From Cystobacter fuscus (GTDB lineage: Bacteria; Myxococcota; Myxococcia; Myxococcales; Myxococcaceae): a stretch of 64,000 nucleotides of DNA. Where the stretch lies: NCBI RefSeq assembly GCF_002305875.1, contig NZ_CP022098.1:11594001-11658000 (forward strand), read 5' to 3'. Positions 1 through 64,000 of this stretch are shown one piece after another. Each line of letters begins with the position of its first letter. Positions within the stretch are counted from its first letter, which is position 1. The notes beneath the pieces were generated by a model. It was given only the letters and a program-made list of their open reading frames with translations. It was not told where the DNA came from and did no database searches. The position numbers and the translations under genes were made by a program.

Positions 1-130
1 CGCACCCGGCCCGTGAAGCGCCCGCCCACCCGCCCGCTGTCCGGACCGCCCCGGGGCATGGGACTGCCGGACGGGGCGGACACGCCCATGTTGAGGCGCA
101 CCACGAGGGACGAACCCAGGGAGACAGGTC

Positions 131-325
131 ATGGACTACGACAAGAAGCCGGGCCGTACGAGCAAGGTGAAGGAAGCCCTCAAGCGCGACCTCGAGCAGA
201 CGAAGCACGACCTGAACCACAAGAAGGGCCAGGAACTGAATCAGGACGCGGGGGACACCCTGAAGCAGGCCGCGGGCAAGGAGCCCGTTCCTCCTCCGTA
301 CCTGCCCAACCCCGACAAGAAGTAG
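131..325 (+). CDS. Small hydrophilic protein of unknown function
   Basis: The 64-residue product is almost entirely charged or polar, rich in Lys, Asp, Glu and Gln, with a Pro-rich tail. It has no signal peptide, membrane segment or cysteine. The central part looks like one amphipathic helix, as in small stress-associated proteins, but no family is recognised. An AGGGAGA ribosome-binding site lies about 6 bases before the ATG, and a hairpin follows the stop, which supports a real short gene. The overlapping longer frames on both strands have nonsense composition. Confidence 0.6.
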   Translation: MDYDKKPGRTSKVKEALKRDLEQTKHDLNHKKGQELNQDAGDTLKQAAGKEPVPPPYLPNPDKK

Positions 326-345
326 GCACCCCGCCGCACCCGCGC

Positions 346-378
346 GAAGCTCCATCCGGCCATCCCGGGTGGAGCTTC
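346..378. terminator. Bidirectional hairpin between convergent genes
   Basis: GAAGCTCCA at 346-354 pairs perfectly with TGGAGCTTC at 370-378 around a 15-base loop. It sits between the stop of the small gene at 325 and the stop of the converging kinase at 395. There is no T-run, so intrinsic termination is inferred from position and stem only. Confidence 0.45.
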
Positions 379-394
379 GGTGCGTCGGGCGGGA

Positions 395-1873
395 CTAGAA
401 GCGCTCGGGCTCGGTGTCCACGGGGGGCGGGATATAGGCCGGGCCCTGGCCCGACAGGGGCGGCTCCTTCGGGAGGACCACCCGGAAGCACGAGCCCTTG
501 CCCACCTCGCTGCGCACCGACACCTGGCCGCCGTGGCCTTCCACGTAGCTCTTCACGATGGCCAGCCCCAGGCCCGCGCCGCCGTACTCGCGCGTGGGGC
601 TGTCGTCCACCTGGTAGAAGCTCTGGAAGATGCGGTCGCGCTGGTTCTCCGGGATGCCCACCCCGGTGTCCTCCACCTCGATGTGGTAGCCGGCCGTGGC
701 CAGCTCCGAGCGCGTGCCCACCTCCGACAGCCGCACGTCGATGCGACCCATGGAGGGCGTGAACTTCACCGCGTTGGCCAGCAGGTTCACCACCACCTGC
801 CGCAGCTTCTCGCGATCGGCCACCACCCGCGGCTGCGGCCCCACCGGCAGGTTCGCCTCGAGCGTCAGGCCCTTGCGCTGGGCCTGGGGCGTCACGCTGG
901 TGATGGCGCTCTCCACCATCTCCCGCACGTCCACCCACTCGAAGGCCAGCCGCACCTTGCCCGCCTCGATCTGGCTCATGTCCAGGATGGAGGAGATGAG
1001 CTTGAGCAGCGTGTTGCCCTTCTCCATGATGGTGCGCACGAACTGCATCTGCTCCGGATTGAGCCCACCCACCAGACCCTCGGCGAGCATCTCCGAGTAG
1101 CCGATGATGGACGCGAGGGGCGTGCGCAGCTCGTGGCTCACCGTGCTCAGGAAGCTCGACTTGCTGCGGTCCGACTCCTTGAGGCGCTGGTTGAGCCGCA
1201 GCAGTTGCGAGTTCTGGTGCTCCAGCTCGCGCTGCGTCTCCACCATGGCCTCCAGGTGGAGCTGCCCGGTGAGATAGGACTTCTGTCCGGCCGCCAGGAG
1301 CGCCGCCAGCACCTGGGCCAGGTGCTTCACCATGCGCGCCAGCTCCTCCTGGGACAGGTGCCGCGCCCTCGCCCGCGCCTCGCGCACCCGCTCCGCGTCC
1401 GGCCCCTCGGGGCAGCCCGGCGTGCCGCCCTCCTCGGACACGTAGGGCCCGAACACGACGCGCCCGAGCACGTCTCCCTCCCACACCACGGGGACCACCA
1501 CGTAGCACAGGCCGGTGAGGCAGGTGTGCAGCAGCAGCTCGCCCGCGCCCTCCGTGCCCAGCACCTGGGAGGAGAGCAAGCCCGCCAGCGGACCCTCCTT
1601 CACCCGCGTCACCTGGGCGGAGCAGCGCACGCGCACCGCGGGGTTGGCGCCGATGAAGCCGCAGAATTCCCCCTGCGCGCCCTGGGTGTCCGCGAGCGTC
1701 CGGTTGCGCTCGTCCAGCACGCGCACGCCCACCTGGTACAGCGCGCCCAGGCTCTCCACCACGTCCCCGAAGGTGAGCGGATCCAACAGGTCCACCAACG
1801 ACAGCTTGCGCTGGAGGGCCAGTCCGGTGGGCTCGGATCCGTTGCCCGCGGGCCCCGGTTTCTCGGCGCTCAT
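395..1873 (-). CDS. PocR-domain sensor histidine kinase
   Basis: A predicted 492-residue soluble kinase. Residues about 25-190 look like a PocR ligand-binding sensor domain (Cys-rich, with GPY at the end of the core). A coiled-coil stretch follows, then a HisKA domain with the H-box SHELRTPLASIIGYSEM and a HATPase with N-box NLLANAVKFT and G-box DTGVGIPE. There is no receiver domain and no membrane segment, so the signal is probably cytoplasmic. The start is the ATG overlapping the stop of the upstream GTPase (ATGA), which implies translational coupling and a shared pathway. The partner response regulator is not in this window. Confidence 0.9.
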   Translation of the reverse strand: MSAEKPGPAGNGSEPTGLALQRKLSLVDLLDPLTFGDVVESLGALYQVGVRVLDERNRTLADTQGAQGEFCGFIGANPAVRVRCSAQVTRVKEGPLAGLLSSQVLGTEGAGELLLHTCLTGLCYVVVPVVWEGDVLGRVVFGPYVSEEGGTPGCPEGPDAERVREARARARHLSQEELARMVKHLAQVLAALLAAGQKSYLTGQLHLEAMVETQRELEHQNSQLLRLNQRLKESDRSKSSFLSTVSHELRTPLASIIGYSEMLAEGLVGGLNPEQMQFVRTIMEKGNTLLKLISSILDMSQIEAGKVRLAFEWVDVREMVESAITSVTPQAQRKGLTLEANLPVGPQPRVVADREKLRQVVVNLLANAVKFTPSMGRIDVRLSEVGTRSELATAGYHIEVEDTGVGIPENQRDRIFQSFYQVDDSPTREYGGAGLGLAIVKSYVEGHGGQVSVRSEVGKGSCFRVVLPKEPPLSGQGPAYIPPPVDTEPERF

Positions 1874-2574
1874 CGCTGCTTGCCCCCCGCCGGGGGGTAG
1901 AGCGCTTCCAGGGGCGTCCCCTTGAGGTCCATCTGCTGGAAGATGTGGCCGAGGAATTCCCGCTCCTCCAGACCAATGTTGCGCGCCAGCCGCATGCGCT
2001 CGTCCAGGTTGCGCCAGGCCGACTGCAAGAGCGCGTGCAAGGTCTCCATCACCCCTTCCCCGCGCAGCGCCACCGCGCCCACGATGGGCTCGGTGCCCCG
2101 CTGACGCGCGGCCTCCAGCTCCTCGTCCGTCTGGGCGTCCGGCAGATCCCTCTTGTTGAACTGGATGACCACCGGCACCTGCGAGGTGTCCAGGCCGTTC
2201 TCCCGCATGTTCGCCCGGAGCCGACGCCAGGAGGCGTTGTTCTCCGCGCCCGCGCTGCGGCGGCTGTCGGCGATGAAGGCCACCGCGTCCGCGTTCTGCA
2301 GCACCACGCGACGCGTGGCGTCGTGGACGACCTGGCCGGGCACGGTGAAGAGCTTGAGCTTCACCTTGAAGCCCGACTGGCTGGTGAAGAAGACCGGCAG
2401 CAGATCGAAGAAGAGCGTGCGGTCCTCGTGTGTCTCCACGCTGAGCAACCGGCCGCGCGCCTCCGGCCGGGCCCGCGCGTGGATGCAGCGCAGGTTCGTC
2501 GTCTTCCCACTCAGCCCAGGGCCGTAGTAGACGATCTTCAGGGTGAGTTCGCGCTGGGCGTGGTTGAGTTGCAC
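1870..2574 (-). CDS. MglA-like small Ras-family GTPase
   Basis: A 234-residue GTPase with P-loop GPGLSGKTTNL near the N-terminus, a G3-like VPGQ and the guanine-specificity motif NKRD. This matches the MglA family of bacterial Ras-like GTPases, which set polarity and motility in myxobacteria. It is longer than MglA (195 residues), with a C-terminal extension of about 35 residues, so it is probably a paralog rather than MglA itself. No MglB/roadblock gene is adjacent. The start codon is GTG. Its stop overlaps the start of the histidine kinase, suggesting that GTPase and kinase act together. Confidence 0.88.
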   Translation of the reverse strand: MQLNHAQRELTLKIVYYGPGLSGKTTNLRCIHARARPEARGRLLSVETHEDRTLFFDLLPVFFTSQSGFKVKLKLFTVPGQVVHDATRRVVLQNADAVAFIADSRRSAGAENNASWRRLRANMRENGLDTSQVPVVIQFNKRDLPDAQTDEELEAARQRGTEPIVGAVALRGEGVMETLHALLQSAWRNLDERMRLARNIGLEEREFLGHIFQQMDLKGTPLEALYPPAGGKQR

Positions 2575-2863
2575 GTGCGGAGCTCAGGGTGCCGGGCAAG
2601 AAGGGAAAGGATCGACCAACCCGCTCGGGGAGGACGGTTTTTTATAGTGAAAGGTGTTCATCATTGAAAGCCGTCTCCGGTTTGTCGCATGGGGCAGCCC
2701 CGGAACGAAGTGGCGGCGAGCGGCCTTGGAATGCCCGGGCCACGTGCGCAGTTTGGGGTAGTCCGGTCCCCCCACCCATGAGTGGAAATGTGCGCTGAAC
2801 CCAAGGGCGTGCAAGGGAGACAATGAAGCGGTTAGGATTCGTAGCGCAATGGAGGAGCAAGGC

Positions 2864-3400
2864 ATGACGATGAAGCGGGTGGAACCGGGCGTGGAGGTAG
2901 GCGCGATGCCGGTGCCGGACATGACGACCATGCCCAATGACCTGGCGCTGGCGGTCAAATTCAACGCCCCGAGCGACGAGGACATGGCCTCCGTGGCCGC
3001 GCTGCGCGCCAATTCGGAGCCGTGGCTGAGCCGCGGAGAGACGTTGGAGGACAGCCTCAAGGCCCTCACGGGGCTGCGGCCGTTCGTGCAGGTGGCCAAG
3101 GTGCAGAACCAGGTCGTGGGTTACGTGACGGTGGAGCGCGACGGCCCGGTTCCCGGCGCCGCCTATATGCGCAACATCGTCATCAAGCCGGAGCTGCGCC
3201 GCAAGGGCGTGGGACTGGCCGTGCTCAACCAGGCCCTCCAGGTGGCCCGGGACATGTACCGCAAGACGATCGCCCTGCGCGTGGACCCGGCCAACGCCCC
3301 CGCGGTGAGTTTCTACCGCAACGCGGGCTTCACCACCGTCGCCACGGTGGTGTCCAAGAAGTCGGGCAAGCTGCGCCTGCTCATGTCGCGCGAGCTGTGA
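2864..3400 (+). CDS. GNAT-family N-acetyltransferase
   Basis: A 178-residue acetyltransferase. Residues about 50-175 carry the GNAT fold with the acetyl-CoA loop RRKGVG, followed by a helix and the FYRNAGF motif typical of the last beta-alpha unit. The substrate is not predictable. The ATG at 2864 is preferred because GGAGGA lies 7 bases upstream. An in-frame ATG at 2849 would place that ribosome-binding site inside the gene and add 5 residues. A strong intrinsic terminator follows, so it appears to be monocistronic. Confidence 0.85.
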   Translation: MTMKRVEPGVEVGAMPVPDMTTMPNDLALAVKFNAPSDEDMASVAALRANSEPWLSRGETLEDSLKALTGLRPFVQVAKVQNQVVGYVTVERDGPVPGAAYMRNIVIKPELRRKGVGLAVLNQALQVARDMYRKTIALRVDPANAPAVSFYRNAGFTTVATVVSKKSGKLRLLMSREL

Positions 3401-3457
3401 GCCGGCCTGGGTAGGCCCGGCCCTCATCGAGGGACCGCTCCTTCCCTCGTTTGATTC

Positions 3458-3506
3458 CGCCCGGTCGGGGCCCTCTCGAGGGTCCCCGTCCGGGCGTTTT
3501 CTTTTT
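3458..3506 (+). terminator. Intrinsic terminator after the GNAT gene
   Basis: CGCCCGG and CGGGG on the left arm pair with CCCCG and CCGGGCG on the right arm in a long GC-rich hairpin with a TCGA tip. It is followed directly by TTTTCTTTTT, a textbook rho-independent signal on the plus strand. Confidence 0.85.
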
Positions 3507-3654
3507 CCCGCCGCCTGTCCGTCCTCCCTCCCAGCGACCCGGGCCGAAGACCGCATCGCCCTCTCTTTCGGGAATACCCGACATTCCCAGTTGTGCTGTA
3601 CCCTTTCCCGTCGGCCCCCCACTCCCCCGGGAGGCCCGAAGGGTGGCCCCGCGA

Positions 3655-5303
3655 ATGAAGAGCTTCACGGAACTGCTGCGCCAACTGGCTCGACCGGCCG
3701 TGGTGGAACTGACGCTCATCAGCGGGCGCACACCGCTGGCCAAGACGGCCGCGGGCTTCGAGACGCTGGATGAGGGCCTGCTCACCACGGAGGGACTGCA
3801 GGAGGCGCTCAAGGGGCTGGTGGGTGCCGCGCGCGTCGCCTCGCTCTCCGAGAAGCCCGGGCAGTGGGGCCTGAAGCTGGAGGGCTTCGGTCCGGTGATC
3901 GTCGGCGCCATGCGCCGCGGCGACGTGCTCCACGTGCGCATCCTGCGCGGCGAGCCCCCACCCGCCGCGGCTCCCCCGCCCGCCCCGCCGCCCGCCGCGA
4001 CGGGCAGGCCCGCCCGCGCCGCCGGCATGCAGATCCTCCCCAGCACCGAGCGTCCCGCGCCCGCCGCCGAGCCACCTCCCTCGGTGCCCCCCCCACGGCC
4101 GAGTCCAGGGCCGAGGCCTCCGCGGGGCCCCGGCTCGTCGTGCGGCCCGAGTCCACGGCCAACCTGGCGATGCTCCTGGAAGACGCGCGAAGCGTGGGCG
4201 CGAGCGACCTGCACATCATCGCCGGCCGCCCTCCCCTCTTCCGGCTGGTGGGCGAGCTGCTGCCCCACGGCGCCGCGCTGCCACCCGAGACGGTGGAGAA
4301 GATGCTGCTGCCCCACGTGCCCGACCGGCTGCGCCTCGTGCTCGAGCGCGAGGGAAGCTGTGACTTCGCGCTCGACCTGGGAGCGTCCGGCCGCTTCCGC
4401 GTCAACGTCTCCCGCCAGCGCACCGGCTACAAGGGCAGCTTCCGGCTCATCTCCCGCGAGATTCCCACCCTCGAGTCACTCGGCCTGCCCGCCGACATCG
4501 CCAAGGCCACCCACCACCACCAGGGCCTCATCGTCGTCACCGGCCCCTCGGGCCACGGCAAGACGAGCACGCTCGCGGCCATCGTCGACATCATCAACCG
4601 CGACACCACCCACCACGTGCTCACCGTGGAGGATCCCGTCGAGTACCTCCACCCGCGCAAGAAGGCGCTCCTGAGCCAGCGCGAGGTGGGCACCCACACC
4701 AAGAGCTTCGCCAGCGCCCTCAAGGGCAGCCTGCGCGAGGACCCGGACGTCATCCTCGTGGGCGAGCTGCGCGACACCGAGACGGTGCGCATGGCGCTCG
4801 CCGCGAGCGAGACGGGCCACCTGCTCGTGAGCACCATGAACACCCAGAGCGCCGCGAAGACGATCGACCGGCTCATCGATCTCTTCCCCCCGGGTGACCA
4901 GGCCCAGGTGCGCATGACGCTCGCCAGCAGCTTGCGCCTCATCGTCAGCCAGCGGCTCCTGCCCTCCACGGATGGCAGGAGCCTCGTGGCCGCCGCCGAG
5001 CTGCTGCCCGGCTCGGTCGCGCTCGGCAACCTCATCCGCGACAACAAGACGTTCCAGATTCCCTCGCTGCAACAGCGCGGCAAGAGCCTGGGCATCGTGC
5101 GCTTCGACGACTCGCTCGCCGAGCTGGTGCGCTCGGGCCGCACCACGCTCGAGCACGCGCGCGTCTACGCCGAGAACCCCGACGAGCTGGAGGCCGTGGT
5201 GACGGGCAAGCGCCCCGGCTCGCCTCCCGAGCCCTCGCCGCCCGACGGCTCCAAGCCGCTGCTCTCCAAGATGGGCAACCTCCTCAACCGCAAGAGCGCC
5301 TGA
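3655..5303 (+). pseudogene. PilT-family ATPase with N-terminal extension, frameshifted
   Basis: Two frames together encode one protein. The first (from ATG 3655) gives a roughly 100-residue N-terminal domain starting MKSFTELLRQLARP, then a Pro/Ala linker. At the C8 tract 4087-4094 the sensible reading moves by -1 into a frame encoding a full PilT-like secretion ATPase, with Walker A GPSGHGKTST and Walker B region VILVGELRD. The total of 1649 bases is one short of a multiple of three, as if one C were missing. An ATG at 4170 could still start a separate 377-residue PilT core, almost the length of the next gene. Retraction-type pilus motors are hexameric cytoplasmic ATPases. Sequencing error, real mutation and slippage cannot be separated here. 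Confidence 0.75.
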
Positions 5304-5306
5304 CCC

Positions 5307-6437
5307 ATGAGTTCCTCGAGTGCCTCGCCGCGCATCGCCGCGTTCTTCGACAAGCTCCTCGAGCACAAGGGGAGCGATCTGCACCTGAGCATCGGCCACC
5401 CACCGCTGGGCCGCATCCGCGGTGGACTCCAGCCGCTGCGCGAGGAGCTGCTCACCCAGAGAGAGCTGGAGGCCATGCTCTTCGAGCTCACCAGCCCCGA
5501 GCAGAAGCGCCACATCACCGAGGAGCTGGACCTCGACTTCGCCTACAGCTACGGCACGCGCGCGCGCTTCCGCGCCAACTACTTCTACAAGACGAGCGGC
5601 ATCGCGGCCGTCTTCCGCACCATCCCCAGCCGGGTGCTGTCGCTCGCGGAGCTCAACACGCCCGAGGTGGTGCGCAAGCTCGCCGAGCGCCGCAGCGGCC
5701 TCGTGCTCGTCACCGGCCCCACCGGCAGCGGCAAGTCCACCACGCTCGCGGGGATGATCCACCACATCAACCACACCCGCGCCGCGCACATCCTCACCAT
5801 CGAGGACCCCGTCGAGTTCGTGCACGAATCGGTGAAGTCCCAGGTGACGCACCGCGAGGTGGGCCTGCACGCCTCCAGCTTCGCCACCGCCATCCGCTCG
5901 GCGGGCCGCGAGGACCCCAACGTCATCCTCATCGGCGAGCTGCGCACCAACGAGACCATGAAGCTCGCGCTGCAACTGGCCAGCTACGGCGTGCTCGTCT
6001 TCGCCACCGTGCACACCAACAGCGCGCCGGCCACCATCGACCGCATCATCAACTCCTTCCCCGCCGACGAGCAGCCCCAGGTGCGCGGCATGCTCGCCGA
6101 GGGCCTCGCCGGCATCGTCGCCCAGCAGCTCATCCGCACCGCCGACGGCAAGGGCCGCGTCGCCGCGCTCGAAATCCTCATCGGCACGAGCGCCATCGCC
6201 TCGATGATCCGCGACAACAAGGTGTTCCAGATCGCCAGCAAGATGCAGTCGAGCCAGGGCCTCGGCATGCAGACGCTCGACATGCACCTGGAGCGGCTGG
6301 TGGCCGCCAACACCATCACCCCCGAGGCCGCCCTCGAGAAGGCCCAGGACAAGGAGTCCTTCGCCAAGACGATCCGGCGGCTCAAGCCCGACTTCCAGGT
6401 GTCCGCCGCCGATGGAGGCGAGGCGCTCGGGCACTGA
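5307..6437 (+). CDS. PilT-like twitching motility ATPase
   Basis: A 376-residue member of the PilT/GspE family at the usual PilT length. It has the N-terminal GSDLHLSIG segment, a canonical Walker A GPTGSGKSTT, an Asp box (LTIEDPVEF), and a Walker B region ILIGELR in which the usual GEMRD is replaced by GELRT. The C-terminal SMIRDNKVFQI resembles the PilT AIRNLIRE motif. It starts 3 bases after the stop of the preceding PilT-like frame, so the two are cotranscribed. No other pilus genes are adjacent, suggesting an accessory PilT paralog rather than the main retraction motor. Confidence 0.88.
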   Translation: MSSSSASPRIAAFFDKLLEHKGSDLHLSIGHPPLGRIRGGLQPLREELLTQRELEAMLFELTSPEQKRHITEELDLDFAYSYGTRARFRANYFYKTSGIAAVFRTIPSRVLSLAELNTPEVVRKLAERRSGLVLVTGPTGSGKSTTLAGMIHHINHTRAAHILTIEDPVEFVHESVKSQVTHREVGLHASSFATAIRSAGREDPNVILIGELRTNETMKLALQLASYGVLVFATVHTNSAPATIDRIINSFPADEQPQVRGMLAEGLAGIVAQQLIRTADGKGRVAALEILIGTSAIASMIRDNKVFQIASKMQSSQGLGMQTLDMHLERLVAANTITPEAALEKAQDKESFAKTIRRLKPDFQVSAADGGEALGH

Positions 6438-6446
6438 GCCCGTGCC

Positions 6447-8471
6447 TCACTCCTCCACGTCGTACACGGGCTCGCCGTGGAACCATGCCTCGAGCGACTC
6501 GGGCGAGTGCGTGCGCCAGGCGGGCGGCAGGCTCGCGAGGAAGGAGCGCCCGTAGCTCTTGGTGACGATGCGCCTGTCCAACAGCGCCACGATGCCCCGG
6601 TCCGCCCGCGTGCGGATGAGCCGCCCGAAGCCCTGCCGCAGCGCCAGCGCCGCCTGCGGCAACTGGTAGCCCCCGAAGGGCGCCTCGCCCCGCGCCTCCA
6701 ACTGGCGGATGCGCGCGGCCACCAGGGGGTCTCCCGGCGAGGCGAACGGCAACCGGTCGATGATGACCAGGCTCAGCGCGTCCCCCGGCACATCCACGCC
6801 CTCCCAGAAGCTGTGCGCCGCGAAGAGCACGCTGGGCTGCGAACGGAACGCCTCCAGGAGCTGCTGCTTGGGCCGCTCGCCCTGCAACAACACCTGGTAG
6901 GGCAGCCGGTGGCGCGCGAGCGCATGCGCCCGCTCCATGTTGCGCAAGCTGGTGAAGAGCACGAAGGCCCGTCCCCCCGTCACCTCGCACAGCCGGACGA
7001 TCTCCTCCGCCACCGCCTCGATGAAACCGGGCGCCGCCGGGTCCGGCAGGTGCGTGGGCAGGTACAGCGCCGACTGCCGCTCGAAGTCGAAGGGGCTCGG
7101 CACCGCCACCGTGCGCACGCTCGTCACCGGCGTGCCCTCGTCGTCGTACAGCCCCATGCGTCGGGCGAAGAAGTCGAAGCGGCCCGCCGCCGCCAGCGTC
7201 GCCGAGGTGAACACCACCGTGTCCACCCCGCCATAAAGGCGCTCCTGCAGCTCGCGCGACACCTCGATGGGACTCGCGCGCAGGAACACGCCCCGCCCCC
7301 GCGCCTCCGCCCAGTACACGTGGTCGTTCGACTCCACCTTCTGCAGGAAGGAGAAGTCCGCCACCAGGTCCGCGCACCGGCGCGTGAGCAACGTCAGCTC
7401 CGCCTCGCGCTCCGTCGTGGTGAACGCCGAGAGCGCCGAGAGCGACTCCTTCACCTGCTCGATGGACCCGGACAGTTGCTCCAGCCGCTCGGGCTTGAGC
7501 GCCACCGCGCCCTCCTGCTCGGTGAGCCCCAACACCCGCGGCGCCTGCGAGAAGAGCGCCTCCGAATACGTGCGCAGGCGCACCACCAGCGACGACAGCA
7601 TCCCGAAGCGCGAGTCCTGCGGCGACATCACCCCCAGCGCGTCGCGCACCAGCTCCTCCAGCCGGAAGCTCGACACCGAGTGCCCGAAGTAGCTGCCCGC
7701 CGCGTCCTCCAGCGCGTGCGCCTCGTCGAAGATGACCGCGTCATACGGCGGCAGCACGCCCTCGCCCCGCTGGCCCCGGCCCCGCAGCGCCAGGTCCGCG
7801 AAGAAGAGGTGATGGTTGACCACCAGCAGGTCCGCCGACTCCGCCGCCCGCCGCACCCGCGTCACGAAGCAGTTGTCGTACACCGGGCACTTCGAGCCCA
7901 GGCACGTGTCCGACGTGGTCGACAGCCGCCCCCACGCACTGAAGGACTCGGGCAGCTCCAGCTCGCTGCGATCCCCCGTCTCCGTGCTCCCCGCCCACGT
8001 CTTCAGGTGCTTCCAGTACCGCCCCTCCTCGCGCGAGGCGAACTGCGGATCCTTGCTGAAGGCGTCATAGCGGTGCAGGCACAGGTAGTTGCTGCGGCCC
8101 TTGAGGTACACCGCCTCGAAGGACAGGCCCATGCGCTCGCGCAGCAGTGGCAGATCCTTGAAGAAGATCTGCTCCTGCAGGGTCTTCGTCGCCGTGGACA
8201 CCACCACCCGCCGACCCGACAACAACGCGGGCACCAGATAGGCGAGCGTCTTGCCCGTCCCCGTCCCCGCCTCGGCCAGCAGGTAGCCGCGCTCCTGGAA
8301 GGCCCGTTCCACCGAGCGCGCCATCTGGAGCTGCTCCGGACGGTACTCGTACGCTTCCAGCGCGACCTCCAGCGCACCGCCAGGGCCGAGCAGGGAGTCC
8401 ACCGAGGGAAGATGCGAGGAAGCGGGCAGGGCCATGGTCGGGGGCGGCACGGGGCGGGGGAAAACGGGCAT
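6447..8471 (-). CDS. ATP-dependent DNA helicase, DinG/XPD family
   Basis: A 674-residue superfamily-2 helicase with Walker A EAGTGTGKT, DEAH-type box DEAHALEDAAG, and a C-terminal helicase domain with motif VI QGFGRLIR. Four cysteines (NYLC, then the DTCLGSKCPVYDNC cluster) match the iron-sulfur cluster that XPD/DinG enzymes use to wedge DNA open. The family unwinds 5'-3' and resolves R-loops or other structures during repair. It converges on the pilT gene with only 9 bases between stops. An alternative start 12 codons in (MALPASS) is possible. Confidence 0.9.
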   Translation of the reverse strand: MPVFPRPVPPPTMALPASSHLPSVDSLLGPGGALEVALEAYEYRPEQLQMARSVERAFQERGYLLAEAGTGTGKTLAYLVPALLSGRRVVVSTATKTLQEQIFFKDLPLLRERMGLSFEAVYLKGRSNYLCLHRYDAFSKDPQFASREEGRYWKHLKTWAGSTETGDRSELELPESFSAWGRLSTTSDTCLGSKCPVYDNCFVTRVRRAAESADLLVVNHHLFFADLALRGRGQRGEGVLPPYDAVIFDEAHALEDAAGSYFGHSVSSFRLEELVRDALGVMSPQDSRFGMLSSLVVRLRTYSEALFSQAPRVLGLTEQEGAVALKPERLEQLSGSIEQVKESLSALSAFTTTEREAELTLLTRRCADLVADFSFLQKVESNDHVYWAEARGRGVFLRASPIEVSRELQERLYGGVDTVVFTSATLAAAGRFDFFARRMGLYDDEGTPVTSVRTVAVPSPFDFERQSALYLPTHLPDPAAPGFIEAVAEEIVRLCEVTGGRAFVLFTSLRNMERAHALARHRLPYQVLLQGERPKQQLLEAFRSQPSVLFAAHSFWEGVDVPGDALSLVIIDRLPFASPGDPLVAARIRQLEARGEAPFGGYQLPQAALALRQGFGRLIRTRADRGIVALLDRRIVTKSYGRSFLASLPPAWRTHSPESLEAWFHGEPVYDVEE

Positions 8472-8749
8472 GGAAGGATAACAACCACCCCTCCGTCCGT
8501 CGGGTTTTGTACCCGCGTTCCCGGGCCGCTCGCCTGGGGAGCATGACGCCCCGCCTGGAGCCCGGTTTCAGGCGGAGAGAGGGAGCGTGGCGCGCCCCCG
8601 CGTGGGGCGCTCGCGGATGAGCCGCGGCATGGCCTCCACGCACGAGCGAGACACCGGGCGGACCGCGACTCGAGCGGGTGCCGGGAGGATCCCTCCAGGG
8701 ACATCATTCACCCCGAGCGCGGAAATTCTTGCACCCCCCGAAAAGTCCC
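8472..8749. other. Non-coding stretch upstream of repeat copy 1
   Basis: This is the shared upstream region of the helicase gene (reverse). It is GC-rich, contains no convincing ORF on either strand, and I see no clear sigma70 promoter in it. Confidence 0.4.
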
Positions 8750-8754
8750 TTTCC

Positions 8755-8765
8755 GTAAGTCTTAC
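8755..8765. promoter_or_regulatory. Palindrome, candidate enhancer site (copy 1)
   Basis: GTAAG-T-CTTAC is a perfect inverted repeat, identical in the second element copy. Its centre is 108 bases before the predicted start of transcription, within the usual range for an enhancer bound by an NtrC-type activator of sigma54 promoters. The protein is unknown. Confidence 0.45.
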
Positions 8766-8841
8766 TGCCCCTCAGTACAATGTCAGAACCAAACACTTCC
8801 CAACCCATTGGAATCATGGGGTTTTTCTCCCATCTGGCCCA

Positions 8842-8858
8842 TGGCATGCGGACTGCTA
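8842..8858 (+). promoter_or_regulatory. Candidate sigma54 (-24/-12) promoter, copy 1
   Basis: TGGCATGCGGACTGCTA has the invariant GG and GC at exactly the sigma54 spacing (consensus TGGCAY-N5-TTGCW). The only core deviation is C for the first T of the -12 box. The same box, with two differences, occurs at the same place in copy 2. Predicted start is about 8868. Confidence 0.55.
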
Positions 8859-8867
8859 TGGACCCCA

Positions 8868-9125
8868 GGCAGGACGGGCGGGTCGAGGACCAGCAGGTCG
8901 GGGCAGGACGGGCGGATTCGGGGTCGGGGCGGGACGGGCGGATTCGGGGTCGGGGCGGGACGGCGAGGACGGGGCAGGACGGGCGGGGTCGGGGCGGACA
9001 GGTTTTCGAGTGGGGTCGAGCAGTACGGGGGCAGTGCATCACGGCAGCAACACTACGGGGGTAGTGGGTAGGAAGAGTGCGTCGGGGGGGATCCGCTGGG
9101 GGCGGATCCTCCCCGATTCTTTTTT
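8868..9125 (+). ncRNA. Predicted G-rich structured small RNA or leader, copy 1
   Basis: The inferred transcript of about 258 bases runs from the sigma54-like promoter to a T-run. It contains CAGGACG at 8870, 8904 and 8975 within G-rich repeats. A hairpin CACTAC-GGGG-GTAGTG spans 9051-9066, and a 16-bp terminator hairpin with loop TGGGG follows. No frame gives a plausible protein; the translations are Gly/Arg low-complexity. It may be a trans-acting RNA, or an attenuating leader for the epoxide hydrolase gene that starts 69 bases after the terminator. Confidence 0.5.
9081..9125 (+). terminator. Intrinsic terminator, copy 1
   Basis: A 16-bp stem (9081-9096 with 9102-9117, two G.T pairs) and loop TGGGG are followed by TCTTTTTT. 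The upper stem sequence differs from copy 2 but pairing is kept. Confidence 0.8.
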
Positions 9126-9193
9126 GGCGTCTTCCACTCGCGGCCCGCGTGGCACGGTGAATCGAGAAGGTCCTCTCTCTTCCCAGGAGTCCC

Positions 9194-10330
9194 ATGTCTC
9201 CGCGTCCCTTTCGCATCGATGTGCCCCAGGCCGTGCTCACGGATCTTCAACGCCGCCTGGAGGCCACGCGCTTCCCCGAGCCGCTGCCCGGTGAGCCCTG
9301 GCAGCGCGGCGCCGATGTCGCCTATGTCCGCGAGCTGTGCGCGTACTGGCGTGAGCGCTACGACTGGCGCAAGCACGAGGCCGAGCTCAACCGCTTCCCT
9401 CAATTCCTGTGCGAGGTGGAGGGCGTGGACCTCCACTTCTGGCACGTCCGGGGCAAGGGCCCGTCTCCTTTGCCACTCTTGCTGACGCACGGCTGGCCCG
9501 GCTCCATCTACGAGTTCCATCACCTCATCGAGCCGCTGACGGACCCCGCCGCGTACGGAGGCGACGCCCGGGACGCCTTCGACGTGATCATCCCCGCGCT
9601 GCCCGGCTATGGCTTCAGCGGCAAGCCGCGCGAGCCGGGCTGGGATGCCACGCGCGTGGCCGCCGTGTTCGACCGGCTCATGGTCGAGCACCTGGGCTAC
9701 TCCCGCTATGGGGCGCAGGGCGGTGATTGGGGAGGCGTCGTCACCACGGCGCTCGGGGTGGAGCACGCCGAGCACCTGGTGGGCATCCATCTCAACTTCG
9801 CCCTCGCGTCGCCGCCGCCCGGACAGGAGCAGAGCGAGCTGGCGCGGGAGTATGGCCAGAAGATGGCGGCGTTCTCCGCCGCCGAGAGCGGCTACAGCCA
9901 CGTGCAGGGCACCAAGCCCATGTCGCTGGGCATCGGGCAGGCGGATTCCCCCGCGGGGCTCGCCGCGTGGATCGTCGAGAAGTTCCGCACCTGGAGCGAT
10001 TGTGGCGGGGACGTCGAGCGCGCCTTCTCCAAGGACTGGCTGCTGACGAACCTGATGTTCTACTGGGCGCCCAACAGCATCGCGAGCGCGGCCAACCTCT
10101 ATTACGAGACCTTCGGCATGCAGCGCCTGGACTTGAAGAAGCCGGTGCGCGTGCCCACGGCGATCGCGGACTTCCCCAAGGAGCTCACCCACACGCCCCG
10201 GCCCTGGTTGGAGGCGCGCTTCAACCTGCGGCGCTACACGGAGATGCCGCGAGGGGGCCACTTCGCCGCCGCGGAACAGCCGGAACTGTTCCTGAAGGAC
10301 GTCCGCTCGTTCTTCCGGGAGCTTCGCTAG
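9194..10330 (+). CDS. Epoxide hydrolase, alpha/beta-hydrolase fold with EHN domain
   Basis: A 378-residue enzyme. The N-terminal 110 residues are the EHN-type domain of microsomal-like epoxide hydrolases (FRIDVPQAVLTDLQRRL). The alpha/beta-hydrolase core follows, with oxyanion HGWPGS, nucleophile Asp in GGDWGG and catalytic His in GGHFAA. It should hydrate epoxides to diols in the cytoplasm; the substrate is unknown. AGGAG lies just before the ATG. The gene stands alone between two copies of a repeated element, and copy 1 carries an apparent terminator only 69 bases upstream, so expression may depend on read-through. Confidence 0.9.
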   Translation: MSPRPFRIDVPQAVLTDLQRRLEATRFPEPLPGEPWQRGADVAYVRELCAYWRERYDWRKHEAELNRFPQFLCEVEGVDLHFWHVRGKGPSPLPLLLTHGWPGSIYEFHHLIEPLTDPAAYGGDARDAFDVIIPALPGYGFSGKPREPGWDATRVAAVFDRLMVEHLGYSRYGAQGGDWGGVVTTALGVEHAEHLVGIHLNFALASPPPGQEQSELAREYGQKMAAFSAAESGYSHVQGTKPMSLGIGQADSPAGLAAWIVEKFRTWSDCGGDVERAFSKDWLLTNLMFYWAPNSIASAANLYYETFGMQRLDLKKPVRVPTAIADFPKELTHTPRPWLEARFNLRRYTEMPRGGHFAAAEQPELFLKDVRSFFRELR

Positions 10331-10352
10331 GAAACCGGGGGAAGTTTCTCCC

Positions 10353-10367
10353 CGGTAAGTCTTACCG
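10353..10367. promoter_or_regulatory. Palindrome, candidate enhancer site (copy 2)
   Basis: CGGTAAG-T-CTTACCG is a perfect 7+1+7 palindrome centred at 10360, about 106 bases before the predicted transcription start. That is nearly the same offset as copy 1 (108). Confidence 0.45.
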
Positions 10368-10439
10368 CTCCCGGACGGGCTCCCGGCCCCCGCTCCACAT
10401 AACCCCCCGAAATCACGGCCTCATCTCCCACGAGCACGC

Positions 10440-10456
10440 TGGCATTCGGACTGCAA
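10440..10456 (+). promoter_or_regulatory. Candidate sigma54 (-24/-12) promoter, copy 2
   Basis: TGGCATTCGGACTGCAA has GG at -25/-24 and GC at -13/-12 with correct spacing and the downstream AA. Predicted start is about 10466. Confidence 0.55.
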
Positions 10457-10465
10457 TAGCCCTCT

Positions 10466-10687
10466 GGCACGAAGTCGGGATGAGGCAGCACGGGGCGGTA
10501 CGGGGCAGGACGGGCGGGTCGGGAAGTACGGGGCAGGACGGGCGGGTCGGGGTCGGGAAAGACAACCATTTCAGGGGGAGAAGGAGTCGAACGGGGGCAG
10601 TACGGGGAGCGCCACTTGGGGAAGTGGCGCAAGCAAAGTGAGTCGGGGAGGAGCTGCTGGGGAGCGGCTCCTCCCCGATTCCTTTTT
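10466..10687 (+). ncRNA. Predicted G-rich structured small RNA or leader, copy 2
   Basis: The inferred RNA of about 222 bases has CAGGACG at 10506 and 10534 in G-rich repeats. A perfect 9-bp hairpin GCGCCACTT-GGGG-AAGTGGCGC spans 10609-10630, followed by a 17-bp terminator hairpin. Compared with copy 1, the penultimate hairpin has a wholly different stem but the same GGGG loop, and the terminator stem has compensating changes. This is what selection on RNA structure would leave. The nearest downstream gene starts 230 bases later. Confidence 0.5.
10641..10687 (+). terminator. Intrinsic terminator, copy 2
   Basis: A 17-bp stem (10641-10657 with 10664-10680) closes a TGGGGA loop and is followed by CCTTTTT. 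The pairing is almost uninterrupted, with two G.T pairs. Confidence 0.8.
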
Positions 10688-10917
10688 GGCCTCCCTTTGC
10701 ATGCCGCCCGCGCGGCGCGGTGAAGCTCCCTTCATTTCGTCTTGTCCCCATCTAAGCCAGTTCTGGCTCAGATAGGTCCCTTGCTGGAACGTCTCGCACC
10801 AAGCCCAATGTCCATTGATGGAGCCGCTCCCCTACATCCAGAAATCCACAAGTGGTGAACGGTTATCGTCTAACATGTAATATGCCGTGCTCAACGGATG
10901 CTTCAGAATGGGACTAA

Positions 10918-12150
10918 ATGATCAAACTGAACAAGGAACGTCGGTACTGGTTCGATAGACACCACAACACAGCGCAGCTCATTCGTGCGTGCTTTGATGC
11001 TCTTCCGGATCCAAACAAGGCATCCCCGAGTGTACTCCACGCACTCTGTCGGTTAACTTGGATTACTCACTCGAATCGTGGCGTGGCTGACAACAGAGAG
11101 GCTGTTGTCATTCCGTCCCTTTGTGAAATTCTTAACATCACCCCCGCAGCAAGCCGACAGGATGATTTACTGCATGCTCTTGCACGAATAAATGCGCCCC
11201 AGACAATTTGCGCAGCAGCCAAGGCTGAAGTTGGGTTCACAGATTTCTACGCTCCCTTTCGAAACACTTCGTGGAATTGGATGACAACCCATGCCACGAA
11301 AATCCGGCCACTTATGGTTGCGGCCCGTAGATTGAAATCAGACTCAAGCGCGAGTTCGCTGTACGACTTGATCAGTCAGCTACCGCCCATCCCAAGGAAA
11401 GTGGGAGGACCCCTCCCAGCAGCAAATCTGTTAACTCCCCTTGTAGCCTGTCTCGATCCGCGCGCACGAGCACCAATCATCAACAGCGCGAAGAGCGTCA
11501 CCCTAGCATTGAAACAACTGGGACTTTTTCACGCGACACTTAGCGAAAAATTTAGCGGGCTTGTTGGTCTGATTGGCCAAGCAGGAATCGAGGACGCATT
11601 TTTTCTGGACGTTTGCCTCGATCTGCTTGGAAAGACGGTCTTGGGAAAGGCCGTCGACCCCATCGACTCTCAAAAAGCAGAAAAGCTTACACAGGAACCC
11701 CCCAAAAAGGATGGAGCAAATAGCGCTCCGCTTGGACTCAAGGATGCTGAAGATCTCAAGGTAATCTCTCTCGGAGGAACTAAAAAGCGCGCTCAGTTAC
11801 ACAACAAGATGACAAACAGACTCCTAGCCCTCTGCAAGAAACATAAACTAACAGTGGATGAAGGGAGCGACAAAGCATGCCGCTACGACGCTCGAATACA
11901 GAATTACGCAAAAGGGAGGGATCTTCTGATCGAGGCAAAGACTTCCACAGAAATCGCCGATTCGCGGCTTGCCGTTGGCCAACTTCTGGACTACAGACGG
12001 CACCTAGCAAAAAGGGCCAGCACAGACATTGCTGTGCTTTTGCCACAACGCCCTGATTCTAAAGTAATGAATTTCCTCGACGACGTAGGGGTCAAACTGA
12101 TCTGGTTCAAGGAAGACTTCAAAAGCATAACTGGAGAAATTGAACTATGA
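10918..12150 (+). CDS. Unknown protein with PD-(D/E)XK-like nuclease C-terminus
   Basis: A 410-residue product of no family I recognise. Residues 1-260 look alpha-helical. Residues about 290-400 carry RYDARI, then DLLIEAK (candidate Asp324, Glu339, Lys341) and GQLLDYRRH, a QxxxY-type motif as in RecB-like and other PD-(D/E)XK nucleases. This suggests a metal-dependent nuclease, possibly for phage defence. GC content and codon use are clearly lower than in the flanking genes, pointing to recent transfer. It stands alone next to an IS element. I see no obvious ribosome-binding site at this ATG, so the start is uncertain. Confidence 0.65.
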   Translation: MIKLNKERRYWFDRHHNTAQLIRACFDALPDPNKASPSVLHALCRLTWITHSNRGVADNREAVVIPSLCEILNITPAASRQDDLLHALARINAPQTICAAAKAEVGFTDFYAPFRNTSWNWMTTHATKIRPLMVAARRLKSDSSASSLYDLISQLPPIPRKVGGPLPAANLLTPLVACLDPRARAPIINSAKSVTLALKQLGLFHATLSEKFSGLVGLIGQAGIEDAFFLDVCLDLLGKTVLGKAVDPIDSQKAEKLTQEPPKKDGANSAPLGLKDAEDLKVISLGGTKKRAQLHNKMTNRLLALCKKHKLTVDEGSDKACRYDARIQNYAKGRDLLIEAKTSTEIADSRLAVGQLLDYRRHLAKRASTDIAVLLPQRPDSKVMNFLDDVGVKLIWFKEDFKSITGEIEL

Positions 12151-12292
12151 GCGCATTACTATGAGCGCATTAAAGAAGCAAGAGCCGCTCCAGCATCATC
12201 TATTGACAACCTCGAAAGGTCCGTGTTCCGATCAGGACAGCACGGACCCAGATAAATTCTTTCCACTATAAACTAAAGAACTATCGATCAAT
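12151..12292. other. AT-rich spacer before the IS element
   Basis: No gene is seen. The stretch has the same low-GC character as the preceding nuclease-like gene and ends at the left inverted repeat of the insertion sequence. A second in-frame-looking ATGAGCGCATTA follows the first almost at once, suggesting a small local duplication. Confidence 0.35.
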
Positions 12293-12326
12293 CACCTGGC
12301 GGAGCCCTGAGCCATCCCCTCATTTT
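12293..12326 (+). repeat. Left inverted repeat of the IS
   Basis: Two conserved blocks (CACCTGGCGG and CCATCCCCTCAT) match the right end in inverted orientation, with one substitution in the second block. Confidence 0.7.
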
Positions 12327-12382
12327 AACAGGCGAGCAAGGGAGCGCCGCGTAGGCCGAGTAGTGCGAGAAGTAGGACCCGC

Positions 12383-13552
12383 ATGCTTACTTCTGCGGTC
12401 ATGCGTAAGCCTCGCCTTGATGACCAGCAGGTGCATACCTTTCTGGAGTCCCTCTTCGAAGAAGACCTGCACGCCAAGCGCGTGTTGTCCCTGGCCTACG
12501 CGGTCCTGGGTGTCATTCACGCTGCCAGCCTGGGGGTTCATCTCATTGGCAAAGCCCTGGCGTGGGCGCGAGGCACCAAGAGCAAGCATGGGGTGAAGCA
12601 GGTGGACCGGCTCTTGTCCAACCAAGGGATTGATGTCTGGGCGCTGTTCGCACAGTGGGTGCCCTTTGCCTTGGGACAGAGAAGCGAGGCACTGGTGGCG
12701 CTGGACTGGACGGACTTCGATGCGGATGGGCAGACAACGCTGGTGGCGTCGTTGGTGGCGAGCCATGGACGCACGACGCCCCTGGTCTGGCTCACGGTGG
12801 AGAAGTCCGCCTTGGAGGGGATGCGCAATGACGTTGAGGATTTCGTACTCAATCGACTGCGGCAGGTGGTGCCCGAGCGGGTGCGGCTCACACTACTGGC
12901 CGACCGGGGCTTTGGAGACCAGAAGTTCTATGCGCTGCTCGAGCAACTGAAGTTTGACTACGTGGTGCGCTTCCGTCAGTGCATTCAAGTGATGGATGAG
13001 ACGGGAGAGAAGAAGAGCGCGGGCGAGTGGGTGCCCGAATCGGGCCGGGCGGTGCGCATGGTGGGAGCGCGAGTCACCCAGGACGAAGCGCCCGTGGGGG
13101 CTGTGGTGTGCGTGAAGCAGAAGGGAATGAAGGAGGCGTGGTGCCTGGCGACGAGCTTGAAAGAAGCGACGGCGGCCTTCGTGGTGGGGCTGTATGGCAA
13201 GAGGTTTCGAACGGAGGAAACCTTCCGCGACATGAAGGACTTGCGTTTTGGAATGGGCCTGTCGTCGGTGAGGGTCCGCTCGACGGAGAGGCGGGACCGG
13301 CTGCTGTTGGTGAGCGCGCTGGCCTGCGCATTGCTGACGCTGCTGGGGGCGGCGGGGGAGAGCTTGGGGATGGAGCGCTACCTCAAAGCCAACACAGTGA
13401 AGACGCGCACCTACTCCCTCTTCCGGCAGGGCTGTGAGTATTACCAGGCCATCCCGATGATGCCGGAGGAGCAGCTCGTCCCGCTGATGAAGCGATTCGC
13501 TTCGCTGTTACGTGAACAGCCAGTTTTTCAGGAATTTCTCGGCCCAATATGA
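12383..13552 (+). CDS. IS4-family DDE transposase
   Basis: A 389-residue transposase, full length for the family. The catalytic triad is visible: Asp in LDWTDFD (about 108-111), Asp in LLADRGF (174), and Glu in YGKRFRTEETFRDMKD (about 278), the Y-R-E-K signature of IS4 transposases. It cuts and reinserts its own element. No frameshift or stop interrupts it, so the copy may be active. The gene fills nearly all of the element and ends inside the right inverted repeat. A start at MRKPRLDD, six codons in, is possible. Confidence 0.92.
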   Translation: MLTSAVMRKPRLDDQQVHTFLESLFEEDLHAKRVLSLAYAVLGVIHAASLGVHLIGKALAWARGTKSKHGVKQVDRLLSNQGIDVWALFAQWVPFALGQRSEALVALDWTDFDADGQTTLVASLVASHGRTTPLVWLTVEKSALEGMRNDVEDFVLNRLRQVVPERVRLTLLADRGFGDQKFYALLEQLKFDYVVRFRQCIQVMDETGEKKSAGEWVPESGRAVRMVGARVTQDEAPVGAVVCVKQKGMKEAWCLATSLKEATAAFVVGLYGKRFRTEETFRDMKDLRFGMGLSSVRVRSTERRDRLLLVSALACALLTLLGAAGESLGMERYLKANTVKTRTYSLFRQGCEYYQAIPMMPEEQLVPLMKRFASLLREQPVFQEFLGPI

Positions 13553-13582
13553 GGGGATGGGTCAGGGCGGAGCCGCCAGGTG
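13546..13582 (-). repeat. Right inverted repeat of the IS
   Basis: The reverse complement matches the left end over two blocks (10 and about 19 bases). The transposase stop codon overlaps its inner edge. Confidence 0.7.
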
Positions 13583-13763
13583 CCCGGATTCATTGATGCG
13601 GCAGGTCGGCTCCAGCCAATTTATCGATTGCTCTTGAGTGCAGCAGGAAAAGGAAAGTTAGACGGAAAGCGCTCTCTAGTATTACCCAGTCATTTCGCAC
13701 CCAATCCGAAGGAAATTCTCCGCAGAGGATTGCCGAAGCCCCCTGGGCAGCGACCAAGTAGTA

Positions 13764-15122
13764 TCAGAGGGAGCCATCGTTGAGCGTAATAGCAAGCGTG
13801 CCGTCAATGAGACGGGCGCTCACCGGACCAGCATTTTCCTGTGCCTGGCTCACCTCGTACACCTCAATTTTGTTGCCCTCGGCAACCTGGACGCGCGCAC
13901 CATAGGACCAAGTGGGGCCGCGCAAGTTTTCGCTTGGTTTGTAGTGAAAGGACCAGCTTGACTGGCCTTCAGCATTCACGGTGAAGGATTGGAGCTGCGC
14001 GTCCTGACGCACATCACGCGTCAGGCCGACGCTCATGTCCCACGACAGCCAGCCGCGGCCCTTGCACTCTTTCACGCCCAAGTATTTGCGGTAACCGCAA
14101 CCGCGCAGGCGGGCAGGCACATGCACGCAGCGGGCTCCACTAACGTTGGGAGGACCGGCGTTCGAGCCGCAGTTCTTGCCGGTTTCGGCGAAGTGAGTAA
14201 TGTCGGAGACTTGCCAGCCTTCGGCCGCGCACACTTGCTGACTGACGTCGGTGTTGATGTCACAATCGCCGGATTTGCCCGAATCATAATTGTGTAACTG
14301 CTTGCGGGTTTCGGCGACAAGAGTGGTGGGTTTTATCCAGGCGCTGATCGAGACTTGGCGGCGCGGCACGAGCGTGGCGGATGCCTGAAGCTCAAGGCGT
14401 TCCTTAGTTGTCGAACAGAAGAGAAAAATCTTCCGCTTGCGGTTCTCAGCAGGCACGCGAAGCGCAACCGAGCGCTCAGCAGTGATCGCACCCACGATCG
14501 CATCGGGGACTGCGACACGCAGTTCACCAGCGCTGCGCGCGATAACACGTGCTGGGGTGCCGTCAACCGTCACCTCGCTGGCGGCCGGCCAGTCGAGGAA
14601 GTTGCCGCGGATCGTGATCTCCGGTGTGTCGCGGCCGAGCCGCAGGCGCGGCGTTGCCACATAGACGATGCGCGGCGTCTGTGTACGGCAGGGTAGCGAG
14701 TAACTGATGTTGTAGGCAGAGATGTCAGCCTCGGCGATGGTGCGCCGCAATTCGTCACCAGTCTTGGTGGCAAGCGCAGTGGTGGCGTCGCGCACCTGCC
14801 GGGTGAGGGCTTGCGCATCGCGGTAGAGTGCGCGCTGCTGCGCATCCATGCGGTCGAAGGTAAGATTGACGTTTCGCCCGAACACGCGGTCGATATCGGA
14901 GATGACGTTCTGGGCATTGGCCTGTAGCGAATTGCCTACGCCCCTGACCTCGCCGCCAACGGTTTCGAGCGACGACTTGAAGTCAGTGATAGCGTTCGAC
15001 AGAGCATTCGACACCGCACCAATGGTAAGCGTAGTCTCAAGCTGGGCGTGCGCGGGCGTCGCCCCAATCACTGCAATAACAACAGAATGTAACAAGACGA
15101 TGGTCGGCAGTATCGAGCGCAT
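13764..15122 (-). CDS. Exported protein of unknown function with IPT-like segment
   Basis: A 452-residue protein. The N-terminal 26 residues form a signal peptide ending AHA-Q, which favours the start at 15122 over an upstream ATG at 15179. Residues about 30-130 are helical. A region near 155-215 (TPEITIRGNFLDW onwards) resembles an IPT/TIG beta-sandwich. The C-terminal half contains paired cysteines, so disulfides in an extracytoplasmic location are likely. GC content is lower and codon use differs from neighbouring core genes, so acquisition with the adjacent IS region is probable. The function is unknown. Confidence 0.7.
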   Translation of the reverse strand: MRSILPTIVLLHSVVIAVIGATPAHAQLETTLTIGAVSNALSNAITDFKSSLETVGGEVRGVGNSLQANAQNVISDIDRVFGRNVNLTFDRMDAQQRALYRDAQALTRQVRDATTALATKTGDELRRTIAEADISAYNISYSLPCRTQTPRIVYVATPRLRLGRDTPEITIRGNFLDWPAASEVTVDGTPARVIARSAGELRVAVPDAIVGAITAERSVALRVPAENRKRKIFLFCSTTKERLELQASATLVPRRQVSISAWIKPTTLVAETRKQLHNYDSGKSGDCDINTDVSQQVCAAEGWQVSDITHFAETGKNCGSNAGPPNVSGARCVHVPARLRGCGYRKYLGVKECKGRGWLSWDMSVGLTRDVRQDAQLQSFTVNAEGQSSWSFHYKPSENLRGPTWSYGARVQVAEGNKIEVYEVSQAQENAGPVSARLIDGTLAITLNDGSL

Positions 15123-15352
15123 ACGTGTCCCCTTGAGTGGAAACGACCCTGCGTTTCCCTTTATGAAATAATGCCTCATGCGGGGCTCTGGCTCAACCGA
15201 GCGGGCGTCAGAAAACGGTTGATGGCGCCCCTGTCACCACTAAACTGCCTAGCACGTCGGCAGTGTCAGGCTAATTCAATTTTTCCGACCATTCCCGAAA
15301 TCAGAGGGTTTGTCCCTGCACCCAGGAGGGTCCGGGGACTGCCTACGCGTTT

Positions 15353-15538
15353 CTACGAATTGTCTGCTCTCACTCCTGGCAACACCTCCACGGCATCTCG
15401 CTCGGATTCCGCGTGTTCCGCACGTGCAGCCAGGAAGTGCACCTGAGCGCCTTCTACACCCATAAAGGCCCTTCTGGACGAGACCACGAACAATACATGG
15501 AAAACCAGGAGGAACACTGCGGCAGTGCAGGGCACCAC
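15353..15538 (-). CDS. Small membrane protein, possible partner of the upstream gene
   Basis: A 61-residue product from a GTG start 9 bases after the upstream stop. It has one hydrophobic helix at about 5-20, then a polar tail with LAARAEHAE. A similar coding segment (LAAQAEHAE) occurs as debris at 16369-16454, so the peptide belongs to a repeated local family. This supports it being real, but the length and GTG start keep confidence modest. Function unknown. Confidence 0.45.
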   Translation of the reverse strand: MVPCTAAVFLLVFHVLFVVSSRRAFMGVEGAQVHFLAARAEHAESERDAVEVLPGVRADNS

Positions 15539-15547
15539 ACAAATCGC

Positions 15548-16147
15548 TCAAGAAACCGGGGCTTTGGCTCTCCCCTTTCGATTACCTAGTTTCCGCTTCC
15601 TCCTCCATTGGACCACGCGACGCACGAATTCAGCCTGAGTTTCAGGACGGGAATCCGATGGCATGTGGCCGTAGAGTCGTTGGTAATCCAGCACTGCCCC
15701 GTGCTCGAAATATTGCTCGGGAGAAATGCGCCCCAGTAGGTACTTCGACCACACCTCAAACAGGCCCCAGTAGTGATGGAGGGGAGGGGCGATGATCTTC
15801 ACGAGGTTGACCGTCCCCCCCACGACGAGACTTCCGGTGAAGGACGCAAACGCCACGGAGGTCCCCAGGCCAACACCGGGCAATTCGATGGGGCCCCAGA
15901 GAAGCCCCTCTGGGAATTTCGAGAGGAGGTAGAAGAACTGAGCGGTGACTACCCCGCCCACAGCAAAGGGGCGTGCGCTACTGCCCCAGATTGCGAGAAT
16001 GGCCTTCTGGAGTTTGGCACCATGCCGCTGCTGTTCAGCAGAGCGGAAAGCGTGCTGCGGAGCAATCGCCCCCACCTCTGCGCCAAGCAGAGGCCCCGCC
16101 TGATCGGTGGCGTGGTCAAGTCCCGAAGTGGTGTTGCTGGGGGCCAT
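15548..16147 (-). CDS. Membrane-associated hypothetical protein
   Basis: A 199-residue product with two hydrophobic segments (about 60-75 and 90-115), a central region with HHYWGLFEVW, and a strongly basic C-terminal tail (WRRKRKLGNRKGRAK). No family is recognised. It appears to form a two-gene unit with the 61-residue membrane protein immediately downstream. Remnants of a similar small gene lie upstream, so the locus has been rearranged or duplicated. GC is lower than the chromosome average. A defence or toxin role is possible given the accessory setting, but nothing in the sequence shows it. Confidence 0.6.
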   Translation of the reverse strand: MAPSNTTSGLDHATDQAGPLLGAEVGAIAPQHAFRSAEQQRHGAKLQKAILAIWGSSARPFAVGGVVTAQFFYLLSKFPEGLLWGPIELPGVGLGTSVAFASFTGSLVVGGTVNLVKIIAPPLHHYWGLFEVWSKYLLGRISPEQYFEHGAVLDYQRLYGHMPSDSRPETQAEFVRRVVQWRRKRKLGNRKGRAKAPVS

Positions 16148-16245
16148 TCTCTCGTGTAGCCGCTTTTCTGGACATCGGTCTCAAGAGCCACCCTACGGTT
16201 ACGGCGCATCTAGATGGAGCGCGAATTTTCAGCCGTGCATTGGGC

Positions 16246-16364
16246 TGTAGCACGCGTCCGAGGCCGAAAATTCGGCTCCGCATCGCACAGCAACACACCA
16301 GCATCAGGTATGTAGCACGCATCCGAGGCCGAAAATTCGGCTCCACATCACACAACAACACACC
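16246..16364 (+). repeat. Two direct repeats with a central palindrome
   Basis: A unit of about 54 bases starting TGTAGCACGC occurs at 16246 and 16311 with only four or five differences. Each unit contains GCCGAA-AA-TTCGGC, a perfect palindrome that could bind a dimeric regulator or form a hairpin. A degenerate GAATTTTCAGCC lies just before the first copy. It is upstream of the reverse-strand gene at 16147. Confidence 0.75.
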
Positions 16365-16368
16365 CACC

Positions 16369-16454
16369 GTATCCCGCCCGCTTCCGCATGTTCTGCCTGC
16401 GCAGCCAGGTAGCTCATCCGGGCTTCCTCTCTCAAAGCCCTGCTGGCTTTCCCC
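16369..16454 (-). pseudogene. Degraded copy of the 61-codon membrane-protein gene
   Basis: On the reverse strand this segment encodes EARMSYLAAQAEHAEAGG, similar to the tail of the peptide at 15353-15538. No start codon or hydrophobic helix is left in frame. It flanks the 199-residue gene on the opposite side from the intact copy. Confidence 0.4.
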
Positions 16455-16771
16455 CTCCCCCCTCCCCTTTCGCCCGCTCCGAACCCGCCACACCACATCC
16501 ATTGGACGCGCATGACCTCTAGGAACGAACAAGCACGGGACTGGGCGTAGCATTGGAAGTGAGCCCAGTGGGGTACGTCTGGAGCGATTGGAAGGCATCC
16601 GTCAGAGAGACCAGAAGAGGTGGGCGCCCGGGAGTCCATAGGCACTGCTTTGTTCCCAGGACTCCTGAATTTCCCTACAGCTTCTTTTTGGGCCTCTCCG
16701 TAACCTTTTGAAGGCCCATTTCGTGGTCCCGCCAAAGGCCCCAAGCACGGGGCTCGAAAGCGAGCGAGACC

Positions 16772-18067
16772 ATGAAGACGACGGACGTGGCGGTGGTGGG
16801 CGGAGGGCTGGGCGGCCTGGCGGTGGCGACGCTGCTGGCGCGGGGAGGCCGGCGGGTGGTGCTGTTCGAGAAGGCCAGACACCTGGGCGGCCGGGCACAC
16901 ACCACGCACCAAGAGGGCTACCACCTCAACCTGGGACCCCACGCGCTCTACATGGCGGGAGCGGCGGCGCGGGTGCTCGGACGCCTGGGCCTGGAACTCA
17001 GGGGACGGGGACCTCGCGGCGAGGGTGGCTTCGCGCTGCGCGGAGGCCGGCTACACACCCTTCCCTCGGGACTCGTGTCCCTGCTGACCACGGATCTACT
17101 GAGCACCATGGGCAAGCTGGAGTTCGCTCGGGTGATGGCGAACTTGATGCGTGTGGACGCCTCGACGCTCAAGGGGATGAGCCTGGAGGAATGGCTGTGC
17201 GCGAACGTGTCGCGCGAGGAGGTGCGAGATCCCGTGGCGATGCTCTTCCGGGTGTCGACGTACTGCGCGGACCTGGCGCTCCTGGGCGCGGACGCGGCGG
17301 TGGCGCAACACCAGGCGGCGATGGCCCAGGGGGTGCGCTACCTCGATGGGGGCTGGGTCGAGCTGGTGCGTGGACTGTCGGCGATAGCCGACGCGGCGGG
17401 AGTGGAGCGGGTGCTGTCGGCGCGGGTGGAAGAGGTGACGCGCGAGGAGGGAGGCGGACGCCCCCGGGTGCACGGCGTGCGGCTGGCGGACGGAACGGAG
17501 TGGGCGGCCGAAGCGGTGGTGCTGGCGGCGGGGCCCCAGGACGTGGCGGCACTCCTGCCGGGGGACGCGGTGGCGGCGGGCTGGGCGGCGAAGGCGGTGC
17601 CGGTGAAGGCGGCCACGCTGGAGGTGGGACTGTCGCGGCTGCCGAGGCCCGGGGCGCTGATAGCATTCGGGGTGGATCGGCCGTGGTATGCGTCGGTGCA
17701 CTCGGCGTGGGCGCGGGTGGCCCCGGAGGGAGGAGCACTGGTGCACGTGGCCAAGTACCTCGGGGAGCGCGACGCGGTGGCGAGCGAGCCGGAACTCGAG
17801 GGCGTGCTGGAGCTGTTGCAGCCGGGCTGGCGGCAGCACGTGGTGACGCGGCGGTTCCTGCCCGGGCTGACGGTGATGCACGCGCTGCCGACGAAGACCG
17901 AGGGCCTCGAGGGCCGTCCCCGGCCGGTGGTGGAGCATCTCCAGGGTCTGGGCCTCGTGGGCGACTGGGTGGGGCCCGAGGGCATGCTGGTGGATGCCTC
18001 GCTCTCGAGCGCCGAGGCGGTGGCTCGCGCATGGCTGGGCAGAGCCGAGGGGGCCCGCGCGGCATGA
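16772..18067 (+). CDS. FAD-dependent oxidoreductase, phytoene desaturase/amine oxidase type
   Basis: A 431-residue flavoprotein. The N-terminal dinucleotide-binding motif VVGGGLGGLAVATLLARGG is followed by FEKARHLGGRAHT, the GGR motif of the phytoene desaturase/monoamine oxidase superfamily. The C-terminal segment GLVGDWVGPEGMLVDASLSS is the second FAD contact. The substrate is unknown, and no carotenoid genes are nearby. Its stop overlaps the start of the sigma factor gene (ATGA). Pairing of an oxidoreductase with an ECF41 sigma factor is the arrangement described for that sigma group, so it is the probable regulated partner. Confidence 0.85.
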   Translation: MKTTDVAVVGGGLGGLAVATLLARGGRRVVLFEKARHLGGRAHTTHQEGYHLNLGPHALYMAGAAARVLGRLGLELRGRGPRGEGGFALRGGRLHTLPSGLVSLLTTDLLSTMGKLEFARVMANLMRVDASTLKGMSLEEWLCANVSREEVRDPVAMLFRVSTYCADLALLGADAAVAQHQAAMAQGVRYLDGGWVELVRGLSAIADAAGVERVLSARVEEVTREEGGGRPRVHGVRLADGTEWAAEAVVLAAGPQDVAALLPGDAVAAGWAAKAVPVKAATLEVGLSRLPRPGALIAFGVDRPWYASVHSAWARVAPEGGALVHVAKYLGERDAVASEPELEGVLELLQPGWRQHVVTRRFLPGLTVMHALPTKTEGLEGRPRPVVEHLQGLGLVGDWVGPEGMLVDASLSSAEAVARAWLGRAEGARAA

Positions 18068-19014
18068 CGTCCGTGGATCACGAGGCGCTGGAGCACGCGG
18101 CACGGGAGCACGAGCGCTTCCTGTGGGGGCTGTGCTACCGGATGACAGGCGTCGCGGCGGACGCGGACGAGCTGGTGCAGGAGACCTATGCGCGGGCGCT
18201 CGCGACACCACCCGGGCAGCCCGAGGAGATGCGCCCGTGGCTCACGCGCGTGGCGATGAACCTGGCGAGGGACAGACTCCGGCGGCGCAAGCGCGAGGAC
18301 TACGTGGGGCCGTGGCTGCCCTCGCCGGTGGAGACGGGCGAGGAGGCGGTGGCGTCGGTGGAGGCGCACCTGTCCGGAGGCGGCACCACCGAGGGCCGCT
18401 ACGAGCTGTTGGAGAGCGTGACGTTCGCGTTCCTGCTGGCGCTCGAGGCGCTCACGCCGCGGCAGCGCGCGGTGCTGCTCCTGCGCGACGTCTTCGACTA
18501 CCCGGTACGCGAGGTGGCCGAGTGCTTGAGGATGAGCGAGACGAACGTGAAGGTGACGCACCACCGGGCACGGGCGGTGATGGCGGCGTATGACCGGGAG
18601 CGGTGCGTGCCCACGCGCGAGCTCCAGGAGCGGACCCGGCGGACGCTGGAGGATTTCCTGGGAGCGCTGGTCTCGGGGGACGTGGCGGCGGCCGAGGCGC
18701 TGCTGGCCGAGCCCGTGCGGGCATTGTCGGACGGAGGCGGCGAGACGTTCGCGGCGCGGGTGCCCGTGGTGGGAATCAAGCGCGTGGCGCTCTTCTACCG
18801 ACGGCTGCACGAGCTGGGCGGCGTGGCGGACGCGCTGGAGGTGCGGATGATCAACGGGCTGCCCGCGCTGGTAGCCCACTGGATGCAGCCCGCTCCCGGG
18901 CGCCCCAAGCGGGTGGTCATCCGCCTGGACATTGGCGAGGACGGACGGGTGCGGGTGCTGCACTCCGTCCAGGCGAGCCGCAAGCTCACGGGACTGCCCG
19001 CCTCGACGAGCTGA
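18064..19014 (+). CDS. ECF41-type RNA polymerase sigma factor with SnoaL-like extension
   Basis: A 316-residue sigma factor. Region 2 (DELVQETYARAL, then PWLTRVAMNLARDRLRRRK) and region 4 (LTPRQRAVLLLRDVF, then MSETNVKVTHHRAR) are clear. About 110 further residues form a SnoaL-like domain with LSDGGGET, near the DGGGK motif of ECF41 factors. In that group the extension acts as a built-in regulator in place of an anti-sigma factor. Translational coupling to the oxidoreductase suggests that it controls this operon, presumably with its own promoter upstream of 16772. Confidence 0.9.
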   Translation: MTSVDHEALEHAAREHERFLWGLCYRMTGVAADADELVQETYARALATPPGQPEEMRPWLTRVAMNLARDRLRRRKREDYVGPWLPSPVETGEEAVASVEAHLSGGGTTEGRYELLESVTFAFLLALEALTPRQRAVLLLRDVFDYPVREVAECLRMSETNVKVTHHRARAVMAAYDRERCVPTRELQERTRRTLEDFLGALVSGDVAAAEALLAEPVRALSDGGGETFAARVPVVGIKRVALFYRRLHELGGVADALEVRMINGLPALVAHWMQPAPGRPKRVVIRLDIGEDGRVRVLHSVQASRKLTGLPASTS

Positions 19015-19117
19015 CGGCGCATGCCTCCTGGCGGACTCTCATGGACAGCGATTGTAATTATTTCCAGAAGGTCAGGGCAGCACATATACATACTGCAACC
19101 CCAAGACAGATGCTTCG

Positions 19118-19132
19118 TGTATGACAGATACA
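19118..19132. promoter_or_regulatory. Inverted repeat upstream of the GH114 gene
   Basis: TGTAT-GACAG-ATACA is a perfect 5+5+5 inverted repeat about 55 bases before the ATG, in a locally AT-rich stretch. A regulator-binding role is inferred from position only. Confidence 0.3.
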
Positions 19133-19187
19133 ACGTGAATCGGAGCCGCGATGTCCAAACGCGCCGGACACTTCCACGGAGACAACC

Positions 19188-20108
19188 ATGTCGAAACTTT
19201 CGCTGGTCGCAGCGCTCACCCTGGGTCCCTTGCTCGGCTGCGGTATTCAGAGCACTCCGTCCGAGCCGAACCCCGATGGAAGCATCGGAGCCGAGCGCTT
19301 GGATGCGGGAGCACCCCTGAGCGACGCTGGAACTCCGACGAGTTGGTGGCGCCCCACTCCCGCGCAGCCCATTCACTGGCACTGGCAGCTCTCCCAGGAC
19401 TTCTCCTACCCACGCGACGTGCTGCCCAACAAGACTGTCTATGACCTCGACGGCGAGCTGACGTCGGCCGAAACGGTGGCGAAGCTTCACGCCCTCGGAC
19501 CAGACATCGTGGTGATCTGCTACTTCGACGCGGGCGTCTACGAGGACTACCGGTCGGACAAGGCGCGCTTCCCGGCGTCCGTGATTGGCAAACCGGACGA
19601 GGGTTGGGACGGCTCGTACTGGCTCGACATCCGCCAGCAGGACATCCTCCTTCCCATCATGAGGGACCGGATGATCAACTGGTGCAAGAACAAGGGCTTC
19701 GATGCCATCGAGCCGGATGAGACGGAGGTCTGGAGCAACGACTCCGGATTCCCCATCACCAAGGCCCAGAACAATGCCTACAACAAGGCGATCGCGGACC
19801 TCGCCCACTCGCTCGGAATGTCGGTGGGACTCAAGGGCAACAACACCGAGGCACCGGAGCTGGTGGACTACTTCGACTGGGCCCTGACGGAGCAGTGCTG
19901 GGAGTACGACGAGTGCCAGCTCTTCAAGAACAGCTTCTTCGCGAAGGGCAAGGCCGTCTTCAACGTGGAGTACAACACCAACCCGAACTGCACCCTCGCG
20001 AATCAGTGGCACATCAACTCGAGCCGCCGCGACCTCGACCTCGTGGGACCGACCGCGAGCGGCTACCTCTACCAACCCTGCATCCCCGACACCCAGTCAA
20101 CCTGGTGA
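19188..20108 (+). CDS. GH114-type lipoprotein, endo-alpha-1,4-polygalactosaminidase-like
   Basis: A 306-residue lipoprotein. The signal peptide ends in lipobox LLGCG (Cys about 18), followed by a Ser/Pro-rich tether. Residues about 55-300 form a GH114-like TIM barrel, with VICYFDAGVYEDYRSD near the N-terminus and GFDAIEPDETEVW in the middle carrying the acidic residues typical of the family. Such enzymes cut alpha-1,4-galactosamine polymers in biofilm matrix. In a predatory, matrix-producing bacterium it could remodel its own or prey exopolysaccharide at the cell surface. Confidence 0.85.
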   Translation: MSKLSLVAALTLGPLLGCGIQSTPSEPNPDGSIGAERLDAGAPLSDAGTPTSWWRPTPAQPIHWHWQLSQDFSYPRDVLPNKTVYDLDGELTSAETVAKLHALGPDIVVICYFDAGVYEDYRSDKARFPASVIGKPDEGWDGSYWLDIRQQDILLPIMRDRMINWCKNKGFDAIEPDETEVWSNDSGFPITKAQNNAYNKAIADLAHSLGMSVGLKGNNTEAPELVDYFDWALTEQCWEYDECQLFKNSFFAKGKAVFNVEYNTNPNCTLANQWHINSSRRDLDLVGPTASGYLYQPCIPDTQSTW

Positions 20109-20121
20109 GCTGACGTCCCGG

Positions 20122-20151
20122 GGGCACATCCTCGAGCACCAGGATGTGCCC
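20122..20151. terminator. Hairpin between convergent genes
   Basis: GGGCACATCCT at 20122-20132 pairs perfectly with AGGATGTGCCC at 20141-20151. It lies between the GH114 stop and the stop of the reverse reductase gene. There is no T-run. Confidence 0.5.
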
Positions 20152-20168
20152 TCCAGCGCACCGTCGAG

Positions 20169-20861
20169 CTACGTCGTCAGGTACTTCTTCAAGGATTCGT
20201 TGGCGGCGTTGCGGTACTCCGGGATGCTGCCACGCTCGGCCGCGGCGAGGGCCTGCTTCAGGCGCGCCGCATCGAGGTCATGGGTGTAGCTCGGGGTGCC
20301 GGGCTGCTGGCGCCAGGAGTCCGAGAGGCTTCCGGCATCGACGGGATCGAAGCCGAGCTCGTCCACGAGCCGGAGCACCTTCGCCCGGGCCTCGGGCGGG
20401 TCCCCCGCGACCGGCAACGCGATCCTCCCCGGTGTGCCCTTCGCCGTGCCCTTCTCCAGAAGGTTCTTGAAGTAGATGTTGTTGAAGACCTTGACGACGG
20501 GACGGCCGATCCGCGACGCGACCCACTCGCTCTCGACCTTTCCGCCGTCGAGTTCCGCGATCTGTCCGTCGCGGATGGGGTAGTAGTTGCCCGTGTCGAT
20601 CACGACGACGTCCTTCGGCACATTCGCGAAGAGATCCTTCGGCAGGTCCAGGATCGCCTTCTGGGGGATCGTCAGGACGACGACCTCACCGGCCCTCGCC
20701 GCCTCGGCGGGGGTGACGGCCTTCGCGCCCGTCTCCGCCGCGAGTTCGCGAAGCGTCTCGGGCCCGCGCGAGTTCGCGATGAAGACCTCGTGCCCGAGCC
20801 GGGTCCAGCGTCGAGCGAGGGTCCCACCGATCATTCCCGCGCCGATGATTCCGATCTTCAT
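20169..20861 (-). CDS. F420-type NADP oxidoreductase-like (NPDF) protein
   Basis: A 230-residue Rossmann protein beginning MKIGIIGAGMIGGTLARRW, with IANSRGPETL after the second strand, as in NADPH:F420 reductase-like and DUF2520-like proteins. It likely reduces a small substrate with NADPH; the family name does not prove F420 use. The start at 20861 follows a well-placed AGGAGG; the longer frame upstream is less likely. It is divergent from the hotdog pair at 21070. Confidence 0.8.
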   Translation of the reverse strand: MKIGIIGAGMIGGTLARRWTRLGHEVFIANSRGPETLRELAAETGAKAVTPAEAARAGEVVVLTIPQKAILDLPKDLFANVPKDVVVIDTGNYYPIRDGQIAELDGGKVESEWVASRIGRPVVKVFNNIYFKNLLEKGTAKGTPGRIALPVAGDPPEARAKVLRLVDELGFDPVDAGSLSDSWRQQPGTPSYTHDLDAARLKQALAAAERGSIPEYRNAANESLKKYLTT

Positions 20862-21069
20862 GTCGCCATCCTCCTGGGAGTGACTCCCATGACTGTGTGC
20901 GCCGGTTCGATGCCCGACCCCCACGGGAGGTGCGCGGTGCGTGTCGGATTCTCGATGGGGTCAAAGCCGGAAGACGTCGGCGAGCAACGCCGTCCGGCCC
21001 GTAACGGCGCTGGGGTTGGCCTTGTCGCGGCGATGAATCCGGGTATACCTCCGCCAAGGGGAGCACACG

Positions 21070-21492
21070 ATGAGCAGGTTCGAACCAATCACCCTTCCAA
21101 CGGGCCGCTACGCGCTGACCGCCGCCACCGACGATGCCATCCGGGGCAGCTGCGGGGCACCGGCGCGGGCGGGCCAGGCGGCGCACCCGATCATGGCGTT
21201 CGTCGCCGCGGTCGGGGGGCTCGGCGCCTCGGTCGCCGAGGTCTGTCGCTTGTGCGGCAGTTCGGTCGACGTCGGCCCCGTGCTCGCCTCCTGCGCGATC
21301 CGCTACCCGCGTGAAATGCGGATCGATCAAGAATATCGCGTCGAGGCGCGGCTCGCCGACGTGGTGCGCAAACCCAGCCACCGGTTCGGGGAGGCCGATC
21401 ATGCCCGACTGGAGATCGCGCTGATGCAAGGGGAAGACATCCACGCCGAAGTCTCGCTGCACTGGATCCTGCCGGTCAGGGGTGAGGCATGA
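21070..21492 (+). CDS. Hotdog-fold (MaoC/FAS1-like) dehydratase subunit
   Basis: A 140-residue protein with the look of a half hotdog dehydratase (HPIMAFVAAVGGLG, C-terminal beta strands ending EVSLHWILPV). It lacks the catalytic Asp-His pair, which is present in the next protein. AAGGGGAG precedes the ATG. Its stop overlaps the start of the next gene, so the two products probably form one heteromeric hydratase acting on a CoA or carrier-bound acid. Codon choice (GATC and CGC rich) looks more alphaproteobacterial than that of its neighbours. Confidence 0.6.
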   Translation: MSRFEPITLPTGRYALTAATDDAIRGSCGAPARAGQAAHPIMAFVAAVGGLGASVAEVCRLCGSSVDVGPVLASCAIRYPREMRIDQEYRVEARLADVVRKPSHRFGEADHARLEIALMQGEDIHAEVSLHWILPVRGEA

Positions 21493-21851
21493 GCGCGCTG
21501 CCCCCGATCAGGATCGACGCTGTCGAGGCCGCGCCGATGGTGGTGTGGGTGCGCGCGATGAACGACGACAATCCGATCCATGTCGATCCCGCCGTCGCCG
21601 ATGCGCTGGGATTCGGCCCGCGCACCGTCAATCCCGGCCCGATGAACCTGGCCTATGCGATGAACCTGCTGCTGGCGGCGACGCCCGACCGGCCCATCGC
21701 CGCGATCGAGGCGCGCTTCCTGGGCAATGTCCAGTCGGGCGATTCGGTGCGCGCGGAAGGCACGCAGGAGGGCGACACCGCGACGCTGCGGCTGGTGCGC
21801 GCGGAGGACGGCGCGGTGCTGGTCGATGCCGTCGCGCGGCTGCGGGAGTAG
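21489..21851 (+). CDS. MaoC-like (R)-specific enoyl hydratase subunit
   Basis: A 120-residue hotdog protein with MNDDNPIHVDPAVADALGF, in which the Asp and His of the hydratase motif are present, followed by the NPGPMNL loop. It is probably the catalytic partner of the preceding subunit, translated by ATGA coupling. Two-subunit MaoC hydratases are known in actinobacteria and some proteobacteria. The substrate is unknown, and no fatty-acid or polyketide genes are adjacent. The base composition suggests transfer as a pair. Confidence 0.7.
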   Translation: MSALPPIRIDAVEAAPMVVWVRAMNDDNPIHVDPAVADALGFGPRTVNPGPMNLAYAMNLLLAATPDRPIAAIEARFLGNVQSGDSVRAEGTQEGDTATLRLVRAEDGAVLVDAVARLRE

Positions 21852-21938
21852 TCCTCGCTGGCGTACTGGCCGCCGCGGTCGGAGTGGTGCGGCAACCCTC
21901 GCGGGAGGCTGGCGCCCCCCGTGCTAGCCTCGCGGAGC

Positions 21939-22469
21939 ATGAACATCCTGCCATCGCTCCTCGAGCCCCATGCGGCCCTCCTCTCGCCCGCGTTGAATCG
22001 GCTGGACGAACTCGATGCGGAGGGGCTGCTCGCGGCCCCGGTCGACCTGGAAGCCATGGTCCAGCACGGCGTGGATTCGCGGCCCCGTCTGGACGGTCAG
22101 CGGTTGGAGTTCGACGAGCCCACGTGCGTCGTCGTCACGGGGGATGTGACGGCGGAGACGCTCGTCCTCGAGGAACAGTCCGTGCTGCTCGTGCTGGGCA
22201 ACCTGAAGGCCCGCTCGGCGCGGCTGTACGGCACGGCGCTGGTGCTGGGCACGTGCGAGGTCACCGAGAGCCTCGTCGGCCATGGGGAGCCCCATACCCT
22301 GACAGTGCTCGGTGCGGTCCAGGCGGGGCGCTGCGAGATGCATCAGCAATACATCATGCAATTCCTTGGCGGAGGCACGCTCGCGAGTCTGAGCGACAGC
22401 GAGGGCGGCGAGGAGGAACTCCTGGAGTTGATGCACGCGGCGGGCAGCGCGCTCCAGGTCGGCGCGTAG
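21939..22469 (+). CDS. Beta-solenoid (polymer-forming-like) protein
   Basis: A 176-residue product. Residues about 45-140 alternate short beta strands with Gly/Thr turns (VVVTGDVTAETLVLEEQSVLLVLGN), the pattern of a right-handed beta helix as in bactofilin-like proteins. The tail is acidic. The same type of solenoid forms the C-terminal domain of the next gene product 35 bases downstream, so the two are functionally linked and probably arose from a common ancestor. The role is unknown; similar small proteins are sometimes immunity factors. The start at MNILPSLL is chosen over a longer in-frame start. Confidence 0.6.
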   Translation: MNILPSLLEPHAALLSPALNRLDELDAEGLLAAPVDLEAMVQHGVDSRPRLDGQRLEFDEPTCVVVTGDVTAETLVLEEQSVLLVLGNLKARSARLYGTALVLGTCEVTESLVGHGEPHTLTVLGAVQAGRCEMHQQYIMQFLGGGTLASLSDSEGGEEELLELMHAAGSALQVGA

Positions 22470-22503
22470 CGCCATGGCCGAGGAGTGATCTACCTTCCCC
22501 CGC

Positions 22504-23607
22504 ATGACGAAGCAGCAGACGGAACTCATCGATCTGATTCGCAAGATCAACGACCTGCACTACATCGAGACCTACAACCGGGTGGAGAAGCCCGAGGCCG
22601 AGTACCTCGCGATCCTGCGCAAGGCCCAGGACGGGAATGCCGCGATCCTCGACAGCATCCGGCAACTCCTGGCCGAGGGCGTGAGCCTCGACTTCAAGAC
22701 CATCAATGGCCACACGCCCCTGGCCGTCGCGGTGACCCAGAACAACGTCGAGCTGGTCCAGTTGCTCATCGCTCATGGCGCCGACATCCATTCGACGATG
22801 GGATACGACACGCCGCTGCACCGGGCGGCGGAGTTCGGAGCCGATCGGGTGGTCCGGTTCCTCATCGAAAAAGGTCTGGACCCGCGCGCGAAGACTCCGG
22901 GAGGCAGGAGCGTCCTGTCAGCCGCTCGAAGCTCGAGACACAGCAAGAACGTCGTCCCCCTGCTGGTCGAGCTCCTGAAGAAGACGAAGTCACAGAGGCC
23001 ACCCCCTCCGAAGAAGCTGAAGGAACTCTCCGAAGAGAACGTCACCCGGTACCTGGCCGGCACCGCGCCGGCGACAGTGGCCGCGCGTGACTGGGAGGCG
23101 CTCCAGGCCTTCATGGACAGCGTCTTCGTCGAGGAGCACTCGGTCACCATCGACCAGCTCTACGAGAACATCGAAGAGCACGGCGGTACGCGGCCTCACC
23201 TGGTCTTCGCCTGCATCGACCTCATCCAGAAGGCCGCGACCCGGGAGCCCCAACACAAGAAGCTCAAGAAGGTCTCCAAGACGACCTACGTCCACCATGG
23301 CGACCTGGAGATCGACGGGGACCTGGGAGTGCGCTCGCTGATGGTGACCGGGAGCCTGACGGTGAAGGGCAAGGCCTCGAACCCCCAGGGACGCCAGCTG
23401 TTCGTGGGGGGCGATTTCGCGTGCGACACCTTCTACACGGAGGGGCCCGTGGTCATCGGTGGTGACCTCCGGGCGCGAACCGTTGATGCCTTCTACAATG
23501 ACTACGGCCTGGAGGTTCGTGGCACGCTGAAGGCCGACACCCTCACGGTGGAACGACACCAGGTGACGGCGGGCCGGTTCGACGTCAGGGAACGCATCGA
23601 CAAGTAG
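22504..23607 (+). CDS. Ankyrin-repeat protein with C-terminal beta-solenoid
   Basis: A 367-residue cytoplasmic protein. Residues about 40-165 contain three to four ankyrin repeats (NGHTPLAVAVTQNNVELVQLL, then DTPLHRAAEFG). A helical linker rich in Lys/Pro follows, and residues about 255-350 form a beta-solenoid (HHGDLEIDGDLGVRSLMVTG). Ankyrin repeats bind proteins and the solenoid may assemble into filaments or cap a partner. Paired with the preceding solenoid protein, this suggests a small cytoskeletal or toxin-neutralising module. No enzymatic motif is visible. Confidence 0.7.
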   Translation: MTKQQTELIDLIRKINDLHYIETYNRVEKPEAEYLAILRKAQDGNAAILDSIRQLLAEGVSLDFKTINGHTPLAVAVTQNNVELVQLLIAHGADIHSTMGYDTPLHRAAEFGADRVVRFLIEKGLDPRAKTPGGRSVLSAARSSRHSKNVVPLLVELLKKTKSQRPPPPKKLKELSEENVTRYLAGTAPATVAARDWEALQAFMDSVFVEEHSVTIDQLYENIEEHGGTRPHLVFACIDLIQKAATREPQHKKLKKVSKTTYVHHGDLEIDGDLGVRSLMVTGSLTVKGKASNPQGRQLFVGGDFACDTFYTEGPVVIGGDLRARTVDAFYNDYGLEVRGTLKADTLTVERHQVTAGRFDVRERIDK

Positions 23608-23629
23608 CCGAACCGGCTCGGACGAGCGC

Positions 23630-24988
23630 TCAGGGCACCGTGTCCTTGCGCGGGATGGAGGCACCGCGCAGGCTCGACACCTTCGCGTTGACGGTGTTGG
23701 TGTCCAGGTACGCGTCCTTGGCGAAGTACACCCAGTCCACGTCCTCGAAGTACGTGCGCGCGCCGCCGGAGGCGCCGAGCTCGATGAACCACATCTGGAA
23801 GTCGAGGAACTGGTTGATGAGCGGCGAGAACTGGGACGAGTGGTTGGCCCGCTCCACGCCGTCGATGTGATAGACATTGCCCGAGGGCGTCACGTGCAGC
23901 ACGAGCGTGTGCCAGCCATCATGGCTGTAGGCGAGCCGGGCCGAGGTGCTCGCCGTCTTGTTCTTGTCGAACGAGGTGAGGAACATGGTGGGGGTGTTGC
24001 CCTGTCCCCAGCCACCGTTGGGCAGGTACTCGTAGTCCTGCTCCGAGTAGCTGGGGCTGCTGTAGGGCGTGAGCGCGAAGAAGGTCTCGACGTACTTGTC
24101 GGCGAAGACGCGCGTGCCGGACAGCGGGGTGTCGCGGAAGCGCATCCGGGTCGCGTAGGTGCCGAAGCGGAACTTCTGCGCCTGGGTGAGGACCTCCGAG
24201 TGCGAGGTGCCCGCCGTGGTGCCGTTGGTGGTCGCCCGCAGCCGCATCAGCCGGTCCGAGCCCTCGGTCACGATGGAGACGTTGCTCGCGGACCAGGTGG
24301 CGCCACTCACGCCGGGGCCGCCCGCGTACGTGCGCACCGTCCAGAGGTTGGTGAACGCCGCGTCGCCCGTCCCCGAGTAGGTGAAGTCATCGAAGAACTC
24401 GGCCAGGTTCGAGGGCGGCGGGTCCGTCGGAGGATTCGTGCCGCCGGTGGGAAGCGTGCCGCCGCGCAGACCGCCGGTGGGTGCCGAGCCCGCGTCGTGC
24501 ACGGTGATGCGGCTCCAGTCGGTGGGCACCGTCTGGTTGCCGTAGGAATAGTCATCCGTCTCGTTGACGGTGGCGCCCCCGAAGGTGACGCCGAGATCGA
24601 TCGGCGCGGTCGTCGCTCCGGCGGCCAGACTTCCGGCCGCGCTGGTGAAGCGGATTTCCACGTACTGATCCGCCCCGGTGGCGGACGCGCTCCCGGTGGA
24701 CAGCGAGATGGCCGAGCAGCTCGGCGCGTTCCACCACCAGCACGCCGGAGCCACGGTGGTGGCACCATTCTTCGTGAGCCAGTAGCGCACGACGATGTTG
24801 CTCAAGGGGATGGCGGCCGAGGTGTTGTTGCGCACCTGGATGCCCGCCTCGATGATGTCGTCGTTGGGCCCCGCCGCGTTGTAGTTCTGATACTGGACGG
24901 TGAAATCCGCCGTCCCCGCGAGGCTCTCGCTCAAGGGCACCACCAGCGACATCGCGGCGAGCAGGCTCTGCTTCCAGATCGTCTTCAT
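23630..24988 (-). CDS. Secreted CBM3-GH16 glycoside hydrolase
   Basis: A 452-residue exported enzyme. A signal peptide of about 24 residues is followed by a CBM3-type carbohydrate-binding module (residues about 27-160, starting FTVQYQNYN), a Thr/Pro linker and a GH16-type jelly-roll domain. The catalytic ExDxE motif appears as SEQDYEYLP. Targets of GH16 include beta-glucans, agar and xyloglucan; CBM3 suggests cellulose-like attachment. AGGAGC precedes the ATG at 24988, and the longer ORF start is rejected. It is probably part of prey or plant-polymer digestion. Confidence 0.85.
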   Translation of the reverse strand: MKTIWKQSLLAAMSLVVPLSESLAGTADFTVQYQNYNAAGPNDDIIEAGIQVRNNTSAAIPLSNIVVRYWLTKNGATTVAPACWWWNAPSCSAISLSTGSASATGADQYVEIRFTSAAGSLAAGATTAPIDLGVTFGGATVNETDDYSYGNQTVPTDWSRITVHDAGSAPTGGLRGGTLPTGGTNPPTDPPPSNLAEFFDDFTYSGTGDAAFTNLWTVRTYAGGPGVSGATWSASNVSIVTEGSDRLMRLRATTNGTTAGTSHSEVLTQAQKFRFGTYATRMRFRDTPLSGTRVFADKYVETFFALTPYSSPSYSEQDYEYLPNGGWGQGNTPTMFLTSFDKNKTASTSARLAYSHDGWHTLVLHVTPSGNVYHIDGVERANHSSQFSPLINQFLDFQMWFIELGASGGARTYFEDVDWVYFAKDAYLDTNTVNAKVSSLRGASIPRKDTVP

Positions 24989-25091
24989 CGGCTCCTGGTC
25001 CTTTCCCCGGAGAGCGCCTGGGCCCACTCCGTGGAGATTCGTTCGGGTGACGCACGCACCGGCGCGCGAACACATTCGCTGTATACAGAGT

Positions 25092-25118
25092 GCGATCCCG
25101 ATTTAATCGGGTTATCGC
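25092..25118. promoter_or_regulatory. Nested inverted repeat upstream of the glycosidase gene
   Basis: CCCGAT-TTA-ATCGGG (25097-25111) is a perfect palindrome, flanked by GCGAT and ATCGC, which extend the symmetry. It lies 105-130 bases before the GH16 start in an AT-rich patch. It could be an operator or a hairpin. Confidence 0.4.
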
Positions 25119-25229
25119 GTAATAACGTTAAATCCTATTAATTCGTGAGAAACCGGCAAGTAATTTCACACCTTCACTGCGAGTGTGATTGACCGCTCTC
25201 GGGCTCCCCTAACGTTCCGGGAACTCGTG
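25119..25229. other. AT-rich non-coding spacer
   Basis: No gene is seen. The AT-rich patch continues from the nested palindrome and probably contains promoter sequence for the reverse glycosidase gene. Confidence 0.3.
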
Positions 25230-25446
25230 AGGAACACACGCCAGGCATCTGACGAGAGGCCATCCCCCATCATGGCGCGTCGTCTCCCGAGCCCTCGAAT
25301 GGGAACCCTCGCTCGTCCTCTCCCCCAAGCCCATGACCGCGAGCAACCCCGAGCACGTGGCCTTCACCGCCCGCATCCGCGAGCTCCTCGACCGGGCCGG
25401 CCTCATCGAGCGTCCGGAACCTGGACCCGCCAGCGAAGACTCCTGA
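25230..25446 (+). pseudogene. Possible 3-prime gene remnant
   Basis: An open frame of about 70 codons reads SWRVVSRALEWEPSLVLSPK, then MTASNPEHVAFTARIRELLD up to TGA at 25446. Composition is protein-like and GC-rich, but the only ATG (25333) leaves 37 residues. It looks like the C-terminal end of a lost gene next to the defence cassette. No family is recognised. Confidence 0.3.
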
Positions 25447-25487
25447 ACCGGCGAGCACGCTCGTCACCAGGACGAGCGGCTCAGCGC

Positions 25488-26267
25488 TCAGGACCCAAGC
25501 GCCTCGACCAATGAGGAACAAGCCCGCAGCCGCTCGACGGACTCGAAAAATGAGCGCTCGGCGAGCCACACCTCGTCCGCAGGAAACGTCTTGGCGAGCG
25601 CTTCGTTGTGAAGATCTCCGATGCAAGGCAACAACGCCTTCTTGGGCCGCGAAACTTCATCAAGAAGTCGTCTATCCGCAGACCACGACTCGATGCGTTG
25701 CACATGCTCCGCGGAGGTATGCCGCTCCTGGCAATGCGCGAGGAGTTCTTGCGTCGACTGATAGAGCCAGGACTCGATGCTGTAGCACGGAGACAGAACC
25801 AACAGACGAGCAAGTGCGGCTTCGATCTCCTCGGGAGTCAGTGCAAGGTGTGTTCCCCGTCCGGAGGGAGGAGGCGGAGTGGCCTCACCTCGCAGGATCT
25901 TCCGTACGCGCTCACGGATGATCGATTCGAACTTCTGGCGATTCTCACTGGTGTCGCGCTCGGCCCATACTCGGTCGGTATCGAAGTGAAAGACGACGAA
26001 TCCCCCAGACTCCATCAACCGGGCCGCGATCGCACCGAAAAGCACAATGGAATCCCGTGTCGGAGGTTCCTCCTTCCAACTGTTTGCACGAGTCCCTTGG
26101 AGGGCGCGATCATTCTCCGGCAGAGGCTCGATCTTGATCCGATTCGGATTCAAATCGACGTTGGGCACCACGATCTTGAGCGCTTCCTTCAAGAGTTTCT
26201 GGACAGCCGTCTGAGCCTGACGACCCGAGTCCTCAGTCAGGAGGAGAATACGCGCACGGATAGGCAT
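25488..26267 (-). CDS. TOPRIM-like effector (RloB/DUF4276/AbiLii type), defence partner
   Basis: A 259-residue protein. ILLLTED (Glu12) and FHFDTDR (Asp96, Asp98) fit the Glu and DxD metal ligands of a TOPRIM fold, and CYSIESWLYQ matches the conserved Ile-Glu-x-Trp-Leu helix of RloB/DUF4276-like proteins. It starts 6 bases after the stop of the AAA ATPase gene, so the two are one operon. ATPase plus TOPRIM pairs of this kind (AbiL, PARIS) sense phage and then cleave nucleic acid or block growth. Assignment to the class is by motif only. Confidence 0.65.
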   Translation of the reverse strand: MPIRARILLLTEDSGRQAQTAVQKLLKEALKIVVPNVDLNPNRIKIEPLPENDRALQGTRANSWKEEPPTRDSIVLFGAIAARLMESGGFVVFHFDTDRVWAERDTSENRQKFESIIRERVRKILRGEATPPPPSGRGTHLALTPEEIEAALARLLVLSPCYSIESWLYQSTQELLAHCQERHTSAEHVQRIESWSADRRLLDEVSRPKKALLPCIGDLHNEALAKTFPADEVWLAERSFFESVERLRACSSLVEALGS

Positions 26268-26273
26268 AGCGTG

Positions 26274-27500
26274 TCACCAGAGTCCCTTGGTGAGCAGGAT
26301 GTCCGATACGCGCTGGATGCCAGTCTGGTACGCCGAGAAGAACGAGTCGGCCTCCTCCTCAGTGGGGTTGCGCCAAACAAGTTGAGCACCGGCCTCGCCA
26401 TTGACGCGCTCGCAGAGGATGAACGTCTGGCGAACCTCCTCCGCACTGTCGAACCGCAAGAAGTCGAGCAACAGCGGATTCTGGCTCGTCAGGAACGCCT
26501 GGCGGTCGCCAATCTCCTCCAGACACGCCGAGATCCATTCATGGTGAAGACCGTTCACAAGTTCGTCCGCAATCACCGTTCCGCCTGATGCGTCAACATG
26601 AGCAAAAAACGTAAGCAACCGCTTTTGTCCGTAACTAAGCAACTCATGCGACACCTCTTCATCTTGTCTTCTAAAGAAAAATCGAAGATTACTAAGACGG
26701 ATCGACTTACGTCCTGTCCCAGACCCAAGATGTTCCGTATCAAATCGCGCGCGCGCAGAGTCATAACCAATGATCTTGGCCACTCGGCCAAGAAACTCCA
26801 GTTCAAACTCTGCCGTTGTCCCCGCCTCAGCCAGGTCTTCAGACATGATGGATAACATCGAACTTGGAAAGTCCTTGAGATTCCATGTCGAAAGACCAAT
26901 CTCAGGCTCTCTCTTCAACTCAATTTTCAGCAGCCTGTTGAAATCCTCAAGACTCTCGTCCATACGTCTCGCAGATTGAGCAAGGGCCGTAAAAATATCC
27001 GCCGTCTCGCTCATGTCATAGGCCTCTTGCCCATACACCAAAGCAGAAACCAACGACACAGCAAGATTCTCCTCAAAAACTCTTTCCCGACGAAATTCCT
27101 TGCCATCCCGACTAATCAAAACCGTATTCGGCAGCATATCGATACGCAGAAACGCCATGCCATCTCTCTTGAACACAATTGCGTCGGTTCGACGAGGAAT
27201 GGAACGGCTCTCCCTTGCATGCAGCCCTAGTTTCACGAAAAGTGCTGGCTCTTGGACCCGCTCCTGAATGAGCGTGTGCTCAAAACCAAGAGATTCTCTC
27301 GAGACATGACGGCACACGTTCAACTCATCACCCTCAAGTGCGTCGTCTTCCGCGCCCATCACGGTCGCCAACAAGCGCAGGAGCGTCGTCTTCCCCGCCG
27401 CGTTCTTGCCGAGCACCACGTTGAGGCCAGGACGAAACTCCAGGGTCGTCGGAACGACGTTCCGGAACTTGTTGATCGTGAGCTTCGTCAGCTTGTTCAT
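26274..27500 (-). CDS. AAA15/21-type ABC-like ATPase, defence sensor
   Basis: A 408-residue ATPase starting MNKLTKLTINKFRNVVP, with Walker A GKNAAGKTTLL at about 32-42, a helical insertion with several Lys-rich stretches, ELLSYGQKRLLTF as the signature region, and Walker B TVIADELVNG. The usual switch His is replaced in TSQNPLLLD. This is the architecture of OLD-like and AriA/AbiLi ATPases. The gene is lower in GC, especially in the middle, than its neighbours, consistent with a transferred defence cassette. The ATG at 27500 is chosen; upstream in-frame sequence is an artefact. Confidence 0.75.
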   Translation of the reverse strand: MNKLTKLTINKFRNVVPTTLEFRPGLNVVLGKNAAGKTTLLRLLATVMGAEDDALEGDELNVCRHVSRESLGFEHTLIQERVQEPALFVKLGLHARESRSIPRRTDAIVFKRDGMAFLRIDMLPNTVLISRDGKEFRRERVFEENLAVSLVSALVYGQEAYDMSETADIFTALAQSARRMDESLEDFNRLLKIELKREPEIGLSTWNLKDFPSSMLSIMSEDLAEAGTTAEFELEFLGRVAKIIGYDSARARFDTEHLGSGTGRKSIRLSNLRFFFRRQDEEVSHELLSYGQKRLLTFFAHVDASGGTVIADELVNGLHHEWISACLEEIGDRQAFLTSQNPLLLDFLRFDSAEEVRQTFILCERVNGEAGAQLVWRNPTEEEADSFFSAYQTGIQRVSDILLTKGLW

Positions 27501-27667
27501 CGTCCCATCCTGAAGCGGGGCGCCACGAGGAGCGGCGCGGCCTCCGGACCCGACCACAGCCCCTCCCAGGGGGTCAAGGAGCCAGGCACCCCGTACCTCC
27601 TGACCAGCAGCCCACACTGCCCCCCCATGCCATTGGCCCCGGGCGCGGAGCGTGATTTGAATCCCCC

Positions 27668-29122
27668 ATGAGCCTCCCGTCCCCCGCCGCGAAGTCCGCG
27701 TCTGGCCTGTCCACCCTCGAAGCCTCGATCCGCCGGGACCTGGAGCGCCTCGAGTACCCCAAGCGCCCCTGGGTCCTCTCCCGCCAGGCAAGCGACGGCC
27801 GCCCCATCCTCGACGTGCTCATCATCGGCGGCGGCCAGAGCGGGCTCGCCGCCGCCTTCGGCCTCATGCGCGAGAAGGTCGACAACCTCCTCGTCGTGGA
27901 CGACTGCGCACCGGGCCTCTCCGGCCCCTGGAAGACGTTCGCGCGCATGCACACCCTGCGCACCCCCAAGCACCTCACCGGCCCCGACCTCAACCTGCCC
28001 AACCTCTGCTTCCAGACCTGGTACGAGGCCCAGTTCGGCGAGGACGCCTGGAAGGCCGTGGGCTTCGTCCCCAAGGAGCTCTGGGCCGACTACCTCCACT
28101 GGTACCGCCACGTCCTCTCCATCCCCGTGCGCAGTCACACCCGCGTGGGTGCCCTGTCCTGGCTCCCCGAGGAGCGCTGCTTCGCCGCCCCCGTCCGCTC
28201 CACCGACAAGAACGGCCCCCAGGACGCCCCCGAGGAGACGCTGCTGGCGCGCAAGGTGGTGCTCGCCACCGGCATCGACGGCTCGGGCCGCTGGGAGACT
28301 CCCGCCAACGTGGCCCGCCTGCCCCGCGAGCTCTGGCTCCACACCCGCGATGACATCGACTTCGAGGCCCTGCGCGGCAAGCGCATCGGCGTGCTCGGCG
28401 CGGGCGCCTCGGCCTTCGACAACGCCTCCGTCGCCCTGGAGCGCGGCGCCGCCGAGGTGCACCTCTTCTACCGCCGCAAGACGCTGCCCACCGTCAACGC
28501 CTACCGCTGGGCCGAGTTCGTCGGCTTCCTCAAGCACCACGCCGACCTGCCGGACGCGGACCGCTGGCGCTTCATCCGCCGCATCCTCGAAATGGGACAG
28601 CTCCCCCCGCACGACACCTACCACCGCGCCCGCGCCCTCCCCCACTTCTTCCTCCACGCGGAGAGCCCCTGGCAGGATGTCCAGGCCGTGGATGGAAAAG
28701 CCCAGGTCACCACCCCCCACGCCACCTTCACCTTCGACAAGCTCATCGTCGGCAGCGGCACGGTGACGGACCTGTCGCTGCGCCCGGAGCTGGCCCACCT
28801 CGTCGGCGACATCGCCCTGTGGAAGGACCGCTACACCCCGCCTCCCCAGGAGGCTCACACGGACCTCGCCCGCCACCCCTACCTGGGCCCCGGCTTCGAG
28901 TTCCAGGAGAAGGTCCCCGGCCGCGCCCCCTACCTCGGCTCGGTCTTCAACTACACCTTCGGCTGTCTGCTCTCGCTCGGCTTCGGCGGCGCGAGCATCT
29001 CCGGCATGAAGTACAGCCTGCCCAGGCTCGTCGCGGGCATCACCCGGCAGCTGTACCTCGAGGACAAGGACGCCTACTTCGACTCGCTGATGAAGTTCGA
29101 CCTGAAGGAGTTCGAGCCATGA
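27668..29122 (+). CDS. FAD/NAD(P)-dependent monooxygenase, candidate urate hydroxylase
   Basis: A 484-residue flavin monooxygenase-like enzyme with two dinucleotide motifs: IIGGGQSGLAAAFGL near 51 and GVLGAGASAFDNA near 242. The ATG is followed by a gene run that converts 5-hydroxyisourate to ureidoglycolate, and the stop overlaps the allantoinase start (ATGA). No cofactor-free uricase, PuuD or HpxO is visible. By context this protein is the best candidate for oxidising urate to 5-hydroxyisourate, a job done elsewhere by the FAD enzyme HpxO. Its sequence looks more like an FMO/Baeyer-Villiger enzyme than HpxO, so the role is inference. Confidence 0.8.
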   Translation: MSLPSPAAKSASGLSTLEASIRRDLERLEYPKRPWVLSRQASDGRPILDVLIIGGGQSGLAAAFGLMREKVDNLLVVDDCAPGLSGPWKTFARMHTLRTPKHLTGPDLNLPNLCFQTWYEAQFGEDAWKAVGFVPKELWADYLHWYRHVLSIPVRSHTRVGALSWLPEERCFAAPVRSTDKNGPQDAPEETLLARKVVLATGIDGSGRWETPANVARLPRELWLHTRDDIDFEALRGKRIGVLGAGASAFDNASVALERGAAEVHLFYRRKTLPTVNAYRWAEFVGFLKHHADLPDADRWRFIRRILEMGQLPPHDTYHRARALPHFFLHAESPWQDVQAVDGKAQVTTPHATFTFDKLIVGSGTVTDLSLRPELAHLVGDIALWKDRYTPPPQEAHTDLARHPYLGPGFEFQEKVPGRAPYLGSVFNYTFGCLLSLGFGGASISGMKYSLPRLVAGITRQLYLEDKDAYFDSLMKFDLKEFEP

Positions 29123-30480
29123 GCCAGGATTGGGTATTGCGCGGCGAGCGCGTCGTCACGGACACGGGCGTGCGCCCGGCCGCCGTGGTGGTGCGCGACG
29201 GCAAGGTGGCCGCCGTGGTGGGCCCCGAGGACGTGCCCGCGGGGCTGCCCGTGACGGACGTGGGGCAGAAGGTCATCATGCCCGGCGTGGTGGACAGCCA
29301 CGCCCACATCAACGAGCCCGGACGCACCGAGTGGGAAGGCTTCGAGACGGCCACGCGCGCCGCGGCCGCCGGCGGCATCACCACCGTGGTGGACATGCCG
29401 CTCAACTCCATCCCCGCCACCACCTCGCGCGAGGCGCTCGCCCAGAAGGCCGCCGCCGCCGAGCGTCACTGCGCCATCGACTACGGCTTCTGGGGCGGCG
29501 TCATCCCCGGCAACTCGGGCGAGCTGGACGCGATGATCGACGCGGGCGTCGCCGGCTTCAAATGCTTCCTCATCCACTCCGGCGTGGACGAGTTCCCCCA
29601 CGTGACGCGCGAGGACCTCGAGCGCGCCATGCCCATCCTCGCGCGCCGGGGCGTGCCCCTCATCGTCCACGCGGAGCTGACGGCCTCGGAAGAGCCGCCC
29701 AAGGGCGACACGCGCACCTACCGGAGCTACCTCGCCTCGCGCCCGCGCAAGTGGGAGGACGACGCCATCCACATGATGGTGGAGCTGTGCCGCGAGCACC
29801 GCGGCCCCGTGCACATCGTGCACCTGTCCTCCTCGGACGCGCTCGGGGAGATCGCCTCCGCCAAGAAGGAGGGCCTGCCCTTCACCGTGGAGACGTGTCC
29901 GCACTACCTCACCTTCGACGCGGAGCACATCCCCGACGGCGCCACCTGGTTCAAGTGCGCGCCCCCCATCCGCGAGTCGGAGAACCGCGAGAAGCTCTGG
30001 GCCGGCCTCGCGCGCGGCGACATCGACATGGTGGTGTCCGACCACTCGCCCTGCACCCCCGCCCTCAAGCACCTGGAGCACGGTGACTTCGGCCGCGCCT
30101 GGGGTGGCATCGCGTCGCTCCAGTTCAGCCTGCCCGCCGTGTGGACCGGCATGCGCGAGCGCGGCCAGGGGCTCGAGCAGCTCGTGCGCTGGATGTGCCA
30201 CGCGCCCGCCCGGCTCACCGGCCTCACGGGCGTGAAGGGCTCGCTCACCCCGGGCGCGGACGCGGACCTGCTCGTCTTCGACCCCGACGCCTCCTTCACC
30301 CCCGACGCCTCGGGCGTGCTGCACCGCCACAAGCTCACCCCCTACGCGGGCCGTGCGCTGGTGGGCGTGGTGGAGCACACCTGGGTGCGAGGTCAGAAGG
30401 TCCACACTCGGGGCGAGCCGCCGCCGGCTCCCACGGGCCGGTGGATTCGCCGCCCTTCCACGGCGCGGCGCGTGGACTAA
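29119..30480 (+). CDS. allB: Allantoinase
   Basis: A 453-residue amidohydrolase that opens allantoin to allantoate. Metal ligands are visible in DSHAHINEPGRTEWEGF, the probable carbamylated Lys in GFKCFLIHSG, His residues in IVHAEL and HIVHLSS, and Asp in VVSDHSPC. The length and motifs are typical of AllB. Translation is coupled to the preceding FAD enzyme by ATGA overlap, and allantoicase follows after 30 bases. A larger ORF upstream in this frame is out of register with real coding sequence. Confidence 0.93.
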   Translation: MSQDWVLRGERVVTDTGVRPAAVVVRDGKVAAVVGPEDVPAGLPVTDVGQKVIMPGVVDSHAHINEPGRTEWEGFETATRAAAAGGITTVVDMPLNSIPATTSREALAQKAAAAERHCAIDYGFWGGVIPGNSGELDAMIDAGVAGFKCFLIHSGVDEFPHVTREDLERAMPILARRGVPLIVHAELTASEEPPKGDTRTYRSYLASRPRKWEDDAIHMMVELCREHRGPVHIVHLSSSDALGEIASAKKEGLPFTVETCPHYLTFDAEHIPDGATWFKCAPPIRESENREKLWAGLARGDIDMVVSDHSPCTPALKHLEHGDFGRAWGGIASLQFSLPAVWTGMRERGQGLEQLVRWMCHAPARLTGLTGVKGSLTPGADADLLVFDPDASFTPDASGVLHRHKLTPYAGRALVGVVEHTWVRGQKVHTRGEPPPAPTGRWIRRPSTARRVD

Positions 30481-30510
30481 GGTAGCCCCCCTCCGAGGAG
30501 AAGCCCCACC

Positions 30511-31527
30511 ATGCAGACACCCGAGGAAGGCAAGGTGCGCGTCGCCTTCGCCGAGCTCATCGATCTGGCCGCCGAGAAGGTCGGCGGCCGCGCCCTCTAC
30601 GCCAACGACGAGTTCTTCGCCCCCAAGGAGAACCTGCTCAAGCCAGGGCGCGGCGTCTTCATCCCCGACAAGTACACCGAGTTCGGCAAGTGGATGGACG
30701 GCTGGGAGACGCGCCGCAAGCGCGTGCCGGGCCATGACTTCTGCATCCTCCAGCTCGGCCTGCCCGGCACCATCCGCGGCGTGAACGTCGACACCAACCA
30801 CTTCCTCGGCAACTTCCCCGAGTACGCCTCGGTGGACGCGCTCGAGGTGCGGGGTGAGGCCACGCCCGAGTCGCTCGTGGACGCCGCGTGGACGCCCATC
30901 GTCCCGAAGACGAAGCTCCACGGCGGCACGCAGAACTACCTCCCCGTGGCGAGCGAGGCGCGCTGGACGCACCTGCGCCTGAACATCTTCCCAGATGGCG
31001 GTGTGGCGCGCTTCCGCGTGCACGGCGTGGTACGGCCGGACCTGGAGAAGCTGCGCGGAAGCGAGCTGGTGGACCTGGCCGCGGCGGAGAACGGCGGCAT
31101 CGTCGTCACCTGCAACGACTCCTTCTTCGGTCCCAAGGACAACCTCATCCTCCCCGGCCGCGCGCCCACCATGGGCGATGGCTGGGAGACGCGCCGCAAG
31201 CGCGTGCCGGGCTTCGACTGGATCGTCGTGAAGCTCGCCACCGCCGGCACCGTGCAGCGCGTGGAGGTGGACACCAACCACTTCAAGGGCAACTTCCCCG
31301 ACACCTGCTCGCTGGAGGGCTGCTTCCTCAAGGAAGACATCCTCGACTTCGCCAACGCGAAGGACATCACCTGGCAGGAGATCCTCCCGCGCACCAAGCT
31401 CCAGGCGAGCCACCGCCACTTCTACGAGCAGGAGCTGCGCGAGAAGGGCCCCTTCACCCACGTGCGGCTCAACATCTTCCCGGACGGAGGCATCAGCCGA
31501 CTCCGGGTGCACGGACGGGCGGCGTGA
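30511..31527 (+). CDS. alc: Allantoicase
   Basis: A 338-residue allantoicase that splits allantoate into urea and ureidoglycolate. It is built of two homologous jelly-roll halves, seen as ANDEFFAPKENLLKPG with GWETRRKRVPGHD in the first and CNDSFFGPKDNLILPG with GWETRRKRVPGFD in the second. GAGGAG precedes the ATG. The operon therefore uses the urea-releasing branch rather than allantoate amidohydrolase. It is followed with a 4-base overlap by OHCU decarboxylase. Confidence 0.93.
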   Translation: MQTPEEGKVRVAFAELIDLAAEKVGGRALYANDEFFAPKENLLKPGRGVFIPDKYTEFGKWMDGWETRRKRVPGHDFCILQLGLPGTIRGVNVDTNHFLGNFPEYASVDALEVRGEATPESLVDAAWTPIVPKTKLHGGTQNYLPVASEARWTHLRLNIFPDGGVARFRVHGVVRPDLEKLRGSELVDLAAAENGGIVVTCNDSFFGPKDNLILPGRAPTMGDGWETRRKRVPGFDWIVVKLATAGTVQRVEVDTNHFKGNFPDTCSLEGCFLKEDILDFANAKDITWQEILPRTKLQASHRHFYEQELREKGPFTHVRLNIFPDGGISRLRVHGRAA

Positions 31528-32036
31528 GCCGGCTCGCGTGGCTCAACGGGCAGCCCGCCGAGCAGGCCCAGGTGGAGTTCTCGCGCTGCTGCGGCTCGAC
31601 GCGCTGGGCCGAGGCGATGACCCGGGCGCGGCCCTTCGCGAGCGAGGCGGCCCTGTACGAGCGCGCCGAGGCGCTCTGGGCCCAGACGGGGCCCGAGGAC
31701 TGGCGCGAGGCGATGACGCACCACCCGCGCATCGGCGACGTGTCGCGGCTGCGCGAGAAGTTCAAGGCCACCGGCGCCTGGAGCGAGCAGGAGCAGCAGG
31801 GCATGCGGGGCGCGGGCGAGGACGTGATTCAAGCGCTCGCCGACGGCAACCGCGAGTACGAGGCGCGCTTCGGCTTCATCTTCCTCGTGTGCGCCACGGG
31901 CAAGAGCGCCAGCGAGATGCTCGGCCTGTTGCGCGAGCGCATGAACAACCCGCCGGATCAGGAGCTACGGGTCGCGGCCGGGGAGCAGGGAAAAATCACC
32001 CGCATCCGCCTGGAGAAGCTTCTCTCGTCCCCATGA
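31524..32036 (+). CDS. uraD: OHCU decarboxylase (2-oxo-4-hydroxy-4-carboxy-5-ureidoimidazoline)
   Basis: A 170-residue enzyme that decarboxylates OHCU to S-allantoin. It has HHPRIGD, with the catalytic His, and a conserved C-terminal stretch GFIFLVCATGKSASEML followed by an Arg-rich helix. The start is GTG, overlapping the allantoicase stop as GTGA. The next gene, HIU hydrolase, overlaps its stop as ATGA, so the two consecutive urate-ring steps are encoded side by side and co-translated. Confidence 0.93.
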   Translation: MSRLAWLNGQPAEQAQVEFSRCCGSTRWAEAMTRARPFASEAALYERAEALWAQTGPEDWREAMTHHPRIGDVSRLREKFKATGAWSEQEQQGMRGAGEDVIQALADGNREYEARFGFIFLVCATGKSASEMLGLLRERMNNPPDQELRVAAGEQGKITRIRLEKLLSSP

Positions 32037-32374
32037 GCACCCTGTCCACCCACGTCCTCGACACGCAGTCGGGCCGCCCGGCGGCGGGCGTCCCCATCAC
32101 CCTGGAGTTCCAGTCCGCCGAGGGCTGGCGCGAGCTGACCCGGGGCACCACCAACGCCGATGGCCGCGTGCGCGACTTCCTGCCCACCGGCACCCGGCTG
32201 GAGCCCGGCGTCTACCGGATGACGTTCCACACCGGCGAGTACTTCCGCGCCCACGCCCTGCGTGGCTTCTATCCGTATGTCTCCGTGGTGTTCGAGCTCA
32301 CCGCGCCCGAGGAGCACTACCACGTCCCCCTGCTGCTCAGTCCCTTCGGCTACTCCACCTACCGGGGGAGCTGA
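32033..32374 (+). CDS. uraH: 5-hydroxyisourate hydrolase (transthyretin-like)
   Basis: A 113-residue enzyme with STHVLDTQSGRPAAG at the N-terminus and the diagnostic YRGS at the C-terminus, where the active-site tetrapeptide of HIU hydrolases lies. It forms a tetramer and hydrolyses 5-hydroxyisourate to OHCU. Its presence means that the cell produces 5-hydroxyisourate, supporting a urate oxidase activity nearby. Translation is coupled to uraD. Confidence 0.95.
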   Translation: MSTLSTHVLDTQSGRPAAGVPITLEFQSAEGWRELTRGTTNADGRVRDFLPTGTRLEPGVYRMTFHTGEYFRAHALRGFYPYVSVVFELTAPEEHYHVPLLLSPFGYSTYRGS

Positions 32375-32383
32375 CCTCTCGCC

Positions 32384-33730
32384 ATGAGCTCTCCCCTCTC
32401 CATCGAGCGACTCGCCATCACCCGCGCGGCGTTGGCCCACGCCCACCTGGCGTATGAGCGCCTCCACCCGGAGGCCACCCCGCGCCGGCAGCCCGTGCAC
32501 ACGATGTACGGCGGCGCCCACCTCTTCACCGCGCAGACGCCCCAGAAGATGGGACGCACGGCCATGACCGCGCTGCGCGAGTACGCTCCGGATGGTCGCG
32601 CGCTCGCCGCGTGTCTCGGTCTGGACGAAGCCCTGGCCGAACGGGTCCACGCGCGCGTGCTCACCAAGCTCGAGCGTGAGCCGGTGGAGGACTTCCGCAT
32701 CGACTTCGAGGACGGCTATGGGCACCGCCCGGACGGGGAGGAGGATGGCCATGCCCTCACCGCCGCCACCGAGGTGGCCCGGGGCCTCGCGAACGGCACC
32801 CTGCCGCCCTTCCTCGGCATCCGCATCAAGGCACTGAGCGAGGAGCTGTTCGACCGGAGCGCGCGCACGCTCGGACTCTTCATCGGCACGCTCCTGGAGC
32901 GCACGGGGGGACGGCTGCCACCGGGGTTCGTCGTCACCCTGCCCAAGGTCTCCCTGCCCCAGGAGGTGACGGCACTCGTGCGCATGCTGGAGCTGCTGGA
33001 GACGGACCACGGCCTGGAGCCCGGAGCGCTGAAGCTGGAGTTGATGGTGGAGACGCCCCGGGCGCTCTACACGCCGGACGGACGCCTCGCGCTGCCCGCG
33101 CTCGTGGAGGCGGCGCATGGACGCTGTGTGGCGGCACACCTCGGGCCGTATGACTACACGGCCTCGCTCCACATCACCGCGGCACAGCAGGACCTCTCGC
33201 ACCCGGCATGCGACTTCGCCCGGAACGTGATGCAGGTGTCGCTGGCGGGCAGTGACGTGGCGCTCTCGGATGGCCCGACGAACGTGCTGCCGGTGGCGCC
33301 CCACAAGCCGGGAGCGCACCCGCTCACCGAGGCCCAGCGCGAGGAGAACCGCCAGGTGGTGCACCGCGCGTGGCGGCGGATGTACACGAACACGCGCCAC
33401 GCGCTGGAGCGCGGCTTCTACCAGGGGTGGGATCTGCACCCGGCCCAGCTCCCGGTGCGCTACGCGACCGTGTACGCCTTCTTCCTGGAGGGACTGGACG
33501 AGGCCTCGCGCCGGCTCAAGTCCTTCGTGGAGAAAGCGGCCCAGGCCACGCGGCTCGGCGAGGTGTTCGACGACGCGGCCACGGGCCAGGGGCTGCTCAA
33601 CTCCTTCCTGCGCGGCCTGGCCTGCGGCGCCGTCACCGAGGAGGAAGCGCGCGCCACGGGCCTGACGTTGGAGGAGCTGCGCGGCCGCTCGTTCCTCCGC
33701 ATCGTCCAGGGCCGCCGTCCTCCCGCCTGA
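32384..33730 (+). CDS. Aldolase/citrate-lyase family protein (DUF6986-like)
   Basis: A 448-residue protein of the HpcH/citrate lyase superfamily type, with FRIDFEDGYG and KLELMVETPRA as probable metal and substrate sites and AAHLGPYDYTAS further on. It is the last gene of the urate cluster, 9 bases after uraH. Enzymes of this group make or break C-C bonds with glyoxylate or pyruvate, so it may use the glyoxylate released from ureidoglycolate, in a malate synthase-like step. The exact reaction is not shown by the sequence. Confidence 0.75.
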   Translation: MSSPLSIERLAITRAALAHAHLAYERLHPEATPRRQPVHTMYGGAHLFTAQTPQKMGRTAMTALREYAPDGRALAACLGLDEALAERVHARVLTKLEREPVEDFRIDFEDGYGHRPDGEEDGHALTAATEVARGLANGTLPPFLGIRIKALSEELFDRSARTLGLFIGTLLERTGGRLPPGFVVTLPKVSLPQEVTALVRMLELLETDHGLEPGALKLELMVETPRALYTPDGRLALPALVEAAHGRCVAAHLGPYDYTASLHITAAQQDLSHPACDFARNVMQVSLAGSDVALSDGPTNVLPVAPHKPGAHPLTEAQREENRQVVHRAWRRMYTNTRHALERGFYQGWDLHPAQLPVRYATVYAFFLEGLDEASRRLKSFVEKAAQATRLGEVFDDAATGQGLLNSFLRGLACGAVTEEEARATGLTLEELRGRSFLRIVQGRRPPA

Positions 33731-33778
33731 GTGGCCTTCACAGTCGGACCCACCCTCTCACCGAAGGGAAGAACCTCC

Positions 33779-34333
33779 ATGAACGAGAAGATCGCGAACC
33801 TGCCGCTCAAGCGCATCGACGGAACCGAGACCTCGCTGGCCGCCTTCAAGGGCAAGGTGCTCCTGGTGGTCAACGTGGCCTCGCAGTGCGGCCTGACGCC
33901 CCAGTACGACGGCCTGGAGAAGCTCTACAAGAACTACCAGGCCCGGGGACTGGTGGTGATGGGCTTTCCCGCCAATGAGTTCGGCGCCCAGGAGCCGGGC
34001 ACCAACACGGAGATCCAGGAGTTCTGCCGCTCCAGGTTCGGCATCGACTTCCCCATGTTCTCGAAGATCGTCGTCAAGGGAGAGGGCCAGCACCCGCTCT
34101 ACCAGCACCTGACGGAGACGCTCCCCGAGGCGCGCTTCCCCACCAACAGCTCCATGCGCGCCCGGCTGGAGAAGCACGGCATGAAGCAGCAGAAGAGCAA
34201 CGACATCCTCTGGAACTTCGAGAAGTTCCTCATCAACCGCCAGGGTGACGTGGTGGCGCGCTTCTCTCCGGACACCACCCCGGATGACCCCGCGCTGGCC
34301 CAGGCCATCGAGGCGGAGCTGGCCAAGGCCTGA
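33779..34333 (+). CDS. Glutathione peroxidase-family thiol peroxidase
   Basis: A 184-residue thioredoxin-fold peroxidase with active-site NVASQCGLTPQY (Cys, not selenocysteine), GFPANEFGAQEPG and WNFEKFLI, which supplies the conserved Trp. In the second motif the usual Gln is Glu and the resolving-type Cys is Ala, a change seen in many bacterial homologues. It reduces hydrogen or lipid peroxides using thioredoxin or glutathione. GGGAAGAA precedes the ATG at 33779. It is not part of the urate operon, although HIU formation by oxidases yields peroxide in many species. Confidence 0.9.
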   Translation: MNEKIANLPLKRIDGTETSLAAFKGKVLLVVNVASQCGLTPQYDGLEKLYKNYQARGLVVMGFPANEFGAQEPGTNTEIQEFCRSRFGIDFPMFSKIVVKGEGQHPLYQHLTETLPEARFPTNSSMRARLEKHGMKQQKSNDILWNFEKFLINRQGDVVARFSPDTTPDDPALAQAIEAELAKA

Positions 34334-34352
34334 GACGAAGCCCTCCGCTCTC

Positions 34353-34913
34353 CTATTGAGCCGGCGGGTATTTCTGCAACTTGCGTTGCAACGAGCGCCG
34401 ATGAAGGCCGAGCCGCCGCGCCGCCTCGGAGATGTTGCCCCCACAGTCGGAGAGCACGCGCTGGATGTGCTCCCACTCGGCGCGGGCGAGCGAGGGAGGT
34501 TGGAAGTCCTCCGTCACGTGGGCGGCCTCGCCCGGGCCGCGAGAGAAAGCCAGCAGCAGATCATCCACGTCCGCGGGCTTGGGCAGGTAGTTGAACGCGC
34601 CGAGCTTCATCGCCTCCACCGCGGTGGCGATGCTGCCGTAGCCGGTGAGGACGATGATGCGGGTGGAGCCATCCAGCGCGTGCAGGGCGCGCACGAGCTC
34701 CAGGCCCCCGCGGCCGGGCATGCGCAGGTCCACCACCGCCACCTCGGGCGACTCGCGCGAAGCCAGGGCGAGCGCCTCCTCGTAGGAGCCGGCGGTGCCC
34801 ACCTCGAAGCCACGCTCGCGGAAGGCGCGGGCCAGGCGCTCACGGAACACCGCCTCGTCGTCCACGAGCAACAACGTGGGAGCGGAAGACGGGTGGGAGT
34901 TGGGACTCGTCAT
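34353..34913 (-). CDS. RegA/PrrA-type response regulator
   Basis: A 186-residue two-domain regulator. The receiver (residues about 13-125) has the acidic pair VDDE, phospho-acceptor Asp in VVDLRMPG and Lys in YLPKPAD. The C-terminal Fis-type helix-turn-helix GGNISEAARRLGLHRRSLQR is the hallmark of the RegA/PrrA/ActR family of redox regulators. Its start overlaps the stop of the RegB-like kinase (ATGA), making a cognate pair. Targets probably include energy metabolism genes. Confidence 0.92.
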   Translation of the reverse strand: MTSPNSHPSSAPTLLLVDDEAVFRERLARAFRERGFEVGTAGSYEEALALASRESPEVAVVDLRMPGRGGLELVRALHALDGSTRIIVLTGYGSIATAVEAMKLGAFNYLPKPADVDDLLLAFSRGPGEAAHVTEDFQPPSLARAEWEHIQRVLSDCGGNISEAARRLGLHRRSLQRKLQKYPPAQ

Positions 34914-36235
34914 GGCGCCACTTGCGTCCAGGAGGAGCCCGGAGACAACGCGGCGGATTGTCGCACCCCGGCCACGGGCCAGGTCAGCACCACGCGCGTG
35001 CCCTGGCCCGGCGTGGACTGGAGCGAGAGCTGTCCGCCCAGTCCATCCAGCATGGCGCGCGTGAGGAAGAGCCCGAGCCCCATGCCCTCACCGGGCGCCT
35101 TGGTGGTGAAGAAGGGCTCCCCGGCGCGCGCGAGCACCTCGGGCGGCATGCCCGCGCCCGAGTCCTCCACCGACAGCCGCCACGCCTCCGGCCCGCACGT
35201 CAGGCGCAGGTGCACGGGCGCCTCTGGCGGCGAGGCCTGCAGGGCGTTCTTCACCACGCCGCGCAGCGCCCGGACGAAGGTCTGCGCGGGGACGAGCGTG
35301 CGCTCGTGCCGGGCGCGCTCCTCCATCTCCACGCGCACCCGCTCGCTGCCGGGCAACCCACCGAGGGCCTCCTCCACCAGGGACGCGGGCGCGCGCGAGC
35401 CCAGCGCCTCGCCCTGACTGGCGCCCGCGTCGGCGGCCATCTGCGCGAGGATGTCGCGGCAGCGCGCCACCTGGGCGCGGATGAGCTGGACGTCCTCGAG
35501 CGAGCCGGCCGCATCGGGGGAGCGGGGCAGGTGACGCTCCAGCTCACGCGCCACCACGGCGATGGTGGACAGGGGCGTGGACAGCTCATGCGCGGCACCC
35601 GCCGCGAGCGTGGCCAGCGCGGTGAGCTTGTCGTGACGCGCCGAGGCCGCGCGCGCCGCCACCAGCTCCGCCTCGCGCGCCGACAGGGCCCCCGTCACCC
35701 GCCGCACGAAGTAGACGATGAAGGCCGCGGCCAGCGCGAACGCCGCCCACATGCCCTGCAGGTGCATGCGCATGTCGTGGATGTGGTGATGGGGCGTGTC
35801 CACGAAGAGCACGCCGAAGCAGATGATGGCCAGGGCGGTGAGCGCCCACGTCCATCTGGCGCGCAGCACCACCGCCGAGAGCGCGATGTGCACGATGTAC
35901 ATCGCGCTGAAGGGGTTGAAGGCACCGCCGCTGAGCGCCAGCAGCACCGTGAGCAGCACCACGTCCAGGGCCATCACCGCCGCGGGCACCACCTCGGGGG
36001 GAGCGCGCTCGCGCCGCCGCTCCCACAGGGCCAGGGCCGTGTTGCTCGCCACCGCCACGGCGATGGTGGCGAACAGGGGCACGAGCCGCTGGGGCAGGCC
36101 CAGGCCGAAGTGCACCCCCAGCACGAGCGCCACCTGGCCGATGATGGCGCCCCAGCGCAGGCGCAGCAGCCACGACAGATCGATGGCGTGGGCGTCGCGC
36201 ACCGGGTTTACGGAGCCCCGAAGGTGAGCTTCCAC
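34910..36235 (-). CDS. RegB/PrrB-type redox sensor histidine kinase
   Basis: A 441-residue membrane kinase with about six hydrophobic helices in residues 20-180. They include GGAFNPF, the GGxxNPF quinone-binding motif of RegB. The H-box is AAHELSTPLS. A Cys in VARCRDIL, 43 residues after the phospho-His, sits where the redox-active Cys of RegB lies. HATPase motifs GVVKNALQ and DSGAGMPPE follow. Redox sensing through quinone and thiol is therefore likely. The start at 36235 overlaps the upstream stop by 28 bases; GTG at 36202 is an alternative. Confidence 0.9.
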   Translation of the reverse strand: MEAHLRGSVNPVRDAHAIDLSWLLRLRWGAIIGQVALVLGVHFGLGLPQRLVPLFATIAVAVASNTALALWERRRERAPPEVVPAAVMALDVVLLTVLLALSGGAFNPFSAMYIVHIALSAVVLRARWTWALTALAIICFGVLFVDTPHHHIHDMRMHLQGMWAAFALAAAFIVYFVRRVTGALSAREAELVAARAASARHDKLTALATLAAGAAHELSTPLSTIAVVARELERHLPRSPDAAGSLEDVQLIRAQVARCRDILAQMAADAGASQGEALGSRAPASLVEEALGGLPGSERVRVEMEERARHERTLVPAQTFVRALRGVVKNALQASPPEAPVHLRLTCGPEAWRLSVEDSGAGMPPEVLARAGEPFFTTKAPGEGMGLGLFLTRAMLDGLGGQLSLQSTPGQGTRVVLTWPVAGVRQSAALSPGSSWTQVAP

Positions 36236-37389
36236 ACGCGCACGCCCATGGCCACCAGCAGGATGAGCAGCATGAAGAGGAAGACACCCAGCGCGGCCAT
36301 GCGGAACTTCGTGCCCTTGTCCGGCGGCGGCGTGGCCAGGAGGACCGAGCCGGCCGAGGCCAGCCGCAGCACCTCCTCGCGCCCGCGCAGCGCCATGGCG
36401 TCCTCGGGCTGGCGCGCCAGGCGGATGCGGTAGAGCCGGCCGAGCGCCGGCAGCTCCCCGCGCTCCGACGCCAGCGCGAGCACCTTGTCATGGGCGCTCT
36501 TGCTGTCCCACAGCTCCAGCACGCCCAGCCACGTGGAGGACACCACGGGCGAGGGGCGGAAGTCGTCCTGCCGGTAGCGCGCGAAGTCCAGTCCGCAGAA
36601 GGGACACACCACCGAGCCCTCCTTGCGCGTCCCGATGCACTTGGGACAGAAGCCCGCCGGGGGCATGAAGGCGTCCTCCGGCGCCGAGGAGCCCGAGCCC
36701 ACCGGGGGCATGGAGCCGGTGTCGCGCACCACGCGCAACGAGGTGCTCGAGGCCCGCGCGCCCTGCGCCGGGGGCGGAGCAGCCACGGGCGGCGGCTCGG
36801 ACGGGGGCGCGGACGGAGACTCGGTCGGCGTGCGCGTGCGCGGCGACTGGACGTCCGACAAGCGCAGCACCGTCAGGTTCGCCGCGGACGAATCCGACGC
36901 CGACGGACGGGAGGACTTGTCCTTGGCGGCCCCGGACTCGGACGTCTTCGCGGGCGCCTTGAGGAACTCGGCCACCTTCACGGGCTCGGGCGGCTTCACG
37001 GGCTCGGCCGCCTTGTCCTGCGTGGGCTCCAGCACCGGCCCCTTGTCCTTGTTCTCCTTGGAGGAGCCCTTCTCCTTCTTGCGGCGGTTCTCCCGGGCCT
37101 CCGCCTCGATGGCCTGGAGCAGCTCCGCGGGCACCGCCATGCGCCGGGTGGGCTCGTTCTCGATGGGATCCGGCTCGGCCTCGTCCTGTCCGAGCGCGAT
37201 GATGGGCCCGCCCCCGTCCGACTTGTCCGACTTCCTGGCGGCCGGTGCCGGGGCAGCACCCTCGTCCTGCTCGATGGCGCCGCGCATCTCCACCTTGCAG
37301 CGCGAGCACTTGAGCACGAGCAGACCGTCTTCCACCCGGAACGCCGCCGGGGGAACGAGCCGCTCACACGCCTCACAGAAGTACTTCAC
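36208..37389 (-). CDS. Zinc-ribbon membrane-anchored protein
   Basis: A 393-residue protein. An N-terminal zinc ribbon (FCEACERLV, then LKCSRCKVEM) is followed by a long charged, Pro/Ser-rich linker and a second four-Cys ribbon (GFCPKCIG, then VVCPFCGLDF). One transmembrane helix lies near the C-terminus (MAALGVFLFMLLILLVAMG). The start is GTG overlapping the protease stop (GTGA). Proteins with MJ0042-like ribbons and long linkers are common and poorly understood in myxobacteria. Its place between a site-2 protease and the redox kinase suggests a signalling role, possibly as a protease substrate. Confidence 0.8.
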   Translation of the reverse strand: MKYFCEACERLVPPAAFRVEDGLLVLKCSRCKVEMRGAIEQDEGAAPAPAARKSDKSDGGGPIIALGQDEAEPDPIENEPTRRMAVPAELLQAIEAEARENRRKKEKGSSKENKDKGPVLEPTQDKAAEPVKPPEPVKVAEFLKAPAKTSESGAAKDKSSRPSASDSSAANLTVLRLSDVQSPRTRTPTESPSAPPSEPPPVAAPPPAQGARASSTSLRVVRDTGSMPPVGSGSSAPEDAFMPPAGFCPKCIGTRKEGSVVCPFCGLDFARYRQDDFRPSPVVSSTWLGVLELWDSKSAHDKVLALASERGELPALGRLYRIRLARQPEDAMALRGREEVLRLASAGSVLLATPPPDKGTKFRMAALGVFLFMLLILLVAMGVRVWKLTFGAP

Positions 37390-38372
37390 CAGATCACCAT
37401 CCGGATAGGCACGGGCATGGCACACCCCGCCAGGGCGAGGAAGCATAGCGCGCACACCAGCTTTCGCCCGAAGCTCAAAGGCTCGGCGGGGCGGGTGAGC
37501 GCGGGATGACCAAAGCCCACCAGTTTGGTGGCGACCAGGAGCCAGACCGCCCAGGTGACGGTGTAGAAGAGGGTGAGGAAAAGAAGCACCAGCGCCATGG
37601 CCTTGCCCACCCACCGGGCGCGAGGGCCCCAGAGGGCGTAGGCCATGTGTCCGCCATCGAACTGGCCCACGGGCATGAGGTTGAGCACCGTCACCAGCAG
37701 GCCGAACCAGCCGGCGATGACCACCGGGTGCTCCTGGATGTCCCGGCCGGGCGGCAGGGGCCCGAGCACCAGCGCCTTGAGGCCGCGCATGAGCAGGCTG
37801 TCACTGAAGATGATGGCCTGGTGGCCGAAGAAGGGCTCCTCGGGAGGGGTGGGCAGGAGCGAGAGTTGCGCCCCGGCCCACTCCACGGCCAGACGCCCCA
37901 GGTTCCACAGCGAGGTGGAGCCGGGGAAGTCGCTATCGGTCACCGGGGGGGCGTCGATCCACTCGGAGTGGGCCAGGCCCCAGACGAGCAGGGGAAGCGC
38001 CACCGCCAGTCCGGCGAGGGGCCCGGCCGCCCCGATGTCCACCAGCGCGTTGCGGGTGGGGATGGGGGCGCGGATGCGGATGACGGCGCCCAGCGTGCCC
38101 ACGCCCAGGTAGGGCAGCGGGATGAAGTAGGGCAGCGACACGTCCACCCCATGCAGGCGCGCCAGCACGTAGTGCCCCATCTCGTGCGCGCCGAGGATGG
38201 ACAGCAGCGCGGCGCTGAAGGTGAGCGCGTGCGCGAGCCGCGCGGCGTCCGGCAGGGGGCCCGTGGGGAAGGCGCGATCGAAGGTGAAGGACGTCGTCCC
38301 CACCGTGAGCACGAAGAGCAGCAGGTGGAGCCAGAGACGGTGGGTGGCGGGACGGACGGTGACGCGCTCCAT
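37386..38372 (-). CDS. Site-2 protease family (M50) membrane metalloprotease
   Basis: A 328-residue polytopic protein with the zinc motif HEMGH in an early helix and NLMPVGQFDGGH in a later one, the two active-site elements of M50 intramembrane proteases. About eight hydrophobic segments are seen. No PDZ domain is present. It heads a four-gene overlapping operon with the zinc-ribbon protein and the RegB/RegA-type pair. M50 enzymes release membrane-tethered regulators, so it might act on the adjacent zinc-ribbon protein; this is inference. Confidence 0.88.
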   Translation of the reverse strand: MERVTVRPATHRLWLHLLLFVLTVGTTSFTFDRAFPTGPLPDAARLAHALTFSAALLSILGAHEMGHYVLARLHGVDVSLPYFIPLPYLGVGTLGAVIRIRAPIPTRNALVDIGAAGPLAGLAVALPLLVWGLAHSEWIDAPPVTDSDFPGSTSLWNLGRLAVEWAGAQLSLLPTPPEEPFFGHQAIIFSDSLLMRGLKALVLGPLPPGRDIQEHPVVIAGWFGLLVTVLNLMPVGQFDGGHMAYALWGPRARWVGKAMALVLLFLTLFYTVTWAVWLLVATKLVGFGHPALTRPAEPLSFGRKLVCALCFLALAGCAMPVPIRMVIW

Positions 38373-38427
38373 GGGAAGTCACGGGGTAGCAACCCGTTCC
38401 GGGCATTTCAATACGCCCATCCATTGC

Positions 38428-38455
38428 TTGACTTGAAAGCGGCCTTTGCTACGAC
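38428..38455 (+). promoter_or_regulatory. Candidate sigma70 promoter of the small lipoprotein gene
   Basis: TTGACT (38428) and TACGAC (38450) are separated by 16 bases, about 90 bases before the ATG at 38546. The -35 box is good, the -10 box weak. Confidence 0.35.
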
Positions 38456-38545
38456 CCCCACGCCACTCGAAGGCCGAGCAACTCGTCGAGGGCTTGCTTC
38501 ATGCGACGGGGGCTCTGAGCCTGAGCGTTTCGGAGGAAACATACG

Positions 38546-38896
38546 ATGAAGAAGGCGATTGTTGCGGCGGTTCTGGCGAGCGGTCTCGTGGCGTGCACCA
38601 GCGTGGAGACCGCGGTGGTTTCCGGCAATGAAGTGGCCGCCACCGGTGGCGAGCCCATCGCCGTCATCCAGGGCACCGCCCTCGGCCTGACCGCCATCTT
38701 CCACGTCATCGACCTGGTGCAGAGCGACCTGGACACGGTGGTGAACCGGCTGCTGGTCAGCGAGGCCAAGGCCATGGGCGGCAACAAGGTGCAGCTGCTC
38801 AACGCCAACACCACGCCGCGTCACGGCATCTTCGCCCTCACCGGCACCATCCTCGCCTTCCCGCTGTCCACGGCCACCGGCGTGGCGGTGAAGTAG
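38546..38896 (+). CDS. Small lipoprotein
   Basis: A 116-residue lipoprotein: the signal peptide ends in lipobox LVAC (Cys 17), and the mature part has an internal hydrophobic stretch (IFALTGTILAFPLS) near the C-terminus. GGAGGAAAC lies just before the ATG, and an intrinsic terminator follows, so it is a single-gene transcript. The family resembles small DUF4156-like lipoproteins, but I cannot assign a role. It is probably in the outer or inner membrane periplasmic leaflet. Confidence 0.8.
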   Translation: MKKAIVAAVLASGLVACTSVETAVVSGNEVAATGGEPIAVIQGTALGLTAIFHVIDLVQSDLDTVVNRLLVSEAKAMGGNKVQLLNANTTPRHGIFALTGTILAFPLSTATGVAVK

Positions 38897-38930
38897 TCCC
38901 CGACTCTCCGTCTTCCACGGAGGGTTCAAC

Positions 38931-38968
38931 GAAGGCCCCGCTGGCGACAGTGGGGCCTTCTTCTGTTT
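38931..38968 (+). terminator. Intrinsic terminator
   Basis: GAAGGCCCC at 38931-38939 pairs with GGGGCCTTC at 38952-38960 and is followed by TTCTGTTT. It ends the small lipoprotein transcript just before the next gene. Confidence 0.8.
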
Positions 38969-38974
38969 GGGCCC

Positions 38975-39748
38975 ATGCACATGCCCGCTCGCTTCCTCTT
39001 CCTCGTCCTGCTCGTGCTCACCGGCTGCCGCCGGGGAGAAGATCCGTCCGCCCTGCTGGCGGGCGTGCGGCAACGCCTGGCCACGCGCGACGGCAAGCTC
39101 ACCAGCTACGTGCTCGCGGGCACGGCGACCGAGGGGAGCCAGACGATGGACTTCCAGTTCGCCTACCGCGCCCCGCTCAGGATGCTGGGCACGCTCGGGG
39201 CGCCCGCCTCGCGCACCTTCGCCTGGGACGGCGAGCGCCTGGTGGAGCGCGATGACGGGGCGCGCCGCTTCTTCACCTACGAGGACACGCTCACGCCCGA
39301 GCAGCGCATGGGCGTGCTCACCCAGCTCTTCTCCCCCTTCGTCCCCGAGGGCTTCCGCGCGCCGCTGTTGCCGAACCAGGGCGTGACGGCCCGCCGCGCC
39401 GCGCACCCGCGGGGCCCCGAGGCCGTGGAGCTGACGGTGAAGCCCACGGGCAGTGACGTGGAGGTGACGTACGTGCTGCGCTGGCCCGCCCTGGACTTCC
39501 TCGGCAAGCGCATGCGCAGCGGCGAGGCGCTCTCGGAGCTCCGAGTGGAGGAGGAGCAGTGCGAGCCGGGCCTGGAGTTGTGTGTCCCCCGGCGGCTGAC
39601 TCAGTGGGCAGGCGCACAGCAGGTGGCCCAGACCGTCCTCACCCGCGTGGAACTCAACCCCGTGCTGCCCGCGGAGACCTTCGTGCTCACCGCTCCGGGG
39701 GGTTACGATGTCGGCTCCAAGACATTCGCTCCGCAAGAGGGCCCGTAG
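38975..39748 (+). CDS. Lipoprotein with LolA/LolB-like beta architecture
   Basis: A 257-residue lipoprotein with signal peptide and lipobox LTGC. The mature region alternates beta strands (TSYVLAGTATEGSQTMDFQFAYRA) in the half-barrel style of LolA/LolB and related DUF4292 proteins. It probably binds lipid or helps envelope biogenesis at the outer membrane. The ATG at 38975 lies only a few bases after the preceding terminator T-run, so its promoter overlaps or transcription reads through. A start two codons later is equally possible. Confidence 0.75.
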   Translation: MHMPARFLFLVLLVLTGCRRGEDPSALLAGVRQRLATRDGKLTSYVLAGTATEGSQTMDFQFAYRAPLRMLGTLGAPASRTFAWDGERLVERDDGARRFFTYEDTLTPEQRMGVLTQLFSPFVPEGFRAPLLPNQGVTARRAAHPRGPEAVELTVKPTGSDVEVTYVLRWPALDFLGKRMRSGEALSELRVEEEQCEPGLELCVPRRLTQWAGAQQVAQTVLTRVELNPVLPAETFVLTAPGGYDVGSKTFAPQEGP

Positions 39749-39813
39749 CGCATCATTCCGGGTTGAACCCCTTCGGGGCCATCCCCACCTTCTCCCGGAA
39801 GGAGTGCGACGGT

Positions 39814-40530
39814 ATGGCGCTGGTGCAGAACGTCATCTTCGATGTGGACGGCACGTTGGTGGATTCCGTGGACGAGCACGCCGAGGCCTGGCGACGTGCC
39901 TTCCTGGAGTTCGGTCGGGACGTGCCCTTCGCTCACGTGCGCAGTCAGATTGGCAAGGGCGCGGATCAACTGCTGCCCGTCTTCTTCACCGAGGACGAGC
40001 TGGAGAAGTTCGGCCAGGAGCTGAGCGACTACCGCGCCGCGCTCTTCAAGCGCGAGTTCATGCCCAAGCTGCGTCCCTTCCCACAGGTACGCGAGCTGTT
40101 CCAGCAGCTGCGCCAGGATGGGCTGAAGCTGGTGCTCGCCTCGAGCGCCAACGAGGACGAGCTGGAGCGCTACATCCGCCTGTGCCGCATCGAGGGGCTC
40201 ACCCACGGCGAGACGTCCAAGGGTGACGTGTCGAAGACGAAGCCCAATCCGGACATCTTCGACGTGGCGATGGAGCGGCTGGGCCGGCCGGATCCCCACA
40301 GCGTGGTGGTGATTGGCGACACGCCCTTCGACGCGCTGGCCGCGGGCAAGCTGGGGCTGGCCAGCGTGGGGCTGCGCTGCGGCGGCTTCCCCGAGGACGA
40401 CCTGCGCACGGCGGGCTGCCGTGACATCTACAAGGATCCCGCGGAGCTGCTGGCCCGCTACGAGTCCTCGCCCAACACGTGGCCGTGGACGGCCGAGTCC
40501 CTGTCCTCCAAGGACGAGGAGTCGCGCTGA
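39814..40530 (+). CDS. HAD-superfamily phosphatase
   Basis: A 238-residue HAD hydrolase, subfamily IA (phosphoglycolate phosphatase/beta-phosphoglucomutase type). Motif I is FDVDGTLVDS with the nucleophile Asp, motif II LASSAN, and motif III/IV with Lys in KTKPNPDIF and VVIGDTPFDAL. A helical cap lies between motifs I and II. The substrate is not evident. AAGGAG lies about 10 bases before the ATG at 39814; a much longer in-frame ORF upstream is not used. Confidence 0.88.
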   Translation: MALVQNVIFDVDGTLVDSVDEHAEAWRRAFLEFGRDVPFAHVRSQIGKGADQLLPVFFTEDELEKFGQELSDYRAALFKREFMPKLRPFPQVRELFQQLRQDGLKLVLASSANEDELERYIRLCRIEGLTHGETSKGDVSKTKPNPDIFDVAMERLGRPDPHSVVVIGDTPFDALAAGKLGLASVGLRCGGFPEDDLRTAGCRDIYKDPAELLARYESSPNTWPWTAESLSSKDEESR

Positions 40531-40587
40531 CGAGGAGAGACGACGGGAGGAGGAGCGGGCAGGTGGCGCGCTCCTCCCGCTCGGTGA

Positions 40588-40624
40588 GCCGGTGTGCCTG
40601 GGAGTGGATGACTGCACACCGGCT
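40588..40624. promoter_or_regulatory. Long hairpin upstream of the lipid kinase gene
   Basis: AGCCGGTGTGC (40588-40598) pairs perfectly with GCACACCGGCT (40614-40624). There is no T-run. It may end the HAD transcript or act as a regulator site. Confidence 0.4.
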
Positions 40625-40673
40625 GGATTCCCAGGGGTCGGCTGGCTGGACCGCGGTCCCATGCACAGCTTGA

Positions 40674-41681
40674 ATGGGCATGAACAGCGAGATGCATTCA
40701 GATGCCGCGCTCCGCGCGAGCCCCGAGCGAGTCTCCCTCGATGAGGGGCCCGCGATCCTGCTGCTCAATCCCAACTCGCGCATGGGCGGGGAGGCCTTGT
40801 CGGCCACGCTCGCCGCGCTCGAGGCCCGGGGTGTCCGCCTGACGGCCAGCCACGAGGTCCAGGACCACGAGCAGATGGAGCAGTTGCTGCGCGAGGCCGT
40901 GGCGGGCGGCGTGCGGCGCATCCTCGTGGGCGGCGGAGATGGGACGCTCAACTGCGCCATCAAGCCCCTGCTCGGCCAGGACGTGACGCTCGGCGTGCTG
41001 CCACTGGGCACGGGCAACGACTTCGCGCGCTCGCTCGGCATCGAGCCCACGCTGGAGGCCGCCTGCGACGTCATCGCCGCGGGCTACAGCGCGCGCGTGG
41101 ACGTGGGGCTCGCCAACGGCCATCCCTTCCTCAACGCGGTGAGCCTCGGCCTGGCCTCGGCCATCGCCCGGCGGCTCACCCCCGAGCTCAAGCGCCGCGT
41201 GGGCAAGCTCGCCTACCCCGTGGCCGCCGCCGCCGAACTCTGGGAGCACCACCCCTTCCGCGTCCGCGTGGTGACCGACACGGAGGAGCTGGAGCAGAAC
41301 GTGCTCCAGCTCGTGGTGGGCAATGGCCGCTACCACGGCGCGGGCAACATGGTGACGCCCGACGCCACGCTCGATGATCATCTGCTGGACGCCTACGTCA
41401 TCTCGGCGCCCTCGGCCGAGGCGGGCCGCGAGGGCACGGGGCTCGGACACATGCAGGACATGTCCACGCTGGCGCGCGTGGCCCTCACCGTGCGCCGGGG
41501 CGAGCACCTGGCCCACCCCGCCGTCAAGGCGGTGAGCGGACCGCGCATGCTCGTGGAGGCCACCCCCCCGCAGGACGTCAACGCGGACGGGGAGATGATT
41601 GGCCAGACGCCCGTGCGCTTCGAAATAGTGCCCTCGGCCCTGCGCGTCTTCGTGCCCGCGCACCCGGCCGGACCCCACTGA
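40674..41681 (+). CDS. Diacylglycerol kinase-like lipid kinase (YegS/BmrU type)
   Basis: A 335-residue member of the DAGK catalytic family. LLLNPNS starts the domain, the nucleotide loop is VGGGDGTLN, and LPLGTGNDFARSLG follows, all typical. The C-terminal beta-sandwich lobe (VQDVNADGE-type end) is present. It phosphorylates a membrane lipid such as diacylglycerol, or a sphingoid base, on the cytoplasmic side. Three nearby in-frame ATGs (40674, 40680, 40692) make the exact start uncertain by a few residues. Confidence 0.88.
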   Translation: MGMNSEMHSDAALRASPERVSLDEGPAILLLNPNSRMGGEALSATLAALEARGVRLTASHEVQDHEQMEQLLREAVAGGVRRILVGGGDGTLNCAIKPLLGQDVTLGVLPLGTGNDFARSLGIEPTLEAACDVIAAGYSARVDVGLANGHPFLNAVSLGLASAIARRLTPELKRRVGKLAYPVAAAAELWEHHPFRVRVVTDTEELEQNVLQLVVGNGRYHGAGNMVTPDATLDDHLLDAYVISAPSAEAGREGTGLGHMQDMSTLARVALTVRRGEHLAHPAVKAVSGPRMLVEATPPQDVNADGEMIGQTPVRFEIVPSALRVFVPAHPAGPH

Positions 41682-41715
41682 GGAAGCCCGGGAGCGGCCC
41701 GATCGCCCGGGGGGC

Positions 41716-42756
41716 CTACGCCTTGTCGAGCGCCAGCGAGAGCGCCTGCGCGGTGAAGTTCACCAGGGGGATGATGCGCTGGTAGTTCATCCGCGTGGGC
41801 CCGATGACCCCCACCGTGCCCAGCACCTGCTCGCGGCTGCCGTAGGGGCTCGCGATGACGGACACATCGCCCGCCGAGGAGAAGTCGCTCTCGGTGCCGA
41901 TGAAGATCTGCATCTCGCGCGCGCGCTGTACCCGGTCGAGCAGCGACAGGAGCTTGTGCTTCTCCCCGAGCGCCTTGAAGAGCGCGCGCATGCGCTCGAC
42001 ATCGGCGAACTCGGGCTGCTCCAGGAACGAGCCCGTGCCCTCGATGAGCACGCGCTCGCCCGTCTGGAGATCCGTGGCCGCCGCGCCCAGCTTGAGCGCC
42101 TTGGCCGTGAGCGCGTTGTAGAGCGCCTGCTCGTGGTCCAGCTCGGAGCGGATGCGCTCGCGCGCCTCCTCCAGCGTCACCTCGTGCAGCAGCTCGGACA
42201 GGTAGTTGCTCGCCTTGAGCAGCTCGTCCGAGGTGACGGGGAAGTCCACCGTGAGGAGCTTGTTCTGCACCTGGCCGTTCTGCCCCACGAGGATGGCGAG
42301 GACGCGATCCTCGCGCAGGCGCACGAACTCGATGCGGTGGAACACGGCGGCGTCCGGGCGCGGGGTGACGACGACGCCCGCGTGCCGGGTGAGCGCGTGC
42401 AGGAGGCGCGAGGCCTCCGACAGCAGCTCCTCCATGCCCGCCTCGTGGGTGAGCCCCGCGTGGATGAGCTCGCGATCGCGCGGGCCGGGATCCTTCAGGC
42501 GCACCAGGGTGTCCACGTAGAAGCGGTAGCCGCGGTCCGTGGGCACCCGGCCAGCCGAGGTGTGGGGCTTCTCGAGAAAGCCGAGTTCCTCCAGGTCCGC
42601 CAGCACGTTGCGCAGCGTGGCCGAGGACACGTCGAACTCGGGCTTGCGCGCGAGGTGTTGGCTGCCCACGGGCCCGCCCGTCGTGATGTACTCCTGCACG
42701 ACGGCACGGAGGACTTCCTTCTCGCGATCGCCCAGCTCCTCGGACATCTGGCTCAC
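41716..42756 (-). CDS. hrcA: Heat-inducible transcription repressor HrcA
   Basis: A 346-residue HrcA: an N-terminal winged helix (REKEVLRAVVQEYITTGGPVG, SSATLRNVLADLEELGFL, HTSAGRVPTDRGYRFYVD), then the GAF-like core ending VGVIGPTRMNYQRIIPLV. It represses chaperone operons through the CIRCE inverted repeat. No dnaK, grpE or dnaJ gene lies nearby, and I found no CIRCE (TTAGCACTC/GAGTGCTAA) in its own upstream region, so autoregulation by CIRCE is not supported here. Confidence 0.93.
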   Translation of the reverse strand: MSQMSEELGDREKEVLRAVVQEYITTGGPVGSQHLARKPEFDVSSATLRNVLADLEELGFLEKPHTSAGRVPTDRGYRFYVDTLVRLKDPGPRDRELIHAGLTHEAGMEELLSEASRLLHALTRHAGVVVTPRPDAAVFHRIEFVRLREDRVLAILVGQNGQVQNKLLTVDFPVTSDELLKASNYLSELLHEVTLEEARERIRSELDHEQALYNALTAKALKLGAAATDLQTGERVLIEGTGSFLEQPEFADVERMRALFKALGEKHKLLSLLDRVQRAREMQIFIGTESDFSSAGDVSVIASPYGSREQVLGTVGVIGPTRMNYQRIIPLVNFTAQALSLALDKA

Positions 42757-43001
42757 ATTCCCTGGTGACGGTGCGGTGACGACGATTGCGCCCAGGCTCG
42801 GCCCGCCGAGGGTGCACTGAAAGTTTAAAAAGGCGGCGAGAACGGTTCAATCCCCTTCTCCCCGGTTGCCCCGGACTCGAGCGCTCGGAGGTCGAACCGT
42901 CAGCGGGCAGGAGAGCGGCGTTCGGGTGGAGGAACCAGCGGCATGGTACGCCGGGGGCACACATCGCGAGGGGGCGGGAGGCACGTTAGAAGCAGCGCGC
43001 C

Positions 43002-43925
43002 TTGGCCACCCTGTCTTCGCCCACGACTCCCTCCTCGAGCTTGCCCACCGCCGCGCCCCTGGCGGAGGGCAGCCGCGCGATGCTCGTCTTCTGCCTCTTC
43101 GCGCTCTACGTCATCTGGGGCTCGACGTATCTGGCGGTGCACTGGGCGCTCCAGGGCGGCCTGCCGCCCTTCATGATGGCCTCGGTGCGCTTCCTGATGG
43201 CGGGGCTCATCCTCTACACGGCGCTGCGGGTGCGCGGCGCGGTGAACCCCACGGCCCGGCAGTGGGCGGGGGGCGCGGTGATGGGCGTGATGCTGTTGCT
43301 CCTGGGCAATGGCGCCGTGGTGTTCTCGCAGCAGTCGGTGTCCTCGGGAGTGGTGGCGCTCGTGGTGGGCAGCGTGCCGCTGTGGGCGGCGCTCTTCGGC
43401 GGGCTGATGGGTCAGTGGCCCGGGCGTGCCGAGCGCTGGGGACTGGCCATCGGCTTCTGCGGCCTCATCGTGCTCAACATGGGCAGCGACCTGCGGGGCA
43501 ACACCTGGGCCACGCTGGCGCTGTTGGTGGGCCCGATGAGCTGGGCCCTGGGCTCGGTGATTTCACGCCGGCTGCCCCTCGCCGGGGGGCTGATGGCCAG
43601 CGCCACGCAGATGCTCACCGGCGGCGCCTTCTTCCTGCTGGTCAGCCTCCTTCGAGGCGAGCACCTCACGGCCGTGCCGTCCGCGAAGGCGCTGCTCAGC
43701 CTCGGCTACCTCATCGTCTTCGGCTCGCTCGTGGCCTTCAGCGCATATGGCTACCTGCTGCGCCACACGCGGCCCGCGCTCGCCATGAGCTACGCGTACG
43801 TCAACCCGATGGTGGCCGTGCTCCTGGGCGTCGTGTTCGCGGGCGAGTCCTTGAGTCTGGGCGGCTTCGTGGCCATGGGCGCCATCCTCGGCTCCGTGGT
43901 GCTCATCACGCGCGCCCGGGCGTGA
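43002..43925 (+). CDS. DMT-superfamily EamA-type exporter
   Basis: A 307-residue inner-membrane transporter with ten hydrophobic helices in two EamA repeats, starting LFALYVIWGSTYLAVHW. It is closest in style to YedA/RhaT-like drug and metabolite exporters. The substrate is unknown. The start shown is TTG. An in-frame ATG at 43080 would remove a 26-residue polar leader and begin directly at the first helix; this is at least as likely. Confidence 0.85.
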   Translation: MATLSSPTTPSSSLPTAAPLAEGSRAMLVFCLFALYVIWGSTYLAVHWALQGGLPPFMMASVRFLMAGLILYTALRVRGAVNPTARQWAGGAVMGVMLLLLGNGAVVFSQQSVSSGVVALVVGSVPLWAALFGGLMGQWPGRAERWGLAIGFCGLIVLNMGSDLRGNTWATLALLVGPMSWALGSVISRRLPLAGGLMASATQMLTGGAFFLLVSLLRGEHLTAVPSAKALLSLGYLIVFGSLVAFSAYGYLLRHTRPALAMSYAYVNPMVAVLLGVVFAGESLSLGGFVAMGAILGSVVLITRARA

Positions 43926-43941
43926 GGACGCTTCTTCTCTG

Positions 43942-43958
43942 CCCCATGGGACATGGGG
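43942..43958 (+). terminator. Short hairpin after the transporter gene
   Basis: CCCCATG-GGA-CATGGGG is a perfect 7-bp stem 17 bases after the stop. There is no T-run; a terminator role is inferred. Confidence 0.4.
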
Positions 43959-44086
43959 TCGATTCGCATGGGGCCACGAGGCCGTGTTGATAACCCCACG
44001 CCGAGCGAACTCATCACCCACGCTGGCTTGATGGCACTGGAGATTGAGTTCAGAGTTCGCATGACGCCGTGCCTCGGGGGGAGTGC

Positions 44087-44551
44087 ATGCGCTTTCTGGT
44101 ATCTGGCCGCTCGGGTGGTTCGTCCGGCCTGAATCTGGCTGTCGCCATGATGTTGGCCTCGGGGTGCGCGGCCACGGACAGCTTCAGGTATGACACAGAT
44201 GCACTCACCTCAAACAGCGCGGAGTGCAACCAGACGGACAGCACCGTCACCTGTTGCCTCAAGCAGAACCCCGGCCAGTACGAGCGGTGTGGTGCGACGC
44301 CTCCAGCGTCATCAGAACCCATCAACGTGGGCCTGCCGTCACTCCGCTCCCTGGACGACAAAGAGCCAGAGGAAGACCGTGAGGACAGGGAGAAGCGGTG
44401 TGCTGATTATTACGCTCGCTGCATCGAGAAGATTGGCCAGAAGCCAGGCAGCTTGTATGGCACCAGTCAGTGCAAGGACTGCTTCGACTACTGTGCGCGA
44501 CATGGCTTCTGGCCCGAGCGGGTGAACAAGAAGAAGTGTCCAGGAGCTTGA
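44087..44551 (+). CDS. Cys-rich lipoprotein, candidate SitA-type polymorphic toxin
   Basis: A 154-residue lipoprotein with signal peptide and lipobox LASGC. A charged linker is followed by a compact C-terminal domain with regularly spaced cysteines (CADYYARCIEKIG, then QCKDCFDYCARHGFW). The next gene starts 3 bases after the stop. Small lipoproteins with variable C-terminal domains, each followed by an immunity gene, form the SitA/SitI kin-discrimination toxins exchanged by outer-membrane fusion in Myxococcus. Architecture and gene order fit, but toxicity is not shown. GGGGGGAG precedes the ATG at 44087; an upstream GTG at 44069 is less likely. Confidence 0.6.
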   Translation: MRFLVSGRSGGSSGLNLAVAMMLASGCAATDSFRYDTDALTSNSAECNQTDSTVTCCLKQNPGQYERCGATPPASSEPINVGLPSLRSLDDKEPEEDREDREKRCADYYARCIEKIGQKPGSLYGTSQCKDCFDYCARHGFWPERVNKKKCPGA

Positions 44552-44554
44552 ACC

Positions 44555-45067
44555 ATGAAGCCCTCCCGTGAATCATTCTGGCGGCGAGTCGCCATGGAAT
44601 TCGACAAGCTCAACGTGGCCCTGCTCCAGAACACGTCGGCCCTCTTCTCGGAGGGGAGTCGGGAGTATCAAGCCCTCCAGAAGACACTGCTGCGCGAGGC
44701 GGAGACGGAGTGGGAACGCCGACACATCAGACGGTTGGCGGCCCATAACATCCTGAGCTTCGCGCATTTCCGGGCGCGAACCTGGGATGAATACCGGAGG
44801 GCGCTGCTCCGTGTGCAGCGGCTCGACTATCCAAGTTTGGAGTATCGAATGCACGCCGCCTGCGAAACCCTGGAGTGGGCGGCCGACCACGACCCCACCA
44901 AAGCAGCGTTGGGCTGGACGATGGTGGAAGAGACGGAACGTCGGCTCCGACGTCTGCGCCGGAGGCACCCGGTACGAAAGCAGGCCCTGGCCGCTCTCGC
45001 CAGTGTCAAACAGCGGGTCGCCCGGAAGGGGCTCACGCCTCCTGGCGCATTCAAGAGAACGCCGTGA
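44555..45067 (+). CDS. Candidate SitI-type immunity protein
   Basis: A 170-residue soluble, strongly basic, helix-rich protein (KTLLREAETEWERRHIRRLAA) without signal peptide or known domain. It lies 3 bases after the Cys-rich lipoprotein and is surely cotranscribed with it. If the lipoprotein is a toxin, this would be the cytoplasmic immunity factor. GC content is slightly lower than flanking genes. The function is inferred from context alone. Confidence 0.6.
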   Translation: MKPSRESFWRRVAMEFDKLNVALLQNTSALFSEGSREYQALQKTLLREAETEWERRHIRRLAAHNILSFAHFRARTWDEYRRALLRVQRLDYPSLEYRMHAACETLEWAADHDPTKAALGWTMVEETERRLRRLRRRHPVRKQALAALASVKQRVARKGLTPPGAFKRTP

Positions 45068-45163
45068 GCGTGTGACGTCAAAAGCCACGTACTTCCCGGT
45101 ACACGGCCCTCGTAGTGTCGGGAAACGCGGACAATCCCCCCGCCCGGAAAGGCCTCGGAGCGC

Positions 45164-45400
45164 ATGGTCCAGACCGCCCAGGACGTGATGTCGTTCGCCA
45201 AGGAGCATGGCGCGCAGATGGTAAGCCTGCGCTTCATCGACTTCATCGGCCGCTGGCGCCACTTCACGGTTCCGCGCCACAAGCCGCACGAGGGCACCTT
45301 CGAGGAGGACCTCAACTTCGATGGCTCGTCCATCAAGGGGTGGTTGGAGATCCGCCTGCGTCCGCACCCCATGGAGTACCCGCTCGACTTCGACCTCTGA
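45164..45400 (+). pseudogene. Truncated glutamine synthetase N-terminal fragment
   Basis: A 78-residue reading frame matches only the N-terminal beta-grasp domain of type I glutamine synthetase (MVSLRFIDFIGRWRHFTVP, then NFDGSSIKGW). A stop comes soon after, where the intact enzyme would continue for about 390 residues. The catalytic domain is absent from the window. It looks like a gene remnant left by deletion or rearrangement next to the lipoprotein toxin-like locus. Expression as a free domain is possible but has no known precedent that I can cite. Confidence 0.7.
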
Positions 45401-45403
45401 GCC

Positions 45404-45751
45404 ATGAGCCGCGAGCCGAAGCAGAAGCCGCCCACCACCCCGGATGGGCGCTACTTCGTGATGAAGGGCGTGCTGTGGCGGTGCTCGGACCCAGGGCTCG
45501 GGCCCAAGCAGCGCGCGCTCCTGGTGGAGGCACTCATGCACGCGCGGCGGGACGTGGGCCAGGCCCTTCGCGCCGGAGACTCGGAGGCCGAGCGACAGGC
45601 GCGCGCGCGTGTCCACAAGGCCAAGGTGGCGCTCGGGGAGCGGGGCCCGCCGTGGTGGACGGATGGCGATCCGGACTTCAACCGCCACCGGGTGGAGAAC
45701 ACGCCCTATGCCGCGTGGTTCCACGCCCTGCACGTACGCCGCTCCCGGTGA
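45404..45751 (+). CDS. Conserved-looking hypothetical protein
   Basis: A 115-residue basic protein with RYFVMKGVLWRCSDPGL, a helical middle rich in Arg/Ala, and GPPWWTDGDPDFNRH with WFHALHVRR at the end. No signal peptide or membrane segment. It begins 3 bases after the glutamine synthetase fragment, so it may have been placed there by the same rearrangement. The dense Trp/Arg motifs suggest a conserved small family, but I do not recognise it. Confidence 0.6.
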   Translation: MSREPKQKPPTTPDGRYFVMKGVLWRCSDPGLGPKQRALLVEALMHARRDVGQALRAGDSEAERQARARVHKAKVALGERGPPWWTDGDPDFNRHRVENTPYAAWFHALHVRRSR

Positions 45752-45778
45752 AGCGAGGAGACCCGAGGGGTCCCCCGC

Positions 45779-46519
45779 TCAGATCGAGGGCACCTCGGCG
45801 GGCACGTCATCGTAGGTCGCGATGATGTTGCCGTAGTTGTAGACGTTGTTGTTGGTGTTGATGGCCTGGCTCGCGTCCTTGGTGCAGGCCGCCGCCGTGG
45901 GATCGAACCGCTTCCACTGGCCGTCCTCGCCCTTGTACTCGACCCAGGCGTGGTTGCCCTTGTTCGTCTCTCCACCCACGACGCGGGCATCGATGCCCGC
46001 CGCCTCGAAGCGCTGCGCCGCCTCGAGCGCCATGTCCGTGCAGATGCCGGACTTGGAGCCATCGAAGGTGTTCTCGTTGCCCACCGCCTCATCGAACGTC
46101 TTGCCGCCCGAGTTGTCGTAGTTCCAGCTCGTCGCGTCCTGGGCGATCTGCTGGGCCACCGCGTCCGCATTCGCCGAACCATTGAACGAGGGCGACCCGG
46201 GGGGCTCGAGCCCCAGCTCCGTCGGCCCTTCCTCGCTCAGCGCGCTCGGCCCACCCACCTTGGGGAAACCGCCACCCTCTCCGCCCGGAATCCCGCCGCC
46301 ACCACCACCACCGCCGCCGCCACCACCACCCTTCTTCGAGGGCTCGAAGCCATCCTGGGTCAGCGCCTTGATGAGCTCCTGCAACAGCTTCATCAGCTCT
46401 TCGATGTTCGGCTGCTGCCCCGACGCGGGGGCGTCGGCGTACTTGGTCTCGGCGGGAGCGATGGGAGCCCGCGGGGGGAGCCGATAGGAGGACGAGGAGG
46501 AGAGGCGGGAAATGGACAT
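45779..46519 (-). CDS. Transglutaminase-like Cys protease-fold protein with Gly run
   Basis: A 246-residue protein. The N-terminus is Ser/Pro-rich without a classical signal peptide. A helical stretch is followed by an unbroken run of 13 glycines near residue 70, and then a transglutaminase-like core. The core has a candidate triad: Cys in KSGICTDMA, His in GNHAWVEY and Asp in WKRFDPT. Such folds include peptidases and deamidating toxins. The flexible Gly hinge and lack of a Sec signal would suit an effector exported by another route. The start at MSISRLSS is preferred over the ORF start 22 codons upstream. Confidence 0.65.
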   Translation of the reverse strand: MSISRLSSSSSYRLPPRAPIAPAETKYADAPASGQQPNIEELMKLLQELIKALTQDGFEPSKKGGGGGGGGGGGGGIPGGEGGGFPKVGGPSALSEEGPTELGLEPPGSPSFNGSANADAVAQQIAQDATSWNYDNSGGKTFDEAVGNENTFDGSKSGICTDMALEAAQRFEAAGIDARVVGGETNKGNHAWVEYKGEDGQWKRFDPTAAACTKDASQAINTNNNVYNYGNIIATYDDVPAEVPSI

Positions 46520-46678
46520 GGCGCGAGGTCTCGGAGTCGTCGAAGAAGGAGCGGCCTCTGCCCGTGCCGCCCGCGCTCCACCCAAGCAGTCCTCGTGCCA
46601 GCGCCTTCGGACTCTCTCGATTCCTCATAACGTCCCAACATCATTATCGAGAGCCGAGCCCTCCCGCGCCGCGGACCC

Positions 46679-46716
46679 GGTGACAGCCGTCACCAGTCGC
46701 CCCTCCTCCTGGTGAC
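46679..46716. promoter_or_regulatory. Triple GGTGAC half-site array
   Basis: GGTGAC-AGCC-GTCACC (46679-46694) overlaps a second palindrome GTCACCAG-N12-CTGGTGAC (46689-46716), giving three half-sites that share one arm. It lies between the thiolase/TetR unit and the transglutaminase-like gene, about 160-200 bases upstream of the latter. Confidence 0.4.
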
Positions 46717-46759
46717 TGATGTCATCAGGGCCGCCCCCGGCATGACGCCGCGCGTCCAG

Positions 46760-47344
46760 TCACGGAGCCTCGGGGCCCAGCGCGCGCTCGGAGAGCTTCC
46801 TCGCGGCCCGGAGCAGCTCGTCACTCAGGGGCGTGCCACTCACCGCTCTGGACAACGAGAGCGCGCCATACATGAGCGCGATCAACCCGAGCGCCTGCTG
46901 CCGGTGCTCGGCATCGGACCCCAGGAGGTCGGCGAGCGAGCGGACATAGTGGGACAGCTCCGTCTCGAGCGCGCCGCGATAGGGCTCCCCTTCCCGCGCG
47001 ACTTCCGGGGCGACGCTGGGCATCGGACACCCCGTCTCCGGATGGTCGCGGTGCTGGCGCGACAGGTAGCGCTCCACCACGTTCAGCACCCGTTCCCGGG
47101 GCGACTCGCCCTTGGCCGACGCCAGCAGCCGATTCCACATCGTGCTCGCCGTGCTCTGGATGGTCTCGGTGAAGAGGTGCTCCTTGGATTCGAAGTGGCC
47201 ATAGAAACCACCCACGGTGAGCCCGGCGCCCTTCATGACATCCATCACCGAGCTGGCCTTGATGCCCCGCCCGCGCAGCAGCGCCGCCGCAGACGCGAGG
47301 ATGGCTTCACGCGACTTCTGCTTCTGCTCCGCCTTCTGGTTCAT
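46760..47344 (-). CDS. TetR/AcrR-family transcriptional regulator
   Basis: A 194-residue repressor with the N-terminal helix-turn-helix SSVMDVMKGAGLTVGGFYGHFESKE typical of TetR proteins and a helical ligand domain with RYLSRQHRDHPETGCPMPS, near the TetR_C_27/YcdC-like type. It lies 27 bases downstream of the thiolase gene on the same strand, so it may sense an acyl-CoA or related lipid and control that gene. Confidence 0.88.
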   Translation of the reverse strand: MNQKAEQKQKSREAILASAAALLRGRGIKASSVMDVMKGAGLTVGGFYGHFESKEHLFTETIQSTASTMWNRLLASAKGESPRERVLNVVERYLSRQHRDHPETGCPMPSVAPEVAREGEPYRGALETELSHYVRSLADLLGSDAEHRQQALGLIALMYGALSLSRAVSGTPLSDELLRAARKLSERALGPEAP

Positions 47345-47371
47345 GAAGAATCCCCGCTCCGGCGCGACGGC

Positions 47372-48607
<1,236 letters not shown>

Positions 48608-48632
48608 GACCCGGCTCCTTTGGATTACGAGC

Positions 48633-48663
48633 ATAATATGTCCGCCCTCCTCCGGAGAATCAA
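48633..48663 (-). promoter_or_regulatory. Candidate promoter of the thiolase operon
   Basis: On the reverse strand TTGATT (48663-48658) and TATTAT (48638-48633) are 19 bases apart, or CATATT at shorter spacing, just upstream of the thiolase ATG. CTCCGGAG in the spacer is a palindrome that might bind the TetR protein. Confidence 0.35.
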
Positions 48664-48955
48664 GCCGGCACGGCAGGGCGGGTTCCCGGGGGACGGACTG
48701 GAGCCTGGGTGGGCGCCGCGGACGGAGCCGCCGGGCCACGGCATCACGTCCAGATGATTGGAATGGCATACATTCCCCCCAGAACGGCTCGCGCGTGTGG
48801 ATGAACTCCACTCGCAGTCCCTCTCTCTCATCCTGCTACCGATTGGGTTTGTTCATGACAGCCACAAGCGCTAGGGTGTCTTTCACTGGATTCCAGTCCT
48901 CGCCGCTCTTTCTTGTTTCAACCCAAACAATAACAATCTCGCTGGAAAGGCTCCC
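48664..48955. other. Divergent intergenic region
   Basis: The region separates the divergent thiolase and exported-protein genes and contains no credible ORF. GGAAAGG before 48956 is the ribosome-binding site of the exported protein. A short AT-rich patch with TTGTTTCAACCC lies about 30 bases before that start. Confidence 0.35.
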
Positions 48956-49810
48956 ATGTCCCTCTCCATCCGCTCGCGTGCGCTCGGCACGCTGCTCTCG
49001 CTTGGGTTCTGCGCGCTGCTCGGCGCGCCCGCTTCCGCACGGGCCGCCAACTCCGAGGCTTGCACCGGAGGCGGCTTCCGCTTGGAGCTGCCCAATGGCA
49101 AGACCCTGTCCGGCTCGGCCCGGACGAAGATCGACCGCCGGAGCCTGCCCTCGCACGGCACGCTGCGCGTGCGCGGCACGTACATCGACTTCGACGTCGA
49201 TGTGTCGACGTTCGCCGTCTACAACTACACGCTCAAGGCGACGAGCAACCCCCTGGACATCACGGGCGGGGTGACCACGGTGCTCTTCGCGGGCAAGGTG
49301 CCCAACCTCGGCACGCAGACGCTGGAGAAGGATGACCTGGAGGTGGAGATGGGGGCGGGCGATCTGTTCCTGCTGCGCCGGGGCGATCGCATCAAGATGA
49401 AGATCCAGGCGAAGGACTGCGCCCAGGGCGGCATCTTCCAGATGGAGCCGGAGACGGAGACGGCCGGGGCGACGATCGACTTCACCCACACCCTGGGGCC
49501 CGACGTCTTCTATTTCACCAACCCGTACACCGGGAAGATCAACTTCGGCAACGCCGACCTCATCCGGGGCAAGGACAGCCCCCAGGTAGCGGCGAAGCTC
49601 GTGCAGGGCGAGCGCGAGACGGTCTGGCGGGTGACGTCCGGAGGTCGCATGGGCGGCGTGCTCGGTGAGGACGCGGTGGAGAACTCGCCTCCCGCCACCT
49701 CGTGCACCCAGGACTGCCAGGCGCAGAACCGCGTCCAGGGCAAGTACGACGTGCCGGATCCCGTCTACGAGAACGACGGCGGCGGCATCAGCGGTGGTGG
49801 CGACGACTGA
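48956..49810 (+). CDS. Exported hypothetical protein
   Basis: A 284-residue protein with a signal peptide of about 30 residues ending ASARA-A. The mature part is beta-rich with one early Cys and two late Cys (ATSCTQDCQAQN), then an acidic Gly-rich tail. No family is recognised. It is probably secreted or periplasmic. GGAAAGG precedes the ATG. The gene stands alone. Confidence 0.75.
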   Translation: MSLSIRSRALGTLLSLGFCALLGAPASARAANSEACTGGGFRLELPNGKTLSGSARTKIDRRSLPSHGTLRVRGTYIDFDVDVSTFAVYNYTLKATSNPLDITGGVTTVLFAGKVPNLGTQTLEKDDLEVEMGAGDLFLLRRGDRIKMKIQAKDCAQGGIFQMEPETETAGATIDFTHTLGPDVFYFTNPYTGKINFGNADLIRGKDSPQVAAKLVQGERETVWRVTSGGRMGGVLGEDAVENSPPATSCTQDCQAQNRVQGKYDVPDPVYENDGGGISGGGDD

Positions 49811-49920
49811 GCGAGCGGACAACCGAGGGCCCGGGCGGTCCGGGCTCGCGCGGAAACGCCACGGGGGCGGTGCGCCGTGTCTAGGCAGGGGCCGGGTGCA
49901 TCTGCGAGGCTCGCCCCCGC

Positions 49921-51513
49921 GTGCACTTCGAGATGCCCCTGCTCATCGGCCTGATGGTGGCCGCCAGTACCCTCGCGATCGCCGCCAAGCGCGTGCGCAT
50001 CCCCTACAGCGTCGCGCTGGTGGTGGGAGGTCTGTTCATCTCCGTGGCGGGCCTGCTGCCCGGCATTCCTCCGCTCAACCCGGAGTTCGTCTTCCTCGTG
50101 TGCCTGCCGCTCCTGCTCTTCGAGGGGGGCATCACCGCGGACGTGGCCAACGTGCGCGCCAACCTGGTGCCCATCGCCACGCTGGCGAGCCTGGGCATGG
50201 TGCTGGCCATCACCGCCACCGGCACCGCGCTGCACTACGCGCTGGGGATGGACTGGGGGCCGGCGCTGCTGCTCGGCGCCATGCTCTCCGTCACCGACAC
50301 CGTCTCCATCCTCTACGCCTTCCGCCGCGCGGCCGTGCCCCGACGCCTGTCGGGCATCATGCAGGGCGAGAGCCTCTTCAATGACGGCACCGCGCTCGTG
50401 GCCTACGCGGCCATCGCCGGCGTGGTGACGCGGGGCGAGACGTCCTTCTCCCTGCCGCTGCTGAGCGCCCAGGTGGTGCTCGCCACGGTCGGGGGAGTCG
50501 CCATCGGGCTGGCGCTGGGCACCGGAGCAGGCTTCATCATCCGCCGCACGAGGGATCCGCTCGCGGAGATCATGGTCACCACCGCGCTCGCGCTGAGCGC
50601 GTACACGATTGGCGAGCAGGTGCACCTGTCGGGCGCCATCGCCGCGGTGACGGCCGGGCTGACGACGGGCATCACCCTGCGCCGCCACGTGGCGCCCCAG
50701 AGCCAGGTGGCCATCCACACCTTCTGGGAGTACGTCACCTTCGGGGTGAACACCTTCCTGTTCCTGTCGGTGGGGCTCGCCACGAAGCCCGGGGCGCTGG
50801 TGCGCCACCTGCCGCTCACCCTGCTCGCCGTGGCGTGTGTCTTCGCCGGGCGCGCGGTGGCCATCTACGGGCCCTTCCTGCTGTTGCGCTGGCTGCGCCC
50901 CTCGGCGACCGTGCCCCTGCGCTGGCAGCACGTCTTCATCTTCGGCAACATCAAGGGCGCGCTGTCCATCGGCCTCGCGCTCGGCCTGCCCGCGGGCACG
51001 CCCGCGCGCGAGCAGATGGTGTCCATCGCCTTCGGCGTCACCTTCCTGTCGCTCGTGGGCCAGGGGCTGACGCTCACCGGCTTCCTGCGACGCCTGGGGC
51101 TCATCCGCGAGGACCCCGTGGCCCGCGCGGTGAGCGAGCAGCAGGCGCGGCTCATCGCCAGCCGTGCCGCGCGTCAGGAGCTGGAGCAGCTGCATGACCA
51201 GGGGCTCATCCCGCGCGCGGCCTACGAGCACCTGCGCAGCGACTACCAGGTGGGCATCGCCAGCGCCGAGCGGGAGCTGCGCCGGCTGAGCGAGCAGCAC
51301 CTGACGCAGGCGGCGCGGCTGGTGTTGACCACGCGCCGGCACCTGGTGGACGCCGAGCGCACGGCGCTCCTGTCCGCGCGGCTCGCGGGCCTCATCCCCG
51401 AGGCCACGGCGGAAGCGCAGCTCGCGCGGCTGGACGCACGCACCCTGGAGCTGGAGCACGTGTTGTCGGATGTGCCCGATGAGCCTCCGGGCACTGGGAG
51501 GAAGACGTCATGA
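49921..51513 (+). CDS. Na+/H+ antiporter, CPA1 (NhaP/YjcE) type
   Basis: A 530-residue inner-membrane antiporter with about twelve hydrophobic helices. It has the FEGG motif (LLLFEGGITADV), the ND-type transport site in GESLFNDGTALVAY, and GALSIGLALGLP later. A cytoplasmic C-terminal helical tail of about 130 residues follows. It exchanges Na+ or K+ for H+. The start is GTG, with an ATG four codons in. Its stop overlaps the start of a TrkA-type protein, so the two probably form a nucleotide-gated transporter. Confidence 0.9.
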   Translation: MHFEMPLLIGLMVAASTLAIAAKRVRIPYSVALVVGGLFISVAGLLPGIPPLNPEFVFLVCLPLLLFEGGITADVANVRANLVPIATLASLGMVLAITATGTALHYALGMDWGPALLLGAMLSVTDTVSILYAFRRAAVPRRLSGIMQGESLFNDGTALVAYAAIAGVVTRGETSFSLPLLSAQVVLATVGGVAIGLALGTGAGFIIRRTRDPLAEIMVTTALALSAYTIGEQVHLSGAIAAVTAGLTTGITLRRHVAPQSQVAIHTFWEYVTFGVNTFLFLSVGLATKPGALVRHLPLTLLAVACVFAGRAVAIYGPFLLLRWLRPSATVPLRWQHVFIFGNIKGALSIGLALGLPAGTPAREQMVSIAFGVTFLSLVGQGLTLTGFLRRLGLIREDPVARAVSEQQARLIASRAARQELEQLHDQGLIPRAAYEHLRSDYQVGIASAERELRRLSEQHLTQAARLVLTTRRHLVDAERTALLSARLAGLIPEATAEAQLARLDARTLELEHVLSDVPDEPPGTGRKTS

Positions 51514-52643
51514 AGGTGGTCATCGCGGGGGGAGGCCGGGTGGGGGGCGCGCTGGCGGCGCGGCTGGTGAACGAGCAGCACCACGTGACGGTGGTGGACC
51601 GGGACGCCGCGACCTGCCATCGCCTGTTCGAGGACATCGGCGTGGTGACGGTGTGCGGGGACGCCACGGACCCACGGGTGCTCGAGTCCACGGGCATCAT
51701 CAACGCGGACATCGCGGCCGGGGTGCTGGCACGCGACTCGGAGAACCTGGCGTTCGCCACGCTGGTGCGCGCGGTGAGCCCGGCGCGTGTCATGGTGCGC
51801 ATGCTGGACAGCCGCTACCGCGAGCCCTACCGGCTCGCCGGGGTGGGCGAGCTGGTGGAAGAGGCCGAGGTGGTGGTCACCAAGATGGCGACTGCCATCG
51901 ACTTTCCCCAGGTGGCGGGCTCGCTGCCGCTGGCCGCCGGGGATGCCATCCTCTTCGAGCTCAAGGTGAACACCAAGGCGGTGGTGGCCGGGCGCACGGT
52001 GGCCCAGGTGCGCGCCCAGACGGACTTCCCGCGCGAGTGCGTCTTCATCGGCATGGTGGACCCCGAGGGGCGCATCACCCTGCCGGACGGCAACACGGTG
52101 CTGCGCGCGGGCCATACCCTCATCCTCGTGGCGCGCCGCGCCGAGCTGGCCCGCGCGGTGGAGTGCCTCACGCTCGAGCCCCAGAACACGCTGGACACGC
52201 CGCTGGCGGACATGCTGCGCCGGGTGGACTTCCTCGCGCCGCTGGGCACCGAGGAGGTGCTCAAGCTGGCGCACGGCGCCGAGTACCTGCGCAAGGACGC
52301 CGGAGAGCCCATCTTCAAGAAGGGGGACGCGGGAGAGACGTTCTTCGTCGTCGTCTCCGGGCAGGTGAACCTCCTGGGCGAGGGCAACAAGCTCGTGGAG
52401 GTGGTGAAGCCCGGGGGCTTCTTCGGGGAGCTGGCCCTGCTCACCGGCGAGCCGCGGGCCACCCATGCCTCGGCGGCCACCCTGTGCGAGCTGGCGAGCG
52501 TGGGCCGCGAGGACTTCCGCGGCGTGGTGATGGCCAACCCCGTCATCGCCCTGGAGATGAGCCGCATCCTCGGCCAGCGGCTGTCGCGCATGTCGCAGGA
52601 GGACCCCGCGCCGCGCAAGCGCAAGGGCCTGTTCGGTCGCTAG
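51510..52643 (+). CDS. TrkA-type NAD-binding protein fused to cNMP-binding domain
   Basis: A 377-residue cytoplasmic protein in three parts. TrkA_N/RCK (residues 1-120) has VVIAGGGRVGGALAARL and a later Asp for NAD. TrkA_C follows (about 130-215). A cyclic nucleotide-binding domain (about 245-355) has FKKGDAGETFFVVVSGQ and GGFFGELALLTGEPRATHAS. RCK domains gate K+ transporters by NAD(H), ATP or c-di-AMP. Adding a cNMP domain and overlapping the antiporter gene (ATGA) suggests a ligand-gated regulatory subunit of that antiporter. It converges on the glycosyltransferase-like gene with a 4-base overlap of stops. Confidence 0.85.
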   Translation: MKVVIAGGGRVGGALAARLVNEQHHVTVVDRDAATCHRLFEDIGVVTVCGDATDPRVLESTGIINADIAAGVLARDSENLAFATLVRAVSPARVMVRMLDSRYREPYRLAGVGELVEEAEVVVTKMATAIDFPQVAGSLPLAAGDAILFELKVNTKAVVAGRTVAQVRAQTDFPRECVFIGMVDPEGRITLPDGNTVLRAGHTLILVARRAELARAVECLTLEPQNTLDTPLADMLRRVDFLAPLGTEEVLKLAHGAEYLRKDAGEPIFKKGDAGETFFVVVSGQVNLLGEGNKLVEVVKPGGFFGELALLTGEPRATHASAATLCELASVGREDFRGVVMANPVIALEMSRILGQRLSRMSQEDPAPRKRKGLFGR

Positions 52644-54751
52644 CGCGCGTCGCGACCATCGGCCGCGGGCAGGACGCGCCAGGCCACGTTGTCGCGCTTC
52701 GCGTCGCCGAAGGCGGGCTGGAAGAGCTCCGGGTGTTCGGCCATCCACCGCGCCTCGATGGGCGCGGGGGCCAGCGTCACCACGTAATCCACCCGCGCCT
52801 CGCGCACCCGCCGCAGCCACGCCGGGAAGTCCGCCTGGGCGAACGTGTCCTTCAGGGCGTAATCCCTCACCGAGCCGTCCGCGGAGATGGGCACGTAGGT
52901 GAGCGTGTTCTGCAGCCGGCTGCCCATCAACGGGTACCAGTACCAGTTGTGTCCGGAGATGTCCCATCCCGCCGTGACCGCGAGTCGCAGGGGAGCCTCC
53001 CCATCCAGCGCCTTCCACTCGGGAAGGCCCCTGCTCTCCGGGGTGACGAGCGCGTGAAGCTCGTAGGACTGCCCCTTCACGGCGGAGGCATAGATCTCGT
53101 AGCGCAGCGCCGCGCGGACGGCGGCGATGGCCTCCCAGCCGCCCCCGAGCAGCATGACCGCCGCGAGCAGGCCGGGGAGGAGCCGGTGCCGACGCAGGCC
53201 CCACGCCACCAGGGCGGCGGCGCCGCCCAGTGTCACCAGCACGGCCGGGAGCACCAGGAGCACCCCTCGCGCATCCACCCATGCCCAGCCGCACGGCAGC
53301 CCGAGCAGCAGTTCCAACAGGAAGCATCCCCAGAGCAGAAGCCGCACCCACTCCTCCTCCAGGAGGGCGGCGAGCAGCAGGCACGTGGCCAGCATGCACA
53401 GCACGAAGCGGGACGAGGTGGACGCCCAGGCCGTCCAGAGCTGCCGGCTCATCGAGCCGAGCAGCGTGCTCGCACCGCAGGCGAGCACCAGGCACGAGCG
53501 TGCACCCCACCGGCGCCTGGTCCGCACCGCGGCCAGCAGGCCCACGGGCGCCAGCAACAGCGCGTGGCCCAGCCCCAGGTGATCCGTCCCCGCCAGGAAC
53601 CGGGAGAACAGGAGCGCCATCGCCAGCTCCGGCACATCGAGGGGCGTGACGTTGAGCAGCTCTCCCGACTCGAGGCCGGCCAGCGCCGGGCTGCCCTCGG
53701 AGATGCGAATCCCCGCCAACGTCAACGGCCAGGGGAAGAACGGGGAGCCGTGGAGCACCCAGGCCCTCAGGTAGGGCAGCACCCCGAGCAGCAGCGCCAA
53801 CACCACCAGCCCCGCGTGGAAACGAGGCGCCTGGCGCGAGCGCCATGCCTGGAACGTGCCCCAGCAGACCAGCGCGCCGCCGAGGCAGAACACGGGCAGG
53901 CCCCCGGGCTTGATGCCCGCGAGCACTCCCAGGGCCGCCATCGCCGCCACCCGTTCACCCTGCCGTCCCGGGCGCAGGCTCGCCAGCAGCAACGCCATGG
54001 CCAGCAGGAAGAGCGCCAGGATGGTGTTGTCCACATAGCTGGCGGTGAGGGCCGCCATCACGATGGGCACGAACACCGCTGCCAGTGCCGCGGGCACGGC
54101 CATGCGCCAGCGCGCGCCCAGGCCCCTCGCCATGCCGTACGCGCCAACCAGCGCGCTCAGCCAGATGAGCCCACCGGCCGGCGCGAGGAACCCATCTCCA
54201 TGGGCGGGCAGCATGGCCCAGGCCGACAGGGCGTCGCCGTAGGGGAGGAAGTACTGGTAGTAGCTCCAGGCATCGGGGGCGAGGAGGATCTCGTCGCGCC
54301 CGCTCTGTACCCACCGGCCCGCCTTCACCAGGTGATAGGTGAGCGAATCCCAGGCGAGCGGTGGGGCGGCGAGCCCGCGCAGGAGCCGGGCGCCCACGAG
54401 CAGCGCCCCCAGTGCCAACGGCCCCAGCATCTGCTCGCGCCGCATCGCGCGGCCCATCGCCTGGAGCCGCCGCACATCCCAGCGAAGGGCCACCCTCGCC
54501 CGCGCCCACCCGCGGGCCAGCAGGAGCCCGGTGAACAGCCCCCAGAGCAGCAAGGCGGCCCCCAGGGTGAAGACACCGAGTCCCAGGAGCAGCTCGAACG
54601 CGGCGATGAGCAGGCCATACGCGAGCGCCAGCGTGGCGCAAGCCCGAGCCCACCCTCCGCGGCGAATCCCCAGCTCGAGGGCGAGGAGGTAGGCGCCGCC
54701 GAGGCAGCAACACAGCAGGAACAGCGCGAAGAGGGCGGAGAGACCAGACAT
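52640..54751 (-). CDS. Large multi-pass membrane protein, GT39/GT-C-like
   Basis: A 703-residue integral membrane protein with some fifteen hydrophobic helices and a C-terminal extracytoplasmic region (from about 580) ending in soluble beta/alpha sequence. WDSLTYHLVKAGRWVQSG early on, with acidic residues in a first loop, is the look of GT-C glycosyltransferases (dolichol-phosphate-mannose type, as in GT39 or ArnT). It probably moves a sugar from a lipid carrier to an envelope polymer. Acceptor and sugar are unknown. Confidence 0.7.
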   Translation of the reverse strand: MSGLSALFALFLLCCCLGGAYLLALELGIRRGGWARACATLALAYGLLIAAFELLLGLGVFTLGAALLLWGLFTGLLLARGWARARVALRWDVRRLQAMGRAMRREQMLGPLALGALLVGARLLRGLAAPPLAWDSLTYHLVKAGRWVQSGRDEILLAPDAWSYYQYFLPYGDALSAWAMLPAHGDGFLAPAGGLIWLSALVGAYGMARGLGARWRMAVPAALAAVFVPIVMAALTASYVDNTILALFLLAMALLLASLRPGRQGERVAAMAALGVLAGIKPGGLPVFCLGGALVCWGTFQAWRSRQAPRFHAGLVVLALLLGVLPYLRAWVLHGSPFFPWPLTLAGIRISEGSPALAGLESGELLNVTPLDVPELAMALLFSRFLAGTDHLGLGHALLLAPVGLLAAVRTRRRWGARSCLVLACGASTLLGSMSRQLWTAWASTSSRFVLCMLATCLLLAALLEEEWVRLLLWGCFLLELLLGLPCGWAWVDARGVLLVLPAVLVTLGGAAALVAWGLRRHRLLPGLLAAVMLLGGGWEAIAAVRAALRYEIYASAVKGQSYELHALVTPESRGLPEWKALDGEAPLRLAVTAGWDISGHNWYWYPLMGSRLQNTLTYVPISADGSVRDYALKDTFAQADFPAWLRRVREARVDYVVTLAPAPIEARWMAEHPELFQPAFGDAKRDNVAWRVLPAADGRDAR

Positions 54752-54804
54752 CAGGGCACCGGCAGACTACTCCACCCCCCCGCCCTGCTCACACGGCGAG
54801 GCGC

Positions 54805-56133
54805 TCAGCGCTGGAAGTCCACGCCCACGCCCAGGCCCGCGGTGAAGCCCTGCAGCAGGTGGCCCTCCGCCTGGGGGAAGTACACCGTGCCACCCATGAG
54901 CACGCCGTAGAGGGCGGGCAGGAAGCGGTGGCGCAGCTCGGCGGCCACGGAGTAGCGAGGATTGACCGTGAGGTCCGTGAGGATGACACGCAGCTCGCCC
55001 ACCGTCTTGTCCCCGGGCAGGTGCAGCTGGAGCGCGGCGTCCGCGTCCACCCGTCCGGTGGTGACGAAGTACTCACCCGAGGCGCTCACGCTCAGCGCCA
55101 GATCCTCCGGGTTGAGGGGAATCACCGCCGCGGCCACCTCGCCATACCCCGAGAAGGTCCCTGGCAGCACTTCCTCCGACAGCGGCACCGCGCTCAGGCC
55201 CACCCCGGAGAAGCGCGCCAGCTCGTAGCCCGCGCCGAAGAAGCCGAAGCGGAAGCGGCCTCCCTGGCGCCGGCCCTCGAGCCGACCGGTGATGTCCAGC
55301 GACGGATCGGGCTTGCCCCGGGCGACGATGCCGACGGTCGCGCCGTAGTCCGGCACCGACTCGATGAGGGTGTCTGCCCGCGCGCCCGCCGCGGCCTGGA
55401 GCCAGAGCTGGAAGGTGTCGCTGCGCACCACGCCCGCCTGCAATCCGAGGCTCGCCGCGGACAGGGAGGGCGTCGTGCCCCCCGCCAGGCCGAAGTCATG
55501 CGCCACGTCCACCGACAGGAGGAAGCGATCGAAGGCCGTGTCCTGATCGCTCAGCACGCGGCCCAGGTCCAGGCGGAACTCACCCGCGAAGAGCCGCGCG
55601 GCCAGCACGTCGCTGGCGAACACCTCCACCCGGGTGGGGCCGAGGTAGGCGACGAAGTGGGCCCCCGCGGGGTGGTAGTCCGGGGACAGGTTGTTGTTGT
55701 AGCGGTTGACGAGCCAGCCCGCGCCCAGCGTCCAGGTGGAGAACGCCCCCGCGCGCAGTTGCAGCATGCCGTCGTCCCGGCCAATGCGCAGCTCGCGCAG
55801 GAGCTGACCGAAGTCACTGAGCTCGTCCCAGTCCTCGCGCCGCAGCCGGCCGGCATGGTCCGCTTCCAACTGGGATGGGTCCGAGTCGATCAGCCGCAAG
55901 CGCAGCGGCGCCCCCAGCTCGAACTCGAATTCCTCGCCCCCCCTGACGCCCAGGCGGGGGAAGGCGACCGCGAAACCGTCCATCAAATTGGCGCCCTGAC
56001 CCGAGGGAAGGGCGAGCCCCCCCACCTCGAGCGAGGCATGGAAGCGAATGCCTTCTTCCGCCGGGGCGGGATTCTCGACGAAGGCCCGAGGGGTCTGCTG
56101 AAGCGTGTAAGCGAGGAGGAGGGCACCGATCAT
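54805..56133 (-). CDS. Outer-membrane beta-barrel protein
   Basis: A 442-residue protein with a short N-terminal hydrophobic stretch acting as signal peptide, then regular amphipathic beta strands throughout (LELGAPLRLRLID, FRLDLGRVLSDQDTAFDRFLLSVDV) and a C-terminal strand ending VGVDFQR, the kind of terminal aromatic strand recognised by BAM. It is probably a myxobacterial porin-like protein. No specific family is recognised. It is on the same strand as the membrane glycosyltransferase gene and may be cotranscribed with it (53-base gap). Confidence 0.7.
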   Translation of the reverse strand: MIGALLLAYTLQQTPRAFVENPAPAEEGIRFHASLEVGGLALPSGQGANLMDGFAVAFPRLGVRGGEEFEFELGAPLRLRLIDSDPSQLEADHAGRLRREDWDELSDFGQLLRELRIGRDDGMLQLRAGAFSTWTLGAGWLVNRYNNNLSPDYHPAGAHFVAYLGPTRVEVFASDVLAARLFAGEFRLDLGRVLSDQDTAFDRFLLSVDVAHDFGLAGGTTPSLSAASLGLQAGVVRSDTFQLWLQAAAGARADTLIESVPDYGATVGIVARGKPDPSLDITGRLEGRRQGGRFRFGFFGAGYELARFSGVGLSAVPLSEEVLPGTFSGYGEVAAAVIPLNPEDLALSVSASGEYFVTTGRVDADAALQLHLPGDKTVGELRVILTDLTVNPRYSVAAELRHRFLPALYGVLMGGTVYFPQAEGHLLQGFTAGLGVGVDFQR

Positions 56134-56264
56134 GGCGCGTCACTTTAATCCGCCTTCCGCCACACGTCCGTGAACTCCGGCCTCGCCAGGAGTGCACCTT
56201 GTCCCTCTGAACAGCGTACGACCAGGCGTCCAGTGCCGGACTGGACGAGTCCCGATGCGTTGGT

Positions 56265-56504
56265 TCAGGCGACGACGACGATGTGCGTGCCGGTCGCCTG
56301 GGACATGGCGCGCGAGGACACCAGCTTCGCGGCGGCCTTCGTCTCACCCGCCACGTCGAACGCCGCGGCGATCAAATCCCCCAGCGTCACCTGCACCTTG
56401 CTCACCGGCCGGCTCGCCTTCGCCTTGGCCACCACCCGCCCCGCCTTCTTCACCTGACGCGTCACCTGGTTCATCACCGCACCACTCCGCTGGGTCTTCG
56501 CCAT
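56265..56504 (-). CDS. Small basic protein
   Basis: A 79-residue Lys/Ala-rich product, with RQVKKAGRVVAKAKASRP in the N-terminal half and a helical C-terminal half (TLGDLIAAAFDVAGETKAAAKLV). No signal peptide. It resembles small nucleoid-type or hypothetical myxobacterial proteins, but no family is recognised. The ATG at 56504 is chosen over one 11 codons upstream. A promoter candidate lies about 80 bases upstream. Confidence 0.6.
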   Translation of the reverse strand: MAKTQRSGAVMNQVTRQVKKAGRVVAKAKASRPVSKVQVTLGDLIAAAFDVAGETKAAAKLVSSRAMSQATGTHIVVVA

Positions 56505-56837
56505 GGTTCGCCCCGTCCCTTTGAGTCGCTCGTCCACCGTGCTGCCCGCCGCCCACCGCCACCGCCCCGACGGGAATACTTCATAGCAACCGGCGTGCCC
56601 GCACCCAACCCCTTGAAATCAGGGGGAAAGCTCTTCGAACGAGCGCACAAGACCCGGGCCAGGGACTGACATTTCTACCGGGTGGCGGGGAAGTCCCCTC
56701 GGAACGAATGACCGGACGCCAGACCAGCGGGCATGCATGCGTCGGAAGTCCCTCAAACGGCCTCGGGCCCACGCGGCGCCAGGAAGGCGGCCGGGTGAGC
56801 CCGGGTGGGGGATGCGAGGGGAGGAAAGGCGGGGGTG
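56505..56837. other. Intergenic region
   Basis: About 330 bases with no gene. Besides the promoter candidate at 56580-56608, I see only GC-rich filler on the right half, next to the end of the sigma/anti-sigma operon. Confidence 0.35.
56580..56608 (-). promoter_or_regulatory. Candidate promoter of the small basic protein gene
   Basis: On the reverse strand TTGGGT and TATGAA are 17 bases apart, the standard spacing. Box matches are moderate. Confidence 0.35.
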
Positions 56838-57320
56838 CTACTTCGCGGCGGGAGAGGAGAGCACGAGGATGAGCTCGCCGCCCACGTGCTTGCCGGCGCG
56901 CTGGTAGACGGCGCCCTCGCGGCCCAGCTCCACGTCCACGGCGGACAGCTGGGGCACGTCCACGCGCAGGGTGGCGGTGTCGCCCTGCAGGCGCAACAGC
57001 CGCAGCGAGGCGGTCACTCCATTGGGCAGCTTCACCTCGGCGGGCACCTGGGTACCCACCTCCAGGGACTGCTGCGACAGGCGCTTGAAGGAGGTGAAGT
57101 TGAAGTTCTGCTTCTGGAAGGTCTCCTTCATCTTCTGGAGCTCGGGAGGACTCACCTCCGAGCCACTCCGGGAGACGAGCACCACCGCCACCTCCACCTG
57201 GAGCTTCTGGGCCTTGGCGGCCGGAGCGGGAGCCTGGGCGCGCGCCTGGGTAGGAAGGAAGAACGACCCCAGCAGGGACAACATCAGCGGGGCCACCAGG
57301 GTGCGCGTCATCATCGTCAC
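56838..57320 (-). CDS. Exported protein of the ECF sigma operon
   Basis: A 160-residue protein with a signal peptide ending ARA-Q (about residue 29) and a mature beta-rich domain (LQVEVAVVLVSRSG, then VSAVDVELGREGAVYQRAGKHVGGELILVL). It overlaps the anti-sigma gene by 4 bases and is the third gene of the operon. It is likely periplasmic and may belong to the stress response controlled by the sigma factor. No family is recognised. Confidence 0.75.
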   Translation of the reverse strand: MTMMTRTLVAPLMLSLLGSFFLPTQARAQAPAPAAKAQKLQVEVAVVLVSRSGSEVSPPELQKMKETFQKQNFNFTSFKRLSQQSLEVGTQVPAEVKLPNGVTASLRLLRLQGDTATLRVDVPQLSAVDVELGREGAVYQRAGKHVGGELILVLSSPAAK

Positions 57321-57985
57321 AGCTCTCCTCCCTTGGGCGGTTGCTCCGGCGCCGCGGGCTTCGCGGGCCGGCGGGCCGGCACGTCCTTGAGCGACTCCCC
57401 TTCCAGCTCGTCCGTTTCATCACCGGGCACGCCGCGGGGTTTGGCCGGAGAGGCATCGTGCGCCGCGGACGTGTCCTCGTCCACCGCCCAGATGATGGTG
57501 TTACCATCATCGGACTCCAGCACCACCGGGGCCGCCGTGGCCCCCTCGGAGGCACGCACGGCGCGCACCTTCATGCGCTCGGCGCCATAGCCCAGGGGCG
57601 CGGAGGGGCGGTTCATCACCATGGGGACGGCCACCAGCACCACCACCGCCGCCGTGGCCAGCGAGGAGACCATGGCCGTGCGGTGGTAGAGGAACATCTC
57701 CGAGAGCGAGATGCGCATGCGCTCGAGCAGCGGCGGACGCTCCGGCGTCACCCGCGCCATCACCTTCTGGGTGAAGTCCTTGAAGTCCACCTCGTCCACC
57801 GCCATCTCCAGCCCCACGCGCAGGAGCGCGGACTCGGCCCGCAGGTCGGCCGCCCGGCTGGCGCAGTCGCGGCAGGCACCCAGGTGCCGCTCGACGTTGA
57901 TGCGGTCGGCGGGGGACACCTCGCCGTCGATGTACGGCGACAACAACGGGATGAAACGCTCACATGCTGGATTGGCGGGGGCCAT
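57317..57985 (-). CDS. Zinc-finger anti-sigma factor
   Basis: A 222-residue membrane protein. Residues 1-60 form a zf-HC2 anti-sigma domain with HLGACRDCAS (HxxxCxxC). One transmembrane helix (AMVSSLATAAVVVLVAVP) follows at about 110-128, then a Glu/Pro-rich periplasmic tail. The start at 57985 (MAPANPACERF) is preferred because the upstream extension is not typical. It is the probable negative regulator of the ECF sigma factor encoded 72 bases upstream. Confidence 0.85.
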   Translation of the reverse strand: MAPANPACERFIPLLSPYIDGEVSPADRINVERHLGACRDCASRAADLRAESALLRVGLEMAVDEVDFKDFTQKVMARVTPERPPLLERMRISLSEMFLYHRTAMVSSLATAAVVVLVAVPMVMNRPSAPLGYGAERMKVRAVRASEGATAAPVVLESDDGNTIIWAVDEDTSAAHDASPAKPRGVPGDETDELEGESLKDVPARRPAKPAAPEQPPKGGEL

Positions 57986-58057
57986 TGATGTTCCTACCCG
58001 TTCCAAGAGGGGACGTGCGGCTTGGACGGTAATGGAAAAGTAATATTCCAAGCCGTC

Positions 58058-58675
58058 TCACTCACTGCCCACTCCGCTCTTGGCCTCGTCCAACTCCAGG
58101 TATTCACTGAGGATTTTCTGCACCTTGGCCCGTGCGTGGAAGAGCCGGCTCATCACCGTGCCCTTGGGGATGTCCAGCGTGCGCGACAGGTCCTCGTACG
58201 ACATGCCCTCGACTTCGCGCAGCAGGAGGATGGCGCGGTGCTTCTCCGGCACGGTGGCCAGGGCCTCTTGAATCTTCTCGGCCAGCTCGCGGCGCAGGGC
58301 GCTCTTCTGGGGGTTGGTGCCCAGGCGGCTGCCCAGGGCACCGATGCGCGCCTCGCCCAGGTCGGTGGCGATGGACTCGTCGAACTCCTCCATCTGCCCG
58401 CCCGAGGAGCCTTTGCGGCGCATCACGTCGATACAGATGTTGACGGTGATGCGGTAGAGCCACGTGTAGAAGGACGAGTCGCCCTTGAAGTGGTCCAGGT
58501 ACTTGTAGACCTTGACGAAGGCCTCCTGCGAGACGTCCATCGCCTCGTCCTTGTCCTTGAGCATGCCCAGCGCGACGGCATACACCTTGCGCTGGTAGCG
58601 CTCGACGAGGAGCTTGAAGGCGCGCTGGTCTCCATCACGGACGCGCTTGACGAGAGTGAGGTCGTCGGTGGCCAA
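58058..58675 (-). CDS. ECF-type RNA polymerase sigma factor
   Basis: A 205-residue ECF sigma factor. Region 2 includes DEAMDVSQEAFVKVYKYL and SFYTWLYRITVNICID; region 4 includes LREVEGMSYEDLSRTLDIPK and VMSRLFHARAKV. It heads an operon with a zinc-finger anti-sigma factor and an exported protein. The sequence style and operon recall M. xanthus RpoE1, an ECF factor linked to motility and development. Orthology is plausible but would need a database comparison. Confidence 0.9.
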   Translation of the reverse strand: MATDDLTLVKRVRDGDQRAFKLLVERYQRKVYAVALGMLKDKDEAMDVSQEAFVKVYKYLDHFKGDSSFYTWLYRITVNICIDVMRRKGSSGGQMEEFDESIATDLGEARIGALGSRLGTNPQKSALRRELAEKIQEALATVPEKHRAILLLREVEGMSYEDLSRTLDIPKGTVMSRLFHARAKVQKILSEYLELDEAKSGVGSE

Positions 58676-58718
58676 GGGTGCGCCACCCTAGCACGGGCCA
58701 CCCTCTTCCCAAGCATTC

Positions 58719-60626
58719 TCAGAGGCTCGCGAGCATGGCCACCAACAAAGCGGCCCCCATCAGGCAGACGACGGCACCAAACGCCAGTTGACTCCACTTC
58801 TCCTTGAGCACCGCGCTGTCCTCGGGCGAGGCGCGCAGCTCATGGAGCACGCTCCACAGCAGTTGCGGCCCCAGGCGTTTGTTCGTCCCTCGACGCTCCC
58901 GCTCCTTCTTCTCCTCCTCCCACTCCTGGCGGGGGTCACGCGGGGCGAGCGGCCCGGCGGCGAGCGCCTGGGCTTGCTGCGTGCCGGACGCCTGGACGCC
59001 CGCCTGGCCAGCGGTAGGGGGAGCCCGCTCCGCCTCCTTCTCCTTCTGCTCGGGCCCCCGTTGGCCCTGGGCCTGGGCCTGGCGCGCGGCGGCCTCCTTG
59101 CGCGCCTCGGGCTGCTCCGGCGTCCGGGGCTCCTCGGCCACCGGCAGGGAGACCTCGGTGGGGAGCCGCTCGAGACCGGGCTCCATGTGGACCTGGTCGA
59201 GCTGCGCGTGGAACTCCTCCAACGAGGGGGCGTCGAGCAGCTCGAGCGCCACCTCCACCCCATCACGCCCCGTGCGGACATCCCGCAGGGCGGCGAAGCC
59301 GTTGGCGATGAGCGTCTCGGCGAAGGCCTGGCGTCCCGCCGGCGTCTGGCCCATGGGATTGCGCGCGTTCGCCTCGGCGTAGGCGGTGAACATGGCCCAC
59401 AGCCGCAGGGAGCGGCTCGCGGGGGACTGCCTCGGAGGCAGCAGGAGCAGGTTCTCCGCGAAGTGCTCGGCGAGCGCCTCCTGGCCGACGATGCCGGAGA
59501 GATCCGGCAACAGCTCCTCCAGGGAGGCCACCTCGCCGCGAGCACCGGGAAGCCCCGTCGTGGAGGCGGCCTGCGAGCCGGGCTCGGAGGAGGGAAGCGC
59601 GGGGCGTCCACCCGACCTCGTCGAGGGACGGGACTCGAAGAGCGTGTCGGCATTGGGGAGCCGATCACCTCGCACGGTCCGGCTCCCCGCCTCTCCGCGC
59701 GGAGCCTCGAACACGCCCGTGGACTGACCGTCGGCGCCCCGGCCCCGCCCGGGTCCCCGCGGCGGAGCTTCCGGCGTTCCCAGGTCCGAGGGAGCCTCGA
59801 ACCCGCTCGCCGCGTCCTCGGCGCTCCGGGGCTGATCCGGCACCTGGGGCCGTCCGCCCGGAGCCCGGGGCTCCTCCAGCTCGCGAGGGACGTCGAAGCC
59901 ACCAGAAGACACATCCGCGGCGTCGCGCGTCCGGGTCGGCACCTGGGGCCGCTCCGCCGACGCCCAGGGATCATCCACGTCATGCGGAACATCGAACTCA
60001 CCGGAGGACGCATCCGCGGCGTCGCGCGCCCGGGTCGGCACCTGGGGCCGCTCCGCCGGCGCGCCCAGCTCCGGAGGTGCATCGAACTCACCGGAGGACG
60101 CATCCGCGGCGTCGCGCGCCCGGGTCGGCACCTGGGGCCGCTCTCCCGAGGGACGGGAGCTCTCGAAATCCGAACCGTGCGCGCCCCCCTCTTCCGTCCG
60201 GCCACGCGTCCGGGGCCGATCCGTCGAGGGACTGCTCTCGAAGACCTCCGCGGACTTGCCTTCACGGGGGCGCTCGGTGCGCGGAGTCTCCCGGGGCATC
60301 AACTCATCCTGGGAGAAGTCGATGCCACCGCCCTTCGTCTCACGCGGACCATTCGTGCGGGGGGACTCTCCCTCCGGAGCGGGGCGCCCGCCCGACGTCG
60401 TGGTCCCCGGATCCAGCGGTGAGCGGCCGATGCGCGTGCGCTCCTCGCGCTCCACCCCCGGCCTGTCGCCCCGACCCATGTCCAGCGGCGAGCGGCCGAT
60501 GCGCGTGCGCTCCTCGCGCTCCATCCCGGGCCTGTCGCCCCGACCCGGCGAGCCGTCGCCGGAAGCGCGAGAAGGCACGAAGCCCGAGGACCCCGGAGAC
60601 CCCTTGATGTTTCCAGCCTGGCTCAT
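58719..60626 (-). CDS. Repeat-rich low-complexity protein with C-terminal membrane anchor
   Basis: A 635-residue protein. The first 400 residues are Arg/Gly/Pro/Ser-rich with tandem repeats: two copies of a 20-odd-residue unit with REERTRIGRSPLD near the N-terminus, and four imperfect copies of a unit of about 35 residues with RPQVPTRARDAADASSG (DNA about 59840-60140). A more ordered helical part follows (about 400-520). A single transmembrane helix ends the protein (AFGAVVCLMGAALLVAMLASL). No enzyme motif is seen. It could be a scaffold or tail-anchored protein. Confidence 0.65.
   Translation of the reverse strand: MSQAGNIKGSPGSSGFVPSRASGDGSPGRGDRPGMEREERTRIGRSPLDMGRGDRPGVEREERTRIGRSPLDPGTTTSGGRPAPEGESPRTNGPRETKGGGIDFSQDELMPRETPRTERPREGKSAEVFESSPSTDRPRTRGRTEEGGAHGSDFESSRPSGERPQVPTRARDAADASSGEFDAPPELGAPAERPQVPTRARDAADASSGEFDVPHDVDDPWASAERPQVPTRTRDAADVSSGGFDVPRELEEPRAPGGRPQVPDQPRSAEDAASGFEAPSDLGTPEAPPRGPGRGRGADGQSTGVFEAPRGEAGSRTVRGDRLPNADTLFESRPSTRSGGRPALPSSEPGSQAASTTGLPGARGEVASLEELLPDLSGIVGQEALAEHFAENLLLLPPRQSPASRSLRLWAMFTAYAEANARNPMGQTPAGRQAFAETLIANGFAALRDVRTGRDGVEVALELLDAPSLEEFHAQLDQVHMEPGLERLPTEVSLPVAEEPRTPEQPEARKEAAARQAQAQGQRGPEQKEKEAERAPPTAGQAGVQASGTQQAQALAAGPLAPRDPRQEWEEEKKERERRGTNKRLGPQLLWSVLHELRASPEDSAVLKEKWSQLAFGAVVCLMGAALLVAMLASL
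59840..60140 (-). repeat. Coding minisatellite in the repeat-rich gene
   Basis: About four in-frame units of roughly 90-105 bases share GGTCGGCACCTGGGGCCG and GACGCATCCGCGGCGTCGCG (plus-strand reading). Units nearest the 3-prime end of the gene are more diverged, suggesting stepwise expansion. Confidence 0.7.
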
Positions 60627-60689
60627 CACCTGGATTGTCGTCTGGATGGCGAGCAAGTTTCCAGGGGGAGGAGTCCGGCCTTCGATCCT

Positions 60690-61166
60690 TCACTCCTCCT
60701 CGCGCTCCGCCTTCACCGCGGACGTCATCCCGTTGACATCCAGCGTGACGCTGAAGACGGAGACCTGTCCGTCCCCATCCCGATCACCTCGCGCGTAGCA
60801 GGTGACCTCGACCTCTCCCAGAGGAGTCTCCTGCACCACCACCTGGTACTGGTGCCTCACGTGCTCGCCGGGCTCGAAGCCCAGCTTTCGCATGTTCTCA
60901 TCGGGCGAGAAGGGCACCGCCTGTCCGCCCCGGGGCACCTGCGCGGGCACGGGACCCGCCTCGAGAAAGACGCCGTGTTCATCCCGGTAGGCCTGCACGT
61001 CACCGCACAGGCGCAGCACGTTGACGCGCGCCTCCTGCGACAGGGTCGTCGCGTCGACCCCGGCTCCCGCGCCTCCCGGCGCTCGCAACACGAAGACGCC
61101 GAGGGCACCCAACCCCAGGACGGCGAACACCGCGCCGCCCACGAGCATCTTCCCGTTGCGGGTCAT
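60690..61166 (-). CDS. Membrane-anchored hypothetical protein
   Basis: A 158-residue protein with an N-terminal anchor helix (GGAVFAVLGLGALGVFVL) and a soluble domain containing two Cys (RLCGDVQAYRDEHG, VTCYARGDRDGDGQ). The first part after the anchor resembles pseudopilin-like or DUF folds, but there is no prepilin cleavage motif. ATG at 61166 is chosen; a GTG at 61175 would overlap hemF. It is the last gene of the hemF operon. Confidence 0.65.
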   Translation of the reverse strand: MTRNGKMLVGGAVFAVLGLGALGVFVLRAPGGAGAGVDATTLSQEARVNVLRLCGDVQAYRDEHGVFLEAGPVPAQVPRGGQAVPFSPDENMRKLGFEPGEHVRHQYQVVVQETPLGEVEVTCYARGDRDGDGQVSVFSVTLDVNGMTSAVKAEREEE

Positions 61167-61167
61167 G

Positions 61168-62067
61168 TCAGGCACCCACCCAGTCGCGCGGACGACGAAG
61201 CACCTCCACCAGACGCGCCTCCTCGGTGCCCGGCTCCGGGTGGTAATCGTAGCGCCAGCGCACCACCGGCGGCAGGGACATGAGGATGGACTCCGTGCGC
61301 CCCTTCGTCTCCAGGCCGAAGAGGGTGCCTCGATCCCACACGAGGTTGAACTCCACGTACCGCCCGCGCCGCAACTCCTGCCAGGCGCGCTGCTCCTCGG
61401 TGTAGGGCGTGTCCTTGCGCCGCTCGGCGATGGGCAGGTACGCGGGCAGGAAGGCCCGGCCCACGTCCTTCACGAAGGCGAACTCGCGCTCCAGCTCCTC
61501 CCCCGTGTTCTCGAAGAAGATGCCGCCCACGCCCCGCGCCTCCTCCCGGTGGCGCAGGTAGAAGTACTGATCACACGCCTTCTTGTAGCGCGGGTAGTAC
61601 GCGGGATCGTGCCGGTCACACGCCTCCTTGTGGACCCGGTGGAAGTGCACCGCGTCCTCCTCCTGGAGGTAGTACGGCGTCAGGTCCGCGCCCCCGCCGA
61701 ACCAGGCCTTCGAGCCCTGGTGGATGAAGCGGTAGTTGGCATGCACGGTGGGCACATGCGGGTTGCGCGGGTGGAGCACCAGCGACAGGCCGCCCGCCCA
61801 GAACGTGCGCCCCTCGCCCTGCAGCTTGCCCGCGAACGCCTCCTCCAGCTCGCCGAACACCACCGAGGTGCTCACCCCGCCCTTCTCCAGGAACGTCCCC
61901 CCCTCCAGCACGCGGCTGCGCCCTCCACCACCCCCCGGCCGCTTCCAGTGGTCCTCGCGGAAACGGGCCTTCCCGTCCAGCCGCTCCAACGCGCCACAGA
62001 TCTCATCCTGGAGGGCGTGAATGTGATCCGCCATCCGCTGCTTGAGCGTCTCCAAATCCACCGTCAT
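61168..62067 (-). CDS. hemF: Oxygen-dependent coproporphyrinogen III oxidase
   Basis: A 299-residue HemF, typical length. Conserved blocks are GGGRSRVLEGGTFLEKGGV, FWAGGLSLVLHP, NPHVPTVHANYRF, WFGGGADLTPYY and RGRYVEFNLVWDRGT. It converts coproporphyrinogen III to protoporphyrinogen IX using O2 in heme synthesis. Its ATG overlaps the stop of the preceding exported-protein gene (ATGA). The longer ORF upstream is not coding. No other heme genes are nearby. Confidence 0.96.
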   Translation of the reverse strand: MTVDLETLKQRMADHIHALQDEICGALERLDGKARFREDHWKRPGGGGGRSRVLEGGTFLEKGGVSTSVVFGELEEAFAGKLQGEGRTFWAGGLSLVLHPRNPHVPTVHANYRFIHQGSKAWFGGGADLTPYYLQEEDAVHFHRVHKEACDRHDPAYYPRYKKACDQYFYLRHREEARGVGGIFFENTGEELEREFAFVKDVGRAFLPAYLPIAERRKDTPYTEEQRAWQELRRGRYVEFNLVWDRGTLFGLETKGRTESILMSLPPVVRWRYDYHPEPGTEEARLVEVLRRPRDWVGA

Positions 62068-62897
62068 GGGTTCTCCTTGGGCGCCACGGGTGCCTCGAAT
62101 TGCAGGGGAGCCGCCCCCTGCACGAGGTTGCCCGCCGCGTCGAATACATCGATCTTCGCCCGATAGCTTTTGCCATCTTCCAGGGCGAACGCCCCCCCGC
62201 AAGCACCATGGCCCAACAGGGCCACGCCGTCATGCAACGGGAGCACATAGTGCTGGGGCGCCATGTTGTCCTTGTCCTTGCCGCGGCTGAGCGTCACCTG
62301 CGCGTACGCGGGGCTGTCCTCGGACAGGGACATGCGCAGCTTGACGAAGCGCTCGCTGCCCTCGCGCGTGCGGCGGAAGATGCCCTCGCTCACCACGGGA
62401 CGCTTGAGCCAGCGCGGACGCGCCAGATCCTGCCCCCGCCCGCTGTTCCACTCGGGCAGCGAGTGGCCCATGCTGTTGAGCACCTTCACCCCGGGCAGCA
62501 CGTCATCCAGGCGCAACGTGTAGACGAGGCCCGGCTTGAGCGGGCTCGAGAGCCGCAGGATGACGAGGGTGCGTCCCAGGGTACTCGTCCAGCCGCGCTG
62601 GACGCGCACCTCCACTTCGTGCCCCTCCGTCTGCATCCGCAAGATGCGGCCGGGCAGCTCCCCCACCTTCTCGGACAACGACCCCACCCCCTCGAGCAGG
62701 AGGCGGGTGTTGGTGGGAACCACCGAGCCCGGCGCGGGAAACAATTGCACGCCGTCCGCGGGGCAGGCGGCATGGGCCGGAGGAACGAACAAACAGAGCG
62801 TGAGCAGCAAGCCGACGAGTCGCACGAGGCCTCCGAGTCTGCGCCGGCCCGGCGTCGGAGGCCAGCGTCGCGAGACCCCTCGAACTCCGTCCCACAT
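62064..62897 (-). CDS. Exported hypothetical protein upstream of hemF
   Basis: A 277-residue protein. A long basic N-region and a hydrophobic core end at PPAHA-ACPADG, a signal peptide. The mature protein has Ig-like beta sequence (PGSVVPTNTRLLLEGVGS) and a few Cys. No family is recognised; the PGSVVPTN start is common in myxobacterial exported proteins with cadherin or Ig-like folds. It overlaps hemF and follows the DUF3467 gene by 8 bases, so it is in the middle of the operon. Confidence 0.75.
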   Translation of the reverse strand: MWDGVRGVSRRWPPTPGRRRLGGLVRLVGLLLTLCLFVPPAHAACPADGVQLFPAPGSVVPTNTRLLLEGVGSLSEKVGELPGRILRMQTEGHEVEVRVQRGWTSTLGRTLVILRLSSPLKPGLVYTLRLDDVLPGVKVLNSMGHSLPEWNSGRGQDLARPRWLKRPVVSEGIFRRTREGSERFVKLRMSLSEDSPAYAQVTLSRGKDKDNMAPQHYVLPLHDGVALLGHGACGGAFALEDGKSYRAKIDVFDAAGNLVQGAAPLQFEAPVAPKENP

Positions 62898-62905
62898 GTC
62901 CCACC

Positions 62906-63196
62906 TCAGTTCATGGACGAACCCTCGCCCGAAGGGTCGAGGGGACCGAAGCGTGCCTCATAGGAGGCAAGACTTTCCTGCATCACGAGCAGCAGGCGCT
63001 TGACGTGTTTGGGGTTGAGGATGATTCGCGAGCGCACCTTGGCACGGACCTGGTGCGGCTGGACGTAGATGAAGTCCAGGGTGAACTCCGTCTCCGTGTG
63101 GTTGACCATCGCCATGTTCACGTACTGACCGTTGGCGACCTCGTCATCGAGTTGAATCTGCAGGGGGGCATCCGGGGGTTTGGGAACATCCGCCAT
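62906..63196 (-). CDS. DUF3467 family protein
   Basis: A 96-residue protein with YVNMAMVNHTETEFTLDFIY, then QVRAKVRSRIILNPKHVKRLL, the DUF3467 pattern. These small proteins are widespread but not characterised. It is the first gene of the hemF operon. An upstream extension in the frame is unlikely, as the ATG at 63196 starts the conserved part. Confidence 0.85.
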   Translation of the reverse strand: MADVPKPPDAPLQIQLDDEVANGQYVNMAMVNHTETEFTLDFIYVQPHQVRAKVRSRIILNPKHVKRLLLVMQESLASYEARFGPLDPSGEGSSMN

Positions 63197-63391
63197 GACC
63201 GGCGGCATACCGCCCAAAACCCCTCGTGGCCAGACTTCCCAGGACCCCGTGATGGGCCCCGCCGACGGACGGTGGGTAGCCCGCCGCCTCACCGCGCCGC
63301 CCGAGGTGCGCTACCTCGCGCTGAAGAGCAGCGACCCTCCCCCCGGGACACCGGGGGGCCCCTGCTCGAGCGGGTGCCAGGCAAAGGTCCC

Positions 63392-64000
63392 CTACGCCAG
63401 ACTGGCGAGGATCCCAGCGACCTCCCGGGCCTTCAGGACGAACCCGACGTGGCTGGACTCGACGGTCCTCACGTCGAACCGGTTGTGCGGCGTCAGGGCA
63501 TCGGCCTCGGCGATCATCTTGTCCTGCATGGCGAGCGGGATCGATCGATCCTGGGTGAGACGGATGTAGCTGTGGGGGATCCGCCCCCAGGTGCTCGCAT
63601 CGACTCGCGCATCCGCCATCATGACCGAGATCGACTCGTCGGGCTGCAAGGTGTTGAGGAACGCCCGGAACTGGTCATCCGTGGCCTCGGCCATCAGGGC
63701 GGCTTTCGCATTGGCGAGGAAGCTCGGGTCCGACGACCGGTAGTTGGCCCGGCCCACGCCAATCTGCGTGGGATTTCCCACCGCCACTCCCGCCAGGCTC
63801 GGCAGCAGGCTCTCGTTGTTCTCCGGCGCCTGGCTGTACTCGGCGATGCTGGGCAGTTCGACGCAGCACCAGGCGGAGATATAGACGACCCTGGCGAGCA
63901 GATCGGGAATGGCGTTGCCGACTCCGCTGATGGTCACCCCGCCCATGCTGGCACCGACCAGGATGACCGGCCCATGCACGGCGACGCGCCGCACGATGTC
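63392..64000 (-). CDS. Alpha/beta hydrolase, partial at window edge
   Basis: The reading frame is open to the window end, so the N-terminus is missing. It has nucleophile elbow GASMGG with Ser, and ESSHVGFV near the C-terminus with the catalytic His, as in AB hydrolases of the EstC/SABP2-like (methylesterase) group. Substrate unknown. No link with the hemF operon (196-base gap). Confidence 0.8.
   Translation of the reverse strand, partial: DIVRRVAVHGPVILVGASMGGVTISGVGNAIPDLLARVVYISAWCCVELPSIAEYSQAPENNESLLPSLAGVAVGNPTQIGVGRANYRSSDPSFLANAKAALMAEATDDQFRAFLNTLQPDESISVMMADARVDASTWGRIPHSYIRLTQDRSIPLAMQDKMIAEADALTPHNRFDVRTVESSHVGFVLKAREVAGILASLA

Follow-up and report, generated by a model that had tools for sequence, protein, structure and literature searches.

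In the window analysed here (the whole 64,000-nucleotide stretch of Cystobacter fuscus DNA), two similar elements are found downstream of a YoaA-like helicase gene, one on either side of an epoxide hydrolase gene (9194..10330, forward strand; Pfam EHN and Abhydrolase_1), a conserved neighbour outside the elements themselves. The locus raises the question of whether these elements are genes for a non-coding RNA and, if so, how such an RNA would act.

Two copies of an ordered element

A first-pass annotation had described the two elements as sharing a palindrome, a sigma54 box, a G-rich array, a hairpin and a terminator in the same order, and each of these parts was located in both copies, all on the forward strand. 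Copy 1 opens with the palindrome GTAAGTCTTAC (8755..8765), a proposed upstream activator site for an enhancer-binding protein, and continues with an IHF-like mid element AACCCATTGGAATCA (8802..8816), a predicted sigma54 -24/-12 promoter box ATGGCATGCGGACTGCT (8841..8857), a predicted start at ~8868 with a leader and a G-rich tandem array of G-quadruplex potential (8868..9045), the hairpin CACTAC-GGGG-GTAGTG (9051..9066), and an intrinsic terminator with a GGGG-containing loop and a T-run (9081..9126, stem 9081-9117). The corresponding parts of copy 2 are the palindrome GTAAGTCTTAC as proposed activator site (10355..10365), the IHF-like mid element TAACCCCCCGAAATCAC (10400..10416), the predicted sigma54 -24/-12 box CTGGCATTCGGACTGCA (10439..10455), a predicted start at ~10466 with leader and G-rich array (10466..10600), the hairpin GCGCCACTT-GGGG-AAGTGGCGC (10609..10630), and an intrinsic terminator with T-run (10640..10687, stem 10640-10681). 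The predicted starts lie ~12 nt past the GC of the -12 element, giving predicted RNAs of ~259 nt for copy 1 and ~222 nt for copy 2. Tandem repeats are present in both arrays, with a 26-bp unit in copy 1 (97% match, 8896-8963) and a 28-bp unit in copy 2 (100% match, 10498-10551).

The palindrome occurs twice in the window and in none of 100 shuffles. The string TGGCATN5CTGC, with the sigma54 spacing that had been proposed, is also found twice (8842-8856 and 10440-10454), against 0.20 expected. The palindrome had been placed 106-108 nt before the predicted start in both copies, and this too holds: palindrome and box in the same order and at such spacing are seen twice in the window and never in the 100 shuffles. 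In two same-genus relatives, the copy-epoxide hydrolase-copy arrangement is the same, and sequence identity is 94-100% in the palindrome, box, hairpin and terminator of each copy (complete at 9052-9067, the copy 1 hairpin), compared with 73-84% for the spacers within the promoters and 59% for the intergenic DNA upstream of copy 1.

Distribution of the family

A covariance model of the terminator recovered 53 copies in 14 of the 145 genomes of the order that were searched, and within these 145 all copies are confined to three genera, one of which is Archangium. Carrier genomes have 2-9 copies of this "type A" element each; the C. fuscus genome (12.35 Mb) has five, including the two in the window. 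A sister "type B" carries a different, T-rich upstream element and a different 3' hairpin (GCCGGTCCTCG).

Weaker matches were also followed up. Of nine weak terminator matches examined in other genera, none has a sigma54 box, and four (L126-L129, in g19) lie ~22 nt past a conserved reading frame and thus look like ordinary gene terminators. Two Mesorhizobium records and one Nocardioidaceae MAG each give a single pattern match, with neither a box nor a G-rich array upstream; these are regarded as chance. Loci L036-L040, which are weak query matches, resemble coding DNA by eye. A pattern of box plus array matched in 68 of 96 genomes, but its reversed control was as frequent or more so in many of them, so this pattern alone is unspecific; among its matches, a near-consensus box followed by the family leader was recognised by eye in g1, g3 and g7, and a few near-consensus boxes were seen in g19 (for example G059, G062, G066, G073 and G077).

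The elements had been suggested to represent an undescribed small-RNA family, and the searches agree with this. At the gathering score the window has no match to any Rfam family, and at E values up to 1 the region 8700-10750 gives three chance-level matches only (mir-207, mir-761 and RT-13), far below gathering score. Tens of non-coding RNAs are reported from M. xanthus RNA-seq in a review. A literature search conducted mostly at the level of titles and abstracts, with few subscription papers and exclusive of the 2020 M. xanthus survey of Whitworth and Swain, returned no description of the family. Type A thus appears to be undescribed, in three genera of social bacteria.

Promoter and terminator

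Of the 53 copies, which were selected through the terminator, 48 have a near-consensus sigma54 box, with GG and GC at sigma54 spacing, within 520 nt upstream, where ~0.01 would be expected per copy (background per 520 nt: 0.007 in control loci, and 0.012 in the window with its two elements counted in). A promoter-only model places boxes ~0.8-1 kb upstream for two of the five copies that lack one in this range; one copy of the 53 (G034, the second copy in L101) has no promoter that we could find. The palindrome in the form GTAAGNCTTAC, with the middle base free, is present in 27 copies, in all of which it lies 84, 85 or 86 nt upstream of the box, as a fixed-distance upstream activator site would; in the other 21 of the 48 aligned promoters it is degenerate. 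The exact palindrome GTAAGTCTTAC has four sites in the C. fuscus genome, every one at these elements. Across 21 genomes, 27 of its 31 sites are at family promoters (26 with a terminator among the 53, the other truncated at a contig end), and there are no sites in seven non-carrier genomes. The remaining four sites, one per carrier g7 genome, follow a glutaredoxin-like frame and show no sigma54 box by eye. The mid element forms a conserved column block across the 48 aligned promoters and resembles the reverse complement of the IHF consensus, making it a putative IHF site.

The terminator has the GC stem, T-run and compensatory changes of an intrinsic terminator. In an alignment that was fitted to the structure, and so leans towards pairing, 99.5% of pair cells are standard and five of 15 pairs have changed on both sides (24 such cells vs 3.6 in shuffles). 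The check proposed earlier, for further copies and conservation in relatives, gives 53 terminators in 14 genomes, 48 of these terminators having a near-consensus box upstream, and so does not refute the interpretation.

The G-rich array

The stretch from start to terminator spans 47-299 nt over 48 copies, and ~0.8-1 kb in one subtype; array length also changes between close relatives. G makes up 48-62% of the 48 arrays and C 11-22%. By G4Hunter each scores above all 6292 background windows, and a canonical G4 motif is present in 47. The GGGG-loop hairpin recurs with differing stems, and a form with at least five pairs (G-U allowed) is found in 27 of the 48 copies, whereas 200 shuffles gave 10.8 on average and 18 at most. 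As a shared feature of the two window copies the hairpin stands, but across the family its perfect form is found in only about half of the copies.

The arrays do not look coding. Open frames do cross both elements (94, 87 and 235 aa on the forward strand and 178 aa on the reverse in copy 1; 304 aa forward and 112 and 101 aa reverse in copy 2), and could be read as encoding a short glycine/arginine-rich protein. However, long open frames are to be expected of G-rich, T-poor DNA, ATG is absent from 30 of the 48 arrays (counting ATG starts and leaving out GTG and TTG), and indels of 1, 10 and 26 nt, plus one of 15, separate the window arrays from their counterparts in relatives. A protein product is accordingly extremely improbable, and the earlier description of an activator-dependent sigma54 unit that encodes no protein is favoured.

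Proposed action and alternatives

At the level of sequence, the comparison establishes a conserved unit with a promoter grammar, a covarying terminator and no conserved coding capacity, in three genera within the 145 genomes. The elements very probably represent a real family of sigma54 non-coding RNA genes. The best explanation, which we consider probable, is that they are multi-copy, activator-dependent units whose RNAs act in trans as titrators. From the conserved parts we infer transcription, an activator, IHF, quadruplex formation and titration as follows. Each element would be a stand-alone transcription unit for a non-coding RNA. An enhancer-binding protein would occupy GTAAGTCTTAC, ~106-108 nt ahead of the start, and the mid element would be a site of DNA bending by IHF or a protein like it; transcription by sigma54 polymerase would then begin from the -24/-12 box and stop at the terminator. 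The repeated G-runs of the RNA, capable of forming G-quadruplexes, would most likely bind many copies of one ligand, the candidates being a C-rich RNA and a protein that binds RNA. With several copies dispersed through the genome, the dose would be both higher and adjustable once the activator is switched on. Titration is favoured because array length varies widely while both ends are conserved, and because the copies are dispersed and repeated; as the mode of action taken by itself, we hold it tentatively, at slightly below an even chance. Several points count against this explanation: CsrA, the best-known protein to be titrated in such a way, is absent from the 96 genomes searched; predicted pairing with Pxr is no better than in shuffles; many copies have a co-directional gene next downstream; one copy has no promoter that we could find; and the GGGG-loop hairpin is perfect in only about half of the copies. 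Repeat slippage may also change G-rich arrays with no selection at work.

Pairing with C-rich sRNAs is a more specific possibility, above all with Pxr, whose C7 loop could be bound by the GGGG loops and arrays, relieving its block on fruiting-body development. The C. fuscus Pxr loop does have seven C, to part of which the recurrent CUUCGGGGGAAG motif is complementary, this loop takes part in the predicted pairing of six out of seven C. fuscus RNAs when these are folded with the first of the pxr copies, and pxr-like sequence is seen by eye in g7 as well (L178, L181). Such a role is nevertheless unlikely, since the interaction energies of five C. fuscus type A arrays are no better than those of dinucleotide shuffles (39, 38, 12, 31 and 25 of 40 shuffles per array being as good or better), many g3 copies carry GGGGGUAG or GGGGGCAG and so lose part of the match, and Pxr is known from Myxococcus in published work, whereas the type A terminator is found in three genera only. 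It is comparably doubtful that the array acts as DNA, in which case R-loops or G-quadruplexes formed during sigma54 transcription through it would influence recombination or the supercoiling nearby. In favour are the strong G-skew of the RNA-like strand and the G4 potential of all 48 arrays, their changes in length between close relatives, and the precedent of the G4-linked sRNA at pilE of Neisseria gonorrhoeae (PMC3547852). Yet the compensatory changes that maintain the terminator and the recurrence of the GGGG-loop hairpin on different stems speak for an RNA product, and the copies adjoin unrelated genes.

Gene context bears on two further readings. By rough gene calls, the next gene downstream is co-directional for 33 of the 48 copies, for example rpiA after L034 and epoxide hydrolase after copy 1, so that some copies could serve as a cis-acting leader or attenuator. 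As a general account this is unlikely: the next gene is convergent in the other 15, the genes scanned next to the copies are of unrelated kinds, and the terminator would end the unit ahead of the next gene. The multi-copy, dispersed occurrence and the tandem-repeat core would also suit a mobile or passively copied repeat with no function, but this is very unlikely given that the spacers have diverged around conserved promoter parts, hairpin and terminator, and that the palindrome-box spacing is fixed at 84-86 nt.

Beyond the titrator model, a wider and more speculative reading, which we regard as possible but less likely than titration itself, is a superfamily of G-quadruplex-array RNAs in the three myxobacterial genera, forming at least two parallel sigma54 regulons (types A and B) and constituting a class of bacterial regulatory RNA that titrates a dedicated ligand by repeated G-runs or quadruplexes without CsrA. 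The fixed promoter grammar makes a search for the activator and deletion of all copies straightforward.

Comparison with known systems

We know of no sigma54 family for the G4-associated sRNA of pilE. In N. gonorrhoeae, small non-coding transcription is linked to a guanine-quartet sequence at this locus, which differs from type A in being a cis-acting locus for pilin variation (PMC3547852).

The titrators CsrB and RsmZ are, like type A, RNAs of repeated short G-containing motifs. The CAGGACG of some type A copies equals one form of the CsrB repeat, and these repeats suggested a CsrB-type sponge, but CsrA (PF02599) was found in none of 96 genomes, with matches in three of 14 controls, E. coli among them. 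With CsrA absent from these genomes, a CsrB-type sponge is rejected. Furthermore, AGGA is absent from several type A copies (for example L033 and L034 of C. fuscus and the five g7 arrays in which it was counted), the core repeat of type A being G-runs. If our reading is true, the family would be a natural test of G-runs or RNA quadruplexes as titrators in bacteria without CsrA. Multiple copies can occur for csrB (PMC6262261), and Vibrio has Qrr1-5, which act in one pathway (PMC8043402).

Several sRNA copies under one regulatory pathway are a feature that Qrr shares with type A. No Rfam relation to Qrr was found for the elements in the window, either at the gathering score or at E values up to 1. 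Qrr sRNAs are sigma54-dependent, and are base-pairing RNAs without G-rich arrays.

The closest comparison is with Pxr (RF01812), a non-coding RNA of Myxococcus and relatives, with a predicted sigma54 promoter and an upstream activator region. It is a checkpoint of multicellular development and the only characterised sigma54-linked myxobacterial sRNA in the literature searched. Like the elements, Pxr belongs to this bacterial group, ends in a terminator hairpin and has paralogs, and its C. fuscus genes, located via the promoter model, share the IHF-like mid element as judged by eye. The elements are not Pxr itself, as RF01812 has no match in 8700-10750 at E values up to 1 and five matches at L171 of the same genome. 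A 30-nt Pxr stem-loop pattern from published primers has no match in the C. fuscus genome, presumably because the sequence differs in its pxr genes. Pxr has a 109-position model with a C-rich first loop and no G-rich array, unlike the type A arrays, and by eye four of its five C. fuscus copies carry the upstream palindrome TTTCACATGTGAAA in place of GTAAGTCTTAC. The pxr genes are in tandem at L171, by eye after a histidine kinase and an NtrC-like regulator frame, whereas type A copies are dispersed, and the window elements flank an epoxide hydrolase gene rather than following pxrK/pxrR. Type A matters because Pxr, a known RNA of similar control, governs the multicellular life cycle in these bacteria; if the reading given here is true, type A would be a second and larger sigma54 RNA family beside Pxr, with its own activator site, and would add a new layer of regulation to bacteria whose genomes are very large.

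Two related elements and their relatives

The first-pass annotation had proposed two like elements at 8750-9163 (copy 1) and 10351-10725 (copy 2), and every part it named is found in both: a palindrome, a sigma54 -24/-12 box, a G-rich array, a GGGG-loop hairpin and a terminator (here type A). The copies flank an epoxide hydrolase gene (9194-10330) and align with 297 identities in 363 aligned positions, the gaps falling in the arrays. Both the exact palindrome and its combination with the box at the observed spacing occur twice in the window, versus never in 100 shuffles. Elsewhere in the window, two neighbouring frames (3864-6437, + strand) resemble by eye PilT-type ATPases of twitching motility, and an IS4-family transposase gene (12383-13552, + strand) lies about 1.7 kb past copy 2.

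With copy 2 as query, the Cystobacter fuscus genome (12.35 Mb, one contig) has matches with E < 1e-3 at five further places, among 51 mostly weak matches at E <= 10. Three loci have the type A build (L031, L033, L034), and two (L032, L035; type B) combine a G-rich array and a sigma54 box with a different end. A covariance model, R1, was built from the five type A terminators of this genome. At E <= 0.1 it matches 29 of 96 genomes of the family. Across 145 genomes of the order, 14 carry matches at E <= 1e-5, supporting the proposal of a wider RNA family: all four of the window's own genus (g1), all six of Archangium (g3) and four of seven of a third genus (g7), with none in the other 43 genera. 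These strong matches total 53, at 2-9 per carrier, including the model's five building sequences.

Promoter architecture

Promoters were studied for the 53 strong terminator matches plus nine weaker ones. A box TGGCAY-N6-TGC, often CTGGCACGCGGGATGCT, lies within 520 nt upstream of 48/53 strong matches and of none of the nine weak ones; background rates per 520 nt are 0.012 in the window, its two elements counted, and 0.007 in control loci. The 11-mer palindrome GTAAGNCTTAC is found upstream in 27 of the 48 boxed copies, at 86 (16 copies), 85 (8) or 84 (3) nt from the box, and a degenerate form aligns at its position in the remaining 21. Between palindrome and box is a third conserved block with consensus TAANCCCTTGAAATCAC, a candidate IHF site that has one mismatch to the E. 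coli IHF consensus read in reverse complement. Activator-dependent sigma54 promoters are ordered as activator site, bend and box, and the family promoter matches this order. The middle block is also seen by eye at pxr and type B promoters, and thus looks like a general feature of sigma54 promoters in these genomes.

A search of 21 genomes gave 31 sites of the exact palindrome, and 27 of them lie at family promoters (one, in G032 of g1, truncated at a contig end), including all four in C. fuscus. The exact form was found neither in the seven non-carrier genomes searched nor in one carrier, G007. The other four occurrences fall at one further place in each of the four g7 carriers (L189:3505, L190:3417, L191:3560 and L192:3587), all directly 3' of a glutaredoxin-like reading frame (by eye), with no sigma54 box visible. 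Separately, promoter-model matches at two g7 loci, L180 (G037:C1:6237209-6237311) and L182 (G035:C2:1170118-1170220), both on the minus strand, consist of GTAATTCTTAC, the middle block and a sigma54 box; the gene that follows looks by eye like one for a membrane protein of the O-antigen ligase kind. Matches of the same score also occur in G036 and G038. In g7 the regulon may extend to this gene, which would encode a protein.

Predicted transcript anatomy

The predicted transcript runs from a partly conserved leader through the G-run array, which by eye is often followed by a motif CUUCGGGGGNAGU. Hairpins of at least five pairs, G-U allowed, whose 4- or 5-nt loop starts with GGGG are present in 27/48 copies (mean 10.8 and maximum 18 copies over 200 shuffles), and those of at least six pairs in 20/48 (mean 4.5 and maximum 12 over 100 shuffles). 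Stems vary by locus (CACTAC/GTAGTG, GCGCCACTT/AAGTGGCGC, TGCACTC/GAGTGCA, CACTTC/GAAGTG) with the GGGG loop constant. Judged from 52 aligned sequences (50 distinct), the terminator is conserved with covariation: 99.5% of pair cells are standard, versus 42-66% paired in slid controls, and both-side changes occur in 5/15 pairs, with 24 cells changed in this way where shuffles give 3.6, counts that the structure-fitted alignment biases towards structure and that kinship can also raise. All 48 arrays (median G4Hunter score 1.52) exceed the maximum of 1.02 among 6292 overlapping background windows of the 64-kb window, 47/48 have a canonical G4 motif (12/752 background windows), and permitting quadruplexes lowers the folding energy by 11-59 kcal/mol in all five C. 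fuscus type A arrays. Quadruplex formation by the arrays is thus predicted.

Type B and type C relatives

Five of the 53 terminator matches have no box within 520 nt upstream, and four of these form a g7 subtype (type C). In two (L175, L176), the promoter model R2 places the promoter about 1 kb and about 0.8 kb upstream, so that a 0.8-1-kb G-rich array separates a sigma54 promoter from a type A-like terminator. In the other two (G036, G038), contig ends adjoin the promoter match and the terminator, which are therefore presumably linked. No promoter was found for the fifth match, a second copy in L101 (G034 of g1).

When 16 genomes were searched with type B DNA, 15 gave matches, other G-rich array types included, from which 14 type B loci (L205-L218) were hand-picked in g1, g3 and g7. 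Thirteen have a -24/-12 box, starting TCGGCAC in ten, and the fourteenth is truncated by a contig end. By eye, all 13 boxed loci have the middle block and a T-rich element (e.g. TTTTTTACAGGA, TTTTTCCGG) that precedes the box by about 95 nt. The 3' hairpin GCCGGTCCTCG..CGAGGACCGG is found in 11/14 loci, a count leaving out the ends of L213 and L215, with a variant in L214. As upstream element and hairpin differ from type A, expression of G-array RNAs may depend on two activators or more.

Coding capacity, genomic setting and possible function

Long open frames cross both window copies, as expected in G-rich DNA. Against a coding role, 30 of 48 arrays lack an ATG, and indels of 1, 10 and 26 nt, alongside one of 15, separate the window arrays from those of relatives. 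Compared with two same-genus relatives (G033, G032), identity in copy 1 is 1.00 for palindrome, hairpin and terminator, 0.97 for the box and 0.84 for the middle block, with 0.73-0.74 in spacers, 0.88 in leader plus array and 0.59 in upstream intergenic DNA. In copy 2 it is 1.00 for the palindrome, 0.97 for the box, 0.94 for the middle block, 0.98 for the hairpin and 0.94 for the terminator, with 0.80-0.84 in spacers, 0.84 in leader plus array and 0.23 downstream. DNA directly 3' of copy 1, before the epoxide hydrolase start, is also well kept (0.93).

Synteny of the loci holds within genera: three g1 genomes carry the window pair, and G034 has one related locus. The next gene downstream is co-directional in 33/48 cases and convergent in 15/48 (rough gene calling); the 24 neighbouring proteins scanned are unlike in kind, including epoxide hydrolase, rpiA, an SDR, a TetR regulator, a histidine-kinase-like protein, cyclophilin and DUF1826. 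A cis leader thus does not serve as a general explanation. A titrator RNA is the best fit to three features: arrays whose repeat number varies while their ends stay conserved, numerous copies scattered over the genome, and one activator site common to them. CsrA, the protein titrated by CsrB-type RNAs, was found in none of 96 genomes. Pxr, with its C7 loop, is the obvious RNA partner for G-runs; however, real arrays pair with it in silico no better than shuffles do. Pairing with Pxr or another C-rich RNA is therefore improbable, and titration of some ligand is favoured tentatively, at somewhat under an even chance.

Comparison with known RNAs

No Rfam family reaches gathering score in the window, and in seven further loci Pxr is the only one matched at E <= 0.01. 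The window elements do not match Pxr. In C. fuscus, five tandem pxr genes (L171:4318-5726 = G000:C1:1721317-1722725; E 1.3e-12 to 3.3e-8, one above and four below gathering score) have copies 2-5 identical in predicted RNA and are preceded by histidine kinase-like and NtrC-like regulator frames (by eye), by position pxrK and pxrR. Earlier work describes Pxr as a sigma54-linked sRNA of these bacteria (PMC5568312, PMC5684412, PMC10217877, PMC11928866) and reports three tandem paralogs per strain in two Cystobacter species (PMC5568312), fewer than the five here. No description of the present family was found in the portions of the literature searched. A sigma54-controlled, multi-copy sRNA is a kind already known from Qrr and Pxr, whereas what looks new is the build around a G-array, together with the promoter site.
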